Source of the DNA: Corynebacterium sp. CNCTC7651
Lineage (GTDB): Bacteria; Actinomycetota; Actinomycetes; Mycobacteriales; Mycobacteriaceae
Direction: 5' to 3'
NCBI RefSeq assembly: GCF_021496665.1
Contig: NZ_CP071246.1
Location: 1,178,001 to 1,242,000 of the forward strand
DNA: 64,000 bases
The notes beneath the pieces were generated by a model. That model was not told the origin of the DNA and ran no database searches. It saw nothing but the letters and a program-made list of their open reading frames with translations. Positions within the stretch are counted from its first letter, which is position 1; each line of letters starts with the position of its first letter. This document shows positions 1 to 64,000 of the stretch, in pieces. The position numbers and the translations under genes are program-made.

Positions 1-154
1 GATTCTGGTCCAGTGGACAATCGGCGTCATCCAGTTCCGCATGGGCGTGCCGCGCTGGACCATTCCGGTGCACATCGCGATGAGCTCCGTTGTGGTCGCG
101 TTCTCCGCCTTCCTCTACTCCCACGGCAAACGCCGCCTGCCCCTGCTGGTATAA
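1..154 (+). CDS. ctaA: Heme A synthase, C-terminal fragment (CtaA/COX15 family)
   Basis: This is the last 50 codons of a membrane protein that starts outside the window. Frame 2 reads through a segment with VQWTIGVIQFRMGVP followed by PVHIAMSSVVVAFSAFLY, which resembles the last part of COX15/CtaA heme A synthases (Q-x3-G-x2-Q, a VP pair, then a heme-ligand-like His before a membrane helix). It ends at a TAA at 152-154. The family converts heme O to heme A for aa3-type cytochrome oxidase in the membrane. The neighbours fit: heme O synthase (ctaB) lies 1 kb away. The call rests on the short C-terminus plus context. Confidence 0.75.
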   Translation, partial: ILVQWTIGVIQFRMGVPRWTIPVHIAMSSVVVAFSAFLYSHGKRRLPLLV

Positions 155-164
155 CGTCGGTGGC

Positions 165-1142
165 ATGAAAGCCATCGAAGTTTCTTCCCACGGCGGGCCC
201 GAGGTCCTCACCTACACCGACATCGAAGCACCCACTCCTACTCAGGAGCAGGTGCTTATCGACGTCTCTTTTGCCGGCGTCAACTTCATCGACACCTACT
301 TCCGCTCCGGCGCCTACCCGAGTGAGCTGCCGTACGTCCCGGGCTCAGAGGGTTGCGGTCGTGTGGCGTTTGACCCGTCCGGCGAGATCCCGGAGGGCAC
401 CCTCGTCGCTTTTAACGAGGGCAAAGGCACCTACGCGGAACAAACCGTGGTCAACCGCGGCCGCATTGTGGCCGTGCCGGAGGGTGTCGCCCCAGAAGTC
501 GCTGCTTCAATGCTGCTGCAAGGTATGACAGCGCACTACCTGATTACGGACGCGTACCCGGTTTCGGAGGAGACTTCCCTAGTCATTACCGCCGGTGCCG
601 GCGGCGTTGGCCTCATGCTCACCCAGCTTGCCTCCGCCAAGGGTGCGAAGGTCTATTCGGTCGTCTCCACAGAGGAGAAAGCCGAGCTCGCCCGGGAGGT
701 GGGCGCGACCGGCGTGTTCCACTACGGGGACAACCTCGCGGACCAGATCCGCGAAGCGAACGGCGGCCAAGGTGTGGACGTGGTGTTCGACGGCGTGGGC
801 AAGGACACCTTCCAGTTCGCGCTGGATGTGGTGCGCCCCCGCGGGTTGGTCTGCTCCTTCGGCTCCGCTTCCGGCGACGTGACGGGCGTGGACCTGCAGC
901 AGCTCAAGCAGGCCGGCTCCGTCTTTGTCACCCGCCCCATGCTGGCCCACTACACCGCCACCGACGAAGAGTTCCGTGCCCGAGCTCAGGCCGTCGCCCG
1001 GGCAGTCGAAGACGGCACGCTCACGGTGCGCGTACAAGAACCCTACGAGCTCGCAGATGCCCGCAAGGCCCACGAAGACCTTGAGGCGAGGAAGACAACC
1101 GGTTCGGTGGTTATCCGAACGTCGGCAAGCACGAGCTCCTAG
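165..1142 (+). CDS. qor: NADPH:quinone oxidoreductase (zinc-free MDR family)
   Basis: A 325-residue medium-chain dehydrogenase/reductase of the quinone oxidoreductase type, likely a cytosolic NADPH-dependent reductase of quinones. The N-terminal GroES-like domain has [12 protein letters not shown] and PGSEGCG. The Rossmann nucleotide site is [14 protein letters not shown] at about residue 145. No structural zinc cysteines are seen, as expected for QOR. The ATG at 165 is preferred over an in-frame start at 90 because the first 25 residues of the longer form overlap the ctaA end in another frame and look non-native. The gene lies 10 bp after ctaA, and its TAG shares a CTAG tetranucleotide with the convergent ctaB stop. 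Confidence 0.88.
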
Positions 1143-2041
1143 AACAGGGTGGGCAAGCCCAGCACAGCGTCCACGGAGAGCCCCAGGAACAGCGCGGCGA
1201 GGTAGTTGTTCGAGAGAATGAACAGCTTCAATGGCTTGACGTTCTCGCCGCGCACCACGCCGTTGTGCAGGCGCGTCGCCATAGCCAAGAAGACCGCGCC
1301 GGAGACCAGCGCCACCACCAGATAGATCCAGGAAGCTGCAGGCACCAGCAGCAGCGAAGTGAGCACGGTGATCCAGGAGTAGATGACAATCTGGCGCGTG
1401 GTCTCCGCCGGGGTTGCCACTACGGGCAGCATGGGGACGTTCGCGCGGGCGTAATCGTCCTTGTACTTCATGGCCAGCGCCCAGGTGTGCGGCGGTGTCC
1501 AGAAGAAGATGATCAGGAACATCACCACGGCCTGCCACCAATTGTCGGGTGAACCGTCGTGCACGTTGTCGCGGATCACGGCCCAGCCGACAAGCACCGG
1601 CATGCAGCCGGCGGCGCCGCCCCAGATCACGTTCTGCCAGGTGCGGCGCTTCAGCCACTTCGTGTACACGAAGATGTAGAAGAGGTTGGTCAAGATGATG
1701 AAGCCGGCTGCGAGCCAGGACTTGCAGAGCAGGCCCAGCCAGAGCACGGAGACCACCAGCAACACCCAGGCGAACACCCGGGCCTTCTGCTTGGTCACGC
1801 GCTCGCGCACCAGGGGGCGTGCGCGCGTGCGGCCCATCAGTTGGTCGATGTCATAGTCCACGACCATGTTGAAAGTGTTCGCGGCACCTGCGCCCATCCA
1901 GCCGCCGATCAGCGTGGCAAGCACAAGCCACAGGTGCACCTCGCCGCGGTCTGCCTGGAGCATCGCGGGAATCGCGGCGACGAGGAGCAGCTCGATGACC
2001 CTCGGCTTCGTCAACGCGAAATACGCCTTGATGGTCTCCAA
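1139..2041 (-). CDS. ctaB: Protoheme IX farnesyltransferase (heme O synthase)
   Basis: A 300-residue UbiA-family polytopic membrane prenyltransferase that adds a farnesyl group to heme b to make heme O, the substrate of CtaA. The first Asp-rich motif is [15 protein letters not shown] at about residues 58-72. The second is [11 protein letters not shown] near residue 193, followed by further hydrophobic segments. The start is a TTG at 2041: an in-frame TGA lies just upstream, and GAGGAG precedes the TTG by 5 bases. The gene diverges from tkt and converges on qor. Confidence 0.93.
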
Positions 2042-2079
2042 CTCGACTCCTCACACCCTCGGCATCATTCCTTCGGATG

Positions 2080-2085
2080 ATGTTA
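2080..2085 (-). promoter_or_regulatory. Possible -10 box of ctaB
   Basis: On the minus strand TAACAT lies 38 bases before the ctaB TTG start and fits the corynebacterial TAnnnT -10 pattern. No convincing -35 element was seen. It sits beside a CATCAT/ATGATG inverted repeat (about 2063-2083). Inference from position and pattern only. Confidence 0.35.
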
Positions 2086-2174
2086 GCCCTGACTCGCGGT
2101 GCGCAACGAATCGACGCGGACTGGAGCCGACCGCCCACACCCTCCACCTGCACGCCGGGGCGCTACCCAAACGG

Positions 2175-2180
2175 TAGGAT
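2175..2180 (+). promoter_or_regulatory. Possible -10 box of the tkt operon
   Basis: TAGGAT lies 69 bases before the tkt start, in the ctaB-tkt divergent region. It is the best TAnnnT match there. Transcription would start near 2187 and include the hairpin at 2200-2226. No clear -35 element. Inference only. Confidence 0.4.
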
Positions 2181-2199
2181 CAAGCGGGAAACGCCCAGG

Positions 2200-2226
2200 G
2201 GTGCCGGTGCCTTCCGGCACCGCACC
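2200..2226 (+). promoter_or_regulatory. Stable hairpin in the tkt 5' untranslated region
   Basis: GGTGCCGGTGCC and GGCACCGCACC form an 11-bp stem with one bulged C and a TTCC loop. No T-run follows, so it is unlikely to be a simple terminator. It sits between the proposed tkt promoter and the GTG start, 24 bases from the start codon, and could affect mRNA stability or translation of the pentose phosphate operon. Confidence 0.5.
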
Positions 2227-2249
2227 GTGAACAATGAAGTGAGGAACAC

Positions 2250-4436
2250 GTGACCGCAACGCTGCCCCCAGAACTTGAGGCCATGACTGTCCGCAACTAC
2301 CCTGCGGATTGGACGGAGACCGATACGAGGGCTGTGGACACGGCACGCGTCCTGGCCGCGGACGCAGTGGAAAACTGCGGCTCCGGCCACCCGGGCACCG
2401 CGATGTCACTCGCTCCGCTCGCCTACACCCTCTTCCAGCGCGTGATGCGCGTGGATCCGAATGATAAGGACTGGGTGGGCCGCGACCGCTTTGTGCTCTC
2501 CAACGGCCACTCCTCCCTCACCCAATACGTGCAGCTCTACCTCGGCGGCTTCGGCCTCGAGCTGGAGGACCTGAAGGCACTGCGCACCTGGGCATCGAAG
2601 ACCCCGGGCCACCCCGAGTACAACCACACCGACCACATCGAGATCACCACCGGCCCGCTCGGCCAGGGCCTCGCCTCCGCAGTGGGTATGGCAATGGCGG
2701 CGCGACGGGAGCGCGGCTTGTTCGACCCGGACACCGCGGCGGGTGAGTCCCCGTTCGACCACTACATCTACGTCATTGCGGGCGACGGCTGCCTGCAGGA
2801 GGGCGTGACCTCTGAGGCATCTTCCCTGGCCGGCACGCAGCAGCTGGGCAACCTGATCCTGTTCTGGGACGACAACCGCATCTCCATTGAGGATGACACC
2901 CAGATTGCATTCACCGAAGACGTAATGAAGCGCTACGAGGCCTACGGTTGGCAGACCCTGACCGTGGAGTCCGGCGAGGACGTTGCCGCCATTGAGGCCG
3001 CTGTCGCTGAGGCGCAGGCGGACACCAAGCGTCCGACGATCATCCGTGTGAAGACCGTCATCGGCTACCCGGCGCCGACCATGATGAACACCGGTGCCGT
3101 CCACGGCGCCGCCCTGGGCGCCGAAGAGGTCGCCCGTGTCAAGGAGGTGCTGGGATTTGACACGGAGGTGACCTTCCCCGAGGAGGCTGAGGTAATCGCC
3201 CACACCCGCAAGCTGGGCGAGCGCGCGGCCGCGAAGCGGGCTGAGTGGGATACGCAGTTCGCTGCCTGGGCAGAGGCGAACCCGGAGCGCAAGGCGCTGT
3301 TCGACCGCCTGACCGCCCGCGAGCTGCCGCAGGGCTGGGGCGAGGGCGAGCTTGCGTTCCCGACCTGGGACGCGGACGCGAAGGGCCTGGCCACCCGCAA
3401 GGCTTCCGAGGCGGCGATCCAGGCGGCAGCGAAGGCGCTGCCGGAGCTGTGGGGCGGTTCGGCCGACCTCGCAGGTTCCAACAACACCCTGATTAAGGGC
3501 GCACCGTCCTTCGGCCCGGAGGAAATCTCCACCGAGATGTTCACCGCCCACCCGTACGGCCGCAACCTGCACTTCGGCATCCGCGAGCACGCGATGGGCG
3601 CTGTCATGAACGGTATCGCCCTGCACGGCGGCACCCGCGTTTACGGCGGCACCTTCCTCATCTTCTCGGAGTACCTCTACCCCTCCATCCGTGTTGCCGC
3701 CCTGTCCGGCATCGACGGCTACTACGTGTTCACGCACGATTCCATCGGCCTGGGCGAGGACGGCCCGACCCACCAGCCGGTGGAGACACTCACGGCGCTG
3801 CGCGCCATCCCGGATCTGGCCATCATCCGCCCGGCGGACGCGAACGAAACTTCCGCTGCGTGGAAGGCCGCGCTCGAGGCGAAGGAGCAGCCGAAGGCGT
3901 TTGCCCTGTCCCGCCAGAACCTCCCGGTGCTTGAGGGCACGAAGGAAAAGGCATTCGACGGCGTCGCCCGCGGCGCGTACGTGCTGGTGGAGGAATCTAA
4001 GGAGACCCCGGACCTGATCTTCATCGCCACCGGTTCTGAGGTGCAGTACGCCGTGGAGGCAGCGGCCGCCCTCGAGGCGGAGGGCGTTGCCACCCGCGTC
4101 GTGTCCATGCCGTGCATGGAGTGGTTCATGGAGCAGGAGGACGCATACATCGACGAGATCCTCCCCCGCAGCGTCAAGGCCCGCGTTTCCGTCGAGGCCG
4201 GCGTGGCTATGCCGTGGTTCCGCTTCCTGGGCGAGCACGGCCGCGCCGTCTCCCTCGAGCACTTCGGCGCCTCCGCCCCGGGTTCGGAGCTCTTCGAGCG
4301 CTTCGGCTTTACGACGGAGAATGTCCTGCGCGTAGCCCGAGAGACCCTGAGCTGCGTCGCGGAAGACCGCTCCGTGCCCACCAGCGAGCGCGTGGGTGAC
4401 ACCGAGGCGGAGCCGACGCGCGGCGACGGCATCTAG
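2250..4436 (+). CDS. tkt: Transketolase
   Basis: A 728-residue thiamine-diphosphate enzyme of the non-oxidative pentose phosphate pathway that moves two-carbon units between sugar phosphates. Visible are [10 protein letters not shown] (about residues 44-53), [10 protein letters not shown] (133-142), the ThDP-Mg motif starting GDG at 178, and the pyrimidine-domain segment [15 protein letters not shown] near residue 496. It starts at a GTG with GTGAGG upstream. It heads a five-gene operon (tkt, tal, zwf, opcA, pgl). The C-terminus runs about 30 residues beyond the usual family end as a polar tail ending EPTRGDGI; the sequence is otherwise ordinary. Confidence 0.97.
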
Positions 4437-4482
4437 GACCAGCAGCACGCACCAGCGCCAGATCAGAAAAGAGGAATTCCGA

Positions 4483-5568
4483 ATGACCGCAATTGATGAC
4501 CTGCTTGCAGCAGGCACCTCCACCTGGCTCGACGACCTGTCCCGCGACCGCATCACCTCCGGCAACTTGGACGAGATCAAGGCGTCCAAGTCCATTGTCG
4601 GCGTGACCACCAACCCGGCAATCTTTGCCAAGGCAATGTCCACCGGGGACGCGTACAGCGCACAGCTCGCGGAACTGCGGGAGGCCAGCTCCCTCGCGGA
4701 CGCCGCCGTCTACGCCATGAGCGTGAAGGACGTGCAGGATGCCTGCGACCTCTTCGCGGATGTGTACCAGGCATCCGGCGGCAAGGACGGCCGCGTGTCA
4801 ATCGAGGTGGACCCGCGCTACGCCGCCGACGAGGAGAAGACCGTCGCCCAGGCCGCCGAGCTTTGGAAGCTGGTGGATCGCGAGAACGTGATGATCAAGA
4901 TCCCGGCGACGGACGAGTCTCTGCCGGCAATCACTGCGTCCCTCGCAGCTGGTATTTCCGTCAACGTCACGCTCATCTTTTCCGTGGACCGATACAAGCA
5001 GGTTGTGCAGGCCTACAAGGAAGGCATCCGCGCCGCCGCATCCAACGGGCACGACGTGTCCAAGATCCACTCCGTCGCGTCCTTCTTCGTCTCCCGCATG
5101 GACACCGAGGTGGACAACCGCCTCGAGACCATCGGTTCGGATGAGGCGCTGGCGCTGCGCGGTAAGGCCGGCATCGCCAACGCCCGCTTGGCCTACCAGG
5201 TGTTCCTGGACGAGTTCGCTGACATGTCTGACCTGCCGGCTGGGGCCAACAAGCAGCGCCCGCTGTGGGCGTCCACCGGCGTGAAGAACCCGGACTACCC
5301 GGCGGACATGTACGTGGTGGAGCTGGCAGGACCGGACACCGTGAACACGATGCCGGAAGGCACCATCGACGCGGCGATCGAGGGCAACGGGGTCAAAGGC
5401 GACACCCTGACCGGAACCGCCGAGGCATCCCAGGCAATCTTCGATCAGCTGGAGGCAGTCGGCATCGACCTCGGCGACGTGGTCGCAGTGCTGGAGCGCG
5501 AGGGCGTGGACAAGTTCGTCGATGCCTGGCAGGAACTGCTGGATTCCATGGAGGCTAACCTCAAGTGA
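4483..5568 (+). CDS. tal: Transaldolase
   Basis: A 361-residue class I aldolase-fold enzyme exchanging a dihydroxyacetone unit between sedoheptulose 7-phosphate and glyceraldehyde 3-phosphate. The Schiff-base lysine region is probably [10 protein letters not shown] (about residues 137-146), with [11 protein letters not shown] following and the phosphate-site serine region [11 protein letters not shown] near 197. Length fits the long actinobacterial TalB type. ATG at 4483 follows AAAGAGGAA by 7 bases, so the in-frame start at 4396 inside tkt is not used. The stop overlaps the zwf start by 4 bases, suggesting coupled translation. Confidence 0.96.
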
Positions 5569-7118
5569 CGCGGCCACACCCGGCGCCACCCGCAAACCCG
5601 CTCCGCGCGCTCGATGACACCCGCCTGCCCCGCATCGCCGGCCCGTCCGGCATGGTCATCTTCGGCGTGACCGGAGATTTGGCGCGCAAGAAGCTGCTAC
5701 CCGCGGTCTACGACCTTGCAAGCCGCGGACTGCTGCCCGCCGGGTTCACACTGGTCGGGTTTGGGCGCCGGGACTGGTCCAAGGAGGATTTCGAGGCCTA
5801 CGTCAAGCAGGCCGTGACCGCTTCCTCGCGGTGCGAGTTCAACGAGAACGTGTGGACCCGCCTGGCGGAGGGCATGCACTTTGTCACCGGCGCGTTCGAT
5901 GACGATGCTGCCTTTGATCGCCTCGCCGCCCTCCTCGCCGAGATGGATGCCACCCGCGGCACCGGCGGGAACTGGGCGTTCTACCTCTCTGTCCCGCCGG
6001 AGCACTTTGCGGGCGTGATCAACCAGCTCGACCGCTGCGGCATGGCTGCGCAGCACGGGGAGGATGGTTCTTCCCGCTGGCGACGGGTGATTATTGAGAA
6101 GCCGTTTGGCCACGATCAAGCGTCGGCACGCGAGCTCAACGCCGTCGTGAACACTGTCTTCCCCGAGAACGCGGTGTTCCGCATCGACCACTACCTGGGC
6201 AAAGAGACCGTGCAGAACATCATGGCGCTGCGGTTTTCCAACCAGATGTTTGAGCCGGTGTGGAACTCCCACTACATCGACCACGTCCAGATCACGATGG
6301 CGGAGGACATTGGGCTCGGGGGCCGTGCCGGCTACTACGACGGCATCGGCGCCGCCCGCGACGTGATTCAGAACCACCTGATTCAGTTGCTCGCGCTTGT
6401 GGCGATGGAGGAGCCGACGTCCTTTAGCCCGCGCCGCCTCAAGGCGGAGAAGCTGAAGGTGCTGCGGGCGACGACCCCGGTCGGCCCGTTCGAGGAGACC
6501 ACCGCGCGCGGCCAGTACACCGCGGGTTGGCAGGGCTCGGAGCACGTGGTGGGCCTGCGCGAGGAGGAGGGGTTCGACCCGAATTCCACCACGGAGACGT
6601 ACGCCGCCTGCACGCTGCAGATCAACTCCCGCCGCTGGGCCGGCGTGCCGTTCTATCTGCGGACCGGCAAGCGCCTTGGCCGCCGCGTCACCGAGATTGC
6701 GCTGGTGTTCAAGCGCCCGCCGTACCAGCCCTTCACCGAGGGCCAGACCGACCTGCTGACCAACAACGCCGTGGTCATCCGCGTGCAGCCGGACGAGGGC
6801 GTGCTCATGCGCTTCGGTTCCAAGGTGCCGGGCTCCGCGTTCGAAGTCCGCGACGTGAACATGGATTTCTCCTACTCTGAGGCATTCACGGAGCAGTCGC
6901 CCGAGGCATATGAGCGCCTGATCCTGGATGCGCTGTTGGATGAGTCCTCCCTCTTCCCCACTAATGACGAGGTGGAACGAAGCTGGGAGATCCTCGACCC
7001 GATCTTGGAGTTCTGGGCGGCAGGCGGGCGCCCGGACGAGTACCAAGCCGGTACGTGGGGCCCGGAGTCCGCTGACCGCATGCTGCGCAAAGACGGCCGC
7101 GAATGGAGGCGCCCGTAA
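5565..7118 (+). CDS. zwf: Glucose-6-phosphate 1-dehydrogenase
   Basis: A 517-residue enzyme that oxidises glucose 6-phosphate to 6-phosphogluconolactone with NADP, the entry step of the oxidative pentose phosphate pathway. The dinucleotide motif [14 protein letters not shown] lies near residue 30 after a short N-terminal extension. The substrate and catalytic motif RIDHYLGKE is near residue 206, and IIEKPFGHD near 176. The GTG start overlaps the tal TGA (GTGA). In corynebacteria the active enzyme is a complex with OpcA, encoded immediately downstream with no gap. Confidence 0.97.
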
Positions 7119-8051
7119 ATGATCATCTCCCTGCCGGACACGACAACGCGGCAGATCGCGTCGACGCTGATCAACGCCCGCGAGAACTACTCCCTTGCCA
7201 CCGGCCGCGTGCTTACCCTGCTGGTGGCGGTGAAGGCACGCGATAACGTGCGCGACATCCTTGCCACGATTAGGGATGCCACGCGCGAGCACCCCGCCCG
7301 CGTGCTGGTCCTCATCCTCGGCGATTCGGACGCGCACACCTCCCTCGACGCAGAGATTGTGGTTGGCGCGGATGCTGGGGCCTCCGAAATGGTGGTCATG
7401 CAGCTCCACGGGGAGCTGACGGACAACCTGGATGCCGTGGTCACTCCCCTACTCCTGCCGGACACCCCCATCGTCGCCTGGTGGCCCACCACCGCGCCCG
7501 CACGTCCCGCAGCGGCGCCGCTGGGCAATATCGCGCAGCGCCGCATCTCCAACACGCACCGTAACGTCACCGGCAACGCGCTGCTGCGGGCGACGAATGG
7601 TTACACCCCGGGCGATAGCGACATGATGTGGTCCCGCATCACCCCATGGCGCGGCGTTGTCGCCTCGGCCCTGGATCGCTGCCCAGACGCGATCATCACT
7701 GGCGTCGAAATCACGGGCCCCGCCCATGACCCAAGCGTCGATGTCGCCGCCGGCTGGCTCTCCAGCGCACTCCACGTCACCGTCACTCGCCACACCGCAG
7801 AGGACACCCCGCGCGCGGATAACGGCGCGCCGATCGATTTGCTCGTGCTTGCATCCAATCTCGGCGACATCACGGTCGAGGTCGTGGATGCCCAAACTGT
7901 CCGCGTTGCCGTGCCAAACCGCCCGGACACGTTTGTTGCGCTGGAGGCCCGCACGGACGCAGACTGCCTCGCCGAGGAGCTGCGGCACCTCGACCCAGAC
8001 GCAACCTACGGCCGGGCGCTCGCCGGCCTCGAACACGTGCAGGTGGGCTAA
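7119..8051 (+). CDS. opcA: Glucose-6-phosphate dehydrogenase assembly protein OpcA
   Basis: A 310-residue OpcA-family protein found in actinobacteria and cyanobacteria and needed for full G6PDH activity. The sequence has the family segments DTPIVAWWPT (near residue 116) and DSDMMWSRITPWR (near 167), with no enzyme active-site motif. Its ATG directly follows the zwf TAA, so the two subunits are made together. It acts in the cytosol as a structural or allosteric partner of Zwf. Confidence 0.94.
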   Translation: MIISLPDTTTRQIASTLINARENYSLATGRVLTLLVAVKARDNVRDILATIRDATREHPARVLVLILGDSDAHTSLDAEIVVGADAGASEMVVMQLHGELTDNLDAVVTPLLLPDTPIVAWWPTTAPARPAAAPLGNIAQRRISNTHRNVTGNALLRATNGYTPGDSDMMWSRITPWRGVVASALDRCPDAIITGVEITGPAHDPSVDVAAGWLSSALHVTVTRHTAEDTPRADNGAPIDLLVLASNLGDITVEVVDAQTVRVAVPNRPDTFVALEARTDADCLAEELRHLDPDATYGRALAGLEHVQVG

Positions 8052-8052
8052 C

Positions 8053-8781
8053 ATGCAGGTATTCCCGGAGCTTTCCGCGCTTATCGACGCTACTTCGAAC
8101 CTCCTCATCACCGAGATCGACACCATCCAGTCCGACCCGCGCGGTGGTGCGCACGGTGACGGGGTTGTCCGGCTGGTGCTCACCGGCGGCACGGCCGGCA
8201 TCGCGCTACTCAAGCAGGTGCGGGAGCGCGAAAACGCAGAATCCCGGGTCGACTGGTCCCGTGTGCACGTCTTCTTCGGCGACGAGCGCAACGTTCCCGT
8301 CTCTCACCCGGACTCCAACGAGGGCCAAGCACGAGACGCGCTGCTTGATCATGTGGCGATCCCAGCGGCCAACATTCATGGCTACGCGCTCGAGGGCGGC
8401 AACATGGATTCTGCAGTCAACAACTACGCCGAGGCGCTTGAGCAGTACGCGCCGCAGGGCTTTGACATCCACCTCCTCGGCATGGGCGGCGAGGGCCACA
8501 TCAACTCCCTCTTCCCGCACACCGGCGCTGTGCGGGAACGCGTCGCACTTGTCGTGGCGGTGACTGACTCCCCGAAGCCGCCTGCAGAACGCGCCACCCT
8601 CACGCTGCCCGCGGTCCAACGTGCGGACCGGGTCTGGCTACTGGTCTCCGGGGCTGAGAAGGCGGAGGCTGCCGCGGCGTTTCACCGAGGCGCAGACCCA
8701 GAAGACTGGCCGGTTGCCGGCGCTCAAGGCCGGCTGGAGACGGAGCTCTTCATCACCGAGGACGCCGCCAGCCAGATCTAG
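8053..8781 (+). CDS. pgl: 6-phosphogluconolactonase
   Basis: A 242-residue SugarP isomerase-like (NagB/DevB family) lactonase that hydrolyses 6-phosphogluconolactone made by Zwf. Visible motifs are LVLTGGTAGIALL (about residues 41-53), HVFFGDERNVP (about 73-83) and DIHLLGMGGEGHINSLFPH (about 139-157), the last holding the catalytic-region GEGH. ATG at 8053 lies one base after the opcA stop. It is the last gene of the operon and is followed by a strong hairpin. Confidence 0.95.
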   Translation: MQVFPELSALIDATSNLLITEIDTIQSDPRGGAHGDGVVRLVLTGGTAGIALLKQVRERENAESRVDWSRVHVFFGDERNVPVSHPDSNEGQARDALLDHVAIPAANIHGYALEGGNMDSAVNNYAEALEQYAPQGFDIHLLGMGGEGHINSLFPHTGAVRERVALVVAVTDSPKPPAERATLTLPAVQRADRVWLLVSGAEKAEAAAAFHRGADPEDWPVAGAQGRLETELFITEDAASQI

Positions 8782-8807
8782 GCACTACGACTATTGCCTC
8801 ACGCCAA

Positions 8808-8853
8808 AGGCCCCTATCCTCTCCGCTCCTAGGAGCTTGGAGGACAGGGGCCT
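8808..8853. terminator. Bidirectional terminator-like hairpin between pgl and secG
   Basis: AGGCCCCTATCCTC at 8808-8821 pairs with GAGGACAGGGGCCT at 8840-8853 (14 positions, one mismatch). The loop holds its own palindrome GCTCCTAGGAGC (8825-8836). The T-tracts are poor. Its place between the convergent ends of pgl (plus) and secG (minus) fits a shared transcription stop. Confidence 0.75.
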
Positions 8854-8873
8854 CGATTGTATGCTCGAGTGGC

Positions 8874-9116
8874 TTACGCCGGCACAGCGAACGTGTGGGT
8901 GAGGTTCAGGCCGAAGATGCACACGATCCAGATGATGGCCAAGATCACGGTCACACGATCAAGGTTCTTCTCCACCGTGGTCGAACCGGAGAGGTTGGCC
9001 TGCACGCCGCCACCGAAGAGGGTGGACAGGCCACCGCCCTTGCCCTTGTGCAGCAGAATAAACACCACCAAGAGGATAGAGGTGATGACCAGCACGATCT
9101 CAAGGGCAAGCGTCAT
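8874..9116 (-). CDS. secG: Preprotein translocase subunit SecG
   Basis: An 80-residue protein with the SecG layout: an N-terminal membrane helix (about residues 5-22), the cytosolic loop HKGKGGGLSTLFGGG (about 23-37) and a second helix (about 55-72). It is the small accessory subunit of the SecYEG export channel. ATG at 9116 is chosen because residues upstream in the same frame do not resemble SecG. It is the last minus-strand gene of the gap-pgk-tpiA cluster, as in other corynebacteria. Confidence 0.93.
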   Translation of the reverse strand: MTLALEIVLVITSILLVVFILLHKGKGGGLSTLFGGGVQANLSGSTTVEKNLDRVTVILAIIWIVCIFGLNLTHTFAVPA

Positions 9117-9138
9117 GCGCACCACCCTACACCACAAA

Positions 9139-9167
9139 CCCCCGTGCCCAAGAACTGGACACGGGGG
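9139..9167 (-). terminator. Hairpin between tpiA and secG
   Basis: CCCCCGTGCCCA (9139-9150) and TGGACACGGGGG (9156-9167) form a 12-position stem with one mismatch and an AGAAC loop. Read on the minus strand, downstream of tpiA, it is followed by GGTTTGTGG, a weak T-rich stretch. It probably ends or attenuates gap-pgk-tpiA transcription before secG. Confidence 0.6.
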
Positions 9168-9187
9168 ACGGGAAACGTATGCAGGTC

Positions 9188-9961
9188 TTACTGCACAGCC
9201 TGCGCCGCAGCGGCGGCGAGCTTGGCAAAGTCCTGGCCGTCGAGGGACGCGCCGCCGACAAGGCCGCCGTCCACATCCGGCTGGCCCACGATCTCGGCGA
9301 CGGAATCTGCCTTGACAGAGCCGCCGTAGAGGATGCGGATAGCATCCGCGGTAGCGTCGTCGGACAGCTCGCGCACCAGCTCGCGGATGGCGTGGCACAC
9401 TTCCTGCGCATCCTCGGCAGAGGCGACCTTGCCGGTGCCAATGGCCCACACCGGCTCGTACGCGATGACGGTCTTGGACAGGTCCAGGCCCTCAAGCGAG
9501 GCGCGTGTCTGGTCGACCACGTAGTCCACGTGGGTACCCTGTTCGCGGATCTCCAGCGGCTCGCCCACGCATACGATCGGGCTCATGCCGTGCTCAATCG
9601 CCTTAGCTGCCTTGGCGGCGACCAGCTCGTCGGTCTCGCCGTGGTACTCGCGGCGCTCAGAGTGACCGACCACAACCCAGGTGCAGCCCAGCTTCTCCAG
9701 CATGGATGCGGAGATTTCGCCGGTGTAGGCACCGTTGTCGTGCGCGGAGACATCCTGCGCACCGTAGGTGATTTGCAGCTTGTCGCCCTCCACCAGGGTC
9801 TGGATGGAGCGCAGGTCGGTGAACGGAACAGTGAGCGCAACGTCAACGAACTCGTAACCGTCCTTCGGGAACGCGAACGCCAGCTTCTGCGCGCTCGAGA
9901 TCGCCTCAAGGTGGTCGTGGTTCATCTTCCAGTTGCCGGCAATCAGCGGTTTACGTGCCAT
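9188..9961 (-). CDS. tpiA: Triosephosphate isomerase
   Basis: A 257-residue TIM-barrel enzyme interconverting dihydroxyacetone phosphate and glyceraldehyde 3-phosphate in glycolysis. Motifs: GNWKMN (about residues 10-15, with the active-site Lys), [10 protein letters not shown] (about 95-104, catalytic His), [12 protein letters not shown] (about 168-179, catalytic Glu and flexible loop) and ILYGGSVKA (about 211-219). AAGGAG precedes the ATG. It lies 33 bp after pgk. In C. glutamicum ppc follows tpiA; here secG follows directly. Confidence 0.97.
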
Positions 9962-9994
9962 AATTTTTCAGCTCCTTGAGATTGTGTGCTCGGT

Positions 9995-11212
<1,218 letters not shown>

Positions 11213-11259
11213 TGAATTTCTCCTAATTAAAAGTTGTAAAAGAGGGGTTCTGCCACAAA

Positions 11260-11296
11260 GGGCCCGGGGCGTGCTCCTCGCACACTCACCGGGCCC
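11260..11296 (-). terminator. Hairpin in the gap-pgk intergenic region
   Basis: GGGCCCGG (11260-11267) pairs with CCGGGCCC (11289-11296), with an inner GTGC/GCAC pair in the loop. On the minus strand the stem is followed by CTTTGTGG rather than a long T-run. It lies between gap and pgk and may act as a partial terminator or mRNA-end stabiliser giving more gap than pgk transcript (inference). Confidence 0.5.
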
Positions 11297-11309
11297 CCAT
11301 CAGGTGGAT

Positions 11310-12335
<1,026 letters not shown>

Positions 12336-12388
12336 TTAACAGTGAGACTTCGTCGGACTAACCGGACCTCTTTGATCCGATGATTCCA

Positions 12389-12394
12389 AGTGTA
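12389..12394 (-). promoter_or_regulatory. Probable -10 box of gap
   Basis: TACACT on the minus strand, in the context GCTACACTTGG, lies about 70 bases before the gap GTG in the whiA-gap spacer. It matches the actinobacterial TAnAnT -10 consensus well. The -35 region is not recognisable. The same TACACTTGG string recurs before coaBC and mihF. Confidence 0.55.
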
Positions 12395-12452
12395 GCCACG
12401 TCGGAAACTCCGTGCAGGGGCAGAATCGTGAGGAGCAGGATGCTTGCCGACG

Positions 12453-13448
12453 TCAGCTTTCCTCGCCGCCAAGCTCCTCCGCGGCCTCCGCGGCTGCGTG
12501 GGTGTCTTCGATCCCCAGCTCTGCCGCGCGTTTGTCAGCGAGCGACAGGAGGCGGCGGATGCGGCCCGCTACTGCGTCCTTGGTCATCTGCGGGTCCGCC
12601 AACCGGCCCAGCTCCTCCAGCGAAGCGTGGCGGTGTTCGACGCGCAGGAAGCCAGCTTCGGCCAAGTGCTCCGGCACATCGTCCCCAAGAATTTCCAGTG
12701 CTCGCTCAACCCTGCGCGCTGCGGTGGCCGCGGCCTGCGCGGAGCGGCGCGTATTCGCATCGTCGAACGTGGCAAGGCGCTGGCCGGTCCGAGCGCCGAG
12801 CTGCTTGGTCTGGCGCTTCTCGTCCCACTCCAGCCGTGCGCGCTGGGCGCCCATGCGGCTCAGCAGAATGCCGATGGTTTCCCCGTCGCGGATGGAGATG
12901 CGCTCCACCCCGCGGGTCTCGCGTGTCTTGGCCGCAACCCCCAACCGGCGGGCCAGGCCGACAAGCGCAAGCGCCGCCTCTTGGCCAGGGCACGCGACCT
13001 CGAGTGCCGCGGTGCGCCCCGGCTCCGTCAACGTTCCGCGGGCCAGGAAAGCCCCAGCCCACGCGGCTTCCACGCCCGCGATAGAGCCGGAGATGACCTG
13101 GCGCGGCATGCCCACAATCGCGTGACCGGACGGCGTGACCAACTTCAGCCGGCGGATTACGTCCTCCGCCCCCTCATCCACGATGAGTTGATAGCGAATG
13201 TCCTTGGAGGCGCTGCCCGGCTCCAGCGTCTCGATTCGGCTGGGGGCCTCACAGCAATCGTCGAGAAGCAGGGCAAGACGCTGCGCCACCTTCATCTCCG
13301 CAAAGTCGCACACCAGGGCAACGCCACGGGGCAACGGTTCAAAGGTGCCGGCGAAGCGGATGAGCGCGGTGGCCTCAGCCGCCCGCGCCTCCGCGCTGGT
13401 CCGGCGCACGCCAAGCAGCTCATCCTTCACCTTCGCGGTCAGCGCCAC
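12453..13448 (-). CDS. whiA: DNA-binding regulator WhiA
   Basis: A 331-residue WhiA-family protein. In Streptomyces WhiA works with WhiB in developmental and cell-division gene control; in non-sporulating actinobacteria its role is thought to be linked to division. The N-terminal LAGLIDADG-like half starts MALTAKVKDELLGV, and the C-terminal helix-turn-helix region holds EALEILGDDVPEHLAEAGFL-like sequence near residues 260-285. Start GTG follows AAAGGA by 8 bases. It lies downstream of yvcK and rapZ, the classic uvrC-rapZ-yvcK-whiA cluster. Confidence 0.93.
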   Translation of the reverse strand: MALTAKVKDELLGVRRTSAEARAAEATALIRFAGTFEPLPRGVALVCDFAEMKVAQRLALLLDDCCEAPSRIETLEPGSASKDIRYQLIVDEGAEDVIRRLKLVTPSGHAIVGMPRQVISGSIAGVEAAWAGAFLARGTLTEPGRTAALEVACPGQEAALALVGLARRLGVAAKTRETRGVERISIRDGETIGILLSRMGAQRARLEWDEKRQTKQLGARTGQRLATFDDANTRRSAQAAATAARRVERALEILGDDVPEHLAEAGFLRVEHRHASLEELGRLADPQMTKDAVAGRIRRLLSLADKRAAELGIEDTHAAAEAAEELGGEES

Positions 13449-13492
13449 CGGGACATCCTTTCGTCACACGCCTACTGTCTAGGCGCTCAAGC

Positions 13493-14473
13493 TTAGCGCG
13501 CGGCCGCGGCGGTCAGGAGGCTGGCAGCAAGCTTGGCCGGATCATGCCGGTTGAGGACATCCCCGGACTCTGTGGATTCACGCACGTCACGGAACACAAT
13601 CTGCGCTCCGACCGACTCTGCCGCACGCCGCAGGTGCGTGCGCTCCCCTTCGGTCGGGCAGACAAGCGTGTCTGCCAGGAAGCAGTCAACATTCAGCCCG
13701 GGCGCATGCTGGCTAAGGACGTGGATGTGGCGCTCTGTTGTGAACCCGTGCGTCTCCCCCGCCTCCGGCGAGAGGTTCAGCACCACCGCAACCGTGGCGT
13801 CGGTGCGGTTGAGCGCGTCCACGATCTCTGGCACCAGGAGATGCGGAATGACGGAAGAAAACCAGGAGCCCGGGCCGATGGTGACTACGTCTGCGCGCAT
13901 GATGGCGTCAACAGCTTCGGCTGTCGCACGCGGATTACTGGGCAGGAGGCGCACCCGGCGCACGGTGCCGGGTGTTGTTGCAACCGCAACTTGGCCGCGC
14001 ACCGGGCGCAGTACCCGCGGATCATCGTCCAGCCCGGCAACGTCTGCTTCGATCTGCAGCGGCTCCGCGCACAGCGGGATGACGCGGCCGACTGAACCGG
14101 TCCACCGGGCCACGGTGTCCAACGCCACCTGCATGTTGCCCAGCTGGTCGCTCAGGCCCGCCAAGATGAGGTTGCCCACAGCGTGCCCGGCCATGGCCCC
14201 CGTGCCGCCGAAACGGTGCTGTAGCGTGTCGCGCCAGAGCTCGCCTTCCTCGCTCTCCGCCGTCAGGGCAGCCAGGGCCATGCGGAGATCGCCCGGTGGA
14301 ATGATGTCCAGCTCCCTGCGGAGACGGCCGGATGAGCCGCCGTCATCCGCTACGGTGACCACCGCGTTGATCTCCCTAGCCTCAGCAGCGCGAGCAGCCA
14401 GCAAGGTCTGGTACAAACCGTGACCGCCTCCAAGGCAGGTAAAAGAGAGGCGATCCGAGGGGGTGTCGCTCAA
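13493..14473 (-). CDS. yvcK: Gluconeogenesis factor YvcK/CuvA family protein
   Basis: A 326-residue CofD/UPF0052-family protein. The family binds UDP-sugars and affects cell-wall growth and gluconeogenic growth in Bacillus and mycobacteria. The N-terminal GGGHGLYQTLLA (about residues 15-26) and VADDGGSSGRLRRE (about 41-54) are the hallmark nucleotide-binding motifs, and ADVVTIGPGSWFSSV near residue 200 is the third conserved block. The apparent start is a TTG at 14473 with AAAGG 9 bases upstream; no ATG or GTG lies nearer. It sits between rapZ and whiA. Confidence 0.9.
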   Translation of the reverse strand: MSDTPSDRLSFTCLGGGHGLYQTLLAARAAEAREINAVVTVADDGGSSGRLRRELDIIPPGDLRMALAALTAESEEGELWRDTLQHRFGGTGAMAGHAVGNLILAGLSDQLGNMQVALDTVARWTGSVGRVIPLCAEPLQIEADVAGLDDDPRVLRPVRGQVAVATTPGTVRRVRLLPSNPRATAEAVDAIMRADVVTIGPGSWFSSVIPHLLVPEIVDALNRTDATVAVVLNLSPEAGETHGFTTERHIHVLSQHAPGLNVDCFLADTLVCPTEGERTHLRRAAESVGAQIVFRDVRESTESGDVLNRHDPAKLAASLLTAAAAR

Positions 14474-14548
14474 AGGTTTCGGCCTTTCTAGAAAAATGTT
14501 CGTGCGCGCAAGTGACGCAGGAACGCTAAGACGAGCGTGGTAAGGGCG

Positions 14549-15430
14549 CTACTGGCGGTCGAGGTCGCGGTGCATAACGTTTACGTCCACGTTGCCAAGC
14601 TGGCGCAGGCGGCGGCCAAGTTCCTCCGACACCGCAACCGAACGGTGGTGTCCGCCGGTGCAGCCAATGCCCACCGTGATGAAGTCCTTGCCCTCGTGCC
14701 TGTACCCCGCGAGCGTGGAGGACAGCAGCTGCACCAGGTTGTCCACGAATTCCTGTGCGCCGGGCTGAGACAGCACGTAGTCCGACACCGGCTCATCCAC
14801 GCCCCGGTAATCGCGCAGCTCCTCCACCCAGTACGGGTTAGGCAGGAAACGCACATCCAAAATCAGGTCTGCGTCCCGCGGGGAGCCGTGCTTGAAGCCG
14901 AAAGACTCCACGGTGATGTGCTGGCGGCCGATGGCAAGCTCGCCTACGGAGGCCTCCACCGCACGGCGCAGGTCGTGCACAGAAAGGTTGGACGTATCGA
15001 TGATCACGTCCGCCGTGGCGCGCACCGACGCAACCGACTCGCGCTCCCGGGTGATGCCGTCCTGCAGCGTATCCTCGCCCTGCAGCGGGTGGGTGCGGCG
15101 GACTGAATCGAACCGGCGGATCAGCACCTCATCCCGCGCCTCGAGGAACAGGATGAACGGCGAGTATCCCCGTTCCCGAATCTGCTCGATGGTCTCCATC
15201 AAGGAACCGAACATGCGGGCACGCACATCGGTGACCACCGCCAGGTGCTCCACCGGAGAATCGTCCGACGCCACCAGGTCCACCAGGTCAACGATCATCC
15301 TGGGGGGCAGGTTCTGGGAAACGAAGCAGCCTTTATCCTCAAACACCTTGGCCGCAGTGGACAGGCCACCACCGGATAGGCCGGTGATGATGACAGGGCG
15401 ATGAGTACCCGCGTGGTCCTGAGTGCGCAT
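14549..15430 (-). CDS. rapZ: RapZ-family nucleotide-binding protein (YvcJ)
   Basis: A 293-residue RapZ/YvcJ P-loop protein. E. coli RapZ recruits RNase E to a small RNA; actinobacterial partners are unclear. The usual Walker A (GxxxxGK[ST]) reads GLSGGGLST (about residues 17-25), with Leu in place of Lys. C-terminal family motifs are present: [18 protein letters not shown] and [15 protein letters not shown] at 15430 gives an N-terminus close to family length; in-frame ATGs at 15439 and 15457 are alternatives, the last overlapping uvrC. Downstream of uvrC, upstream of yvcK and whiA. Confidence 0.9.
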
Positions 15431-15440
15431 AGGCCACATC

Positions 15441-17531
15441 CTAACCACCGTCCGCATGGAGATGGTCGAAGATCGTTTGTGCGAGCTTCGGCCCTACCCC
15501 CTTTACCTCCTGGATTTCCTCGACGGACGCATCTTTGATCTTCTTCACGCTGCCGAAGTGCTTCACCAAGTCGGTGCGTCGCGCAGGCCCGAGCCCCGGC
15601 ACCGAGTCCAACGCGGATGCCCGCATCCGCTTCGAACGCTGCTGGCGGTGGTAGGTGATGGCGAAGCGGTGCGCCTCATCTCGAATCTGCTGGAGCAGGT
15701 ACATGCCCTCCGAGTTGCGGGGCAGAATCACCGGCTCATCATCATCCGGAACCCACACTTCCTCCAGGCGTTTCGCCAGGCCGATCAGCTGCACGTCGAC
15801 AATGCCTAGCTCATCGAAGACAGCTTGAGCGGCGTTGACCTGGGGCTTGCCGCCGTCCACGATGAACAGCTGCGGCGGGTAGGCAAAGCGTTTCGATGCT
15901 GCGCCGCCGGTGGTCTCAACGTCGCTTTCCTCACGTTCGTCGGCAAACGTCTGCTCCTCCGCCACCTCGTCCGGATTGGCCAGCTTGTCTTCGTTGTAGC
16001 GCTTGAAGCGTCGGCGGGTGACCTCAGCGATGGAGCCGACGTCGTCCGAGCGGCCGTCACCCGCCGCTTCCTTGATGCGGTAGCGGCGGTAATCGTTCTT
16101 TTTGGGCAGGCCGTCTTCAAACACCACCAGGGAGGCGACAACGTCGGTGCCCTGGATGTGGGAGATGTCGGTGCACTCGATGCGCAGCGGCGCCTCATCC
16201 ATCCCAAGGGCATCCTGGATGTCCTGCAGAGCTTGGGAGCGCGCGGTAAGGTCGCCCACTCGTTTGAGCTTGTGCTGATGCAGCGCCTCGGCCGCGTTCT
16301 TGTGCACCGTCTCCATCAGCGCGCGCTTGTCGCCGCGTTGCGGAACGCGGATATCCACTTGCGCGCCGCGCAACTGCGTGAGCAGTTCTGTGACGTCGGC
16401 GAGCTCGTCCGGCATGGTCTCCACCAGAATCTCACGCGGGACTGGCACGGGCGCTTTCACCTCAGCGCGGGATTCCTGGTCCACACCACGGCGGCGCACC
16501 TTCTGCTCGCGCAGCTTGGCATCCTCTTCTTCCTCGAGGCGAACCCGCTCCACCGCATCTGAGTAGTACTGCACCAAAAAGTTCTGCATCAGTGTTGGAA
16601 GGGCGGGGTCCACCTCACCGTCGTCGAGACGCTCCAAGCTCCCCGGCTCATCGCCGGTCTTTTCCACAACCCAGCCCCGCTGTGAGCGGATGCGGCCGTC
16701 GCGGACGTTGAAGATTTGTACCGCGGCCTCGAGCTCGTCGGTGGCGAAGGCGATAATGTCCGCGTCCGTGTCCGTGCTCAGCACCACGGTTTGGCGCTCC
16801 ATGACCTTGTTCACTGCGCCCAAGTCGTCCCGGAGCCGGGCAGCCTTCTCAAACTCGAGTTGCTGCGCCGCCTCTTCCATTTGCCTGGTCAGGCCGCGGA
16901 CCAGCTGGTCGGAGCGGCCGGACATGAAGCCCATGAAGCCGGCGACAATCTCGTCGTACTCCTCTTCGCTCACGCGCCCCACGCACGGCGCAGCGCATTT
17001 GTCGATGTAGCCCAGCAGGCACGGCCGGCCGAGCGCCTCGTGGCGGTTGAAGACGCCGTTTGAACACGTGCGGATGGGAAAGACGCGGGTGAGTAGGTCG
17101 AGCGTTTCCCGCACCGCCCAGGCGTGCGAGAACGGGCCGAAGTAGCGCACACCCTTGCGCTTGGGGCCGCGGTAGAAGAACGCGCGTGGATAGCGCTCCT
17201 TCACACTTACGGCGAGCATCGGGTACGTCTTGTCGTCGCGGTACATGACGTTGAACCACGGGTCGTACCGCTTAATCCAGGTGTACTCCAGCTGGAGCGC
17301 CTCGACCTCGCTGGAGACCACCGTCCATTCCACAGACGCCGCGGTAAACACCATCTGGCGCGTGCGCGGATGCAGGGTGTTCGGCGGCTGGAAATAGTTG
17401 TTCAAGCGGGCGCGGAGATTCTTCGCCTTGCCCACGTACACCACGCGGCCGTTCTGGTCGCGAAACTTATACACGCCCGGCTCCGTGGGAATGGTCCCCG
17501 GCGCCGGGCGGTAGTTCTTCGGGTTTGCCAC
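15441..17531 (-). CDS. uvrC: Excinuclease ABC subunit C
   Basis: A 696-residue nucleotide excision repair nuclease that makes both incisions around a lesion together with UvrA and UvrB. The N-terminal GIY-YIG-type domain includes [19 protein letters not shown] (about residues 19-37). The UvrBC-interaction (UVR) segment is near [14 protein letters not shown] (about 225). The RNase H-like nuclease has [13 protein letters not shown] (about 450) and [14 protein letters not shown] (about 555). The C-terminal HhH pair includes [18 protein letters not shown] and VKGVGPKLA. Start GTG at 17531. Confidence 0.97.
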
Positions 17532-17540
17532 TGCAGCCGC

Positions 17541-18077
17541 CTAATCCTCCGGCATGTATTTGGCCTCGAGCACGCGGAAATTTTCAACCGCCTTTATAGC
17601 GCGCTCCTTATCCCCAGCGTGGATGGCCCACAGCGGAACGTACTCGAAGTCCGGCAGCTCAAGGCGCGCCATGCGGGAGCCCTTGGGGAACGCGAGGCCG
17701 TAAATGACCACCCACGGGTAGAACCGTGATCCGATGATGTTGACTACCTGCACCCCGTCCTCGTTTGCGCGGACGCGCGGGCGTGTCAGGCAGATCCAGG
17801 ACACCGCGGAGATGATCAGGCCTACGCCGACGAAGGCGAACTTGTCCACCCCGGTAATGGCTACCCCGGTGAACTCCACATCCACCACAGAGGCCATGAA
17901 GATGTGCACGGCCATCACAATCAAAATCCAAATGATGGCAACGCGCTGCAGGTACTGGGATCGGACCTCAAATTCCCACGGCTTCGTTGTCGTCGCGGCG
18001 TGGGGGTCTAGGGCGGTGAGGTAGGCCAGTTCGCGATCGCTCAGCTGGCTCCTTGTTTCGCTTTGCTTCTCGCTCAC
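17541..18077 (-). CDS. PH-domain-like membrane protein of unknown function
   Basis: A 178-residue protein with a polar N-terminus (about 1-45), two hydrophobic segments (about 46-68 and 78-97) and a C-terminal part with FYPWVVIYGLAFPKGSRMAR, typical of small bacterial PH (bPH2/YdbS-like) membrane proteins conserved in corynebacteria between ribH and uvrC. No catalytic motif is seen. The GTG at 18077 follows GGAGGG by about 11 bases; a TTG at 18098 is an alternative. It lies 10 bp before uvrC. Confidence 0.7.
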   Translation of the reverse strand: MSEKQSETRSQLSDRELAYLTALDPHAATTTKPWEFEVRSQYLQRVAIIWILIVMAVHIFMASVVDVEFTGVAITGVDKFAFVGVGLIISAVSWICLTRPRVRANEDGVQVVNIIGSRFYPWVVIYGLAFPKGSRMARLELPDFEYVPLWAIHAGDKERAIKAVENFRVLEAKYMPED

Positions 18078-18123
18078 CGTGCTGCCAACCCTCCACAAAC
18101 GGAACTCATACTTCCGGTTGATA

Positions 18124-18609
18124 CTAGCCCTTCACCGGGAGGGAGCGTACTTTGCGCAGCTCTAGGGCCGCACCGAGCGCCGCGCGGACAGCTTCCGCCC
18201 CTTTGTCTTCCTTAGCGTCTTCGCCGCCAGCGCGCTCGTACGCCTGGTCCTCATCCTCGACGGTGAGCACGGCGTTCCCGATCGGTGTGCCCTCGTCCAA
18301 CGCAATCCGGGTCAAGCCTTCGGTAACGGACTGGCACACGTACGTAAAGTGCGCGGTTTCTCCGCGAATCACGCATCCAAGGGCCACCACCGCGTCATAG
18401 CGGCGGGCGCAAGCCTGCACCACTACCGGCAACTCCAGCGCCCCATCCACCTTGTACGCGTCCACCTTCACGCCCAATTCAGCCGCGGTTGCTAGAGCGC
18501 GCTCCTCCAGCAGCTCCACCACCCGGTCATTCCAGCGGGTGGATACGACGGCAAGGGTCAACCCCTCGGCGCGTAACTGATACTCCTCAGGGGCTCCGGT
18601 GGAAGACAT
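18124..18609 (-). CDS. ribH: 6,7-dimethyl-8-ribityllumazine synthase
   Basis: A 161-residue enzyme joining 5-amino-6-ribitylaminouracil and dihydroxybutanone phosphate to make lumazine, the riboflavin precursor. Motifs: STRWN (about residues 23-27), the catalytic-region GCVIRGETAHFTYV (about 77-90) and GNAVLTVEDEDQAYER (about 112-127). Start ATG follows AAGGAG. It is the last rib gene in the transcription order ribD, ribC, ribBA, ribH. Confidence 0.96.
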   Translation of the reverse strand: MSSTGAPEEYQLRAEGLTLAVVSTRWNDRVVELLEERALATAAELGVKVDAYKVDGALELPVVVQACARRYDAVVALGCVIRGETAHFTYVCQSVTEGLTRIALDEGTPIGNAVLTVEDEDQAYERAGGEDAKEDKGAEAVRAALGAALELRKVRSLPVKG

Positions 18610-18642
18610 GTGTGCTCCTTATTTCCGTGTCTGTGTTGCGTG

Positions 18643-19896
18643 TCAGTTCAATTCCGGGTGCAGCGCCAGGTATTCGCCCACCCGCTCAAGGTCGTGGCCC
18701 ATCCGGTCACGCTTCGTGCGCAGGTACACGATGTTGTCGTGCGACGGTGCGATCTCGATCCTAGTGCGTCCCAGCACCTGCGGGCCGAAGCCCGCCAACG
18801 CCTCGACCTTGTCCGGGTTGTTGGACATCACCGTGAAGGATGCCAGCCCTAGATCCGCCAGGATCTGCCCGGCCACGGAGTACTCCCGAGCGTCGATAGG
18901 CAAGCCCTGCTCCAAGTTCGCGTCCACGGTGTCCAGGCCCTCGTCCTGCAGCCGGTAGGCCTCCAGCTTGGCAAGCAAGCCGATGCCTCGGCCCTCGTGC
19001 CCGCGGATGTACACCACCACGCCGCGGCCGGCTTCCTGCACGCGCCGCATTGATTCGTGCAGTTGCGGGCCGCAATCGCAGCGGCGTGACGCGAAGACAT
19101 CTCCCGTCAGACATTCGGAGTGGACGCGGACCAGCACGTCCTCGCCTTCGTGGACATCGCCCACCACAAGCGCCACGTGCTCGGTGCCGTCAACGTCATT
19201 GCGGTAGCCGTAGGCGGTGAACTCGCCGTACTCGGTGGGCAGGCGCGTCTCCGTCACACGGCTCACCGTGCGAACCTCCCGCCGCAGGTGCGCGATGAGC
19301 TGCTCGATGGAGATCATCTTCAGCCCGTGCGCGTCTGCGAAGCGCCGCAGCTCGTCGAAGCGCGCCATATCGGTCGGATCATCCTCCGAGACGATTTCGC
19401 ACAGGGCACCGACTGGCTGCAAGCCGGCCAGCCGAGCCAAGTCCACCGCCGCTTCGGTGTGGCCGTCCCGCACCAGCACGCCGCCGCGGCGCGCCCGCAG
19501 CGGCACCACGTGCCCGGGCCGCGTGAAATCCTCGGCCCCGAACGCCGGATCCGCCAGCCGGCGAATTGTCTCCGCGCGCGAGCGGGCAGAAATGCCCGTC
19601 GTGCCCGTGGCGGCGTCGACCGTGACGGCGTACGCAGTGCCACGGGCGTCCTCATTCTGCGCCACCATCGGGGGCAGGTTGAGCCTGGTTGCGTCCTGGT
19701 CCTCCATGGACACGCAGATGTATCCGGAGGTGTAGCGCACCATGAAGGCGACCAGCTCGGGCGTGGCAAGCTCAGCGGCGAAGATCAGGTCGCCCTCGTT
19801 TTCCCGCCCCTCATCATCCACCACTACAACGGCCTCACCCCGGGCGATGGCTGCAATTGCGTCCTCGACGGTATCCAGGCGGGCGTTGTCACTCAT
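18643..19896 (-). CDS. ribBA: Bifunctional dihydroxybutanone phosphate synthase / GTP cyclohydrolase II
   Basis: A 417-residue fusion supplying both riboflavin precursors. The N-terminal half (about 1-205) is DHBP synthase: [14 protein letters not shown] (about 27-40), [19 protein letters not shown] and [15 protein letters not shown]. The C-terminal half (about 210-415) is GTP cyclohydrolase II, with [20 protein letters not shown] (zinc cysteines, about 260) and [20 protein letters not shown] at 19896 is used; it overlaps the end of ribC by 8 bases, implying coupling. An in-frame upstream extension lies inside ribC and is not native. Confidence 0.96.
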
Positions 19897-20494
19897 GGGC
19901 GTTAACTCTAGCCCCCAGCATTTTCTCCACGTATTTGGCCACAATGTCCACTTCAAGGTTCACGGCCTCGCCGATGCTTAGCTCCCCCGCAGTGGTGTCC
20001 CGCAACGTGGTGGGAATGAGCGAAACCTCGAACCAGTCGTCGCCCACCGCGGACACGGTAAGCGAGGTGCCGTTCACCGCAACGGAGCCCTTCTCCGCCA
20101 CATACTGCGCGAGCGCTTCCGGCAGGCTGAAGCGGAACACCTCCCAGTGCTCGGACGGCGTGCGCGCGAGCAGTTCGCCCTGCCCGTCCACGTGCCCCTG
20201 GACAATGTGGCCGCCCAAGCGCGCGCCGGCTGCCACCGCGCGCTCCAGGTTCACGCGCGCCCCCGCCTCGTAGCTGCCGATGCGAGAACGGTCCAGCGTC
20301 TCACGCATCACATCCGCGCTGAACACCCCGTCCGCCGCCTCCACGACAGTCAGGCACACCCCGTCCACCGCAATCGAGTCCCCCAGCGCTGCGTCGGACG
20401 TCACCTTCGGCGCGCGCACTGCAATCCGCACGGCGTCGCCCAGGGGCTCAAGCTTTTCGACGCTTCCAATTTCCTCTACAAGTCCCGTAAACAT
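19889..20494 (-). CDS. ribC: Riboflavin synthase, alpha subunit type
   Basis: A 201-residue enzyme dismutating two lumazines to riboflavin. It shows the two lumazine-binding domain repeats: [18 protein letters not shown] with [13 protein letters not shown] (about 42-54) and, in the second half, [15 protein letters not shown] (about 97-111) with [15 protein letters not shown] (about 136-150). It lies 5 bp after ribD and overlaps ribBA. Confidence 0.96.
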
Positions 20495-20499
20495 CGCGA

Positions 20500-21495
20500 C
20501 TACTGTTCCTTCTCCAATTCAATGAGCACGTCATCCCCAAAAGGGCGTGAGAACGTCCTGCGGAACCGGTGTGCCCCACTCAACGTGGCGGCGACGGGAC
20601 CGCCGAGCACCCCGCGCCCAGCGCCGAGCAACATCGGCGCGATGTATGCCTGGACGGCGTCAACCAGATCAGCCGCTACAAAACTCCTCGCCAGTCCCGC
20701 GCCGCCTTCCACCAGCACGTCGCGCGCCCCCGTCTCCCACAGCGCGCTCAGCGCTTCTTCTGGGGTGGCGTACTGCTCATAGCCCAGCCGGTCCAGGTTC
20801 GACCCGGCCGGCACCGCACGCGTGCCGACGACCACGCGGCGCGGCTGCTGCTCATACAACGTCCCGTCCGGGTGCCTGGCGGTGAGCGAGGGATCGTCGG
20901 CAAGCACCGTGCCCGTGCCCACGATGATGGCGTCGCGCGTCGCACGGTCCTCGTGCACGAATGCCCGGGTTTCCTCGCCAGTGATCCACTGGCTCGTCCC
21001 GTCTGCGGCGGCGGTGAATCCGTCCAGGGTCGCCGCAAACTTCAAGGTCACGCTCGGCCGGCCCAGGCGCACCGCGGTCAGCCACGGTTGGAGCGCGGCC
21101 ACACGCACCGGCATGTGCTCCACCTCAACGCCATGCTCGCGCAGGTACGCCGCTCCCCCGGCTGCCTCCGGGTTCGGGTCCGCGGTCAGGTAGATCACCT
21201 TACGCACCCCGGCCTCCACCAGCGCCCGCGAACACGGCCCGGTTCGGCCTGTGTGGTTGCACGGCTCAAGCGTCACCACTGCGGTCGCGCCGCGGGCGCG
21301 CTCGCCCGCCTCGCGCAGCGCTTGGACCTCGGCATGCGCACCGCCGGCCGGTTCGGTGGCTCCTATGGCAATGGGTTCCCCGGAATCGTCGATAAGCACG
21401 CAGCCCACGGGAGGATTCGGGGACGTGCGGCCGCGAGCGGTCTCCCCGGCCGCGATCGCCCTGCCCGCGGCGGTGCCCAGTGTCTCGGGGTTAAT
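20500..21495 (-). CDS. ribD: Bifunctional riboflavin deaminase / reductase RibD
   Basis: A diaminohydroxyphosphoribosylaminopyrimidine deaminase (N-terminal) and 5-amino-6-(phosphoribosylamino)uracil reductase (C-terminal). Deaminase signature: GRTSPNPPVGCV, GGAHAEVQAL and TLEPCNHTGRTGPCS. Reductase: RPSVTLKFAATLDG, DAIIVGTGTVLADDP and VEGGAGLARSFV. About 331 residues as drawn. The start is unclear. The family N-terminus begins about where rpe ends, but no ATG, GTG or TTG exists there. An ATT at 21495 lies 9 bases after AGGAGG, a CTG lies at 21480, and the nearest normal codon is an ATG at 21552 inside rpe. Confidence 0.9.
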   Translation of the reverse strand: MNPETLGTAAGRAIAAGETARGRTSPNPPVGCVLIDDSGEPIAIGATEPAGGAHAEVQALREAGERARGATAVVTLEPCNHTGRTGPCSRALVEAGVRKVIYLTADPNPEAAGGAAYLREHGVEVEHMPVRVAALQPWLTAVRLGRPSVTLKFAATLDGFTAAADGTSQWITGEETRAFVHEDRATRDAIIVGTGTVLADDPSLTARHPDGTLYEQQPRRVVVGTRAVPAGSNLDRLGYEQYATPEEALSALWETGARDVLVEGGAGLARSFVAADLVDAVQAYIAPMLLGAGRGVLGGPVAATLSGAHRFRRTFSRPFGDDVLIELEKEQ

Positions 21496-22153
21496 TGCCC
21501 GCCGCCTCCTGCGCCAGCTGGCGCAGCCGCTCCACGGCGGCCGCCGGGTCATCCGCACCGAAAACGGCGGAGCCCGCCACGAACGCGTCGACGCCGGCCT
21601 CCGCTGCCTGGGCGATCGTGGCGTTAGCAATGCCTCCGTCGATGCCGATGATGGTGTCCAGGCCTTGCTCGCGGATCGCGTCGCGCAGCAGCATCACCTT
21701 GCTCAACACCTCCGGCATGAATTTCTGCCCGCCGAAACCGGGCTCCACGCTCATCACCATGACCTCGTCGAAATGCTCAAGGTCGCCCAAATACGGCTCG
21801 ATTGGCGTGCCGGGCTTCACGGCAAAGCCGGACTGCACGCCCAGGCCGCGGCACTGCTTGGCCGCCGCAATGTGGTCCCCGGTGGCCTCCACGTGGAACA
21901 CCATCCGGTCCCCGCCCGCCTGAGCGTAGGTTTCAAACCAGCGCTCCGGCTGCTCAATCATCAGGTGCATATCCAGGAACTGCTCCGTCACGCCGTTGAC
22001 TGCCTTGGTCACGTCCGGGCCGAAGGACAGGTTGGGCACGAAATGGCCGTCCATGATGTCCACGTGGATGAGGTCTGCGTTGGGCACCTTGCGCACGTCC
22101 TCGCCGAGCGCGGCGTAGTCCGCAGCCAGAATCGATGGGGCGATGTAAATCAT
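21491..22153 (-). CDS. rpe: Ribulose-phosphate 3-epimerase
   Basis: A 220-residue TIM-barrel enzyme converting ribulose 5-phosphate to xylulose 5-phosphate. It has APSILAADYAALGED (about residues 5-19), HVDIMDGHFVPNLSFGP (about 33-49, metal-binding His and Asp), HLMIEQPE (about 67-74), MSVEPGFGGQKFMP (about 139-152) and GIDGGIANATI. ATG at 22153. Its product links to the riboflavin branch through ribulose 5-phosphate, which RibBA uses. The stop region contains the AGGAGG that could serve ribD. Confidence 0.96.
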   Translation of the reverse strand: MIYIAPSILAADYAALGEDVRKVPNADLIHVDIMDGHFVPNLSFGPDVTKAVNGVTEQFLDMHLMIEQPERWFETYAQAGGDRMVFHVEATGDHIAAAKQCRGLGVQSGFAVKPGTPIEPYLGDLEHFDEVMVMSVEPGFGGQKFMPEVLSKVMLLRDAIREQGLDTIIGIDGGIANATIAQAAEAGVDAFVAGSAVFGADDPAAAVERLRQLAQEAAGN

Positions 22154-22163
22154 GGTTCCCAGC

Positions 22164-23651
22164 CTAGCTTTCGCCGAGCTTGCGCAGGATGGCAATAAAC
22201 ATCGCGTCCGTCCCGTGCCGGTGCGGCCACATCTGCACGCTCAGGTGCTCGCCCACGTCCCCCATCTCGCCCACAAACTCGCGCGCATCCAGCTCCTCTA
22301 CCCCGCCCAGGGCTTTCTGCTTATCGACGATCCCTCGCGTCTCACGCACATCCGGGGAGCACGTGGAGTAGACGATCACACCGCCGGGCTTTGCCAACCG
22401 CACCGCCGAAGCCAGCAGCTCGGCCTGCAGCGTGTTTAGCTCCACGATGTCTTCTTCGCCCTTGACCCACCGGGCCTCCGGGCGGCGGCGCAGCGCGCCG
22501 AGGCCGGAGCACGGGGCGTCCACCAGCACGCGGTCGTACCCGGGCTCAAGGCCGGGGTCGCGACCGTCGGCGACCTTGACCGTCACCGGCAAATCCCCCA
22601 CCGCCTTGCGGATCAGCTCCGCGCGGTGCGGGGCGACCTCGATGGCGTCCAGGTGCGCGCCGTCAATCGCCGCGAGTGAGCCGATCAGCGCGGCCTTGCC
22701 GCCCGGGCCCGCGCACAGATCCAGCCAACGGCCTTGATCGTCTTCTACCGGAACCTCGGCGGCGGCGCGGGCGATGAGCTGAGACCCCTCATCCTGCACG
22801 CCGGCCAACCCGTCGCGCACCTCCTGCAGCTGCCCCGGGTCACCCTCCGGCAGGTAGACCGCGTACGGCGAGTACTTGCCCTCCTCCCCGCCGGTGGTCA
22901 GCGCGAGCTCCTCCGCGCTCATCTCGCCCGGGCGCGCAACAAGGTGGACAATTGGGCGCTCCGAGTCGGCTTCCAGCGCCGCCTCCAACTCGGCGTCCGC
23001 ACGCTCGCCCAGCGCAGTAGCGAAGGAGCGGGCGATCCAGGCCGGGTGCGCGTGCCGGAACGCGAGGCGCTCCACGTCCCCCTCCGGGGCAAGCCGCGCA
23101 AACCACTCCTCCGCGGGCATGCGCGCGATAGAGCGCAGGACACCGTTGGCAAAACCTTTGGCCTTCTCCTGGTTCGCCGCTTCCACCAGACGCACCGAGG
23201 TATCCACCGCCGCGTGGTCCTCCACGCGGGTGTACAGCAACTGGTAGGCGCCCAAGCGCAGCGCCGTGAGCACCTCCGGGTTTATCTCCTCCAACGGGCG
23301 GGAGGAGCATTCTGCGATCACCGCGTCCACCACGCCGAGCGTGCGCAGCGTGCCGTACGTCAGCTCCGTGGCAAAGGCCGCGTCACGGCCCTTGATCTTG
23401 CGTTCCTTCAGAAGCCCAGGCAGTGTGAGGTTGGCGAAGGCGCCGTCTCGGGTAACGCGGAGGATCACCTCGAACGCAGCCTCGCGCGGCGCGTCACCGA
23501 TCGAGGCCGGGCGGCCTTTCACGCTGTAGCGCTGCGTGGCGCGCGAAGGCTTCTTCTGCTGGCCGCCCTGCTGGGCGCCAGGCTGCTTGCCCTGCCGCTT
23601 CTTCGGATCCTCGCGCCGTCCAGCCGCGCGAGACCTGAACCCGCCGCTCAC
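22164..23651 (-). CDS. rsmB: 16S rRNA (cytosine-967-C5)-methyltransferase
   Basis: A 495-residue RsmB/Fmu methyltransferase. After a basic, Gln- and Lys-rich N-terminal tail of about 45 residues comes a NusB-like RNA-binding domain (about 50-190) and then the SAM-dependent catalytic domain with LDLCAGPGGKAALIGSLA (about 310-327), VDAPCSGLGALRRRPEARW (about 370) and the second cysteine in VIVYSTCSPDVRET (about 417-430). The GTG start overlaps the fmt stop (GTGA), so it is probably translated by coupling to fmt. Confidence 0.94.
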   Translation of the reverse strand: MSGGFRSRAAGRREDPKKRQGKQPGAQQGGQQKKPSRATQRYSVKGRPASIGDAPREAAFEVILRVTRDGAFANLTLPGLLKERKIKGRDAAFATELTYGTLRTLGVVDAVIAECSSRPLEEINPEVLTALRLGAYQLLYTRVEDHAAVDTSVRLVEAANQEKAKGFANGVLRSIARMPAEEWFARLAPEGDVERLAFRHAHPAWIARSFATALGERADAELEAALEADSERPIVHLVARPGEMSAEELALTTGGEEGKYSPYAVYLPEGDPGQLQEVRDGLAGVQDEGSQLIARAAAEVPVEDDQGRWLDLCAGPGGKAALIGSLAAIDGAHLDAIEVAPHRAELIRKAVGDLPVTVKVADGRDPGLEPGYDRVLVDAPCSGLGALRRRPEARWVKGEEDIVELNTLQAELLASAVRLAKPGGVIVYSTCSPDVRETRGIVDKQKALGGVEELDAREFVGEMGDVGEHLSVQMWPHRHGTDAMFIAILRKLGES

Positions 23652-24568
23652 TCGAACACCATCCCCTCAGTATCCACGCCGCGCGCCCAGTCAGCGGCAA
23701 CCATCATCTTCTTGCCCGGCGGTTGGATCCGGCTCAGCACCACGTCACTCGTGCCGGTGCCTACGCGCACTTCCTTCTTGGAGGCCGCTACTTCGCCCGG
23801 CGCGAGATCCGCCGCATCCGTCGGGGTCACGCGGTCCACTTTCACACGCTCGCCGCCCAGTGTGGTCCACGCGCCCGGCGCGGTGGTGTAGGCGCGGATG
23901 GCGCGGTCCACGATGTCTGCCGGCTGAGTCCAGTCAATGCGCGCTTGCTCCACGGTGATCTTGGGCGCGTAGGTGCCCTCCTCCGGCTGCGGTGTGGGCT
24001 CGATCGTGCCGTCCTCCAGCCGGTCCATGGTTTCAACCAGCGTGGCAGCGCCGCTAACCGCGAGGTGGCCAAGGAGCTCATCCGCGGTGATGTCGGACGC
24101 AGCGGGCTCGGCCAGGACGTGCAGGATGTCGCCGGTGTCTAAGCCCTCGTCGATGCGGAACACCGTGGCGCCCGTGTCGGCATCTCCGTTCAGAATGGCG
24201 TGCTGCACGGGTGCCGCGCCGCGCCAGTTCGGCAGCAGCGAGAAGTGCAGGTTTACCCAGCCGTGGGTGGGGATGTCCAGCATGTCCGCCGGAATGAGAT
24301 TGCCGTAGGCCACCACCGGGATGCAGTCCGGCGCGAGGTCGCGCAGGCGCTGGCGGATTTCCTCGTTATCCTTCAGCGTCGCCGGTGTCAGCACTTCAAT
24401 CCCGTGCTCCTCCGCCAGGGCTTTGACTGGCGACGGGTGCAGGGTGCGCCCCCGCCCCTTCCGGGCGTCGGGGCGTGTGAGTACCGCAACCACCTCGTGG
24501 CGGGACTCAATGAGCTCCTTGAGCGATGCGACGGCGGGTTCTGGGGTGCCCGCGAACACAAGACGCAT
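23648..24568 (-). CDS. fmt: Methionyl-tRNA formyltransferase
   Basis: A 306-residue enzyme formylating initiator Met-tRNA using 10-formyltetrahydrofolate. Motifs: MRLVFAGTPEPAVASL at the N-terminus, VVAYGNLIPADMLDIP (about 107-122), the SLLPNWRGAAPVQHAI core (about 130-145, with the catalytic-region Asn/His and Asp downstream) and the small C-terminal anticodon-stem domain from about residue 205. It follows def by 15 bp; AGGAGGAGG precedes the ATG. The def-fmt pair acts at the start and end of formyl-methionine use. Confidence 0.96.
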   Translation of the reverse strand: MRLVFAGTPEPAVASLKELIESRHEVVAVLTRPDARKGRGRTLHPSPVKALAEEHGIEVLTPATLKDNEEIRQRLRDLAPDCIPVVAYGNLIPADMLDIPTHGWVNLHFSLLPNWRGAAPVQHAILNGDADTGATVFRIDEGLDTGDILHVLAEPAASDITADELLGHLAVSGAATLVETMDRLEDGTIEPTPQPEEGTYAPKITVEQARIDWTQPADIVDRAIRAYTTAPGAWTTLGGERVKVDRVTPTDAADLAPGEVAASKKEVRVGTGTSDVVLSRIQPPGKKMMVAADWARGVDTEGMVFE

Positions 24569-24583
24569 GCCTGTCTCCTCCTC

Positions 24584-25081
24584 CTATGCGGTGAACCAGT
24601 CGGCGGCGCGGATTTGCGCCATGGCCGCTTTCTTCGCCTCCGGCTCCATGTGTGTAAGGAACAGTACCCCGTCCAGGTGGTCTGTTTCGTGCTGGATGCA
24701 GCGCGCCAGAAGCCCGGTGGCCCGCAGCGCTACAGGGCGGCCATACACGTCAACGCCAGAGGCGACCACCGTGTCGTGGCGCGCAATGTCTGCCCGGATG
24801 CCCGGAATAGACAGGCAGCCTTCGGGGCCAACCTGGTCCTCGGTGCCAAGCGGCCGCCACACCGGATTGACCAGGTGCCCGCGCATGCCCTGGCAGTCGA
24901 ACACGAACACCCGCCGCCCGATGCCCACCTGCGGCGCCGCCAACCCCACTCCGCCGGCGGCGTCCATGGTCTCCAGCATGTCCTCCACCAAGCGGTGCAG
25001 CCCGCCATCGAACTGGGTGACAGGCGATGCCGTAGACGTGAGCACGGGATCTCCGAACAAGCGAAGCGGTCTGATAGCCAT
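24584..25081 (-). CDS. def: Peptide deformylase
   Basis: A 165-residue metalloenzyme removing the formyl group from new proteins. The three motifs are intact: GVGLAAPQVG (about 45-54), EGCLSIPG (about 86-93, metal Cys) and HETDHLDG (about 129-136, metal His pair and catalytic Glu). ATG at 25081 has no Shine-Dalgarno sequence, but a promoter-like TTGGGT-18-TAGACT ends 8 bases before it, so the mRNA may be leaderless. An in-frame TTG at 25090 is less likely. First gene of def-fmt-rsmB-rpe-rib. Confidence 0.95.
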   Translation of the reverse strand: MAIRPLRLFGDPVLTSTASPVTQFDGGLHRLVEDMLETMDAAGGVGLAAPQVGIGRRVFVFDCQGMRGHLVNPVWRPLGTEDQVGPEGCLSIPGIRADIARHDTVVASGVDVYGRPVALRATGLLARCIQHETDHLDGVLFLTHMEPEAKKAAMAQIRAADWFTA

Positions 25082-25089
25082 GCCCGCCA

Positions 25090-25119
25090 AGTCTACTGGC
25101 GGCGCCTTGGGCTACCCAA
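25090..25119 (-). promoter_or_regulatory. Promoter of def, probably giving a leaderless mRNA
   Basis: On the minus strand TTGGGT (25114-25119) and TAGACT (25090-25095) are separated by 18 bases, and the ATG of def follows after only 8 bases. No ribosome binding site fits in between. This is the best-formed case of the TAnnnT-N8-ATG arrangement seen several times in the window. Confidence 0.6.
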
Positions 25120-25137
25120 CGCCTCTACCCAGCGTCT

Positions 25138-27150
25138 TTACCCGATGTCAATGGGGTTGACCTGGATTCGCAGCGGGGCGTCCTGTTTCCTCGCCGCTCG
25201 GCTCACCGCACCCGCTCGCAGCGCCTTGCCCAATGCATCCCGCCCCGCAAGCGGCGCACGCACCAGCATCCGTTGCGCCGGCCCCAGCGCAGCCTCATCC
25301 CACTCGCCCGGCAGGTTCACGCCCCCCGGCAGATCCACCGGCCCAAGCAGCTCCGTGCCTTGCGGCAAGTCAACGTGCTCGAAGAAGTCATCCAGCGCCT
25401 TATCCGGCGCGTCCACCAATGCGATGTGCACCGCAGGCGGGAACCCCGCGTCGCGGCGCTGCAGCAGCTCGCGGGCTGCGAATCCGGGTGCGTCCCACCG
25501 GATCAGGTGCTGCACTACCGGCAGCGCCGGGTCCGCCACCACAACCACTTCGCCGCCGGCAGTGTGGGGCGCAACCAACGCGGCGGCAGCCATCCACTTG
25601 CCAAACGCATCTTCCACCGCCCGCAGATCAGGGCGCTGGAGCAGCGCCCACGTGTCCAGGAAGACTGCGGCGCCGTACATTCCGCCGTCGACACGCGGCT
25701 CCGCCCCCGGAGTCGCCACCACCAAGGCAGGCGCGGCGGGCACGGTGTCGCGCACCTTCTCCCCCCAGGATGTGAGAATGCGGTGCTTTGGAAACGCGCG
25801 GCCGAGCTCCTCCGCAGTACGCTCCGTGCCCAGCACCACCGCACGCACCTTGCGCGAGCCGCACACGGGACACACGTGCTGCGCGTCCACCCGCCCGCAC
25901 CAGCGGCAGGTGGGGGCTACGGCTTCGCTTGCTGACGGCAACCCCAACGGCCCGTTACACCACCGGCAGCGCGCCGGCTCCCGGCATTGCCCGCACGCAA
26001 GCGCCTGGATGTAGCCAGTCCGGGGAACCTGAAAAAGCACCGGCTGCCCACGGTCCAACGCGGCGTTCGCCGCCTGGAACGCCACCGACGGCAAGCGGGC
26101 CTGGCGGGCGCGGGGGTCTCGCTCCAACTCAAAATCGGAGTCGCCGGCAGCGTGGATGTGGGGTGCGCGGGCGCGCAGGCTTGACTTCGGAGCGACGAGC
26201 TCGTGCATCCACCCCGTTTCCACCAAAAGCTGCGCCTCCGCAGTGCGGGAATACCCGCCGATGATCAGGGAGGCGCGCTCGATCGCGGATCGCGTCGTCA
26301 TCACCTCGCGTGCGTGGAAATACGGCTCCCGGGGGTCCACCAAACTGTCGTCCCCGTCGTGCATGAGCGCCATCAGCTGCAGGTTCACCACCGGCGCAAA
26401 TGCCGCGGAGCGTGTGCCCACCACAATTCGCCCCTGCCCGTGCAGCACAGACAAGTACCGCGAATAGCGGGCCTGCGGCCCCTGCGACGCAGTCAGGGTA
26501 GTCACCTGCTTTGCCGCCACGTGCGCGCGCAGCGCTGCCTCCACACGGTCCACATCGCGCTGATCCGGCACCACAATGAGCGCCCCGCCACCGCCAAGCG
26601 CCACTTTCACCGCCAGCGCGGCCAACGCCTCCGCCCAATCGTCCCCGGGTGCCACCTGCCACGCGGCGCGCGCCAGCTTGCCGTCCAGCACGGCATCTAC
26701 AAAAGACTCCCCATACTCGTAGCCGCTCCACGCCGAAAGATCCGGTTCCTGCGCCTCCCCCAATGCTTCCCACGACGTCGACGTATCCGTCTCTTCCGCT
26801 TTGGCGTGCCGCGCCGGGATGGCCGCGCGGTAGAGATCCGGCCTGGTTCCGGCGTAGCGGTTCGCTAGCGCATCAATGAGCGTGCGCTGCTGCTCCGGTG
26901 CCACCACCTCAGGTGAGATCACCCGTTCAATGAATCGCAGTTTGCCCTGGTGGTTTGATGTGGCCCTGCGCTCTAGAACAAGCGCGTCCACCAACCGGCC
27001 AGCGAAGCGGATCCGCACCCGCACACCGGGCTGCGCCGCCTCCCCGTCTTCCTCTGTCACCAGGTAATCAAACGGCCGGTCTAGGTGCGGCGGCCCAAGC
27101 ATCGGCAGCACCCGGGCGACGGGGAGCTGTTTGGCTTGGGCATTGGACAT
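25138..27150 (-). CDS. priA: Primosomal protein N' (PriA-like), helicase motifs degenerate
   Basis: A 670-residue PriA homologue, the replication-restart protein that reloads the replisome at stalled forks. The DNA-binding N-terminal domain (about 1-100) and the zinc-binding module with CGQC, CRWC, CRWCG and CPVCG (about 395-450) are present. The helicase Walker A (GxxGxGKT) is not found: the matching stretch reads APGDDWAEALAALAV. The DEAH-like box reads HDGDDSL. Such loss is known for actinobacterial PriA, so it likely acts as a DNA-binding scaffold. ATG at 27150; it diverges from the rtcB leader. Confidence 0.9.
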   Translation of the reverse strand: MSNAQAKQLPVARVLPMLGPPHLDRPFDYLVTEEDGEAAQPGVRVRIRFAGRLVDALVLERRATSNHQGKLRFIERVISPEVVAPEQQRTLIDALANRYAGTRPDLYRAAIPARHAKAEETDTSTSWEALGEAQEPDLSAWSGYEYGESFVDAVLDGKLARAAWQVAPGDDWAEALAALAVKVALGGGGALIVVPDQRDVDRVEAALRAHVAAKQVTTLTASQGPQARYSRYLSVLHGQGRIVVGTRSAAFAPVVNLQLMALMHDGDDSLVDPREPYFHAREVMTTRSAIERASLIIGGYSRTAEAQLLVETGWMHELVAPKSSLRARAPHIHAAGDSDFELERDPRARQARLPSVAFQAANAALDRGQPVLFQVPRTGYIQALACGQCREPARCRWCNGPLGLPSASEAVAPTCRWCGRVDAQHVCPVCGSRKVRAVVLGTERTAEELGRAFPKHRILTSWGEKVRDTVPAAPALVVATPGAEPRVDGGMYGAAVFLDTWALLQRPDLRAVEDAFGKWMAAAALVAPHTAGGEVVVVADPALPVVQHLIRWDAPGFAARELLQRRDAGFPPAVHIALVDAPDKALDDFFEHVDLPQGTELLGPVDLPGGVNLPGEWDEAALGPAQRMLVRAPLAGRDALGKALRAGAVSRAARKQDAPLRIQVNPIDIG

Positions 27151-27158
27151 GCAACAGG

Positions 27159-27164
27159 AGTGTA
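27159..27164 (-). promoter_or_regulatory. Possible -10 box of priA (leaderless arrangement)
   Basis: TACACT on the minus strand ends 8 bases before the priA ATG, with no Shine-Dalgarno between. A -35 element is not evident. Same spacing as for def, coaBC and the lipoprotein gene at 47701-48138. Confidence 0.5.
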
Positions 27165-27186
27165 GCGCTAGATCCGCCACAAACCC

Positions 27187-27215
27187 TTGACCAGATGTTT
27201 TTGCCCTGCTAGGTT
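27187..27215 (+). promoter_or_regulatory. Promoter of the rtcB leader region
   Basis: TTGACC (27187-27192) and TAGGTT (27210-27215) are separated by 17 bases, the best -35/-10 pair seen in the window. Transcription would start near 27222, inside the inverted repeat at 27211-27244. The promoter drives the 29-codon ORF at 27265 and, if the terminator at 27372-27404 is bypassed, rtcB. Confidence 0.6.
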
Positions 27216-27244
27216 CGGCTCCGGCTTGAAAAGTCGCCGAACCT
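27211..27244 (+). repeat. Perfect 9-bp inverted repeat over the rtcB leader -10 and start region
   Basis: AGGTTCGGC (27211-27219) and GCCGAACCT (27236-27244) are exact inverse complements with a 16-base spacer. The left arm overlaps the proposed -10 box. It could be an operator for a repressor or a hairpin at the very 5' end of the transcript; sequence alone does not decide. Confidence 0.6.
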
Positions 27245-27264
27245 ACACCCGAAGGACACATCCG

Positions 27265-27354
27265 ATGCGCGGAAATCAGCAGTTGAAGCAGCAACTACTG
27301 CATGCGCAATTTGGCATACGCGCGTTCGGGTGCGGGAGGGTCAGCATCAGCTAG
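27265..27354 (+). CDS. Small leader ORF upstream of rtcB (29 codons)
   Basis: ATG at 27265 is preceded by GAAGGA 8 bases upstream, a good ribosome binding site, and the frame stays open for 29 codons to a TAG at 27352-27354. The peptide starts MRGNQQLKQQLLHAQ and is rich in Gln in its first half. It lies between a good promoter and a clear intrinsic terminator in front of rtcB. It may be a leader peptide in an attenuation system or an independent small protein. No homology is recognised. Confidence 0.45.
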   Translation: MRGNQQLKQQLLHAQFGIRAFGCGRVSIS

Positions 27355-27371
27355 ACTTACCGGCAACTCGG

Positions 27372-27404
27372 ACGCCTCACACCAACTGCGGTGGAGGCGT
27401 TTTT
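27372..27404 (+). terminator. Intrinsic terminator in the rtcB leader
   Basis: ACGCCTC-A-CACC (27372-27383) pairs with GGTG-GAGGCGT (27390-27400) around an AACTGC loop, with one bulged A, followed by TTTTT (27400-27404). This is the clearest Rho-independent terminator in the window. It lies 18 bases after the small ORF and 43 bases before the rtcB start, so it either ends a short transcript or attenuates rtcB. Confidence 0.8.
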
Positions 27405-27447
27405 CGTTTCCGCCGCGGGTACAGCCTGACCCCCAAAGGAGATTCCA

Positions 27448-28689
27448 ATGCGAGCCCCACGGCGCAGCGGCAAAGCCAGCAAGAAGGCCGCCGCGCGCAC
27501 GCGCGAGGCAATTGCAGCCATCGCAGCACACACCCCGGCCGTGATCAACTTCGCGTCCGAGGTGGACGACAACACCCTGGCGCAAGCCCAGAACACGGCT
27601 TCCATGCCCTTCGTGCACCCCCACGTGGCCCTCATGCCGGACGCGCACTTCGGCATGGGCTCATCGGTGGGCACCGTCTTCGGCACCATCGGTGCCGTCA
27701 TCCCCGCCGCCGTCGGCGTGGACATCGGCTGCGGCATGATCGGTGCCCGCACGCAGTTCACCGCCGCCGACCTTGAGGGCAAGCAACTTGAGGCGCTGCG
27801 CGACGCCATCGAGCGCGCCATCCCGCTCTCCCCCGGCAACTACAACGACTGGCACATCGAAGGCACCGCCGCGGAGCGCTGCAAGGAGCTTGCATTGCTT
27901 GCCGACGACACCTCCGTGGACCTTTCCCACTCCAAGAACTGGCGGCAGCAGCTGGGCTCATTGGGCGGAGGCAACCACTTCATCGAGCTGTGCCTGGATG
28001 AGGAGGATCGGGTGTGGATGTTCCTCCACTCGGGTTCCCGCGGCGTGGGCAACCGCATCGCGCAGAAACACATCGCGGCCGCGCAGGAGTACGTGGTGCG
28101 CAACTGGATCCCCATCCCGGATCCGGATTTGGCGTACCTGGTGGAGGGCACCCCGGAGTTCGACAGCTACATCGCCGAGCTGGCATGGGCGCAGCGCTTC
28201 GCCTACCTCAACCGGGAGGAAATGCTGGACCGCTTCGCAACCTGCCTGGCCGAGTGGATGGGCACGGAGGTGGAGATTGTGGAGCGGGTGAACTGCCACC
28301 ACAACTACACCGTTGAGGAGGAGCACTACGGCAAACAGGTGTGGTTGACGCGGAAAGGCGCCGTCCGCGCGGAAGAGGGCCAGCTGGCGCTCATCCCGGG
28401 GTCGATGGGTACGGCATCCTACGTTGTCGCCGGCAAGGCGTACCCGCCGGCGCTGCGGTCCGCACCCCACGGCGCTGGCCGCCGCTACTCGCGCACGGAA
28501 GCGCGAAAACGCTTCACGGCGGACGATCTGGACGCGCGCATGCAGGGCATTGTGTACCGTCCGGGTGAAGAGTGGGTGGACGAGATCCCGGACGCATACA
28601 AGGAGATCGACCAAGTAATTGCGGATAGCGCGGACTTGATCGAGGTCAAGCACAAGCTTCGCCAGGTCCTCAACGTGAAGGGAACCTAA
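27448..28689 (+). CDS. rtcB: RtcB-type RNA ligase
   Basis: A 413-residue RtcB family protein, a GTP- and Mn-dependent ligase that joins RNA 2',3'-cyclic phosphate or 3'-phosphate ends to 5'-OH ends in RNA repair or tRNA healing. Motifs: PDAHFGMG (about 64-71), AVGVDIGCGMIGART (about 88-102, metal Asp and Cys), GGGNHFIEL (about 173-181), HSGSRGVGNRIAQ (about 193-205) and APHGAGRRYSR near residue 345. A strong AAAGGAG precedes the ATG. No archease or RtcA gene is adjacent. It opens a four-gene plus-strand island between priA and metK. Confidence 0.93.
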   Translation: MRAPRRSGKASKKAAARTREAIAAIAAHTPAVINFASEVDDNTLAQAQNTASMPFVHPHVALMPDAHFGMGSSVGTVFGTIGAVIPAAVGVDIGCGMIGARTQFTAADLEGKQLEALRDAIERAIPLSPGNYNDWHIEGTAAERCKELALLADDTSVDLSHSKNWRQQLGSLGGGNHFIELCLDEEDRVWMFLHSGSRGVGNRIAQKHIAAAQEYVVRNWIPIPDPDLAYLVEGTPEFDSYIAELAWAQRFAYLNREEMLDRFATCLAEWMGTEVEIVERVNCHHNYTVEEEHYGKQVWLTRKGAVRAEEGQLALIPGSMGTASYVVAGKAYPPALRSAPHGAGRRYSRTEARKRFTADDLDARMQGIVYRPGEEWVDEIPDAYKEIDQVIADSADLIEVKHKLRQVLNVKGT

Positions 28690-28772
28690 GACTCGCTTTC
28701 CCCAGCCGCGGGGAGCATACTGCAAGCGATAACTCCTTCCGCCTCTTCCACACCATCGGAGCCTGTCCGGAC

Positions 28773-29648
28773 ATGAACCGCGTCGCTCAAGCTGCAGCCG
28801 CTGCGCTGTGCTCGCTCGCACTCCTGGTACCCGTGGCGCAGCCTGCTGCGGCCCTGTCGCGCGTCGGACAGTTTTCCTCCACGAGTTCGGACGCGGTGCA
28901 CAACGCGTGGCGCCAGGGCTTCCAGGCCCTGCCTCCACAGCTCCGCGGCGCCATCCCGCGCGAGCTGCGGCCGGCAGAGCCCGCCCCTCAGCCGGCGCCG
29001 CCGCCGGCGCCGGAAGTGGGAGTGGAGCGCCCAGCTGAGCCGGTGCCGGACCTGTGCGTGAACTGCGTGGCCATCACGTTCGACGACGGCCCGGTGGCCA
29101 TCACAGACACCCTGCTCGACATCCTGAAGGAAAAGAACGCGCAGGCCACCTTCTTCGTCGTCGGCGGCAACGCTAACGCCAACCCGAAGATCATGCAGCG
29201 CATGCGGGATGAGGGCCACACCATTGGCAACCACACGTACACCCACCCGCACCTGCCCAAGCTCAACGAGGACGCAATCGGAAAACAGCTCGACGACACG
29301 AACCGCGCCATCGAAAACACCACGGGCCAAACCCCGCACTGGATGCGCCCGGCCTACGGCGAGTATGACTCGCGCGTAGTCGCGGCCTCCGGCAACCGCG
29401 GCCTGGCGGTGGCGATCTGGGACGTAGACACCAGCGATTGGAAGCACCGCAACCCTGACAAGACCTGCACGCTCGCGGTGGAGGGGTCTAAGCCCGGTTC
29501 GGTCATCCTCATGCACGATATTCACAAGCCCACCGTGGATGCGGTGCCCTGCGTCATCGACGGGCTGCGTGCAAAGGGCCTCCGCCCAGTGAGCTTGGAC
29601 AAGTTGATCCCGAACCCGCAGGCCGGCACGGTGTACACACGCCGCTAA
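28773..29648 (+). CDS. Secreted polysaccharide deacetylase (NodB domain)
   Basis: A 291-residue exported carbohydrate esterase family 4 protein, likely removing acetyl groups from cell-wall peptidoglycan or another polysaccharide. A signal peptide covers about residues 1-27, followed by a Pro-rich linker (about 67-92). The NodB domain has ITFDDGP (101-107, catalytic Asp pair), HTYTH (154-158, metal His pair), MRPAYGEYD (191-199) and LMHDIH (246-251). Only a weak ribosome site precedes the ATG. It lies 83 bp after rtcB, with no shared function evident. Confidence 0.9.
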   Translation: MNRVAQAAAAALCSLALLVPVAQPAAALSRVGQFSSTSSDAVHNAWRQGFQALPPQLRGAIPRELRPAEPAPQPAPPPAPEVGVERPAEPVPDLCVNCVAITFDDGPVAITDTLLDILKEKNAQATFFVVGGNANANPKIMQRMRDEGHTIGNHTYTHPHLPKLNEDAIGKQLDDTNRAIENTTGQTPHWMRPAYGEYDSRVVAASGNRGLAVAIWDVDTSDWKHRNPDKTCTLAVEGSKPGSVILMHDIHKPTVDAVPCVIDGLRAKGLRPVSLDKLIPNPQAGTVYTRR

Positions 29649-29666
29649 CCCGTCCAAATCAACTGC

Positions 29667-29672
29667 TACCGT
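29667..29672 (+). promoter_or_regulatory. Possible -10 box for the gene at 29679 (leaderless arrangement)
   Basis: TACCGT lies 6 bases before the ATG at 29679, with no Shine-Dalgarno between. The -35 region is not clear. Inference from spacing only. Confidence 0.35.
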
Positions 29673-29678
29673 GGCACC

Positions 29679-30053
29679 ATGAGCGAAGCGTCGGCGCCCC
29701 AGGGCCGCAGCGGGTGGCAATACGCCACCCCAATTGCCATGCTCGTCGCCTACATTTTCGGCCCGTGGCTCCTCATCCCAGCGTTCGGCGGGGGTGATAG
29801 CGCCGTCGTGCCCATCATCGCGTTCATTTTCGGTGTCGCAGCGGTGGCCGGGTTTGTCGACGGCGCTACGTTCCGCACCACCGCTTCCCTCCCCATTCTG
29901 GCCGGCGTCGGGTTCTGGGTAGCCAAAGCGCTGTACTTCAACGACGGCACCTTCCTCTACCTCATCGGCTGCGTCGCAACCGCTTGGCTCGCCATGCTCG
30001 CCGGCTCCCAACTCAACCGCACCCGGCTCAACCGCACCAAGCAGGCTGCGTAA
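29679..30053 (+). CDS. Small membrane protein of unknown function
   Basis: A 124-residue protein that is mostly hydrophobic, with about four predicted membrane segments (about residues 17-36, 42-60, 68-84 and 90-107), a polar N-terminus and a basic C-terminal end NRTRLNRTKQAA. No conserved motif is recognised. It lies 3 bp before the next plus-strand gene, so the two are probably co-transcribed and may work together at the membrane. Confidence 0.75.
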   Translation: MSEASAPQGRSGWQYATPIAMLVAYIFGPWLLIPAFGGGDSAVVPIIAFIFGVAAVAGFVDGATFRTTASLPILAGVGFWVAKALYFNDGTFLYLIGCVATAWLAMLAGSQLNRTRLNRTKQAA

Positions 30054-30056
30054 CGC

Positions 30057-30929
30057 ATGGAACGCTGGGAGCTCAACCACCCGCAGTACGGCCTCATCGA
30101 GGTCCGCTCCGGCTTCGACCGGGACTTTCGCTTGCTTTACGACGATTGGCCCTCCGACCCCGCTGAGCCCCCTGCAGGCGAGGACGAAGCCGAGTGGCTT
30201 ACAGGGGAAGCGTCGATACGCACCCGCGTCAAAGGCCGGATGACCAACCCACCGGTGCGACTCGAAGTCAGCGTGAACGGGCAGCCGCAAGCGCGCTACG
30301 AAAACGTGGAGAGCGCAAGGGTGCCGCTCTTCGGACACGGGAAGCTCCTTGGGGGCGGCACCGACAGGCTTGTCCCAATGGTGAGTCTGAGCACGGACCG
30401 TGCGAAACCCCACCTAAAGATTTCGATGAGCCCGTTCAAAGAGATCTTGCAGATCGAATTTCGCGAGGGCCCGACGATCGTGGAGTTCGAGCCGCCTGCC
30501 GGATCCCGCGGCGCGCGCCGGCACGAGATGATGCAGAAGAGCGCATTTCGCCGCACGATGATCCCGATGGCGGAGGGCTTGAGCAAGGGCGGGTTCGCCC
30601 TCCTTGGGCTCTTTCTCGCGCCGGTCCTGGCCCGGCTGATCAGCCGCCTGCTCGATCTGCTGCCGGACTGGGAGCTGCCGCCGCTACGCCCGCCCCACGT
30701 TGAGTTGCCTACGCCCGATCTGCCTCAGGTGGAGCTCCCGCTCCCCAACTGGAATTTCCCCGACATCACTCTGCCCGACCTGCCGGACTGGGTAGCGTGG
30801 CTTTTGGAGTACGCCGAAATCTGGCTGCCCGTGCTTATGGGCATCATCGTCGGCATCATTGCCCTGCGCAATCACCGCAAGTCCGAGCGGGCGAAAGCGC
30901 AGTGGCGCGAGGAAGACCCCGAGCGCTAG
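30057..30929 (+). CDS. Membrane protein with Pro/Leu-rich repeat segment, function unknown
   Basis: A 290-residue protein not recognised as a known family. Residues 1-170 are soluble and partly beta-rich. A membrane helix lies at about 178-198, then a stretch (about 202-243) repeats short units such as [22 protein letters not shown] and ITLPDLPDW, and a second helix follows at about 254-271 before a basic, highly charged C-terminal tail. The repeat segment between two helices is unusual. The TAG stop shares a CTAG with the convergent metK stop. Confidence 0.7.
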
Positions 30930-32167
30930 ACGCCCGCCGCAGCCTTCAGGTCGTCGACCTTGTTCAGCCGCTCCCACGGCAGGTCAACGTCGGTGCGGCC
31001 GAAGTGGCCGTAAGCCGCAGTCTGCGCGTAGATCGGGCGGCGCAGGTCCAGCTCGCGGATGATCGCGTCCGGGCGCAGGTCGAAAACCTTCTCCACGGCC
31101 TGCTGGATGGACTCGTTCGTCTGCCCCTCAGCCGCGGTGCCGAAGGTCTCTACATACAGACCCACCGGGTTCGCGCGGCCGATGGCGTACGCCACCTGCA
31201 CCTCAACGCGGTCCGCAAGGCCTGCGGCCACGATGTTCTTGGCCACCCACCGCATTGCGTACGCTGCGGAGCGGTCCACCTTTGAGGGGTCTTTGCCGGA
31301 GAACGCACCGCCGCCGTGGCGGGCCATGCCGCCGTACGTGTCCACGATGATCTTGCGGCCGGTCAGGCCCGCGTCACCCATCGGGCCGCCGACGACGAAG
31401 GAGCCGGACGGATTAACCAGCAGCTTCGTGTCCTCGTTGTAGAAGCGCTCCAGGCCGGCATCGCGGATCACCCACTCCAGCACCTCGGTACGCAGCGCGT
31501 TTTCCAGCGCCTCACCCGTGAAGTCGGGGTCGTGCTGGGTGGAAATCACCACCGTGTCCAGGTGGACCGGGGTCTCACCGTCGTATGCGAACGTCACCTG
31601 TGTCTTGCCGTCCGGGCGCAGGCCAGTCACAATCCCGTCGTGGCGCACCTGGGACAGGCGCCGAGACAGACGGTGCGCGGTAGAGATCGGCAGCGGCATG
31701 TATTCCGGGGTTTCGTTTGTGGCGTAGCCGAACATGAGGCCTTGGTCACCGGCGCCGGACTGCTCCACGTCCTCCACCTCCGCGTTGGCGCGGGCCTCCT
31801 GCGACTGGGTGACGCCCTGCGAAATCTCCTCGGACTGGTCACCGATTGCCACGTTCACGCCGCACGTCGCGCCGTCAAAGCCCACCTCGGAGGACGTGAA
31901 GCCGATCTGCACCAGCTTGTCGCGCACAATCTTGGCGATGTTGGAGTACGCCTCCGTGCGTACTTCACCCACCACGTGCACCTGACCCGTGGTCACCAGC
32001 GTCTCCACCGCCACATGGGAGGCCGGGTCCTGCGAGAGCATGTCGTCCAGGATGGAGTCAGAGATCGCGTCGCAGATCTTGTCCGGGTGGCCCTCGGTGA
32101 CGGACTCGCTGGTAAACAGGCGGTAGTACGAGCCCACGGAGGCATCAGATACGGGGGTTACAGACAA
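30926..32167 (-). CDS. metK: S-adenosylmethionine synthetase
   Basis: A 413-residue enzyme making SAM from methionine and ATP. Motifs: [20 protein letters not shown] (about 21-40), [15 protein letters not shown] (about 140-154), and the P-loop-like [20 protein letters not shown] (about 288-307). The start is a TTG at 32167; the first 15 residues differ from the C. glutamicum enzyme, and a GTG at 32137 is an alternative. It has its own promoter at 32210-32238 and ends in a shared CTAG with the convergent gene. Confidence 0.96.
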
Positions 32168-32209
32168 AGCAGTCTCACACTTTCAGGATTTTGCTGATTG
32201 GATGCTTCC

Positions 32210-32238
32210 ACAATAGACCAAGCTGTCTAACTTGGCAA
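32210..32238 (-). promoter_or_regulatory. Promoter of metK
   Basis: On the minus strand TTGCCA (32233-32238) and TATTGT (32210-32215) are separated by exactly 17 bases. The -35 element lies inside the last codons of coaBC. The predicted start site is about 36 bases before the metK TTG. Confidence 0.6.
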
Positions 32239-33495
32239 TGAGACGACCTCGCCACCGCCTAGCGCCTCCACCGCATCCAGAATCCGCACCGCTACAACCT
32301 GCTTCGATCCGTCCTCCACCTCAACCGTGGACCCGTCCGCGCCAAGGATCCAACCTTGGTTCCTCGCTTCGCCGAAGACCTTGCCGCCGGCAACAGAATT
32401 CACCATCAGCAGGTCCGCCCCCTTACGCTCCAGCTTCGCGCGCCCGTACTCCAGGGGCTTGTCTGTCTCCGCCGCGAACCCCACAATCACCGCGTCCGTC
32501 TCCCCCGCATCCCGCTTTTCGACGATCGATTTCAAAATGTCCGGGTTCTCCACCAACCGCACGGTGGACAAATCGTCGTCCGCGATGCCCTTCTTCAGCT
32601 TGGAGTCGGCCTCGTGCTCCGGCCGGTAGTCCGCAACCGCGGCCGCCATGATGACCACGTCCGCATCCCCCACCCGCTCCAGCATCGCGTCCTGCATCTC
32701 GCGTGCGGAGCGCACCCGCACAATCTCCGCCCCGGCCGGTGTTTCCAGCTCGTCCACAGCACCAGCGACAATGGTGACCTTTGCGCCCCGCTGCGCCGCA
32801 ACCTCGCCAAGGGCAAACCCCTGCCGTCCGGACGAGCGGTTGCCGATGTAGCGGACAGGATCAATGTTCTCCTGCGTTCCGCCCGCGCTGATGAGCACAC
32901 GCTTACCTTCAAGTCCCCGGCCGAACGCGCCAGTCTCCGCCACCGTGCGAGCCAGATCCGCAATTTGCGCTGGTTCCAGCATCCGGCCAGGGCCAGAGTC
33001 CTTGCCGGTCAGACGCCCGTGCGCGGGTTCCAACACAGTGATGCCGCGCGAGCGCAGCGTTGCCACGTTCGCCTGCGTCGCCGGGTTGTTCCACATCTCT
33101 GTATGCATCGCTGGGGCGACCACCACCGGGCAAGTGGCAACCAGCACTGTGGCTGTCAACAGGTCATCCGCCCGCCCCGCCGCGATCCGGGCCATTACAT
33201 CCGCTGTCGCCGGGGCGATCACCACAAGGTCAGCCTCTTGGCCAACACGGACGTGCTGCACTTCATCCACGCGCGTGAACACGCCAGTGTCTACCGGGTT
33301 GCCGGAAAGTGCCTCAAACGTCGCGGCACCCACAAACTCCAATGCATTCGGGGTGGGCACGACTCGCACGTCGCAGCCCTGCTCTTTGAAGTCGCGCACC
33401 ACATGGCACGCCTTGTATGCCGCAATTCCCCCACTAACGCCAACGACGACGCTGTACTCGGCAGTGGTGTCTCCCTTGGTCTCAGACAGAGTCAT
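32227..33495 (-). CDS. coaBC: Bifunctional phosphopantothenoylcysteine decarboxylase / phosphopantothenate-cysteine ligase
   Basis: A 422-residue CoA biosynthesis enzyme. The N-terminal flavin-dependent decarboxylase (CoaC, about 1-190) has GVSGGIAAYKACHVV (about 19-33), PATADVMARIAAG and the PAMHTEMW motif (about 122-129). The C-terminal ligase (CoaB, about 200-420) has LISAGGTQENIDPVRYIGN (about 212-230) and IMAAAVADYRP. ATG at 33495 is used; an upstream in-frame extension lacks homology. A TACACT box ends 8 bases before it, suggesting a leaderless mRNA. Confidence 0.95.
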   Translation of the reverse strand: MTLSETKGDTTAEYSVVVGVSGGIAAYKACHVVRDFKEQGCDVRVVPTPNALEFVGAATFEALSGNPVDTGVFTRVDEVQHVRVGQEADLVVIAPATADVMARIAAGRADDLLTATVLVATCPVVVAPAMHTEMWNNPATQANVATLRSRGITVLEPAHGRLTGKDSGPGRMLEPAQIADLARTVAETGAFGRGLEGKRVLISAGGTQENIDPVRYIGNRSSGRQGFALGEVAAQRGAKVTIVAGAVDELETPAGAEIVRVRSAREMQDAMLERVGDADVVIMAAAVADYRPEHEADSKLKKGIADDDLSTVRLVENPDILKSIVEKRDAGETDAVIVGFAAETDKPLEYGRAKLERKGADLLMVNSVAGGKVFGEARNQGWILGADGSTVEVEDGSKQVVAVRILDAVEALGGGEVVSLPS

Positions 33496-33503
33496 AGAGG
33501 CCA

Positions 33504-33509
33504 AGTGTA
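33504..33509 (-). promoter_or_regulatory. Possible -10 box of coaBC (leaderless arrangement)
   Basis: TACACT followed by TGGCCTCT and then the coaBC ATG on the minus strand: 8 bases between the box and the start codon, with no ribosome binding site. The -35 region is not recognisable. Confidence 0.5.
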
Positions 33510-33539
33510 CGCACACCGCGCCGGTACAGCGCCGTCGTT

Positions 33540-33557
33540 CCGCGCGCAAGCGCGCGG
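33540..33557. repeat. GC-rich palindrome between rpoZ and coaBC
   Basis: CCGCGCGC (33540-33547) and GCGCGCGG (33550-33557) are separated by AA. It would form a very stable hairpin in the rpoZ-coaBC spacer. No T-run follows on either strand, so it may pause or protect the rpoZ mRNA 3' end rather than terminate efficiently. Confidence 0.5.
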
Positions 33558-33573
33558 TGAAGCAGATGCAGGC

Positions 33574-33891
33574 TTAGCGGCCTTCTTCGTGCTCGAGGAG
33601 GCCCGCCTGGATCTCGCGAAGCGCGATGGAGAGGGGCTTCTCGCCCGGCTCCGGGTTAACCAGCGGGCCGATGAACTCAAAGACACCCTCGTCCGAGTTC
33701 TGGTAGAAGCTGTTGATCTGGCGAGCGCGCTTAGCTGCGAAGATGACCAGGGCGTACTTCGACGAAACCTTGGTCAGCAGCTCATCGATCGGGGGTGCGG
33801 TAATGCCCTCCGGCTCATCGTAGACGCGCTCCTGCGCCGCCTCCGGGGCCTCGGCGGTGGTCTGCGACAGATCGTCGGTTACGTTGCTCAC
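33574..33891 (-). CDS. rpoZ: RNA polymerase omega subunit
   Basis: A 105-residue RpoZ protein, the small subunit that helps assemble RNA polymerase around beta'. The core [20 protein letters not shown] (about 32-51) followed by AAKRARQIN is the family signature. The N-terminal 30 residues are an acidic actinobacterial extension, and the C-terminus carries [15 protein letters not shown]. Start GTG. It follows gmk by 31 bp in the mihF-gmk-rpoZ order. Confidence 0.95.
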
Positions 33892-33922
33892 TTAATTCCT
33901 ACTCGTCTAACGCTCGATTTGG

Positions 33923-34495
33923 TTATTGGTTCTTGAGAATCTCCGCGATCGCGGCCACGGCACGCTCCACATCGTCGTTCACCACAACGCTGTCAAACTC
34001 GCCCTGCGCGTTCAGCTCTTCGCGGGCCGTCTCAAGCCGGCGCGCAATCACATCCTCCGTCTCGGTACCGCGGCCGGTCAGCCGTTGCACCAAAATCTCC
34101 CACGACGGCGGCGCCAAGAACACGGTGGCAGCCTCCGGCATCAGGCGCTTGATGTTGCGTGCACCCTCAAGATCGACCTCCACCAGGACGGGTTGCCCTG
34201 CGGCAAGCGCCTCACGGATCGGGCCGGCGGGAGTGCCGGAGCGCTGCAGGCCACCGTGAATGTCGGCCCACTCCAACATCTCCCCCGCATCAATCCGGTC
34301 CTGGAACTGTGCGGGCGAGACAAAGAAGTAATCCCTGCCGTCCACCTCACCAGGCCGCGGGGCGCGGGTGGTCATGGACACGGAGAAATAGAGATCCGGC
34401 ACGTCGCTGCGCAGGCGCTGCACCACGGTGGATTTCCCCACCGCAGACGGGCCCGCAAGAACAACAAGCCGGCCGCGGGACGTGTCCTCTGCCAC
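33923..34495 (-). CDS. gmk: Guanylate kinase
   Basis: A 190-residue kinase phosphorylating GMP to GDP. The P-loop is GPSAVGKST (about 15-23), with the GMP-binding segment [21 protein letters not shown] (about 38-58, quoted span kept short: [11 protein letters not shown]) and the acidic DLEGARNIK region near 108. Start GTG at 34495, three bases after the mihF stop codon. Confidence 0.96.
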
Positions 34496-34498
34496 GGT

Positions 34499-34822
34499 TT
34501 AGTCCTCGGAGTAGCCGAAGCGCTCCAGCAGAGCGCGACGCTGACGGTCACCCAGGCCGCGCAGACGACGGGTCTGAGCGATCTCGAGCTCTTCCATGAT
34601 CTCGCGAGCCTTCACCTTGCCCACCTTCGGCATAGCCTCAAGAAGAGCGGAGACCTTGGTCTTGCCGACGATCTCATCGGTGTCAGCCTTGTCCAGGACA
34701 TCCTTCAGGGTGGTCTCGCCGCGCTTCAGGGACGCCTTGAGCTCTGCGCGCTGCTTACGGGCCTCAGCCGCCTTCTCCAGTGCTGCCTTGCGCTGCTCAT
34801 CGGTCAACTGTGGAAGTGCCAC
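34499..34822 (-). CDS. mihF: Integration host factor, actinobacterial type (mIHF)
   Basis: A 107-residue basic nucleoid protein of the mycobacterial IHF family, unrelated to alpha/beta IHF, first known as a host factor for phage L5 integration. It shows the alpha-helical start ALPQLTDEQRKAALEKAAEA and the helix-two-turn-helix region MPKVGKVKAREIMEELEI (about 62-79). GTG at 34822 follows GGAGGA by 4 bases, so the longer in-frame form from 34861 is rejected. First gene of mihF-gmk-rpoZ. Confidence 0.93.
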   Translation of the reverse strand: MALPQLTDEQRKAALEKAAEARKQRAELKASLKRGETTLKDVLDKADTDEIVGKTKVSALLEAMPKVGKVKAREIMEELEIAQTRRLRGLGDRQRRALLERFGYSED

Positions 34823-35051
34823 GGATTCCTCCAAAAAGTAGTAGTTCGGTTCGGTCTTCAAGTCTTAGCATCGACCGTCCCCAGACCGCTGCAGCGGTAC
34901 CGCCAGAATGTACCCGACGAGAATTGCACCGTTGCAACTTCGAGGCTTCGGCCAAGTGTAGCACTGCGAAAGTGCTGCCGCGCTGACGCAACTGGCATTT
35001 AGCCACGTCAACGGGTCGACGGGACTAAACTACCAGGGTTTTTCCCTCGGC
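34823..35051 (-). promoter_or_regulatory. mihF upstream region with promoter-like boxes and two palindromes
   Basis: This 229-bp spacer holds no gene. On the minus strand it has TACACT (34955-34960) in the context TACACTTGG, a second candidate TACATT about 45 bases closer to mihF, an inverted repeat TTGCA-ACGG-TGCAA (around 34927-34940), and the perfect 14-bp palindrome ACCGCTGCAGCGGT at 34886-34899 about 65 bases before mihF. A long leader and operator-like symmetry suggest regulated mihF expression (inference). Confidence 0.4.
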
Positions 35052-35887
35052 CTAAATAGACCCGCCGGAAAGGCGCTGGCCAGCGAGCTCTTCCGCCTGT
35101 TTCCGCAGCTCAGCCACCCCGGGCCCATGCGCCAGCACGGACCGGGACACACTCGGAAACACTAGCTCGGTTCGTGACCCGCCGAGGCGATCCGCGTCCT
35201 CAAACGTCGCCCCCTGCGCGCCGACACCGGGCATCAGCACCGGCCCCGAAAGCTCATCCAGGGCAAGGTGCTTATCGACGGTAGCTCCCACCACAACGCC
35301 CACATGCGAAGCCCCGAACTGCGCATTTAGCGCCGCGCACTCGTCCACCATGAACTGTGCAACGGTCGGCGCCTCCGGCACGCCCAGCGTAGCCGATTGG
35401 AACTCCACAGCCTCCGGGTTAGAGTTGGCGGCCATCACAAACACGCCCTTGCCATGCTCGGCCGCCAGCTCCACCGCGGGCGCGAGCGAGCCGACGCCGA
35501 GGTACGGCGTAAGCGTCACCGCATCAGCCTCGAGCGGGGACCCCGGCGCGAGCCACGCCGCGGCGTATCCGGCCATGGTGGATCCGATGTCGCCGCGCTT
35601 TGCGTCAGCAATGCTCAGCGTGCCGGTCTCGCGCAACGCCGCGAGCGTCTCCTCCAGCACCGCGAACCCCTGGGATCCGAAGCGCTCGAAAAACGCCACC
35701 TGGGGCTTCACCACCGCAACAACGTCCGCGAACGCCTCCACGCACGTCAGCGCGAAAGTGCGTACACCGTCCGCAGAATCCGGCAGGCCCCATTGGGTCA
35801 GCAGCTTGGCGTGCGGGTCGATGCCCACGCACAGCCTGCGGCGCTGCTCACCCGCGGCAATCAGACGCTCACCGAAGCTCGCCGCCA

Positions 35888-35888
<1 letters not shown>
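35052..35888 (-). CDS. pyrF: Orotidine 5'-phosphate decarboxylase (PyrF type 2)
   Basis: A 278-residue decarboxylase making UMP from OMP, the last step of the pathway. It belongs to the longer actinobacterial subfamily: CVGIDPHAKLL (about 20-30), VVKPQVAFFERFG (about 59-71) and the catalytic DAKRGDIGSTM (about 94-104). Its ATG overlaps the carB TAA by one base (TAATG), so translation is coupled. Last gene of the pyr operon. Confidence 0.96.
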
Positions 35889-39235
<3,347 letters not shown>

Positions 39236-39700
39236 TTATTTGGCCTCCTGGATCTGGATGGTGGCCTGTTGGGGGCCGGTCTTGGAAAGGTGGCGGACCA
39301 GTTTGCGGGTGTCCACGCCGCGGATGCCGGTCACGCCTTGGTTGCGCAGCTCTTCTTCGAGGCTGCGCTGCGAGCGGAAATTCGAAGGGATGCGCGAGAC
39401 ATCGCGCACGACCACCGCCGCGGGAGTAATCGACCCATCGCCCGAGCTGTCCTCGCTATTCCAGCCCACGTTGCCAATTTGGGGTGCGGCGAAGACCAGG
39501 ATCTGGCCCTCACGCTCCGGCGAGGTCATCTCTCGCTGGTAGCCGAACATGTCGACGGTGTGGGTGCAGGTGCCTTCGATCTCCTCAGCGCCAGCCTCAG
39601 TGCCGGCCTCAGCGCCGGTGCTGCCCGCACCGATTGCGAAGCCGGGGAATTCGGTGCCGTCGGCCAAGACCAGCACGGCAGGGATGCGGTGGTTGCTCAT
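39236..39700 (-). CDS. carA: Carbamoyl phosphate synthase small subunit, truncated: N-terminal domain only
   Basis: A 154-residue CarA that matches only the N-terminal small-chain domain. Normal CarA is about 380-395 residues and has a C-terminal class I glutamine amidotransferase domain with a Cys-His-Glu triad; here the frame ends in QIQEAK and TAA, with the carB ATG next. Recognisable blocks are VLVLADGTEFPGF (about 8-20), FGYQREMTSPEREGQILVFA (about 53-72), APQIGNVGWNSED (about 73-85), VVRDVSRIPSNFR (about 98-110) and GIRGVDTRKLVRHL (about 126-139). A Gly/Ala/Glu-rich insert occupies about 24-42. The ATG overlaps the pyrC TAA (TAATG). Ordered context argues against a random remnant, but function is unproven. 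Confidence 0.85.
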   Translation of the reverse strand: MSNHRIPAVLVLADGTEFPGFAIGAGSTGAEAGTEAGAEEIEGTCTHTVDMFGYQREMTSPEREGQILVFAAPQIGNVGWNSEDSSGDGSITPAAVVVRDVSRIPSNFRSQRSLEEELRNQGVTGIRGVDTRKLVRHLSKTGPQQATIQIQEAK

Positions 39701-40983
39701 TAGAAGTCCTTTTCCATGTATGTGGTCGTGCCGCGCAGCCAGGTGGCCACGATTTTCGCGTTGAACGCCATCTCCTCGTACGGGGTGTTGGATGCTTTGG
39801 ATTGCAGTTCTTTGCCGTGGACAACCCACGTCGCATCCGGGTTCACCAAGGTCAGGTTGGCCGGCTCGCCTACAGCGATCGGGCGGCCCTGGTCCTCCAG
39901 GCGGAGGATCTCCGCCGGGCGTTCACTCATAACCTTGGCAACGAAGCGCCAGTCCGCTAGCCCCGACTGGACGAAAACCTGGGCGACGACGGCCAGCGAG
40001 GTCTCCAGGCCCAGCATGCCGGGCTTCGCGTGCTCGAACTCCACGCACTTGTCCTCGGAGCCGTGCGGGGCGTGATCGGTGGCCACAACATCAATGGTGC
40101 CGTCGAGCAGCGCGTCGCGCAGCGCCACGGTGTCGCGGGCCTCGCGCAGCGGCGGGTTGACGCGGTAGTTGCCGTCGTAGGTGTTCAAGCAGTCGTCGGT
40201 AAGCAGCAAGTGGTGCGGGGTGACCTCGGCCGTGATCTCGATGCCCTGGCCCTTCGCCCAGCGCAGGAGCTCGACGGTGCCCTCGGTGGAGGCGTGGCAG
40301 AGGTGGTAGCGCCCGCCATAGTCGCGGGTCATGATCGCGTCGCGCGCCACGATGGATTCTTCCGCCACGCGCGGCCAGCCGCGCAAGCCCAGCTTGGCCG
40401 CGGTCTCGCCCTCGTGGGCGCAGGCATCCGCGGTCATGCGGTGGTCCTCGGCGTGCTGGGCCAAGATGACGTCGTACGCCTTGGCGTACTCGATGGCGCG
40501 GCGCATGAGCTGCGGGTCATTTACACAGCGCCCGTCGTCGGAGAACATGCGCACGTGGCTGCGGGACATCAGCCCGATCTCAGTGAGCTGTTCGCCTGCG
40601 AGCCCCTGAGTGATGGAGCCGACCGGGTACACGTCGCACTTGCCGTACTCCTGCCCCTTGTTCCACACCGCTTCCGCCAGGAACGGCTGATCAATCACCG
40701 GCTGGGTGTTCGCCATGGTGAACACGGCGGTGAAGCCGCCCTTGGCCGCGGCGTCGGAGCCGGTGGCAATGGTCTCGGTGTCCTCGCGACCCGGCTCGCG
40801 CAGGTGCACGTGCATGTCCACCAGGCCCGGCAGGAGGATGTTACCCCCGCAGTCAAGGACAGTGTCAGCATCGGCGAATGGCTCTGCGCCGATGGATTCG
40901 ATCACACCGCCGTCGACATCGATGAGGATGTTGGTCACGTCCTCGCCGTACGGGCGGACGTTGTTCAGCGCTAGCGTGCTCAT
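39700..40983 (-). CDS. pyrC: Dihydroorotase
   Basis: A 427-residue amidohydrolase of the type I dihydroorotase class closing carbamoyl aspartate to dihydroorotate. Metal site: [12 protein letters not shown] (about 54-65) near the N-terminus; later [14 protein letters not shown] (about 226-239) and the catalytic ATDHAPHG (about 302-309), followed by [11 protein letters not shown]. The start overlaps the pyrB stop by 4 bases (ATGA). Confidence 0.96.
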
Positions 40984-41915
40984 GCGCGCGCTCCTTCCTC
41001 GCCGCTTGCCAGCAGCGTAAACAGCACGGCCATGCGGGTGTACACGCCGTTGGATACCTGGCCCAGCACTACCGTGTTAGGGCGGTCGGCCACGTCGAAG
41101 TTGATTTCCATGCCGCGCAGCATCGGGCCGGGGTGCATAATCAGCGCGTCCTCCCGCAGCCTCTCCGCCCGCGCGGCGGAGAGCCCGAACAGCGTGGCGT
41201 ACTCGCGGTGGGACGGGAAGAAACCGCCGTGCATGCGCTCCGCCTGCACGCGAAGCATCATGACCACATCCGGCTGCTGCTCAATCGCCGCGTCAAAGTC
41301 GTGCGTGGTCTCGCACGGCCAGTGCTCCACCCCGGTTGGCATGAGCGTTGGCGGGGCGACTAGGGTCACGCGCGCGCCGAGCGCGCTGAGCAGGTCAACG
41401 TTGGAGCGCGCCACGCGGGAGTGCAGGATATCGCCCACCAGGATCACGTGCTTGCCCGCCACATCGCCGATGTGCTGGCGCATGGTCACGGCATCCAGCA
41501 GCGCCTGGGTGGGGTGCTGGTGCTGGCCGTCGCCCGCGTTGATGATGCTGGTTTCAGGCAGCCACTGGCGCAGCAGGTTCGGCGCGCCGGAGGCCGGGTG
41601 GCGCATCACAATCGCGTCCGCGCCCACCGCAGCCAGCGTCGCCGCCGTGTCCTTTAGGCTCTCGCCCTTCTTCACGCTGGAGCTAGATGCGGCGACGTTG
41701 ATCACGTCCGCGCTCATCCACTTGCCCGCGGTTTCAAAGCTGGAGCGGGTGCGCGTGGAGTTCTCGTAGAACAGGGTGAAGATGGTGCGCCCGCGCAGCG
41801 TGGGCAACTTCTTGATCTCGCGGCCGTCCAGCGCCTCGCGGAAGCGGTCGGCCTCATCCATCAGGCCCACAATTTCTTCGCGGGTCAAGTCTTGAATGCT
41901 GATCAGGTGCTTCAT
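40980..41915 (-). CDS. pyrB: Aspartate carbamoyltransferase catalytic subunit
   Basis: A 311-residue transferase joining carbamoyl phosphate to aspartate. The carbamoyl phosphate motif is [10 protein letters not shown] (about 52-61), with [10 protein letters not shown] (about 103) and the [14 protein letters not shown] region (about 131-144), then [11 protein letters not shown] (about 162). No regulatory pyrI is present, as usual in actinobacteria. Its ATG directly follows the pyrR stop. Confidence 0.96.
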
Positions 41916-42479
41916 CTACTCCGCCTCCTTGGTCAGGGTGACGCCATCGCAATCGTCGATAGGCGTGAGGCTCACGGTCACATCCTCGGTTTTCGCGGTG
42001 GGGATGTTCTTGCCCACGTAATCCGCCCTAATGGGCAACTCGCGGTGACCGCGGTCCACCAACACTGCCAGCTGGATCACCTGGGGGCGGCCGATATCGC
42101 GCAAGCTGTCCAGCGCCGCGCGGATGGTGCGCCCGGAATACAGCACGTCGTCCACCAAGATGACGGTCGCGCCGTTGATGTCGCCCGGAATGTTCGTCGG
42201 CCGCAGCGCGCGGTGGGGCTTATCGCGCAAGTCGTCGCGGTACAGCGTCACATCCAGGCTGCCTACCGGCACCGTGACCCCGCTGAACTCTTCAACCGCG
42301 TCCGCTATGCGCTGCGCTAAGGGCACACCCCCCGACGGAATACCCAGCAGCATGACTTTGGCAGACGACTCAGTGTCCAGCGCCGTCTTCTCAATAATCT
42401 GGTGCGCGATGCGTGCGATAGTTCGCCCGACGTCTTGAGCCGTCAATAGCTCAACCGTCGCGCGGTTACTCTCACTCAT
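41916..42479 (-). CDS. pyrR: Pyrimidine operon regulator / uracil phosphoribosyltransferase PyrR
   Basis: A 187-residue PyrR, an RNA-binding regulator with weak uracil phosphoribosyltransferase activity. The PRPP-binding motif is [18 protein letters not shown] (about 103-120), and the N-terminal [11 protein letters not shown] helix and [12 protein letters not shown] (about 48-59) are family features. The ATG follows AAGGAGGT by 4 bases. That site lies within a PyrR-binding-like sequence, suggesting translational self-control as in mycobacteria. First gene of pyrR-pyrB-pyrC-carA-carB-pyrF. Confidence 0.96.
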
Positions 42480-42481
42480 CG

Positions 42482-42508
42482 GACCTCCTTCCCCGCCTCT
42501 CTGTGCGG
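42482..42508 (-). promoter_or_regulatory. PyrR-binding-loop-like RNA element overlapping the pyrR ribosome binding site
   Basis: On the minus strand the pyrR leader carries CACAGAGAGGC followed by GGGGAAGGAGG, close to the CAGAGAGG core of known PyrR RNA-binding loops, and its 3' half is the Shine-Dalgarno sequence. No attenuator terminator is seen before pyrR. Known mycobacterial PyrR represses translation through such an overlap; the same is inferred here. Confidence 0.65.
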
Positions 42509-42570
42509 AATTTAAAGGTGGTTAGACTCCTGCCAGCGTAGCACTCAGCCGGCGTTTCCTCCGAAGTCTG

Positions 42571-42576
42571 TAGCCT
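42571..42576 (+). promoter_or_regulatory. Possible -10 box for the gene at 42585 (leaderless arrangement)
   Basis: TAGCCT ends 8 bases before the ATG at 42585 and no Shine-Dalgarno lies between. It sits in the divergent pyrR spacer (42480-42584). No clear -35 element. Confidence 0.4.
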
Positions 42577-42584
42577 GGCGGGCT

Positions 42585-43919
42585 ATGGGTCTACACACCT
42601 CGCACATAGTCCCCGCGGACCGCGGCACCGTCTGGGAATGGCACTCCCGCCCCGGCGCCGTCGTCCGCCTCACTCCCCCGTTTTTACCCATGCAGCCTGT
42701 GGAGCAAGCGCAGTCTCTGCGCGGCGGCACCACTGTGTTTTCGCTGCCCGGCGGACTCACCTGGGTTGCCCAGCACCAGGTGGACGGCTACGTCGCGGGC
42801 GAGCAGTTTGTTGATGAGGCAGTGAACCAGCCCATCAAGGCGGCCACTCAGTGGCGCCACACCCACCACTTCGAGGACGCGGCCACCGCGGACGGCGACC
42901 CTGCCACCCGTGTCACCGACACCGTGGAGGCGAATGTGCCGGAGTTCGCTCTGCGTTCCGCGTGGGCGTACCGCCAGCACCAGCTGGTGGAGGACATCAC
43001 GTTCCTGCAGTCCCTCCCCGAGACCAAGCCGCTGGTCATCGCGCTGACGGGCGCATCTGGCCTCGTCGGCACGCATTTGAAAGCCCAGCTCACCACAGCG
43101 GGCCACACGGTGATCGGCCTGACCCGCGGCGAGGCCGGCCCGGGCGAGCGCCACTGGGACCCGGACAACCCCGCGGATGATCTGCTCGAGGGCGTGGACG
43201 CCGTGGCGCACATCGCAGGCGAATCCATCATGGGCCGCTGGACTGAAGCGAAGAAGCGCAAGATCCGCGACTCCCGCGTCGGCCCCACTCGCAAGCTCGC
43301 CGAGGTTGCGGCTGGCTGCGGCGTATCGACGTTCGTTTCAGCCTCCGCCGTCGGCTATTACGGCACGAATGCGGGCGACCGCGAGTACGTCGAGGAGGAC
43401 GGCCCAGGCGAGGGCTTCCTCGCTGAAGTGTGCCGTGACTGGGAGGCCGCGTCCCAGGTAGAGGGCCTGCGCGTGGTCAACATCCGCACCGGCCTCGCGC
43501 TCTCCGGCGCCGGTGGGCTGCTGCCGGTGCTCAAGGCATCCGTCTCGGCGGGCTTGGGCGCCCGCTTTGGCGACGGCGACTTTTGGATGTCCTGGGTGGC
43601 CCTCGATGACCTGACGGATATTTACACCCGCGCGCTGGTGGACCCATCCGTTCGCGGTCCGATCAACGCCACCGCGCCGAACCCGGTGACAAACAAGGAG
43701 ATGTCCGCCACGCTGGCCGATATGCTCCGCCGTCCGGATGTTCTCCCGATACCGAAGTTCGGCCCCAAACTGATTCTGGGCAAGGAAGGCGGCGAAGAAC
43801 TCGCGCTCGCCGACCAGCGTGTGGTTCCAGCCCGCGCCCAGGCCGCCGGCTGGCGCTTCCGCTACCCCACCCTCAAGGCCGCGCTGGCCCACGAACTAGG
43901 CAAGGAGGAATTGCTGTGA
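42585..43919 (+). CDS. TIGR01777-family NAD(P)-dependent epimerase with N-terminal START-like domain
   Basis: A 444-residue two-domain protein. Residues 1-145 resemble the SRPBCC/START-like ligand-binding domain often fused to this family in actinobacteria. From about 148 comes an extended short-chain-type epimerase domain with ALTGASGLVGTHLKAQL (about 152-168), NAA-like AHIAGESIMGRW (about 209-220), SASAVGYYGTN (about 252-262, with the catalytic Tyr) and the C-terminal DUF1731 segment ending LAHELGKEELL. The substrate is unknown. It overlaps the next gene by 4 bases. Confidence 0.88.
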   Translation: MGLHTSHIVPADRGTVWEWHSRPGAVVRLTPPFLPMQPVEQAQSLRGGTTVFSLPGGLTWVAQHQVDGYVAGEQFVDEAVNQPIKAATQWRHTHHFEDAATADGDPATRVTDTVEANVPEFALRSAWAYRQHQLVEDITFLQSLPETKPLVIALTGASGLVGTHLKAQLTTAGHTVIGLTRGEAGPGERHWDPDNPADDLLEGVDAVAHIAGESIMGRWTEAKKRKIRDSRVGPTRKLAEVAAGCGVSTFVSASAVGYYGTNAGDREYVEEDGPGEGFLAEVCRDWEAASQVEGLRVVNIRTGLALSGAGGLLPVLKASVSAGLGARFGDGDFWMSWVALDDLTDIYTRALVDPSVRGPINATAPNPVTNKEMSATLADMLRRPDVLPIPKFGPKLILGKEGGEELALADQRVVPARAQAAGWRFRYPTLKAALAHELGKEELL

Positions 43920-44362
43920 CTGACCACCGAATCGAGCCGGTGACCGCCGAAGCGGTCGCCGCCATCTTCAAGGAAGAGGACCTGGAGCACCGCGTTGAGG
44001 AACAGCTGGTGCGCTCCGGCTTCGTCAACACGGCGCTCGTCGTCGCCATCGACGGCCCCATCCTTGTCTTCGAGGCGATTTGGCGCGGCACTGTGCCCGC
44101 TGACATGGCATCCCACCTCCTCTTCGCGGTCAATGAGCACAACCAGACCCACTTCGCGCCCACGCTGCGCATGTTCGAGTCGGAGGACGGCACCCTCGCC
44201 GCCTCCGGGATTCGCACCCTGAACATCGCCGAAGGCGCGTCCTTCAACCAGCTCGGCGCATTCATCGTCAACTCGATCGATGCCACCTTGCAGGCCTTCG
44301 ACTTCCTCGAGACCAGCTTCCCCACCCTTGTCACCTGGGAGGACCCGCACGATGACCACTAA
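43916..44362 (+). CDS. YbjN-like (type III secretion chaperone-fold) protein, first copy
   Basis: A 148-residue acidic protein whose pattern, with a central AIDGPILVFEAIWRGTVP (about 44-61), NEHNQTHFAPTLRMF (about 73-87) and a long C-terminal helix, resembles actinobacterial YbjN-domain proteins. It has no enzyme motif. The GTG start overlaps the upstream epimerase stop, and its own end overlaps the next gene by 11 bases, so three genes form one translationally coupled unit. Function unknown. Confidence 0.75.
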   Translation: MTDHRIEPVTAEAVAAIFKEEDLEHRVEEQLVRSGFVNTALVVAIDGPILVFEAIWRGTVPADMASHLLFAVNEHNQTHFAPTLRMFESEDGTLAASGIRTLNIAEGASFNQLGAFIVNSIDATLQAFDFLETSFPTLVTWEDPHDDH

Positions 44363-44792
44363 CCCCACCCTTGTCACCATCGACCGCGTCATCGCCGCCG
44401 CCTGGGAGCTGGGCATCACGCTTGACGACGGAGGCACAGGGCGATCTGCCCAAGCCAACATCAACGGCCTTGCCGTGCTAGCCGTCCTGCTGGACACCGT
44501 GCTGATTGTCCGTGCGGACGCTGGCACGGACATTCCCAGCAACTCCCCCGATGCCGCGATCTACCTCGCCGCCAACCAGGTCAACTCCACGTTCCTGGAT
44601 GCCCGGGCGATCGTGGTCAACCGCGGAGAGACCCTGGTCGTACGCACTGAGGCGGAAACAAGCGTCGCCGCCGGTCTTTCCGACGCGCAGCTTACAGCCG
44701 CCCTGCGCGCAGCGTTCGACGGCATTGTCGCCTGCCAAGACGCAATGGTCGGCCTCACCGAGGACATGGAGAGGCTGCGGGAGGAGCAGTAG
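44352..44792 (+). CDS. YbjN-like protein, second copy
   Basis: A 146-residue protein similar in layout to its upstream neighbour: a short N-terminal helix, beta strands around LAVLLDTVLIVRAD (about 39-52), a central AIYLAANQVNSTFLDARAIV (about 64-83) and a C-terminal helix ending MERLREEQ. It reads as a diverged YbjN-family paralogue that may pair with the first copy. ATG at 44352 lies within the end of the preceding gene. Function unknown. Confidence 0.7.
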   Translation: MTTNPTLVTIDRVIAAAWELGITLDDGGTGRSAQANINGLAVLAVLLDTVLIVRADAGTDIPSNSPDAAIYLAANQVNSTFLDARAIVVNRGETLVVRTEAETSVAAGLSDAQLTAALRAAFDGIVACQDAMVGLTEDMERLREEQ

Positions 44793-44808
44793 CAACCCCG
44801 CCCAGTAG

Positions 44809-45573
<765 letters not shown>

Positions 45574-45577
45574 CGCG

Positions 45578-46612
45578 CTACCTCCCCTTGGTCATGTTGG
45601 CGAAGGAGGTGTTGGTGAACACCGCGAACAAAAGCATCGCGCCGAGGAAGAACTTGAACCAGTCCGGGTTCCACCCCGCGTAGACAATGCCCTGATTGGT
45701 CATGCCGAAGATCAGCGCACCAATCGCCGTGCCCACCGCCGTGCCGCGCCCGCCTGTCATCGCACAACCGCCGATCACCGCGGCGATGATGTACAGGAAC
45801 TCGTTGCCCACACCCTGGCCGGCTTGGATGGAGTCGAACGCAAAGAGCGTGTGCATGCCGACGAACCAGGCGGCGAACCCGACCGTCATGAACAGCGCAA
45901 TCTTCACCTTGCCCACCGGCACACCCACCGCGCGGGCCGCATCCTCATCGCCGCCGACCGCCGTAATCCAGTTACCGAACTTGGTCCGGAACAGCACAAA
46001 GGACGCGATGGCGACAAACAGCAGCCACCACAGCACCATCACGCTCACGCGCACCCCGCCGATGGTGAAGGTGCCGGCGAAAAACGCCCGGGCGGATGGG
46101 AAGCCCTCCATGTCCGCGATCGTCGGCGTTGCCACTTGCCCCGTCACCAGCTTGGTTACGGCCAGATTGAGGCCCTGCAGCATGAGGAACGCTGCCAGGG
46201 TGATCAAAAAGCTATCGATCCCCGTGCGGGAGACCAGCACGCCGTTGAGCGCCCCGATCGCCAGCGAGATGCCCAGTGCGAGGAACGCCCCCACCCAGGA
46301 GTTCAGGTGCAGGTTGTAGTTGAGCATTGTCGCGGCAAGCGCCGCGGTAGTTACCGCCACGCCGGCGGACAGGTCGAACTCCCCGCCCACCATTAGCAGG
46401 CCCACGGCCAGTGCCACGATGCCCAGCGTGGAGCTGGCGTAGAGGATGGTGGCCATTGCCTCGAAGGATCGAAACGCCGGGGCAACCGCCATGAACAGGG
46501 CAAAGATGACCAGGAAGCCGAGCAAGCTGGCAAGCTCCGGCCGACGGATCAGCTTGGCAAACCCCTTGCGCGTGCGCAGGCGATCATCTGCAGTTGACAC
46601 CGCGGTACTCAT
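45578..46612 (-). CDS. ABC transporter permease, sugar type (RbsC/FrcC family)
   Basis: A 344-residue polytopic membrane protein with about ten hydrophobic segments. GGEFDLSAGVAVTTAALAA (about 77-95) and GALNGVLVSRTGIDSFLITL (about 121-140) are the RbsC/FrcC family hallmarks, as is the C-terminal GGCAMTGGRGTAVGTAIGAL (about 281-300). It probably forms the sugar channel as a homodimer. The start overlaps the stop of the binding-protein gene by 4 bases. Confidence 0.92.
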   Translation of the reverse strand: MSTAVSTADDRLRTRKGFAKLIRRPELASLLGFLVIFALFMAVAPAFRSFEAMATILYASSTLGIVALAVGLLMVGGEFDLSAGVAVTTAALAATMLNYNLHLNSWVGAFLALGISLAIGALNGVLVSRTGIDSFLITLAAFLMLQGLNLAVTKLVTGQVATPTIADMEGFPSARAFFAGTFTIGGVRVSVMVLWWLLFVAIASFVLFRTKFGNWITAVGGDEDAARAVGVPVGKVKIALFMTVGFAAWFVGMHTLFAFDSIQAGQGVGNEFLYIIAAVIGGCAMTGGRGTAVGTAIGALIFGMTNQGIVYAGWNPDWFKFFLGAMLLFAVFTNTSFANMTKGR

Positions 46613-47601
46613 CGCATGCCTGCCTTGGCAGCTTCTGCAATCTGCTCCACGTTCGTTTGGTCAACGAAGCTCGGCCCCGTGTACACCGGCTGCCCGCCGC
46701 CAAGCGTTCCGCCGTTGCGCTTGGCAATCCACAGCGCGTCTACCGCCAGGTATCCCTGCAGGTACGGCTGCTGGTCCACGGCCCAGGCGACGCGGCCGTC
46801 CCGGATAGCGTCGACAAGCTCGGCGTTCGTGTCAAAGGTGACAACGTCCGCTGTCGCACCCGCCTCTTTCACCGACTCGGTGGCTCGAATCGCCACCGGC
46901 GCCTGGAGCGCGAACACCGTGTCGAAACTCGGGTCCTGCCGCAGCTTCGAGGTAATCGTCGATTGCACCGAGGTCAGGTCCTGGCCGTTGACGTACAGCA
47001 ACTCGACCGTGCCGCCGAGCCCGTTGCTCACACCGGCGCAGCGCGCTTCCTGGGAAGAATTGCCCTGCTCATGAATCACGCACAGGGTTTTGCTCTTGCC
47101 TTCTTCCTTCAGCCGCTCACCTGCCGCCGTTCCGGCAACTGTTTCGTCCTGGCCGAAGAAGCCGCTCAGCCCATAGTTGGTGTATTCACTCATGCCGGCG
47201 TTCAGGCCAACCGTGGGGATGCCGCGATCCACCGCATCACGCGCCGCCGGCCCGATCGCCTCGGCGTTGGGCAGGGTCACCGCAATGCCGTCCACCCCGG
47301 CATCAATCGCCGAACGCACCAGGTTCGCCTGGTTCGGCGCCTGCGGGTCCGAAGAGTAGCGCAGCTCGATGTTGTCCTTTTTCGCCGCGTCCTCCGCGCC
47401 CTTGCGCACGAGATCCCAGTACGTGTCGCCGGGCGCGCCGTGCGTGACCATCGCGACCACGTAACGCGGGGTGTCCACCCCGCCAGCCGTACCCGACGCA
47501 CTGTCCCTCGGCGGAGCACCGCCCGTCGCGGAGCACGCCGCGGTGAAAAGTACAGCGGCTGCCAGGGAAGCAGCGCGAACAGCCTTGGTGATTTTCAACA
47601 C
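46609..47601 (-). CDS. Sugar ABC transporter substrate-binding lipoprotein
   Basis: A 330-residue periplasmic-binding-protein-type (peripla_BP_4/RbsB-like) lipoprotein. The signal peptide KITKAVRAASLAAAVLFTAAC ends at a lipobox cysteine (about residue 23). The two-lobed fold shows VVAMVTHGAPGDTYWDLVRKG near residue 47 (VAMVTHGAPGDTYW quoted), AIDAGVDGIAVTLPN and FDTNAELVDAIRDGRVAWAV near the C-terminus. GTG at 47601 gives a normal signal peptide; a GTG at 47625 is an alternative. The ligand is unknown; sugar or inositol-like compounds fit the family. Confidence 0.88.
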   Translation of the reverse strand: MLKITKAVRAASLAAAVLFTAACSATGGAPPRDSASGTAGGVDTPRYVVAMVTHGAPGDTYWDLVRKGAEDAAKKDNIELRYSSDPQAPNQANLVRSAIDAGVDGIAVTLPNAEAIGPAARDAVDRGIPTVGLNAGMSEYTNYGLSGFFGQDETVAGTAAGERLKEEGKSKTLCVIHEQGNSSQEARCAGVSNGLGGTVELLYVNGQDLTSVQSTITSKLRQDPSFDTVFALQAPVAIRATESVKEAGATADVVTFDTNAELVDAIRDGRVAWAVDQQPYLQGYLAVDALWIAKRNGGTLGGGQPVYTGPSFVDQTNVEQIAEAAKAGMR

Positions 47602-47700
47602 CAATCGAGTGTGCCCCACCGCCACGGGGCGAACCGCATCCGCGCCGCTCTGAACCGATTCAGTGGCTGGCAGGCTGGCTAGTCCAGCCGGCGCACCTGG

Positions 47701-48138
47701 CTACCGGATCTCAGTGAGGACCCACGCCTCACCCTCTTGGTTGAACACCAGGGTGTCCCCCGGCGCGAGCTCAAGCAATCCGCTCACCCCGTTGTCGCCG
47801 CTGCACATGTCCACTTTCTCGCGCCCCAGCTGCTCCTTCACAAGCGCGCCGTTTTCGCTCTGCCACACGAGCCAGTTCGAACCCTCGGCAGTGTCCTCGA
47901 AGTCCTTGAACACCTTCCGCCCGAACACCTCTTCCGCAGCGAAACCGCTGTACGGGCACACTACTGCGGCCTTTTTTGAGTTCGGGAGCAGATCACTGAC
48001 GACGATCTCGGCCTTACCATTAGCGTCGTCAAGCGCCTGCCCCAGCTTCGGAATGGCGTCGGTGACGTTGCAGCCGGCAAGCGAGAGGAGGGATGCGATA
48101 AATCCGCCGAGGACGGCGTGAGAAGAGTGGGAAGTCAT
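47701..48138 (-). CDS. Small lipoprotein of unknown function
   Basis: A 145-residue protein with a signal peptide ending in the lipobox LAGC (Cys at about 23). The mature part is acidic and has VVCPYSGFAAEEVFG (about 59-73), LVWQSENGALV and a C-terminal segment VFNQEGEAWVLTEIR, a layout seen in small actinobacterial surface lipoproteins. Two further cysteines (about 60 and 113) could form a disulfide. It is separate from the ABC operon by a 75-bp spacer and has its own -10-like box. Confidence 0.75.
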   Translation of the reverse strand: MTSHSSHAVLGGFIASLLSLAGCNVTDAIPKLGQALDDANGKAEIVVSDLLPNSKKAAVVCPYSGFAAEEVFGRKVFKDFEDTAEGSNWLVWQSENGALVKEQLGREKVDMCSGDNGVSGLLELAPGDTLVFNQEGEAWVLTEIR

Positions 48139-48146
48139 ACCCGCGG

Positions 48147-48152
48147 ATTCTA
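48147..48152 (-). promoter_or_regulatory. Probable -10 box of the lipoprotein gene (leaderless arrangement)
   Basis: TAGAAT on the minus strand ends 8 bases before the ATG at 48138, with no ribosome binding site in between. It is the closest match to the -10 consensus among the leaderless candidates. No clear -35. Confidence 0.5.
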
Positions 48153-48166
48153 GGCCGAAACGGGCT

Positions 48167-48172
48167 TACGCT
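48167..48172 (+). promoter_or_regulatory. Possible -10 box of the short-chain dehydrogenase gene
   Basis: TACGCT on the plus strand lies 29 bases before the ATG at 48202, leaving room for the strong GAAGGAGGA ribosome site. It is divergent from the lipoprotein promoter. Weak evidence. Confidence 0.35.
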
Positions 48173-48201
48173 TGGGGTGAAGACACGAAGGAGGAATTCT
48201 T

Positions 48202-48966
48202 ATGGGACGTTTCGACAACAAAGTTGCGCTTGTGACTGGCGGTGCTGGCGGTATCGGCAAAGCGACGGCGACGCGGCTCGCCGAGGAGGGTGCGCGCGTG
48301 GTCATCGCGGACCTTGACCTCGCGGCAGCTGAGGCAGTTGCGGTCGCGCTTAACGACGGCACCGAGCAGCGCGCCGCGGCGTTCGAACTGGATGCGTCGA
48401 CACGCGAGGGCAACGAAGCAGCCGTGCGCTTCGCCGTGGAGACCTTCGGCGCGCTGCACCTTGCGTTCAACAACGCGGGCATGGGCGACAACAAAGTGCC
48501 GCTGGCGGAGAAGGAGCTGGACTTCTGGGACAAGCTCGTGGGGCTAAACCTGCACGGCGTTGCCTACGGGTGCCACTACCAGCTCAAACAGTTCCTTGCG
48601 CAGGACGACGGCCGGTCGTGCGCGATCGTGAACATGAGCTCCATCCACGGCACCGTCGCGCGCAAGGGCGGCTTGGACGCGTACACGGCCGCGAAACACG
48701 GCGTGATCGGCCTGACTAAGGCCCTGGGCGCCGACTACGCCGAGCACGGCATCCGCGTGAACTCCGTCGGACCGGGCTACATCCGCACCCACATGTTCGA
48801 CCGCTACACCCCCGAGCAGCAGCAATACCTCGCGGACCTGCACCCCATTGGCCGCCTTGGCAAACCGGAGGACGTCGCAGCGCTCGTCGCATTTTTGCTT
48901 TCCGACGATGCCTCCTTCATCACCGGGTCCCACCACCTCGTCGACGGCGGCTACACGGCCGTGTAG
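48202..48966 (+). CDS. Short-chain dehydrogenase/reductase
   Basis: A 254-residue classical SDR. Cofactor motif TGGAGGIGKATATRLAEEGA (about 12-31; TGxxxGIG), structural NNAG (about 92-95), catalytic Ser in NMSSIHG (about 143-149) and YTAAK (about 159-163). The C-terminal FITGSHHLVDGGYTAV closes the fold. Asp after the second strand (ADLDLA) suggests NAD rather than NADP preference. The strong GAAGGAGGA precedes the ATG. No metabolic partner is adjacent, so the substrate cannot be named. Confidence 0.9.
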   Translation: MGRFDNKVALVTGGAGGIGKATATRLAEEGARVVIADLDLAAAEAVAVALNDGTEQRAAAFELDASTREGNEAAVRFAVETFGALHLAFNNAGMGDNKVPLAEKELDFWDKLVGLNLHGVAYGCHYQLKQFLAQDDGRSCAIVNMSSIHGTVARKGGLDAYTAAKHGVIGLTKALGADYAEHGIRVNSVGPGYIRTHMFDRYTPEQQQYLADLHPIGRLGKPEDVAALVAFLLSDDASFITGSHHLVDGGYTAV

Positions 48967-48982
48967 GTCGGAGGCGGGTGTT

Positions 48983-49187
48983 TCCGCCGGGCGGACTTCC
49001 GCCAGGCGGACAACCCTCAACCTCCACCTCACGGTCTTCCGCCGGGCGGACAACCCCGCCGGGCGGACAGCACTCAACCTCCACCTCACCGTTTTCCGCC
49101 GGGCGGACAACCCTCAACCTCCACCTCACGGTCTTCCGCCGGGCGGACAACCCTCAACCTCCACCTCACGGTCTTCCGCCGGGCGGA
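48983..49187. repeat. Tandem repeat array, 40-bp unit with a GC-rich palindrome
   Basis: In the gene-free region 48967-49281, a 40-bp unit beginning TTCCGCCGGGCGGACAAC and continuing CCTCAACCTCCACCTCACGG recurs with starts near 48998, 49038, 49096, 49136 and 49176. The 58-base step from 49038 to 49096 contains an extra copy of only the palindrome (49056-49067), and another precedes the array at 48983-48995. Each unit holds TCCGCC-G-GGCGGA; the copy at 48998 has a C-to-A change. No spacers differ, so it is not CRISPR. It lies between the SDR and the HNH protein gene. Confidence 0.85.
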
Positions 49188-49281
49188 CACATCTAGCACA
49201 TCCGTTCGAACTTCTACCAACGGGGTTGGGCCCGTGTTATAGCATTCCAACAACTACTCAAAAACGGGAAGGAAACACGCT

Positions 49282-50700
49282 ATGACCACTACTTTCAACG
49301 GACCGACAGGAACGCCGGTTTCTCCTGCGCTGAGGAAGAACGCGGATAAGATTATTCGCGATATTCGAGCGAATCATGAGCGATCAAACATAGCGAAAGC
49401 TCACCTTCTGGACCGCATCGCGGAGTTTGATCAGCTGGAGCTCGCCGGGTTATTCGGCGCCACCAGCACGGGCAGTTGGCTCACGCGCGAGATGCATTAC
49501 CCGTCCTCGACTGCCTACGAGTACGTCCACGTGGGGACTAAACTACGCGCTTTCCCACTGATCAAGGAAGCATTTCAAAAGGCGGAACTAGACTATTCGA
49601 CGGTTCGCTTCCTGCTGAAGTATGTAACTGAAGACTCTGAGGCAGAGTTGCTGTCCTTGGCAAAGCGACTGTGCTTCTCCGAGCTCAAGCGCGCCCTATC
49701 AGGCGTCGAGCCAAACGATGGGAGCCAGCTGCCGGCAGACGAACCGTACTTCGACTTGTTCGAACGTCCCGATGGACTGACTCAAGGCAGGTTTCTGCTG
49801 CCGCCCGTTCCAGGTGCTCTATTGCGCTCGGCGCTGAAGATCGCAGAGCTCGCGCTCAATGGTCACGCTGCCCCGGATGCCGCCCAGCTGCAGGAGCTAA
49901 TCGACGAACTAACGTCCACCGGTCATGCGAGCGGAGATCCGTCTGACGATCCGGCCCCGTGTGAGGATGACTACGAATTCGCTGAGGACGCGACTGAGGC
50001 TATGGCCGAGACCTTTGCGGAGGAGGTACCAGCAACTTGGGACGATGAGGACTTCTCGTTCGAGGACCCAGAGGAAGCAAACCCCGGGGTGATGGTCCAG
50101 CCGCCGCACAAGGACACCACCATCACGGCGGAGAAGCTCATGCGGATTCCGTCGCGCTTTGGTCCGCCCCAGAAGCAGAACCTGTACGCGGCGTTTCTCG
50201 CGATGATCAACATGGTGCGCTCGCAGCCGATCACCGCAACCCGGGCGCCGGGGGCAGATGTCACGATCATCGTCACCGAGGACGGCCGCGCCTGGATGCC
50301 GCAGAATCCGCAGGTCCCCAGCTCGGCACTCATCGGGTACGTGCACAACGCGCTCACCCGCGGACACCTGCTGAACGGCAACGGCGTGACCTTGCACTAC
50401 GGGCGCAAACGCCGCATGGCCTCAGATGGACAAGTGAAAGCACTCCTAGAGCTCTGGGGCAACCAGTGCGCGATGCCCGGCTGCACCCACTCGCGCTTCA
50501 TGGAAATCCACCACATACACGATTGGGCTAACGGCGGCGTTACCGACATCGAGAATCTGATCCCGCTGTGCTCCAGTTGCCACTCTAAGGTCAGCCACGG
50601 CAGTGCCTCCATTACACCCCTAGGGCCAGACCTAGAGTTCCGTTTCTATAACGGCGCTCGCTTTGTCGCACCGAACCGGTCGCTGCCAGAAATCACGTAA
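49282..50700 (+). CDS. DUF222/HNH endonuclease domain protein (13E12-like family)
   Basis: A 472-residue protein with an N-terminal DUF222-like helical region (about 1-180), an acidic low-complexity linker (about 215-270) and a C-terminal HNH nuclease module: CAMPGCTHSRFMEIHHIHDW (about 394-413) and NLIPLCSSCHSKVSHG, holding paired Cys-x4-Cys and Cys-x2-Cys zinc knuckles. Such genes occur in many copies in corynebacteria and mycobacteria and may be mobile. It has a good GGGAAGGAAA ribosome site. Its codons are visibly more A/T-rich than neighbours, which suggests transfer. Confidence 0.85.
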   Translation: MTTTFNGPTGTPVSPALRKNADKIIRDIRANHERSNIAKAHLLDRIAEFDQLELAGLFGATSTGSWLTREMHYPSSTAYEYVHVGTKLRAFPLIKEAFQKAELDYSTVRFLLKYVTEDSEAELLSLAKRLCFSELKRALSGVEPNDGSQLPADEPYFDLFERPDGLTQGRFLLPPVPGALLRSALKIAELALNGHAAPDAAQLQELIDELTSTGHASGDPSDDPAPCEDDYEFAEDATEAMAETFAEEVPATWDDEDFSFEDPEEANPGVMVQPPHKDTTITAEKLMRIPSRFGPPQKQNLYAAFLAMINMVRSQPITATRAPGADVTIIVTEDGRAWMPQNPQVPSSALIGYVHNALTRGHLLNGNGVTLHYGRKRRMASDGQVKALLELWGNQCAMPGCTHSRFMEIHHIHDWANGGVTDIENLIPLCSSCHSKVSHGSASITPLGPDLEFRFYNGARFVAPNRSLPEIT

Positions 50701-50710
50701 ACCGGGCAGG

Positions 50711-51562
50711 CTAGGACTGCGCTAGCCGTGCAAGCTCCACGTCTGGGTCGAAGTTGGGCGCGGGCCACTCGTTGCCGAGGGACTTTAGAGCGTCGTAAAG
50801 CAAAGTCTTCACAACAGTGCGGCAGTACTTCTTGTTGTCAGACGGGATGCAGTACCACGGGGCGACGTCGGTGGAGGTGCGCGTCATGGCGATCTGGTAG
50901 GCCGCCATGTACTGTGACCACAGCTTGCGGTCGTCGATGTCGCCCGGGTTGTACTTCCAGTGCTTCTTCGGGTTGGTGATGCGTTTGCGCAGGTTCTCGG
51001 CCTGGTACTCGCGCGAGATGTGAGGCATGACCTTGATGATCTTGGTGCCGCGCGCGGCAAGCTCCGTCTCGAAGTCGACGATCGCACCGTAGCGGCGCTC
51101 GATCTCTTCCGGCGGGGCCATCTGCTTCACGCGCTGGACCAGCACATCCTCGTAGTGCGAGCGGTCAAACACCGAAATCTGACCCGGCTTGGGCAGGTGC
51201 GGCTCAAAGCGCCACAGGAAGTCGTGCGCAGCTTCCTCCTCGGTCGGGCGACCGAAAGCCTTGACATGCACGCCTTGCAGATCCATGGTCTCGCCGATCA
51301 CGTGGCGGATAATGCCGCCCTTGCCGGACGTGTCCATACCCTGCAGCACGAGCAGGATGGAACCAGCCTGCCCGTTATCCGCGCGGCCGTTAGCGTAGAG
51401 CATTTCCTGCAGCTCATCGAGGTCATCGTCGTAGACGTGGAACGCCTTGTCCACGTCGTCGCTGCCGACCAGCCCCGGCGTGGACTTCGGATCTACGTCG
51501 TCGAGCTGGAAGTTCGGCTCGACGCGCAGCGCTTGAGCCTCGGAAACAGAAACCTTAGGCAC
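50711..51562 (-). CDS. ppk2: Polyphosphate kinase 2 (PPK2) family protein
   Basis: A 283-residue PPK2-family nucleotide phosphotransferase that uses polyphosphate to phosphorylate nucleotides. Walker A is [10 protein letters not shown] (about 70-79), the lid and Walker B region shows [17 protein letters not shown] (about 119-135), and the C-terminal substrate segment has [13 protein letters not shown] (about 205-217). Class I or III cannot be fixed here. It overlaps the end of nusB by 8 bases, so it is co-transcribed with nusB and efp. Confidence 0.9.
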
Positions 51563-52166
51563 GCTCTTCCTCCGGCTTTTCGGGCTCGGGCTCGGCAGCG
51601 GCTGGCTCGCGAACGGCGGGCTCGGGGCTTTCGCTTGTCGACGCTTCCTCTTCGACCGGGAGGTCGCTCAAGGCGCCGTCGTCAAGCGGGAGCTCCTGCT
51701 CAGCTACAGGCTCAGCACCGGGTGCGTCCGGGGACTGGGCTTGGGTGATGCCGTCCAGCACAGCGTGGATGTACGGCGGAGCCTGGTTGCCGGAGTACTC
51801 CGTAGCCATCTCGAGCGCGTTCGCGATGGCGATGGCGGGCGGGACCTCCTCGTTGAACAGGATCTCCCAGGTGGCCACGCGCAGGATCTGGCGATCGACG
51901 GCCGGAAGGCGGTGCAGTTCCCAATCCTGGTTCAGGAACGGCTCCAGCGCGTCATCCAAATCGTCAAGCTTCTCCGCGGCGCCGCACACGATGTCGCGCG
52001 TGTAGGCGGCGATGGGAGCCACGGCGTTCTGCGGGTCGGCGGAGAGCTGCTCGCGGTCCTCGAGGATCGAAACCGGGTCGATGTCGCGGGTCTCAGCCTC
52101 GAAGAGAATGTCTACTGCACGGCGGCGCGCACGGTAGCGGGCGCCGTGACGCTTGTAGTCAGGCAT
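51555..52166 (-). CDS. nusB: Transcription antitermination factor NusB
   Basis: A 203-residue NusB, the RNA-binding partner of NusE in rRNA antitermination. The fold core is residues 1-145: [20 protein letters not shown] at the N-terminus, [18 protein letters not shown] (about 84-101) and [16 protein letters not shown]. The last 55 residues are an acidic Glu/Pro/Ala tail that normal NusB lacks. Start ATG follows the efp stop by 9 bp. Confidence 0.95.
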
Positions 52167-52175
52167 GTCCGCGGC

Positions 52176-52739
52176 TTAGTTGTTCACGCGGGAGAGGTAC
52201 TCGCCCGTGCGGGTGTCCACCTTGACCACGTTGCCGGTCTCCAGGAACAGCGGCACCTGGATCTCGGCGCCAGTCTCCAAGGTGGCCGGCTTGGTGCCGC
52301 CGGTGGAGCGGTCGCCCTGCAGGCCAGGCTCGGTGTGCTCGATGCGCAGGTCAACGGAGATCGGCAGCTCGCCGAATAGCGCTTCACCCTCGTGGAAAGA
52401 AACCTGGACGCGCATGTTCTCCAGCAGGAAGCGGCCAGCATCGCCGAACGCTTCCGGGGAGAGCTCGTACTGTTCGAAGGTCTTGTCGTCCATCACAACA
52501 AAGTTGGAGCCGTCGTTGTACAGGTAGGTCATGTCGCGGCGGTCCACCGTCGCGGTCTCCACCTTCACGCCTGCGTTCCAGGTCTTGTCCACGGTCTTGC
52601 CGGAGACGACATCCTTCAGCTTGGTGCGGACGAATGCGGGGCCCTTGCCCGGCTTGACGTGCTGGAACTCGACGATCTGCTGGAGCTTGCCGTCGACCTT
52701 AAGCACCAGGCCATTCTTGAAGTCTGCGGTGGTTGCCAC
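52176..52739 (-). CDS. efp: Elongation factor P
   Basis: A 187-residue EF-P that relieves ribosome stalling at proline runs. Domain I has the modification-site loop [18 protein letters not shown] (about 28-45), with Lys at the loop tip; domains II and III follow with the C-terminal TRTGEYLSR. The neighbour pepQ lies just upstream in transcription order. Confidence 0.97.
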
Positions 52740-52783
52740 GGAATTATCCTTCCCCTACTGGACAGCGATCAAACACCGCAATG

Positions 52784-53875
52784 CTACAGCACGATCAATT
52801 CCTTGGGGTACTGGGTGATAATGCGTGGCGCGCCGGCAGTGATGAACAACGTGTCCTCGATGCGCACGCCGCCCTTGCCGGGGACGTAAATGCCGGGCTC
52901 GATGGTCAGCGTCATGTTCTCGCGCAGTTCACCCGTGCCGTGGACGGAAGCGCTCGGGGCCTCGTGCACATCCAGGCCAACGCCGTGGCCGGTGGAGTGC
53001 ACGAAGTACTCGCCGTAGCCGGCCTCGGTGATCACGTTGCGGCACGCCGCGTCCACGTCCACCAGCGAGGTGCCCACCGTGGATGCCTTCACCCCGGCGA
53101 GCTGTGCCGCGAGGGTGACCTCGTAGATTTCGCGCAGGAACGCATCGGGCTCGCCCATGGCGAACGTGCGGGTCATGTCGGAGTTGAAGCCGAGGCGGTG
53201 CATGCCGAAGTCAATAGTCACCAGGTCGCCCTGCGCCAGCTCGCGGTCGCCGGCGGCGTGGTGCGGCATTGCGGAGTTCGGGCCGGAGGCGACGATGGTG
53301 TCAAAGCTGGGGCGCTCCGCACCCAGCTTGCGCATGCGGAACTCCAGGTCCGCGGCGATGTCGCGCTCGGTGCGGCCGGCGCGGACGCCGCCGTCGTCGA
53401 TAAGCTCAGAAAGCGCCTGGGTAGCAAGCTCCGCCGCCTCGGCGAGGCGGGTGAGCTCCAAGTTGTCCTTGGTAATGCGGATGTCCTCGATTACCCCGGT
53501 GACGGGAACGAGGGTGACGCCCTCTGGGCAGGCCTCGCGCAGCTTCTCCAGCTGGGAAACGGAGACGTAATCCGCCTCGAAGCCGACGCGGCGGCCCTCT
53601 TTGACCTCGCCGATCAGCTCCTGGGCAAGGTGGCGGCCGATGTGTGCCGGAATGTCCGGCACCTCGCTGGCGATCTGGGTGGTGTAGCGGCCGTCGGTCG
53701 CGATCTTTGCCGTGCGGTCCTTGGACACCAGCAGTGCGGCATTGGAGCCGGTGAAGCCGGAGAAATAGCGTACGTGGGTGACGCGGGTGACCAGCATGTC
53801 GTCGATACGCTTGGCGGCGAGCTCGGACGCAAGCTTGCGGCGGCGGTCCTCAAAACGAGTATCTGCAAGTCCCAT
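52784..53875 (-). CDS. pepQ: Xaa-Pro aminopeptidase / prolidase family metallopeptidase
   Basis: A 363-residue M24 peptidase that cleaves at proline bonds. The pita-bread domain keeps the metal ligands: DFGMHRLGFNSDMTR (about 227-241, two Asp), STGHGVGLDVHEAP (about 294-307, His) and EPGIYVPGKGGVRIED (about 325-340, two Glu). ATG at 53875 is used; in-frame residues from 53911 lie in the spacer. It sits between aroQ and efp, the usual order in corynebacteria. Confidence 0.93.
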   Translation of the reverse strand: MGLADTRFEDRRRKLASELAAKRIDDMLVTRVTHVRYFSGFTGSNAALLVSKDRTAKIATDGRYTTQIASEVPDIPAHIGRHLAQELIGEVKEGRRVGFEADYVSVSQLEKLREACPEGVTLVPVTGVIEDIRITKDNLELTRLAEAAELATQALSELIDDGGVRAGRTERDIAADLEFRMRKLGAERPSFDTIVASGPNSAMPHHAAGDRELAQGDLVTIDFGMHRLGFNSDMTRTFAMGEPDAFLREIYEVTLAAQLAGVKASTVGTSLVDVDAACRNVITEAGYGEYFVHSTGHGVGLDVHEAPSASVHGTGELRENMTLTIEPGIYVPGKGGVRIEDTLFITAGAPRIITQYPKELIVL

Positions 53876-53891
53876 GGTTTCCTCCTGGGGT

Positions 53892-54329
53892 CTAATTAGC
53901 CGTGCGGACAATGTGCTCCAAGGCTAGCCGGTAGCCGTCCACGCCGAGGCCGGCGATCACCCCGCGCGCGATCGGCGAAAGGTAGGAATGTTGGCGGAAC
54001 GGCTCGCGCGCGTGCACGTTGGAAATGTGCACCTCAATAAACCCAGCGCCGTCAGCCACTTCAGCCAGCGCATCCCGCAGCGCAACCGACGTGTGCGTGA
54101 ACCCGCCGGGGTTGATAATCACCGGCCAGCCGTTGTCCGCGGCCTCGTGCACCCACTCGATCAGCTCGCCCTCGTGGTTCGACTGCTTGCACACCACGTC
54201 CGCGCCCAGCTCTTCCGCGCGCTGGAGCAATTGCTTTTCGACGTCCGCTAAAGTTGTCCCCCCGTAAATTTCGGGCTGGCGCTTGCCCAGGCGATTCAGG
54301 TTGGGGCCGTTGAGCACAAGGATGGTCAT
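53892..54329 (-). CDS. aroQ: 3-dehydroquinate dehydratase, type II
   Basis: A 145-residue type II dehydroquinase (called aroD in C. glutamicum), the third shikimate-pathway step. Motifs: [19 protein letters not shown] (about 4-22, with catalytic Tyr), [12 protein letters not shown] (about 51-62), [16 protein letters not shown] (about 76-91) and [20 protein letters not shown] (about 99-118). It follows aroB by 5 bp. Confidence 0.96.
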
Positions 54330-54334
54330 GGCGC

Positions 54335-55387
54335 TTACTCCGAGATCTTCTCGTACGCGGCGCGCATCTCTTCCATGGTCGCGTCCTCTAGACGGGTGCA
54401 GGAGCCCAGCCCGTCGAGCACGACAAAGCGGATGCGGCCGTCGCGGTTCTTCTTGTCGTGGGTCATCGCCTCGTAGAGCTCGTCGAACGCGCCGGCTTCG
54501 TAGCGCGACGGCAGGCCCACCAAATCGAGGATCACTTGGTGGAGGGCGAGCAAGGAGTCGTCGATAAGCTGGCGCTGGTGCGCAAGGTGCGCGGCGAACA
54601 TCATGCCCACGCCCACCGCGTTGCCGTGGCGCCAGGTGTAGTCCTCGCGGCGCTCGATGGCGTGGCCCAGGGTGTGGCCGTAGTTGAGGAGCTCGCGCAG
54701 GCCGGCCTCCTTCAGGTCCTCGCTGACCACGCGGGCCTTCACCGCCACGGAGCGTTCGACGAGCTCTTCCCAGTGCTTCTCCGCGCCTGCGCGGTAGAGG
54801 TCCAGGATGGCCGGGTCCGCGATGAAGCCGGTCTTCACCAGCTCGGCGGAGCCGGAAACGATCTCCTCCTCCGGCAGGGTGTAGATGCGCTCCAGGTCAA
54901 TGAACACCGCGTTCGGCTCGTGGAACGCGCCCACAAGGTTCTTGCCGGCCGCGGTGTTGATACCGGTCTTGCCGCCCACGGCAGCGTCCACCATTGCCAA
55001 CAGAGTCGTGGGCACGTGCACCACCTTGATGCCGCGCATCCAGGCGCTGGCCACAAAGCCGGCGAGGTCCGTCACCGCGCCGCCGCCAAGGCCGACCACG
55101 GCGTCTTGGCGGGAAAAGCCGGCTGCGCCGAGGGCGTCCCAAAGCTGCCCGGCGACCTCGAGTGTCTTGCCGTCTTCCGCGTCCGGCACCGGCATAAGGT
55201 GCGGCTCAATGCCCACGGCCTCCAGGTCGGAGCCGATGTTGCGGGCGATGGCGCGCAGCGGCTGCTGGTGGACGATGGCAACCTTGCGGGCCCCGGAGGC
55301 CTTGAGGTGTGCCGCAGTATCTGCGGTCGTGTCAAAGCCGATGTGAATTGTGTACGGGTTCGGGCCCGTCACCTCAATAGCAGCCAT
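54335..55387 (-). CDS. aroB: 3-dehydroquinate synthase
   Basis: A 350-residue NAD- and metal-dependent enzyme forming dehydroquinate from [22 protein letters not shown] (about 96-113), [18 protein letters not shown] (about 127-144), the metal-binding region [15 protein letters not shown] (about 232-246) and HGNAVGVGM are visible. It follows aroK by 22 bp and precedes aroQ. Confidence 0.97.
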
Positions 55388-55409
55388 GTTCAGTGCCCTT
55401 TTCCCTCGG

Positions 55410-55934
55410 CTATTCAGAATCGATGAAGCTCAGTACCTCTGCCACCACGCGCTGCGGCGGGCGCGAATCGGTGCGCACGCGGTGGTCCGCCACCTCGCGG
55501 TAGAACGGCTCGCGCGCCGTGAGCAGATCGCGGTAGTGCTGCGCGGGATCTTTCGCGTTCAGTACCGGGCGGGAAGTATCGCCGGCGGTGCGGCGGATGC
55601 CCTCCTCCGCGGTCACGTCGATCCACACCACCGGGTGGCGCTGCAGCAGGGTGCGCGTGGACTCCGTCAGCACCGCGCCGCCGCCCAGGCTGACCACGCC
55701 GCCGGTCGCTAACGCGCGGGCCACGTAGCCCGCCTCAATCTCGCGGAAGCGCGGCTCCCCTACCTGGGAAAACAGCTCGCCGCACTTGATGCCCTCACCC
55801 TGCTCCAGGAGCGCATCCGAGTCGACGAACGGCAAGTTCAACGCGCTGGCCAGGCGGCGGCCGATGGTGGACTTACCCGCGCCCGGCGGGCCAACCAGCA
55901 CCACGCGGGGCGAAGAATTCACCATCTCATTCAT
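55410..55934 (-). CDS. aroK: Shikimate kinase
   Basis: A 174-residue kinase phosphorylating shikimate. The P-loop is [15 protein letters not shown] (about 15-29), followed by VDSDALLEQ (about 37-45), [12 protein letters not shown] and the GGGAVL motif (about 83-88). ATG at 55934 overlaps the aroC stop region by 8 bases; a nearer ATG at 55925 is possible. Confidence 0.95.
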
Positions 55935-57147
55935 CGGCCTCACCCCCGAAGGCAAGACGCTCCTCCACATACGCCTGATACGACGCAATGTTGCGCTTCA
56001 CCTCTGCAAGACTATCGCCGCCGAACTTCTCCAGCACGGCGCGCGCCAGCACCAGCGCCACCATTGCCTCCGCAACCACGCCGCCGGCCGGCACGGCGCA
56101 GACGTCAGAGCGCTGGTGGATGCCGCTGGCGGCCTCGCCGGTGGCCATATCCACTGTCTTCAGCGCGCGCGGCACGGTGGAAATCGGCTTCATGGCCGCG
56201 CGCACACGCAGCTGCTCGCCGTTGGTCATGCCGCCCTCCAATCCGCCCGCGCGGTTAGTCAGGCGGCGAACAGTGCCGTCCTCGCGCACCATCTCGTCGT
56301 GCGCCTGGGAGCCGCGGCGGCGGGCCTCCTCGAATCCGTCGCCAATCTCCACGCCCTTGACGGACTGAATGCCCATCAGCGCGGCCGCAAGCTGCGCGTC
56401 CAGGCGGTGCTCGCCCGAGATGTGGGAGCCGAGACCGATCGGCAGGCCATCCACAATTACCTCAACAATGCCTCCGAGCGTGTCGCCGTCCTTCTTCGCC
56501 GCCTCGATGCAGGACACCATGTCCGCCTCAGCGTCCTTGTGGTAGGCGCGCACCGGCGAGGCATCAATCGCGTCGATATCCGCGAAGCTCGGCGCATCGC
56601 CCTCATGCGGCGTGGACTCCCCGATGCTCACCACGTGGGAGAACACCTCCACACCCAGCGCCTCCCGGAGGAAGGCGCGGGCTACGGTCGCCGCCGCGAC
56701 GCGGGCTGCAGTTTCGCGTGCCGACGATCGCTCCAACACCGGCCGCGCCGAATCAAAGCCGTACTTCACCATGCCCGCGAAATCCGCGTGGCCGGGGCGC
56801 GGGCGGGTGAGGCTGGCGCCACGGCCGGATGCCATCGCCTTGGCTACCTCTTCGTCCTCCAGGTCCAGCGGTTCCGGGGACATGATGGTGGTCCACTTCG
56901 GCCACTCCGTGTTGCCGATCATGATGGCGATCGGGCTGCCGATGGTCTCCCCGTGCACCAGGCCGGAAAGCAACGTGAGCTCGTCTTGCTCGAACTTCAT
57001 GCGCGCACCGCGGCCGTAGCCCAGGCGGCGGCGTGCAAGCTGGTGGGCGATCTCTTCTTTGGTCACCGGCACCCCGGCCGGCATATTCTCCACAAGCGCA
57101 ATCAGCGCCTGCCCATGGGATTCCCCAGACGTGGTCCAACGCAGCAT
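55927..57147 (-). CDS. aroC: Chorismate synthase
   Basis: A 406-residue FMN-dependent enzyme releasing phosphate from EPSP to give chorismate. N-terminal [19 protein letters not shown] (about 5-23) and the basic [13 protein letters not shown] (about 45-57) are the first signatures; [18 protein letters not shown] (about 108-125) and the C-terminal [15 protein letters not shown] close the site. In this cluster it lies upstream of aroK, aroB and aroQ. Confidence 0.97.
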
Positions 57148-57177
57148 GGCGACATTGTCTCACACGCCGCGCGCGTG

Positions 57178-57576
57178 TTAGACGGGAACTCCCGCAACGG
57201 CTACCACCGTCCACGTTGCCACCAGCATCGCCGGCCCGTGCGGCACGGTCTGCCTCCGCATGGCCACCCCCGCCAGCACACTGAGCAGGCTAGATAGCAT
57301 CACCGCCAGCAACATGCCGGCCATCCCGGCGCACCATGCCGCGGCGATGCCGAGCGGCACCGCGAGCTTGATGTCTCCCCCGCCGATCCCAGTCCCGTGC
57401 ACGAGATACGCCGTGGGCCACACAAGCCCCATCAGCGCCCACGGCTGGTCCACGCACATCGCCAACGCCGGAATGAACGCGGGCAGCGTGAGAAAGTCCG
57501 GGAGGCGGTTAAAACGAACGTCGAAAAGCATAAGCCCCGCGCTCCAGACAAGCGCGAGGATCCCCCACATCCCCAT
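57178..57576 (-). CDS. Small prepilin peptidase (A24, TadV/CpaA-like)
   Basis: A 132-residue membrane protein of about five segments carrying the aspartate protease motif GTGIGGGDIKLAVPLG (about 65-80, GxGD) and an earlier Asp in MLFDVRFNRLPD (about 16-27). These match the minimal type IV prepilin peptidases that lack the N-terminal methylase domain. ATG at 57576; a longer in-frame ORF to 57831 is mostly aroE in another frame. No pilin genes lie in the window, so its substrate is elsewhere. Confidence 0.8.
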   Translation of the reverse strand: MGMWGILALVWSAGLMLFDVRFNRLPDFLTLPAFIPALAMCVDQPWALMGLVWPTAYLVHGTGIGGGDIKLAVPLGIAAAWCAGMAGMLLAVMLSSLLSVLAGVAMRRQTVPHGPAMLVATWTVVAVAGVPV

Positions 57577-57604
57577 GCCCCGGCAGTGTAGGGCGAAATG
57601 GGGC

Positions 57605-58420
57605 TTATTGCTTGGCGACGAACGCCTGCAGCGCCGACCGCATCGCCCCCCGCGGGGCGGCGGTGCCGGTGAACTGCTCGAACTGCGAGTAGGACTGGCC
57701 CGCGAGCATGACCAGGCCGCCCACCGTGGGGTGGCCGTTGGAGGCGGCGCGGATGGCCAGCTTGGTGGGCCAGGGGTTGTAGATGACATCCAGCAGCGGC
57801 GCGTGCGCGATGTCGTTGACATGGGGCTCAACGGCCTGCGGGGGGACGGTGGAAATCACCACGTCGGCGGCCATGGTGGCCTCCTCGATTGGCCCGTCGA
57901 AGTCGATAAAAGCCACGTCCATGCCCTCGGTGAGCGGGGCGATCTCTGCGGAGCGGTCGCTGCGGTTAATCACCGTGACGTGCGTGGTACCGAGCTCCCG
58001 CAGCGCCCACAGCGCTGGACGCGCGGTGCCGCCCGCGCCGACTACCACGGCGCGGTTGATTGGCGCGCCGCGGAGCAGCTCATCGAGCGCGGCGAGGATG
58101 CCCTCACAGTCCGTGTTGTCCGCGCGCCAACCCTGCGCAGTGCGGACCAGCGTGTTCGCAGAGCCGATGGCGCGGGCGCGATCTGTCACCTCATTCGCGA
58201 ATTGGAGTGCGGCGAATTTGGCGGGCATGGTGACGGAGAACCCGCGGTACTCCTCCCCCGCGTCGCCAACGATACGCGGCAGGTCCTCCGCCGTGCACTC
58301 GATGCGGGTGTACTCCCATCCAGCCAGCCCAGCGGCTTCGTAGCCGGCGGTGTGGAGGATGGGTGAGAGGGAGTGCTTGATAGGCGAGCCGAGGACCGCG
58401 GCCCGGTGCGTGATGGTCAT
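57605..58420 (-). CDS. aroE: Shikimate dehydrogenase
   Basis: A 271-residue NADP(H) or NAD(H)-dependent reductase of dehydroshikimate. Substrate site: LGSPIKHSLSPILH (about 10-23) and GFSVTMPAKFAAL (about 59-71, catalytic Lys); NTLVRTAQGWRADNTDCEG (about 88-106). Cofactor site: VVGAGGTARPALWAL (about 125-139). In this order it lies upstream of the prepilin peptidase and aroC and downstream of mltG. Confidence 0.95.
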   Translation of the reverse strand: MTITHRAAVLGSPIKHSLSPILHTAGYEAAGLAGWEYTRIECTAEDLPRIVGDAGEEYRGFSVTMPAKFAALQFANEVTDRARAIGSANTLVRTAQGWRADNTDCEGILAALDELLRGAPINRAVVVGAGGTARPALWALRELGTTHVTVINRSDRSAEIAPLTEGMDVAFIDFDGPIEEATMAADVVISTVPPQAVEPHVNDIAHAPLLDVIYNPWPTKLAIRAASNGHPTVGGLVMLAGQSYSQFEQFTGTAAPRGAMRSALQAFVAKQ

Positions 58421-58432
58421 GGCTGCGATTGC

Positions 58433-59575
58433 CTAGCGTTGGGAGTCGAGCACGCCGGAGTTGATGGCGCGCTGGGTGTCGTTCAAGTGCTGTTCAAACG
58501 TCTCGTTGAACACCGTCGTGCCGTCCTTGTCCACGGTGACAAAGAACAGCCAGTTGCCGTCCGCAGGGTTCTCCATCGCCTCGATCGCTTCGATGGACGG
58601 GGACGAAATCGGGGTCTGCGGCAAGCCGTCCATGGCGTACGTGTTCCACGGGGTGACGCGCTGGCGGTCCGCATCCGTGGTGGCAACCTCGACGCTGGGC
58701 AGGCCGTAGTTCACGGTGGAGTCGAACTCCAGGCGCATCGGTGCTGCCAGACGGTTCAGGATCACGCGGGCGACCTTGTCAAACTCGCCGGCCGGCGCTT
58801 CGCGCTCCACCAGGGATGCAGCAACCAGCAGCTCGTAGGGGCTCAAGCCCACGTTCTTCGCGCGGTCCACAATCCCCGTGTCCTCGTACTGCTTCGCGGA
58901 GCGGGTGATCAGGTCGGTGAGAATTTCCTCCGCGGAGGCACCCGGGTCAATGATGTACTCGCCCGGAGCGATCAGGCCCTCTAGGCGCTTCGCGTCACCC
59001 TTGCGCGCCTCAACCACGTCCAGCGCCCACGCCGGGACACCCAGCGCGCTGGCATCCGCGTTCGCCGCCACCTTGTTCAGCTTCTCAATATCCACGCAAT
59101 CGGTGTTATTGCCGTGGCAGGTCACGTCCTGGATCATGCTGAGGATGCCCAGGCGGGTCTGGCCGCCAAGCACGTTCACGTCCATGAGCGTGGCGCCGCC
59201 GTAGACCTGAAGCGGGGTGATCTTGTTCGCGGGATCGAGCAATGCATCCACCGCGGACGCGGCGCTCATCTCACCCTGCAAGCGGTAGAAGCCGGGGTGG
59301 ATGCTGTCCGCCTTCGGGTTGTTCGCCGCCGCGGTCTGGAATGCGCTGTTGGTCTTCACAATGCCGCGCTCCTCCAGCTCCGGGCCCAGCTGGGAGAGGG
59401 TGGAGCCTTCAGCGATCTCCACAATCTCCTCTTGGCCGTTGCCGGCGCCCTCAAAGTCGCCGGCCTCACCGTTGCGCGCGACGGCGATCCAGGCGATGAG
59501 CCCAATGATCACCAGGATCGAGGCCACGAGCACGGCAATGCTGCGGGTGCGCTGAGCGCTACGTCGGGTGGTCAC
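58433..59575 (-). CDS. mltG: Endolytic murein transglycosylase MltG (YceG-like)
   Basis: A 380-residue membrane-anchored protein that trims nascent peptidoglycan strands. A basic N-terminus (about 1-13) precedes a single membrane helix (about 14-33). The YceG domain shows LTRGL-like EGLIAPGEY (about 200-208), [12 protein letters not shown] (about 253-264, catalytic Glu region) and [22 protein letters not shown] at 59575 overlaps the ruvX stop (GTGA). Confidence 0.93.
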
Positions 59576-60066
59576 GATTCTTTCTCCTTGAGGTAGTGTG
59601 CGCGGGCGTCCAGCCAAGACTGGAGGATCTCTACCGCCGCCGCCTGATCAATAAATTTTCGGCCACGTTTCTCATTTGTGCCAGCCGAACGCATCGCGTT
59701 TGCTGCAACCACGGTGGTCAGCCGCTCGTCTGCCATCCGGACCGGCAGCCCGGTGCGGCGCTTGATGCGAAACGCAATTTCCTTCGCGTGCTTCACGCTC
59801 TTGGACCCGTTGCCCTGCAAGTCGCGCGGCAGCCCTACGACAACTTCGACGATGTCGTAGGTTTCGGCCAGCTCGACCAGCCGGTCGATGTCTTCGCCGT
59901 CGCGGTCCTTGAAGCCGGTGACGCGGTCGACGGTCTCGAGCGGGGTGGCCAAGCGCGCATCGCGGTCAGATACAGCCACCCCGATGCGAACCGTGCCCAC
60001 GTCTACGCCGAGGCGTCGGCCGGTGCCGGGGTCTTCCTCACCTGGGGTGTCTGGCTGAATCTGCAT
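59572..60066 (-). CDS. ruvX: Holliday junction resolvase-like nuclease YqgF (RuvX)
   Basis: A 164-residue RNase H-fold protein of the YqgF/RuvX family, implicated in pre-16S rRNA 5' end maturation and possibly recombination. The RNase H-type beginning [15 protein letters not shown] (about 20-34), [19 protein letters not shown] (about 77-95) and [13 protein letters not shown] (about 109-121) are the family marks. Start ATG after TAGGAG. Coupled to mltG downstream. Confidence 0.92.
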
Positions 60067-60087
60067 GCGCGCTCCTACCTGGTTTCC

Positions 60088-60111
60088 GGCCCTAGTTCTA
60101 GGCCCTAGTTC
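60088..60111. repeat. 13-bp tandem duplication at the end of alaS
   Basis: GGCCCTAGTTC occurs at 60088-60098 and again at 60101-60111 (period 13). The second copy contains the alaS stop codon (TAG on the minus strand) and the first repeats it just after. It looks like a recent slippage or microduplication that gives two TAG triplets, the second out of frame. Confidence 0.6.
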
Positions 60112-62780
60112 CCGGCTTCAGCCAGATCGCGGCGCAGCGCTGCCAGGCCAGCGTCGATGCCAGCCGGGTTTGCGCCCGAGCCCTGCGCAAGATCCGGCTT
60201 GCCGCCGCCCTTGCCCTCCACGTGCTGGCCAAACGCCTTGACCAAGTCGCCGGACTTAACGCCAGCTTGCACTGCTTCCGGGGTTGCGGCGACCGCGTAT
60301 GCGGCCTTGCCGCCGTCGGCCGAGGCCAGCACGACGACTGCTGCGCGGCCGGTGAGCTTGCCGCGGACGTCGTTCGCCATCGTGCGCAGGTCACCCGTGT
60401 TCACGCCGTCCGGCAGGTGCACAGCTACGAGGGAGTAGTTACCGACGGACTCTGCCTTGGCGGCGAGCTCCGCGGTTTGGCCGAGCAGCTGCTGGCGGTG
60501 CAGGTTCTCGATCTCCTTCTCGGCAGCGCGGAGGCGCTCGGTCAGCTGGGCAATGCGCTCCGGAAGCTGGTCGGACGGGGTCTTCAGCTCCGTCGCCAAG
60601 CCGGAGGCGAGTGCCGCCTCCTTGGAGAAGTAGCGGAAGGACTCCATGCCGGAGTAGGCCTCGATGCGGCGCGCACCGGAGCCGACGGAGGACTCGCCCA
60701 GCACCGCCACCGGACCGATCTGGGAGGAGTGGGCCACGTGGGTGCCGCCGCAGAGCTCGATGGAGAACGGGCCGCCGATTTCCACCACGCGCACGCGGTC
60801 GCCGTAGTTCTCGCCGAAGAGCGCCATCGCGCCCATCGCCTTCGCCTCCTCCAGGGAGGTTTCGAGGGTGTTCACCGCGAAGTCCGCGTCCACCGCCTGG
60901 TTGGTGATGGTGGCGATCTCCTCCAGCTGCGCGTCCGTCAGCTGGTCGGTGTAGTTGAAGTCGAAGCGCAGGTAACCCGGTTTGTTCAAGGAACCAGCCT
61001 GGACCGCGGTGGGGCCGAGCACTTGGCGCAGCGCGGCGTGGATCAGGTGGGTTGCGGTGTGGGCTTGGCGCGCGCCGTGGCGCCAGGCCCCGTCTACCTC
61101 GGCGGTGACGGTGGAGCCGAGATCCAGGCCGCCGTTCTGCACGGTGGCCTTGTGGATCCAGAGCTTCTTGCCGATCTTCTGTACGTCGTTGACGTCCAGC
61201 ACCGTGTCGCCCATCACCAAACGACCGCGGTCCGCCATCTGGCCGCCGGCTTCGGCGTACATCGGGGTGACATCGAGGATGACCTCGACTTCATCGCCTG
61301 CGGCAACCTCGGTGACCTTCTCGCCGCCGCGGACCAGGCCGATCACGTTTGCGTCGTGGGTCAACTGGTCGTAGCCCACGAACTCGGTCGGGTACTCATC
61401 CACCCACTCGCGGTAGAGCGAATCGTCGCGGTTGCCCATCTTCTTGGCCTTGTTGTCCGCCTTCGCGCGGTCGCGCTGCTCCTGCATCGCGGCGTCGAAA
61501 GCGGCCATGTCCACCTCCAGGCCGGCCTCGCGGGCCATCTCCAGGGTGAGGTCGATTGGGAAGCCGTACGTATCGTGCAGCTCGAAAGCCTGGTCGCCGG
61601 TGATGATCGTGGCGCCGGTGGACTTCGCGCTGGCTGCAGCCTCGTCGAAGCGGTAGGTGCCGGACTCAAGGGTCTTGGAGAACGCGCGCTCCTCTGCCAG
61701 AGCGACGCGGAGGATGCGTTCGCGGTTCTCTGCGATTTCCGGGAAGGACGGTGTCATCGTGTCCATGATGGTGTTCATCAACGGCTCCATCACCTCGCCG
61801 GTTGCACCGAGCAGGCGGGCGGAGCGGATGATGCGGCGCAGCAGGCGGCGCAGGATGTAGCCGCGGCCCTCGTTGGACGGGGTCACGCCGTCCAAGATGA
61901 TCATCATCGAGGTGCGGGAGTGGTCTGCGATGACGCGGAAGCGGACATCGTCGGCCGGGTTGCCGGCGTCGTACTTCGTGCCGGTCAGCTCCGCGGCGAC
62001 GTCGATCACCGGGCGCAGCAGGTCGGTTTCGTACACGTTGTCCACGCCCTGGAGGATGCAGGCGACGCGCTCCACGCCCAGGCCGGTATCGATGTTCTTG
62101 TTCGGCAGCTCGCCGAGGATCTCGAATCCGCCCTTCTTGTCGCCCGCGCCGCGGATGGACTCCATGAAGACCAGGTTCCAGATCTCCATGTAGCGGTTAT
62201 CATCCGCGATGGGGCCGCCTTCCTTGCCGTACTCCGGGCCGCGGTCGTAGTAAATCTCGGAGCACGGGCCGCACGGGCCGGGCACACCCATGGACCAGAA
62301 GTTGTCCTCCATACCCATGCGCTGAATGCGCTCCGCCGGCACGCCGACCACGTTCTCCCAGATCGCGGCTGCCTCATCGTCCTCGAGGTACACCGTCACC
62401 CACAGGCGCTCCGGGTCAAGGCCAAAGCCGCCGTCTTCCACCGCACCGGTAAGAAGCGACCACGCGTGCTTGATCGCGCCCTCCTTGAAATACTGGCCGA
62501 AGGAGAAGTTGCCCGCCATCTGGAAGAACGTGTTGTGGCGGGTGGTAATGCCCACCTCTTCAATATCCAGCGTGCGCACGCACTTCTGGATGCTGGTGGC
62601 CGTGCCGTTTGCAAACGGCGGGGTCTGCTGGCCCAGGAAGTACGGCTTGAAGGGCACCATGCCGGCGTTGACAAACAGCAGCGTCGGATCATCCAGGATC
62701 AGCGAGGCACTGGGCACCTCGGTGTGCCCGGCCTGGACAAAGTGGTTGGTGAACCGCTCCCGGATCTCATGGGTTTGCAC
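60105..62780 (-). CDS. alaS: Alanyl-tRNA synthetase
   Basis: An 891-residue class II synthetase. The catalytic core (about 1-250) has [20 protein letters not shown] (about 19-38) and [19 protein letters not shown] (about 168-186). The editing domain keeps [11 protein letters not shown] (about 566-576) and CGGTHV (about 676-681), which clear mischarged Ser and Gly. The C-terminal oligomerisation domain ends LAEAGN. GTG start with AAAGGA about 9 bases upstream. No T-box leader is seen. Upstream neighbour is rarA. Confidence 0.97.
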
Positions 62781-62859
62781 GGTGGTGACATCCTTTCAAT
62801 GCTGGTCAATCCCGCACCACTTTACCCGCGCAATGCCGCAGCCTTTGCCGCCCCCGCCG

Positions 62860-64000
62860 CTAGCGCCCGCGCACCATCCTGCGCAGTCTGCCAAGGTACT
62901 CGCTGATGCGTTTCTCGGCCCCGTGGTCTGTGGGTTCGTAGTACACGCGATCCTCCAAACCGTCGGGAATGTACTGCTGCTCCACCACGCCCCGCGGGTC
63001 ATCGTGCGGGTACAGGTACCCCACCGCGTGGCCCAGCGCCTTTGCACCCTGGTAGTGGCCATCGCGCAGGTGGGCGGGCACAGGACCAACGTTGCCCGCC
63101 CGCACATCCTCCTGGGCTGCCGCAATCGCTTGGTACACCGCCGCGGATTTCGGCGCGGTGGCAAGGTGAATCGTGGCTTGCGCCAGCGCGAGTCGCCCCT
63201 CCGGCATGCCGATGAACTGCACAGCCTGCGCCGCCGCAGTAGCAGTCTGCAGCGCTGTCGGGTCCGCCATGCCGATGTCTTCGGAGGCGTGGATCACCAA
63301 CCGGCGCGCGATGAAGCGCGGGTCCTCCCCCGCCTCAATCATGCGGGCCAGGTAATGCAGCGCCGCATCTACATCGGAACCGCGGATGGATTTAATGAAC
63401 GCGCTGGTCACGTCATAGTGCTGGTCCCCATCACGGTCGTAGCGCACCACCGCGCGGTTCACGTTGTCCCGCACCACATCCACGGTCACCGTGCCGCCCT
63501 CCGGCACGGCTTCCGCCGCCGCCTCAAGGTACGTCAAGGCCCGGCGGGCATCCCCGCCGGCGAGGAGGACAAGCTGGTCCCGTGCATCGTCGTCAAGCAC
63601 AATGCCCCCGCCCAGGCCGCGCTCGTCCGAAACGGCGCGGCTAAGCACGCCGCGGATGTCGTCGTCGCTCAAGGGCTCGAGCTTGAGCAGCAAGGAGCGG
63701 GACAAAAGTGGCGCGACGACGGAGAAGCTCGGGTTTTCGGTGGTCGCGGCGACAAGGAGCACGGTGCGGTTTTCCACCGCGGCCAAGAGCGCGTCCTGCT
63801 GCGTTTTGGAGAAACGGTGGACCTCATCGATGAACAGCACCGTCTTCTCGCCGCGCACAAGATCGTGCCGGGCAGTGTCGATCACTTGGCGCACCTCTTT
63901 CACCCCGGAAGTCAGCGCCGAAAGACCCACAAAGCTCTGCCCCATCGTCTGCGCGATGAGAGAGGCGATCGTCGTCTTGCCCGTGCCCGGCGGGCCGTAC
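62860..64000 (-). CDS. rarA: Replication-associated recombination protein A (RarA/MgsA), N-terminus missing
   Basis: The last 380 codons of an AAA+ ATPase related to clamp loaders and WRNIP1 that acts at stalled replication forks. Reading into the window edge, the sequence begins [17 protein letters not shown] (Walker A), followed by [18 protein letters not shown] (Walker B), AATTENPSF (sensor 1) and, further on, [12 protein letters not shown] (sensor 2) and [23 protein letters not shown] sequence ([15 protein letters not shown]). The start lies beyond 64000. Its product is encoded just upstream of alaS. Confidence 0.93.

Follow-up and report, generated by a model that had tools for sequence, protein, structure and literature searches.

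A Corynebacterium clade encodes a CPSase small subunit without its glutaminase domain, probably as part of an ammonia-fed enzyme

The window, a stretch of 64,000 nucleotides that corresponds to positions 1178001-1242000 of a one-contig Corynebacterium genome of 2.45 Mb (G000), contains a pyr operon in which the gene for the small subunit of CPSase, carA, is much shortened (Table 1). The gene order pyrR-pyrB-pyrC-carA-carB-pyrF is the same here and in all 27 other loci that we compared. On the minus strand, pyrC and carA overlap through the junction TAATG, and carA passes into carB through TAAATG with no spacer. In the 15 genomes where we found the short form, the carA frame is open and the gap between carA and carB is 0-23 nt. 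Such gaps leave no room for a glutaminase remnant between the two genes, and we therefore rejected this possibility.

Table 1. Coordinates of the operon genes and of one carB segment, counted from the first letter of the window
Feature	Position	Strand	Description
pyrF	35052..35888	-	OMP decarboxylase; closes the operon
carB	35888..39235	-	CPSase large subunit, 1115 aa; begins directly after the carA stop
carB segment	38144..38626	-	about E. coli CarB 200-360, part of the carboxyphosphate domain; coordinates computed from a 4-residue offset
short carA	39236..39700	-	CPSase small-chain N-terminal (docking) domain only, 154 aa, without glutaminase
pyrC	39700..40983	-	dihydroorotase; overlaps the carA start (TAATG)
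pyrB	40980..41915	-	aspartate carbamoyltransferase, uses carbamoyl phosphate; PF00185 match within
pyrR	41916..42479	-	first gene of the operon; presumably pyrR, named from its position

In the short CarA protein, the PF00988 profile is matched over its whole length (1-126) by residues 10-148 with 104.7 bits, against a cut-off of 27, and no other Pfam family was detected at E ≤ 0.001. The match to the NCBIfam model TIGR01368 is confined to positions 1-132 of 361 and stays below the cut-off (102.4 bits versus 307); a full-length relative (L023) reaches 457 bits against the same model. In the alignment, the protein ends upstream of both the glutaminase cysteine and the histidine (Cys269 and His353 in E. 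coli). Having no glutaminase domain, it is devoid of the Cys-His-Glu triad and of the glutamine site. The same was seen across the short proteins scanned, where PF00988 was found in 11 of 11 and a GATase family in 0 of 11. PF00988 occurs once in the genome of the window and is the only small-subunit domain there. No GATase domain lies near carA, the nearest of the ten PF00117 matches in this genome (E ≤ 1) being located about 56 kb away.

The docking domain that is left has itself diverged. Its motif GYQREMTSP corresponds to GYQETMTDP in 13 aligned full-length relatives and to GYQEILTDP in E. coli. Six positions (E. coli 37, 41, 47, 79, 123 and 135) are conserved in E. coli and, with at most one exception, in 32 full-length CarA proteins, and none of the 15 short ones retains them; one sequence (G095, 9 aa, wrongly extracted) was dropped from these counts, leaving the 32 long forms. 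Threonine 37 is replaced by phenylalanine in 15 of 15 short proteins, and glutamate 41 by arginine, glutamine or cysteine. The fold is predicted to be preserved: an AlphaFold2 model of the short CarA (11 sequences, pLDDT 80.2) has as its best PDB match E. coli CarA (1jdb_C, TM 0.82, 1.9 Å), followed by human CPS1 (5dou/5dot).

A sequence-only reading of this stretch had described a carA of 154 residues without a glutaminase domain, with none in nearby frames, followed at once by the carB ATG and preceded by an intact pyrC-carA junction. The open reading frames, Pfam and NCBIfam bear out this description, and the sequence agrees with it at both junctions. The altered N-terminal motif is present as that reading claimed, and Pfam likewise finds both ATP-grasp halves of CarB. 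A second full-length carA elsewhere in the genome, which the reading had named as the point to check, does not exist there as far as a single PF00988 occurrence and a query with full-length CarA can tell.

We then consider how widely the short form is distributed. PF00988 was found in 149 of 151 Corynebacterium genomes by profile search; eight of these 149 have frames of 160-232 aa scoring 89.7-112.6 bits, and the rest have frames of at least 383 aa scoring at least 155 bits. A profile built from eight short proteins detected the short form in at least 15 of 242 Corynebacterium genomes (231.9-267 bits), the next match being a full-length CarA at 175.9 bits. The figure of 15 is a lower bound, because frame length was not seen for about 37 of the 242 genomes, which are known only to score below the matches listed and in which a strongly diverged short form would escape. 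The short proteins are 146-167 aa long. A scan of named-species genomes gave nine short loci, from C. stercoris, C. glaucum, C. riegelii, C. haemomassiliense and five other strains. The nearest named relatives found for the genome of the window are Corynebacterium, and the short CarA of C. stercoris is 82% identical to that of the window. In a separate comparison, ten other short CarA proteins are 48-89% identical to it. In a sample of the phylum (147 genomes, including that of the window), PF00988 was matched in 139 and had no match in eight; every near-whole-domain match other than that of the window belongs to a frame of 367 aa or more, and two genomes (G348 and G293) gave partial matches only.

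The short forms appear to share one origin. In a CarB tree of 15 short-form and 15 full-length loci, the short-form loci make up one clade (100/100) nested within the full-length ones. Full-length relatives exist at a CarB identity of 83-86%. The short forms are also grouped in the CarA tree (100/100), but its branches are very long and its bootstrap is unsettled, and our inference of origin therefore rests on CarB. The simplest reading would be that a single event removed the glutaminase half at the domain boundary and that the short form was retained through the later radiation. The sequence-only reading had left to a comparison of carA across Corynebacterium whether the short form is conserved, and had called the architecture new if fixed in the lineage; conservation and fixation both hold: it occurs in at least 15 of 242 genomes, in one CarB clade, as the same gene at the same place in 15 species-level genomes.

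Some single genomes have peculiarities of their own. Two Corynebacterium genomes (G129 and G143) lack carA; for CarB, they give at best weak matches that fall in other ATP-grasp frames. Synthesis of carbamoyl phosphate by CPSase seems to have been wholly lost in them. In another genome, two small-chain domain matches of equal score lie about 7 kb apart (G137:C2:1062488-1062865 and 1069454-1069831), which could reflect a duplication of carA or a repeat in the assembly.

Selection still acts on the short gene. The dN/dS ratio is 0.20-0.30 in the eight closest pairs, with a median of 0.38 over the 98 usable of 105 pairs; in 13 full-length relatives, the corresponding domain has a median of 0.19 (76 of 78 pairs). 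The short carA is thus under purifying selection, but under a weaker one than the same domain in full-length relatives. Thirty-four positions are invariant over 11 short CarA sequences, and CarA is the least similar of the eight proteins compared in 13 of 14 short loci.

The partner subunit, CarB, contains both ATP-grasp halves, the oligomerisation domain and the MGS domain, and passes the cut-offs of TIGR01369 and NF003671 (1332 and 1544 bits). Among 24 positions that we take to be active-site, gate or tunnel residues, 21 carry the E. coli residue in 15 of 15 short-form and 33 of 33 long-form genomes. The two sets depart from E. coli in the same way at positions 202 and 210, and position 232 is alanine in all 15 short-form and in 24 of the 33 long-form genomes. 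Changes fixed in the short clade cluster in one zone: of the 19 CarB columns that are conserved in the long set (at most one exception allowed) and lost in all 15 short-form genomes, 16 fall at 200-360, against a background of 132 of 724 conserved columns (p=4e-10, for a zone picked after viewing the data). At positions 228, 229 and 240, the fixed change of the short clade restores the E. coli residue.

A second zone emerges when the comparison is restricted to the 447 columns that are invariant in E. coli and the 33 long forms. At least one short-form genome is altered at 19 of the 139 columns within 200-360 and 404-553, the latter being presumably the oligomerisation domain, versus 3 of 308 elsewhere. 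When at least eight short-form genomes are required to differ, the counts become 12 of 139 and 0 of 308 (p=5.8e-7). Since related sequences are not independent, the p-values for CarB are to be taken only as a guide. As a control, 13 nearer full-length relatives, whose internal diversity equals that of the short set (mean identity 0.901 versus 0.905), were compared with 20 distant sequences and E. coli: none of the 139 columns in the two zones was altered and 10 of 318 were altered elsewhere. Against these same references, the short set is altered at 19 of 139 columns in the zones and at 5 of 318 elsewhere. The small subunit is described as touching the carboxyphosphate and oligomerisation domains of the large subunit (PMC6245113), and the zones of change agree with these contact domains at the level of domain statements and presumed boundaries, as opposed to coordinates. 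Broken down by zone, 12 of 97 invariant columns are altered at 200-360 and 7 of 42 at 404-553. Residues 1-199 are likewise assigned to the carboxyphosphate domain but, with 1 of 89 columns altered, are not released in this way, which counts against the contact reading, as does the return to the E. coli residue at 228, 229 and 240. Two other carB genes deserve separate mention: one contains an in-frame TAA within the match (G009:C1:1197912-1201241) and another is divided over two frames (G001:C5:150595-153914), perhaps through a frameshift or a sequencing error.

Several explanations other than an ammonia-fed enzyme have to be weighed against these data. A truncation caused by an assembly error or by a recent, strain-level deletion, the caveat attached to the sequence-only reading, can be excluded because the same architecture recurs in at least 15 of 242 genomes, eight of the 15 being single contigs, and because their CarBs form one clade. 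Isolated E. coli CarB makes carbamoyl phosphate from ammonia, and CarB could act alone in this way in the short clade, the short CarA being a remnant in decay that contributes little or nothing. Synthesis from ammonia by the large subunit, as described for CPSase (PMC6245113), would allow this, and the remnant would fit both an evolutionary rate about twice that of the same domain in long CarA and the rank of CarA as the least conserved protein of most short loci. However, the short gene is under selection, which makes a useless remnant rather unlikely: the frame is open in 15 of 15 genomes, dN/dS is well below 1 in close pairs, 34 positions are invariant and the predicted fold appears intact. 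Some partial decay is conceivable, since selection on the short CarA is weaker (0.38 versus 0.19). A change of job of CarB, such that it no longer supplies carbamoyl phosphate to both pathways, might be read from its fixed changes; we regard it as very improbable in view of the unaltered catalytic residues, the intact pyr order and the two tiers of carbamoyltransferase that are present in 28 of 28 genomes.

The remaining alternative is a glutaminase supplied in trans, in which another class I amidotransferase (TrpG, a PRK09065-like GATase or one of two small GATase-like genes) would dock on the core formed by the short CarA and CarB. A docking domain retained under selection is what one expects if something still binds, and the genome of the window does encode TrpG along with several small matches of the class I GATase type, its GATase-family matches including GuaA, a PabB-type frame with a GATase domain, TrpG, HisH, PurQ, the PRK09065-like protein and the two small ones. 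We nevertheless find this scenario unlikely. A query with full-length CarA (E ≤ 1) revealed no CarA-type GATase outside the short locus in eight short-form genomes: it returned weak GATase matches (best 6.6e-10), as it did in three full-length genomes, and a few others with E > 0.01. The stronger of these matches in the window's genome are GuaA, the PabB-type frame and TrpG. Nor is there a surplus of such domains, with 5-8 PF00117 matches in eight short-form genomes versus 6-11 in eight full-length ones, CarA's own domain counted. The alteration of CarB in its contact domains also speaks against a replacement partner.

Of the two options offered by the sequence-only reading, we therefore favour an ammonia-fed enzyme over a glutaminase in trans, the eight short-form genomes showing neither a CarA-type GATase nor a GATase surplus. 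On the whole, comparative evidence makes it likely that we are dealing with a fixed bacterial CPSase, probably fed by ammonia, whose CarA shed its glutaminase half in a single event and kept the docking domain. In this hypothesis, the short CarA would still dock on CarB as a cap and scaffold, and the docked domain may help to close the carboxyphosphate site and to admit NH3. With the glutaminase gone, the tunnel mouth should lie exposed, and free NH3 could enter there; alternatively, it might take the external-ammonia path proposed for CPS1. Within the first half of CarB, ammonia would then react with carboxyphosphate, and the carbamoyl phosphate produced would feed pyrimidine and arginine synthesis.

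Work on the E. coli enzyme provides a basis for such a mechanism. The large subunit is reported to catalyse carbamoyl phosphate synthesis from ammonia (PMC6245113), and variants whose glutamine tunnel is blocked or perforated are described as having normal activity with external ammonia, for which a path beside the small subunit is considered possible (PMC4655335). The ammonia concentration required by E. coli CPSase is, however, very high and was judged likely to be physiologically irrelevant (PMC6245113). The short clade would consequently need either a high internal concentration of ammonium or a better site. Urease as a source of ammonia tied to the short CarA was rejected, as there is no association between the two (2 of 15 short-form versus 3 of 13 long-form genomes). 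A lower demand through loss of the arginine pathway is also unsupported: two tiers of PF00185 matches, assigned to ArgF and PyrB by score and position, are present in all 28 genomes examined. A urinary isolate of C. riegelii is reported to grow in a fully defined artificial urine with added peptides, the development base of which held ammonium oxalate and whose description in the main text makes no mention of uracil, cytidine, arginine or glutamine (PMC12915295). Such growth is no more than compatible with a working de novo synthesis.

The wider nitrogen metabolism of the genus may place the loss in context. CTP synthase (PF06418) had no match in 34 of 40 Corynebacterium genomes, including 15 of 15 with the short CarA and 19 of 25 with a full-length one; the negatives comprise 18 one-contig genomes, and 14 of 14 control genomes are matched. 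The six genomes with matches, at about 1e-123 to 1e-125 (G009, G010, G014, G019, G032 and G117), are the same six of the 40 that have a full-length GOGAT large subunit (PF01645, frame of 1520-1556 aa), as called by score and frame length. By this definition, full-length GOGAT is absent from 15 of 15 short-form and 19 of 25 full-length-CarA genomes tested. Sixteen of the 34 genomes without it have only a protein whose frame is about 516-577 aa long; in the others, matches are weak or absent. Without GOGAT, the uptake of ammonium into glutamate would fall to other routes, and its absence could hint at an ammonium-rich lifestyle. Because both GOGAT and CTP synthase are missing from the same 34 of 40 genomes, 15 with short and 19 with full-length CarA, the distribution suggests, short of proof, that the loss of full-length GOGAT and of the glutamine-dependent CTP synthase came first and that the CPSase glutaminase disappeared later, within one branch. 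More tentatively, the short clade may embody a permanent class of free-ammonia CPSase, whose small subunit would serve as a docking and entry cap, and which might have arisen as a late step in a stepwise retreat from the amide nitrogen of glutamine; we see this broader scenario as possible, with the odds somewhat against it.

Glutamine is described as what supplies E. coli CPSase with nitrogen under physiological conditions, a statement that is extended to every bacterial CPSase (PMC6245113). A CPSase from which the glutaminase was deleted would be an exception to this rule. It would also offer a natural experiment, in which comparison can separate the CarB residues that serve coupling to the glutaminase from those that serve catalysis. 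In the open-licence PMC literature, as covered by titles and abstract openings and with most enzymology lying outside it, we found no report of a CPSase small subunit without a glutaminase in Corynebacterium.

Compared with known systems, the short form appears to be assembled from parts of known kinds, and what would be new is their combination, with a deleted glutaminase fixed in a bacterial clade. It resembles the CarA-CarB enzyme of the E. coli type in the fold of the small-chain N-terminal domain (TM 0.82) and in the domains of CarB, and it occupies the same operon position as in its full-length relatives; it differs in the missing glutaminase and in a CarB that is altered mainly in the contact-domain zones. 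In hyperthermophilic archaea, carbamate-kinase-like synthesis takes its nitrogen from ammonia. That route, reported to yield carbamoyl phosphate without a glutaminase (PMC6245113), relies on a different enzyme, whereas the ATP-grasp CPSase is kept here. Another parallel is CPS1 of the urea cycle, which is described as not hydrolysing glutamine, as using free ammonia and as keeping its N-terminal docking domain (PMC4655335), and with which the short form would share the use of ammonia. In CPS1 the glutaminase domain is dead, is fused to the synthetase and belongs to an enzyme that depends on N-acetylglutamate; in the short form the domain is gone and the subunits are separate and bacterial. This would be a simple evolutionary path to ammonia dependence, unlike that of CPS1, whose domain stayed but was disabled, and, if the use of ammonia is true, the Corynebacterium enzyme would stand as the bacterial counterpart of CPS1, one that arose through deletion and not through inactivation.
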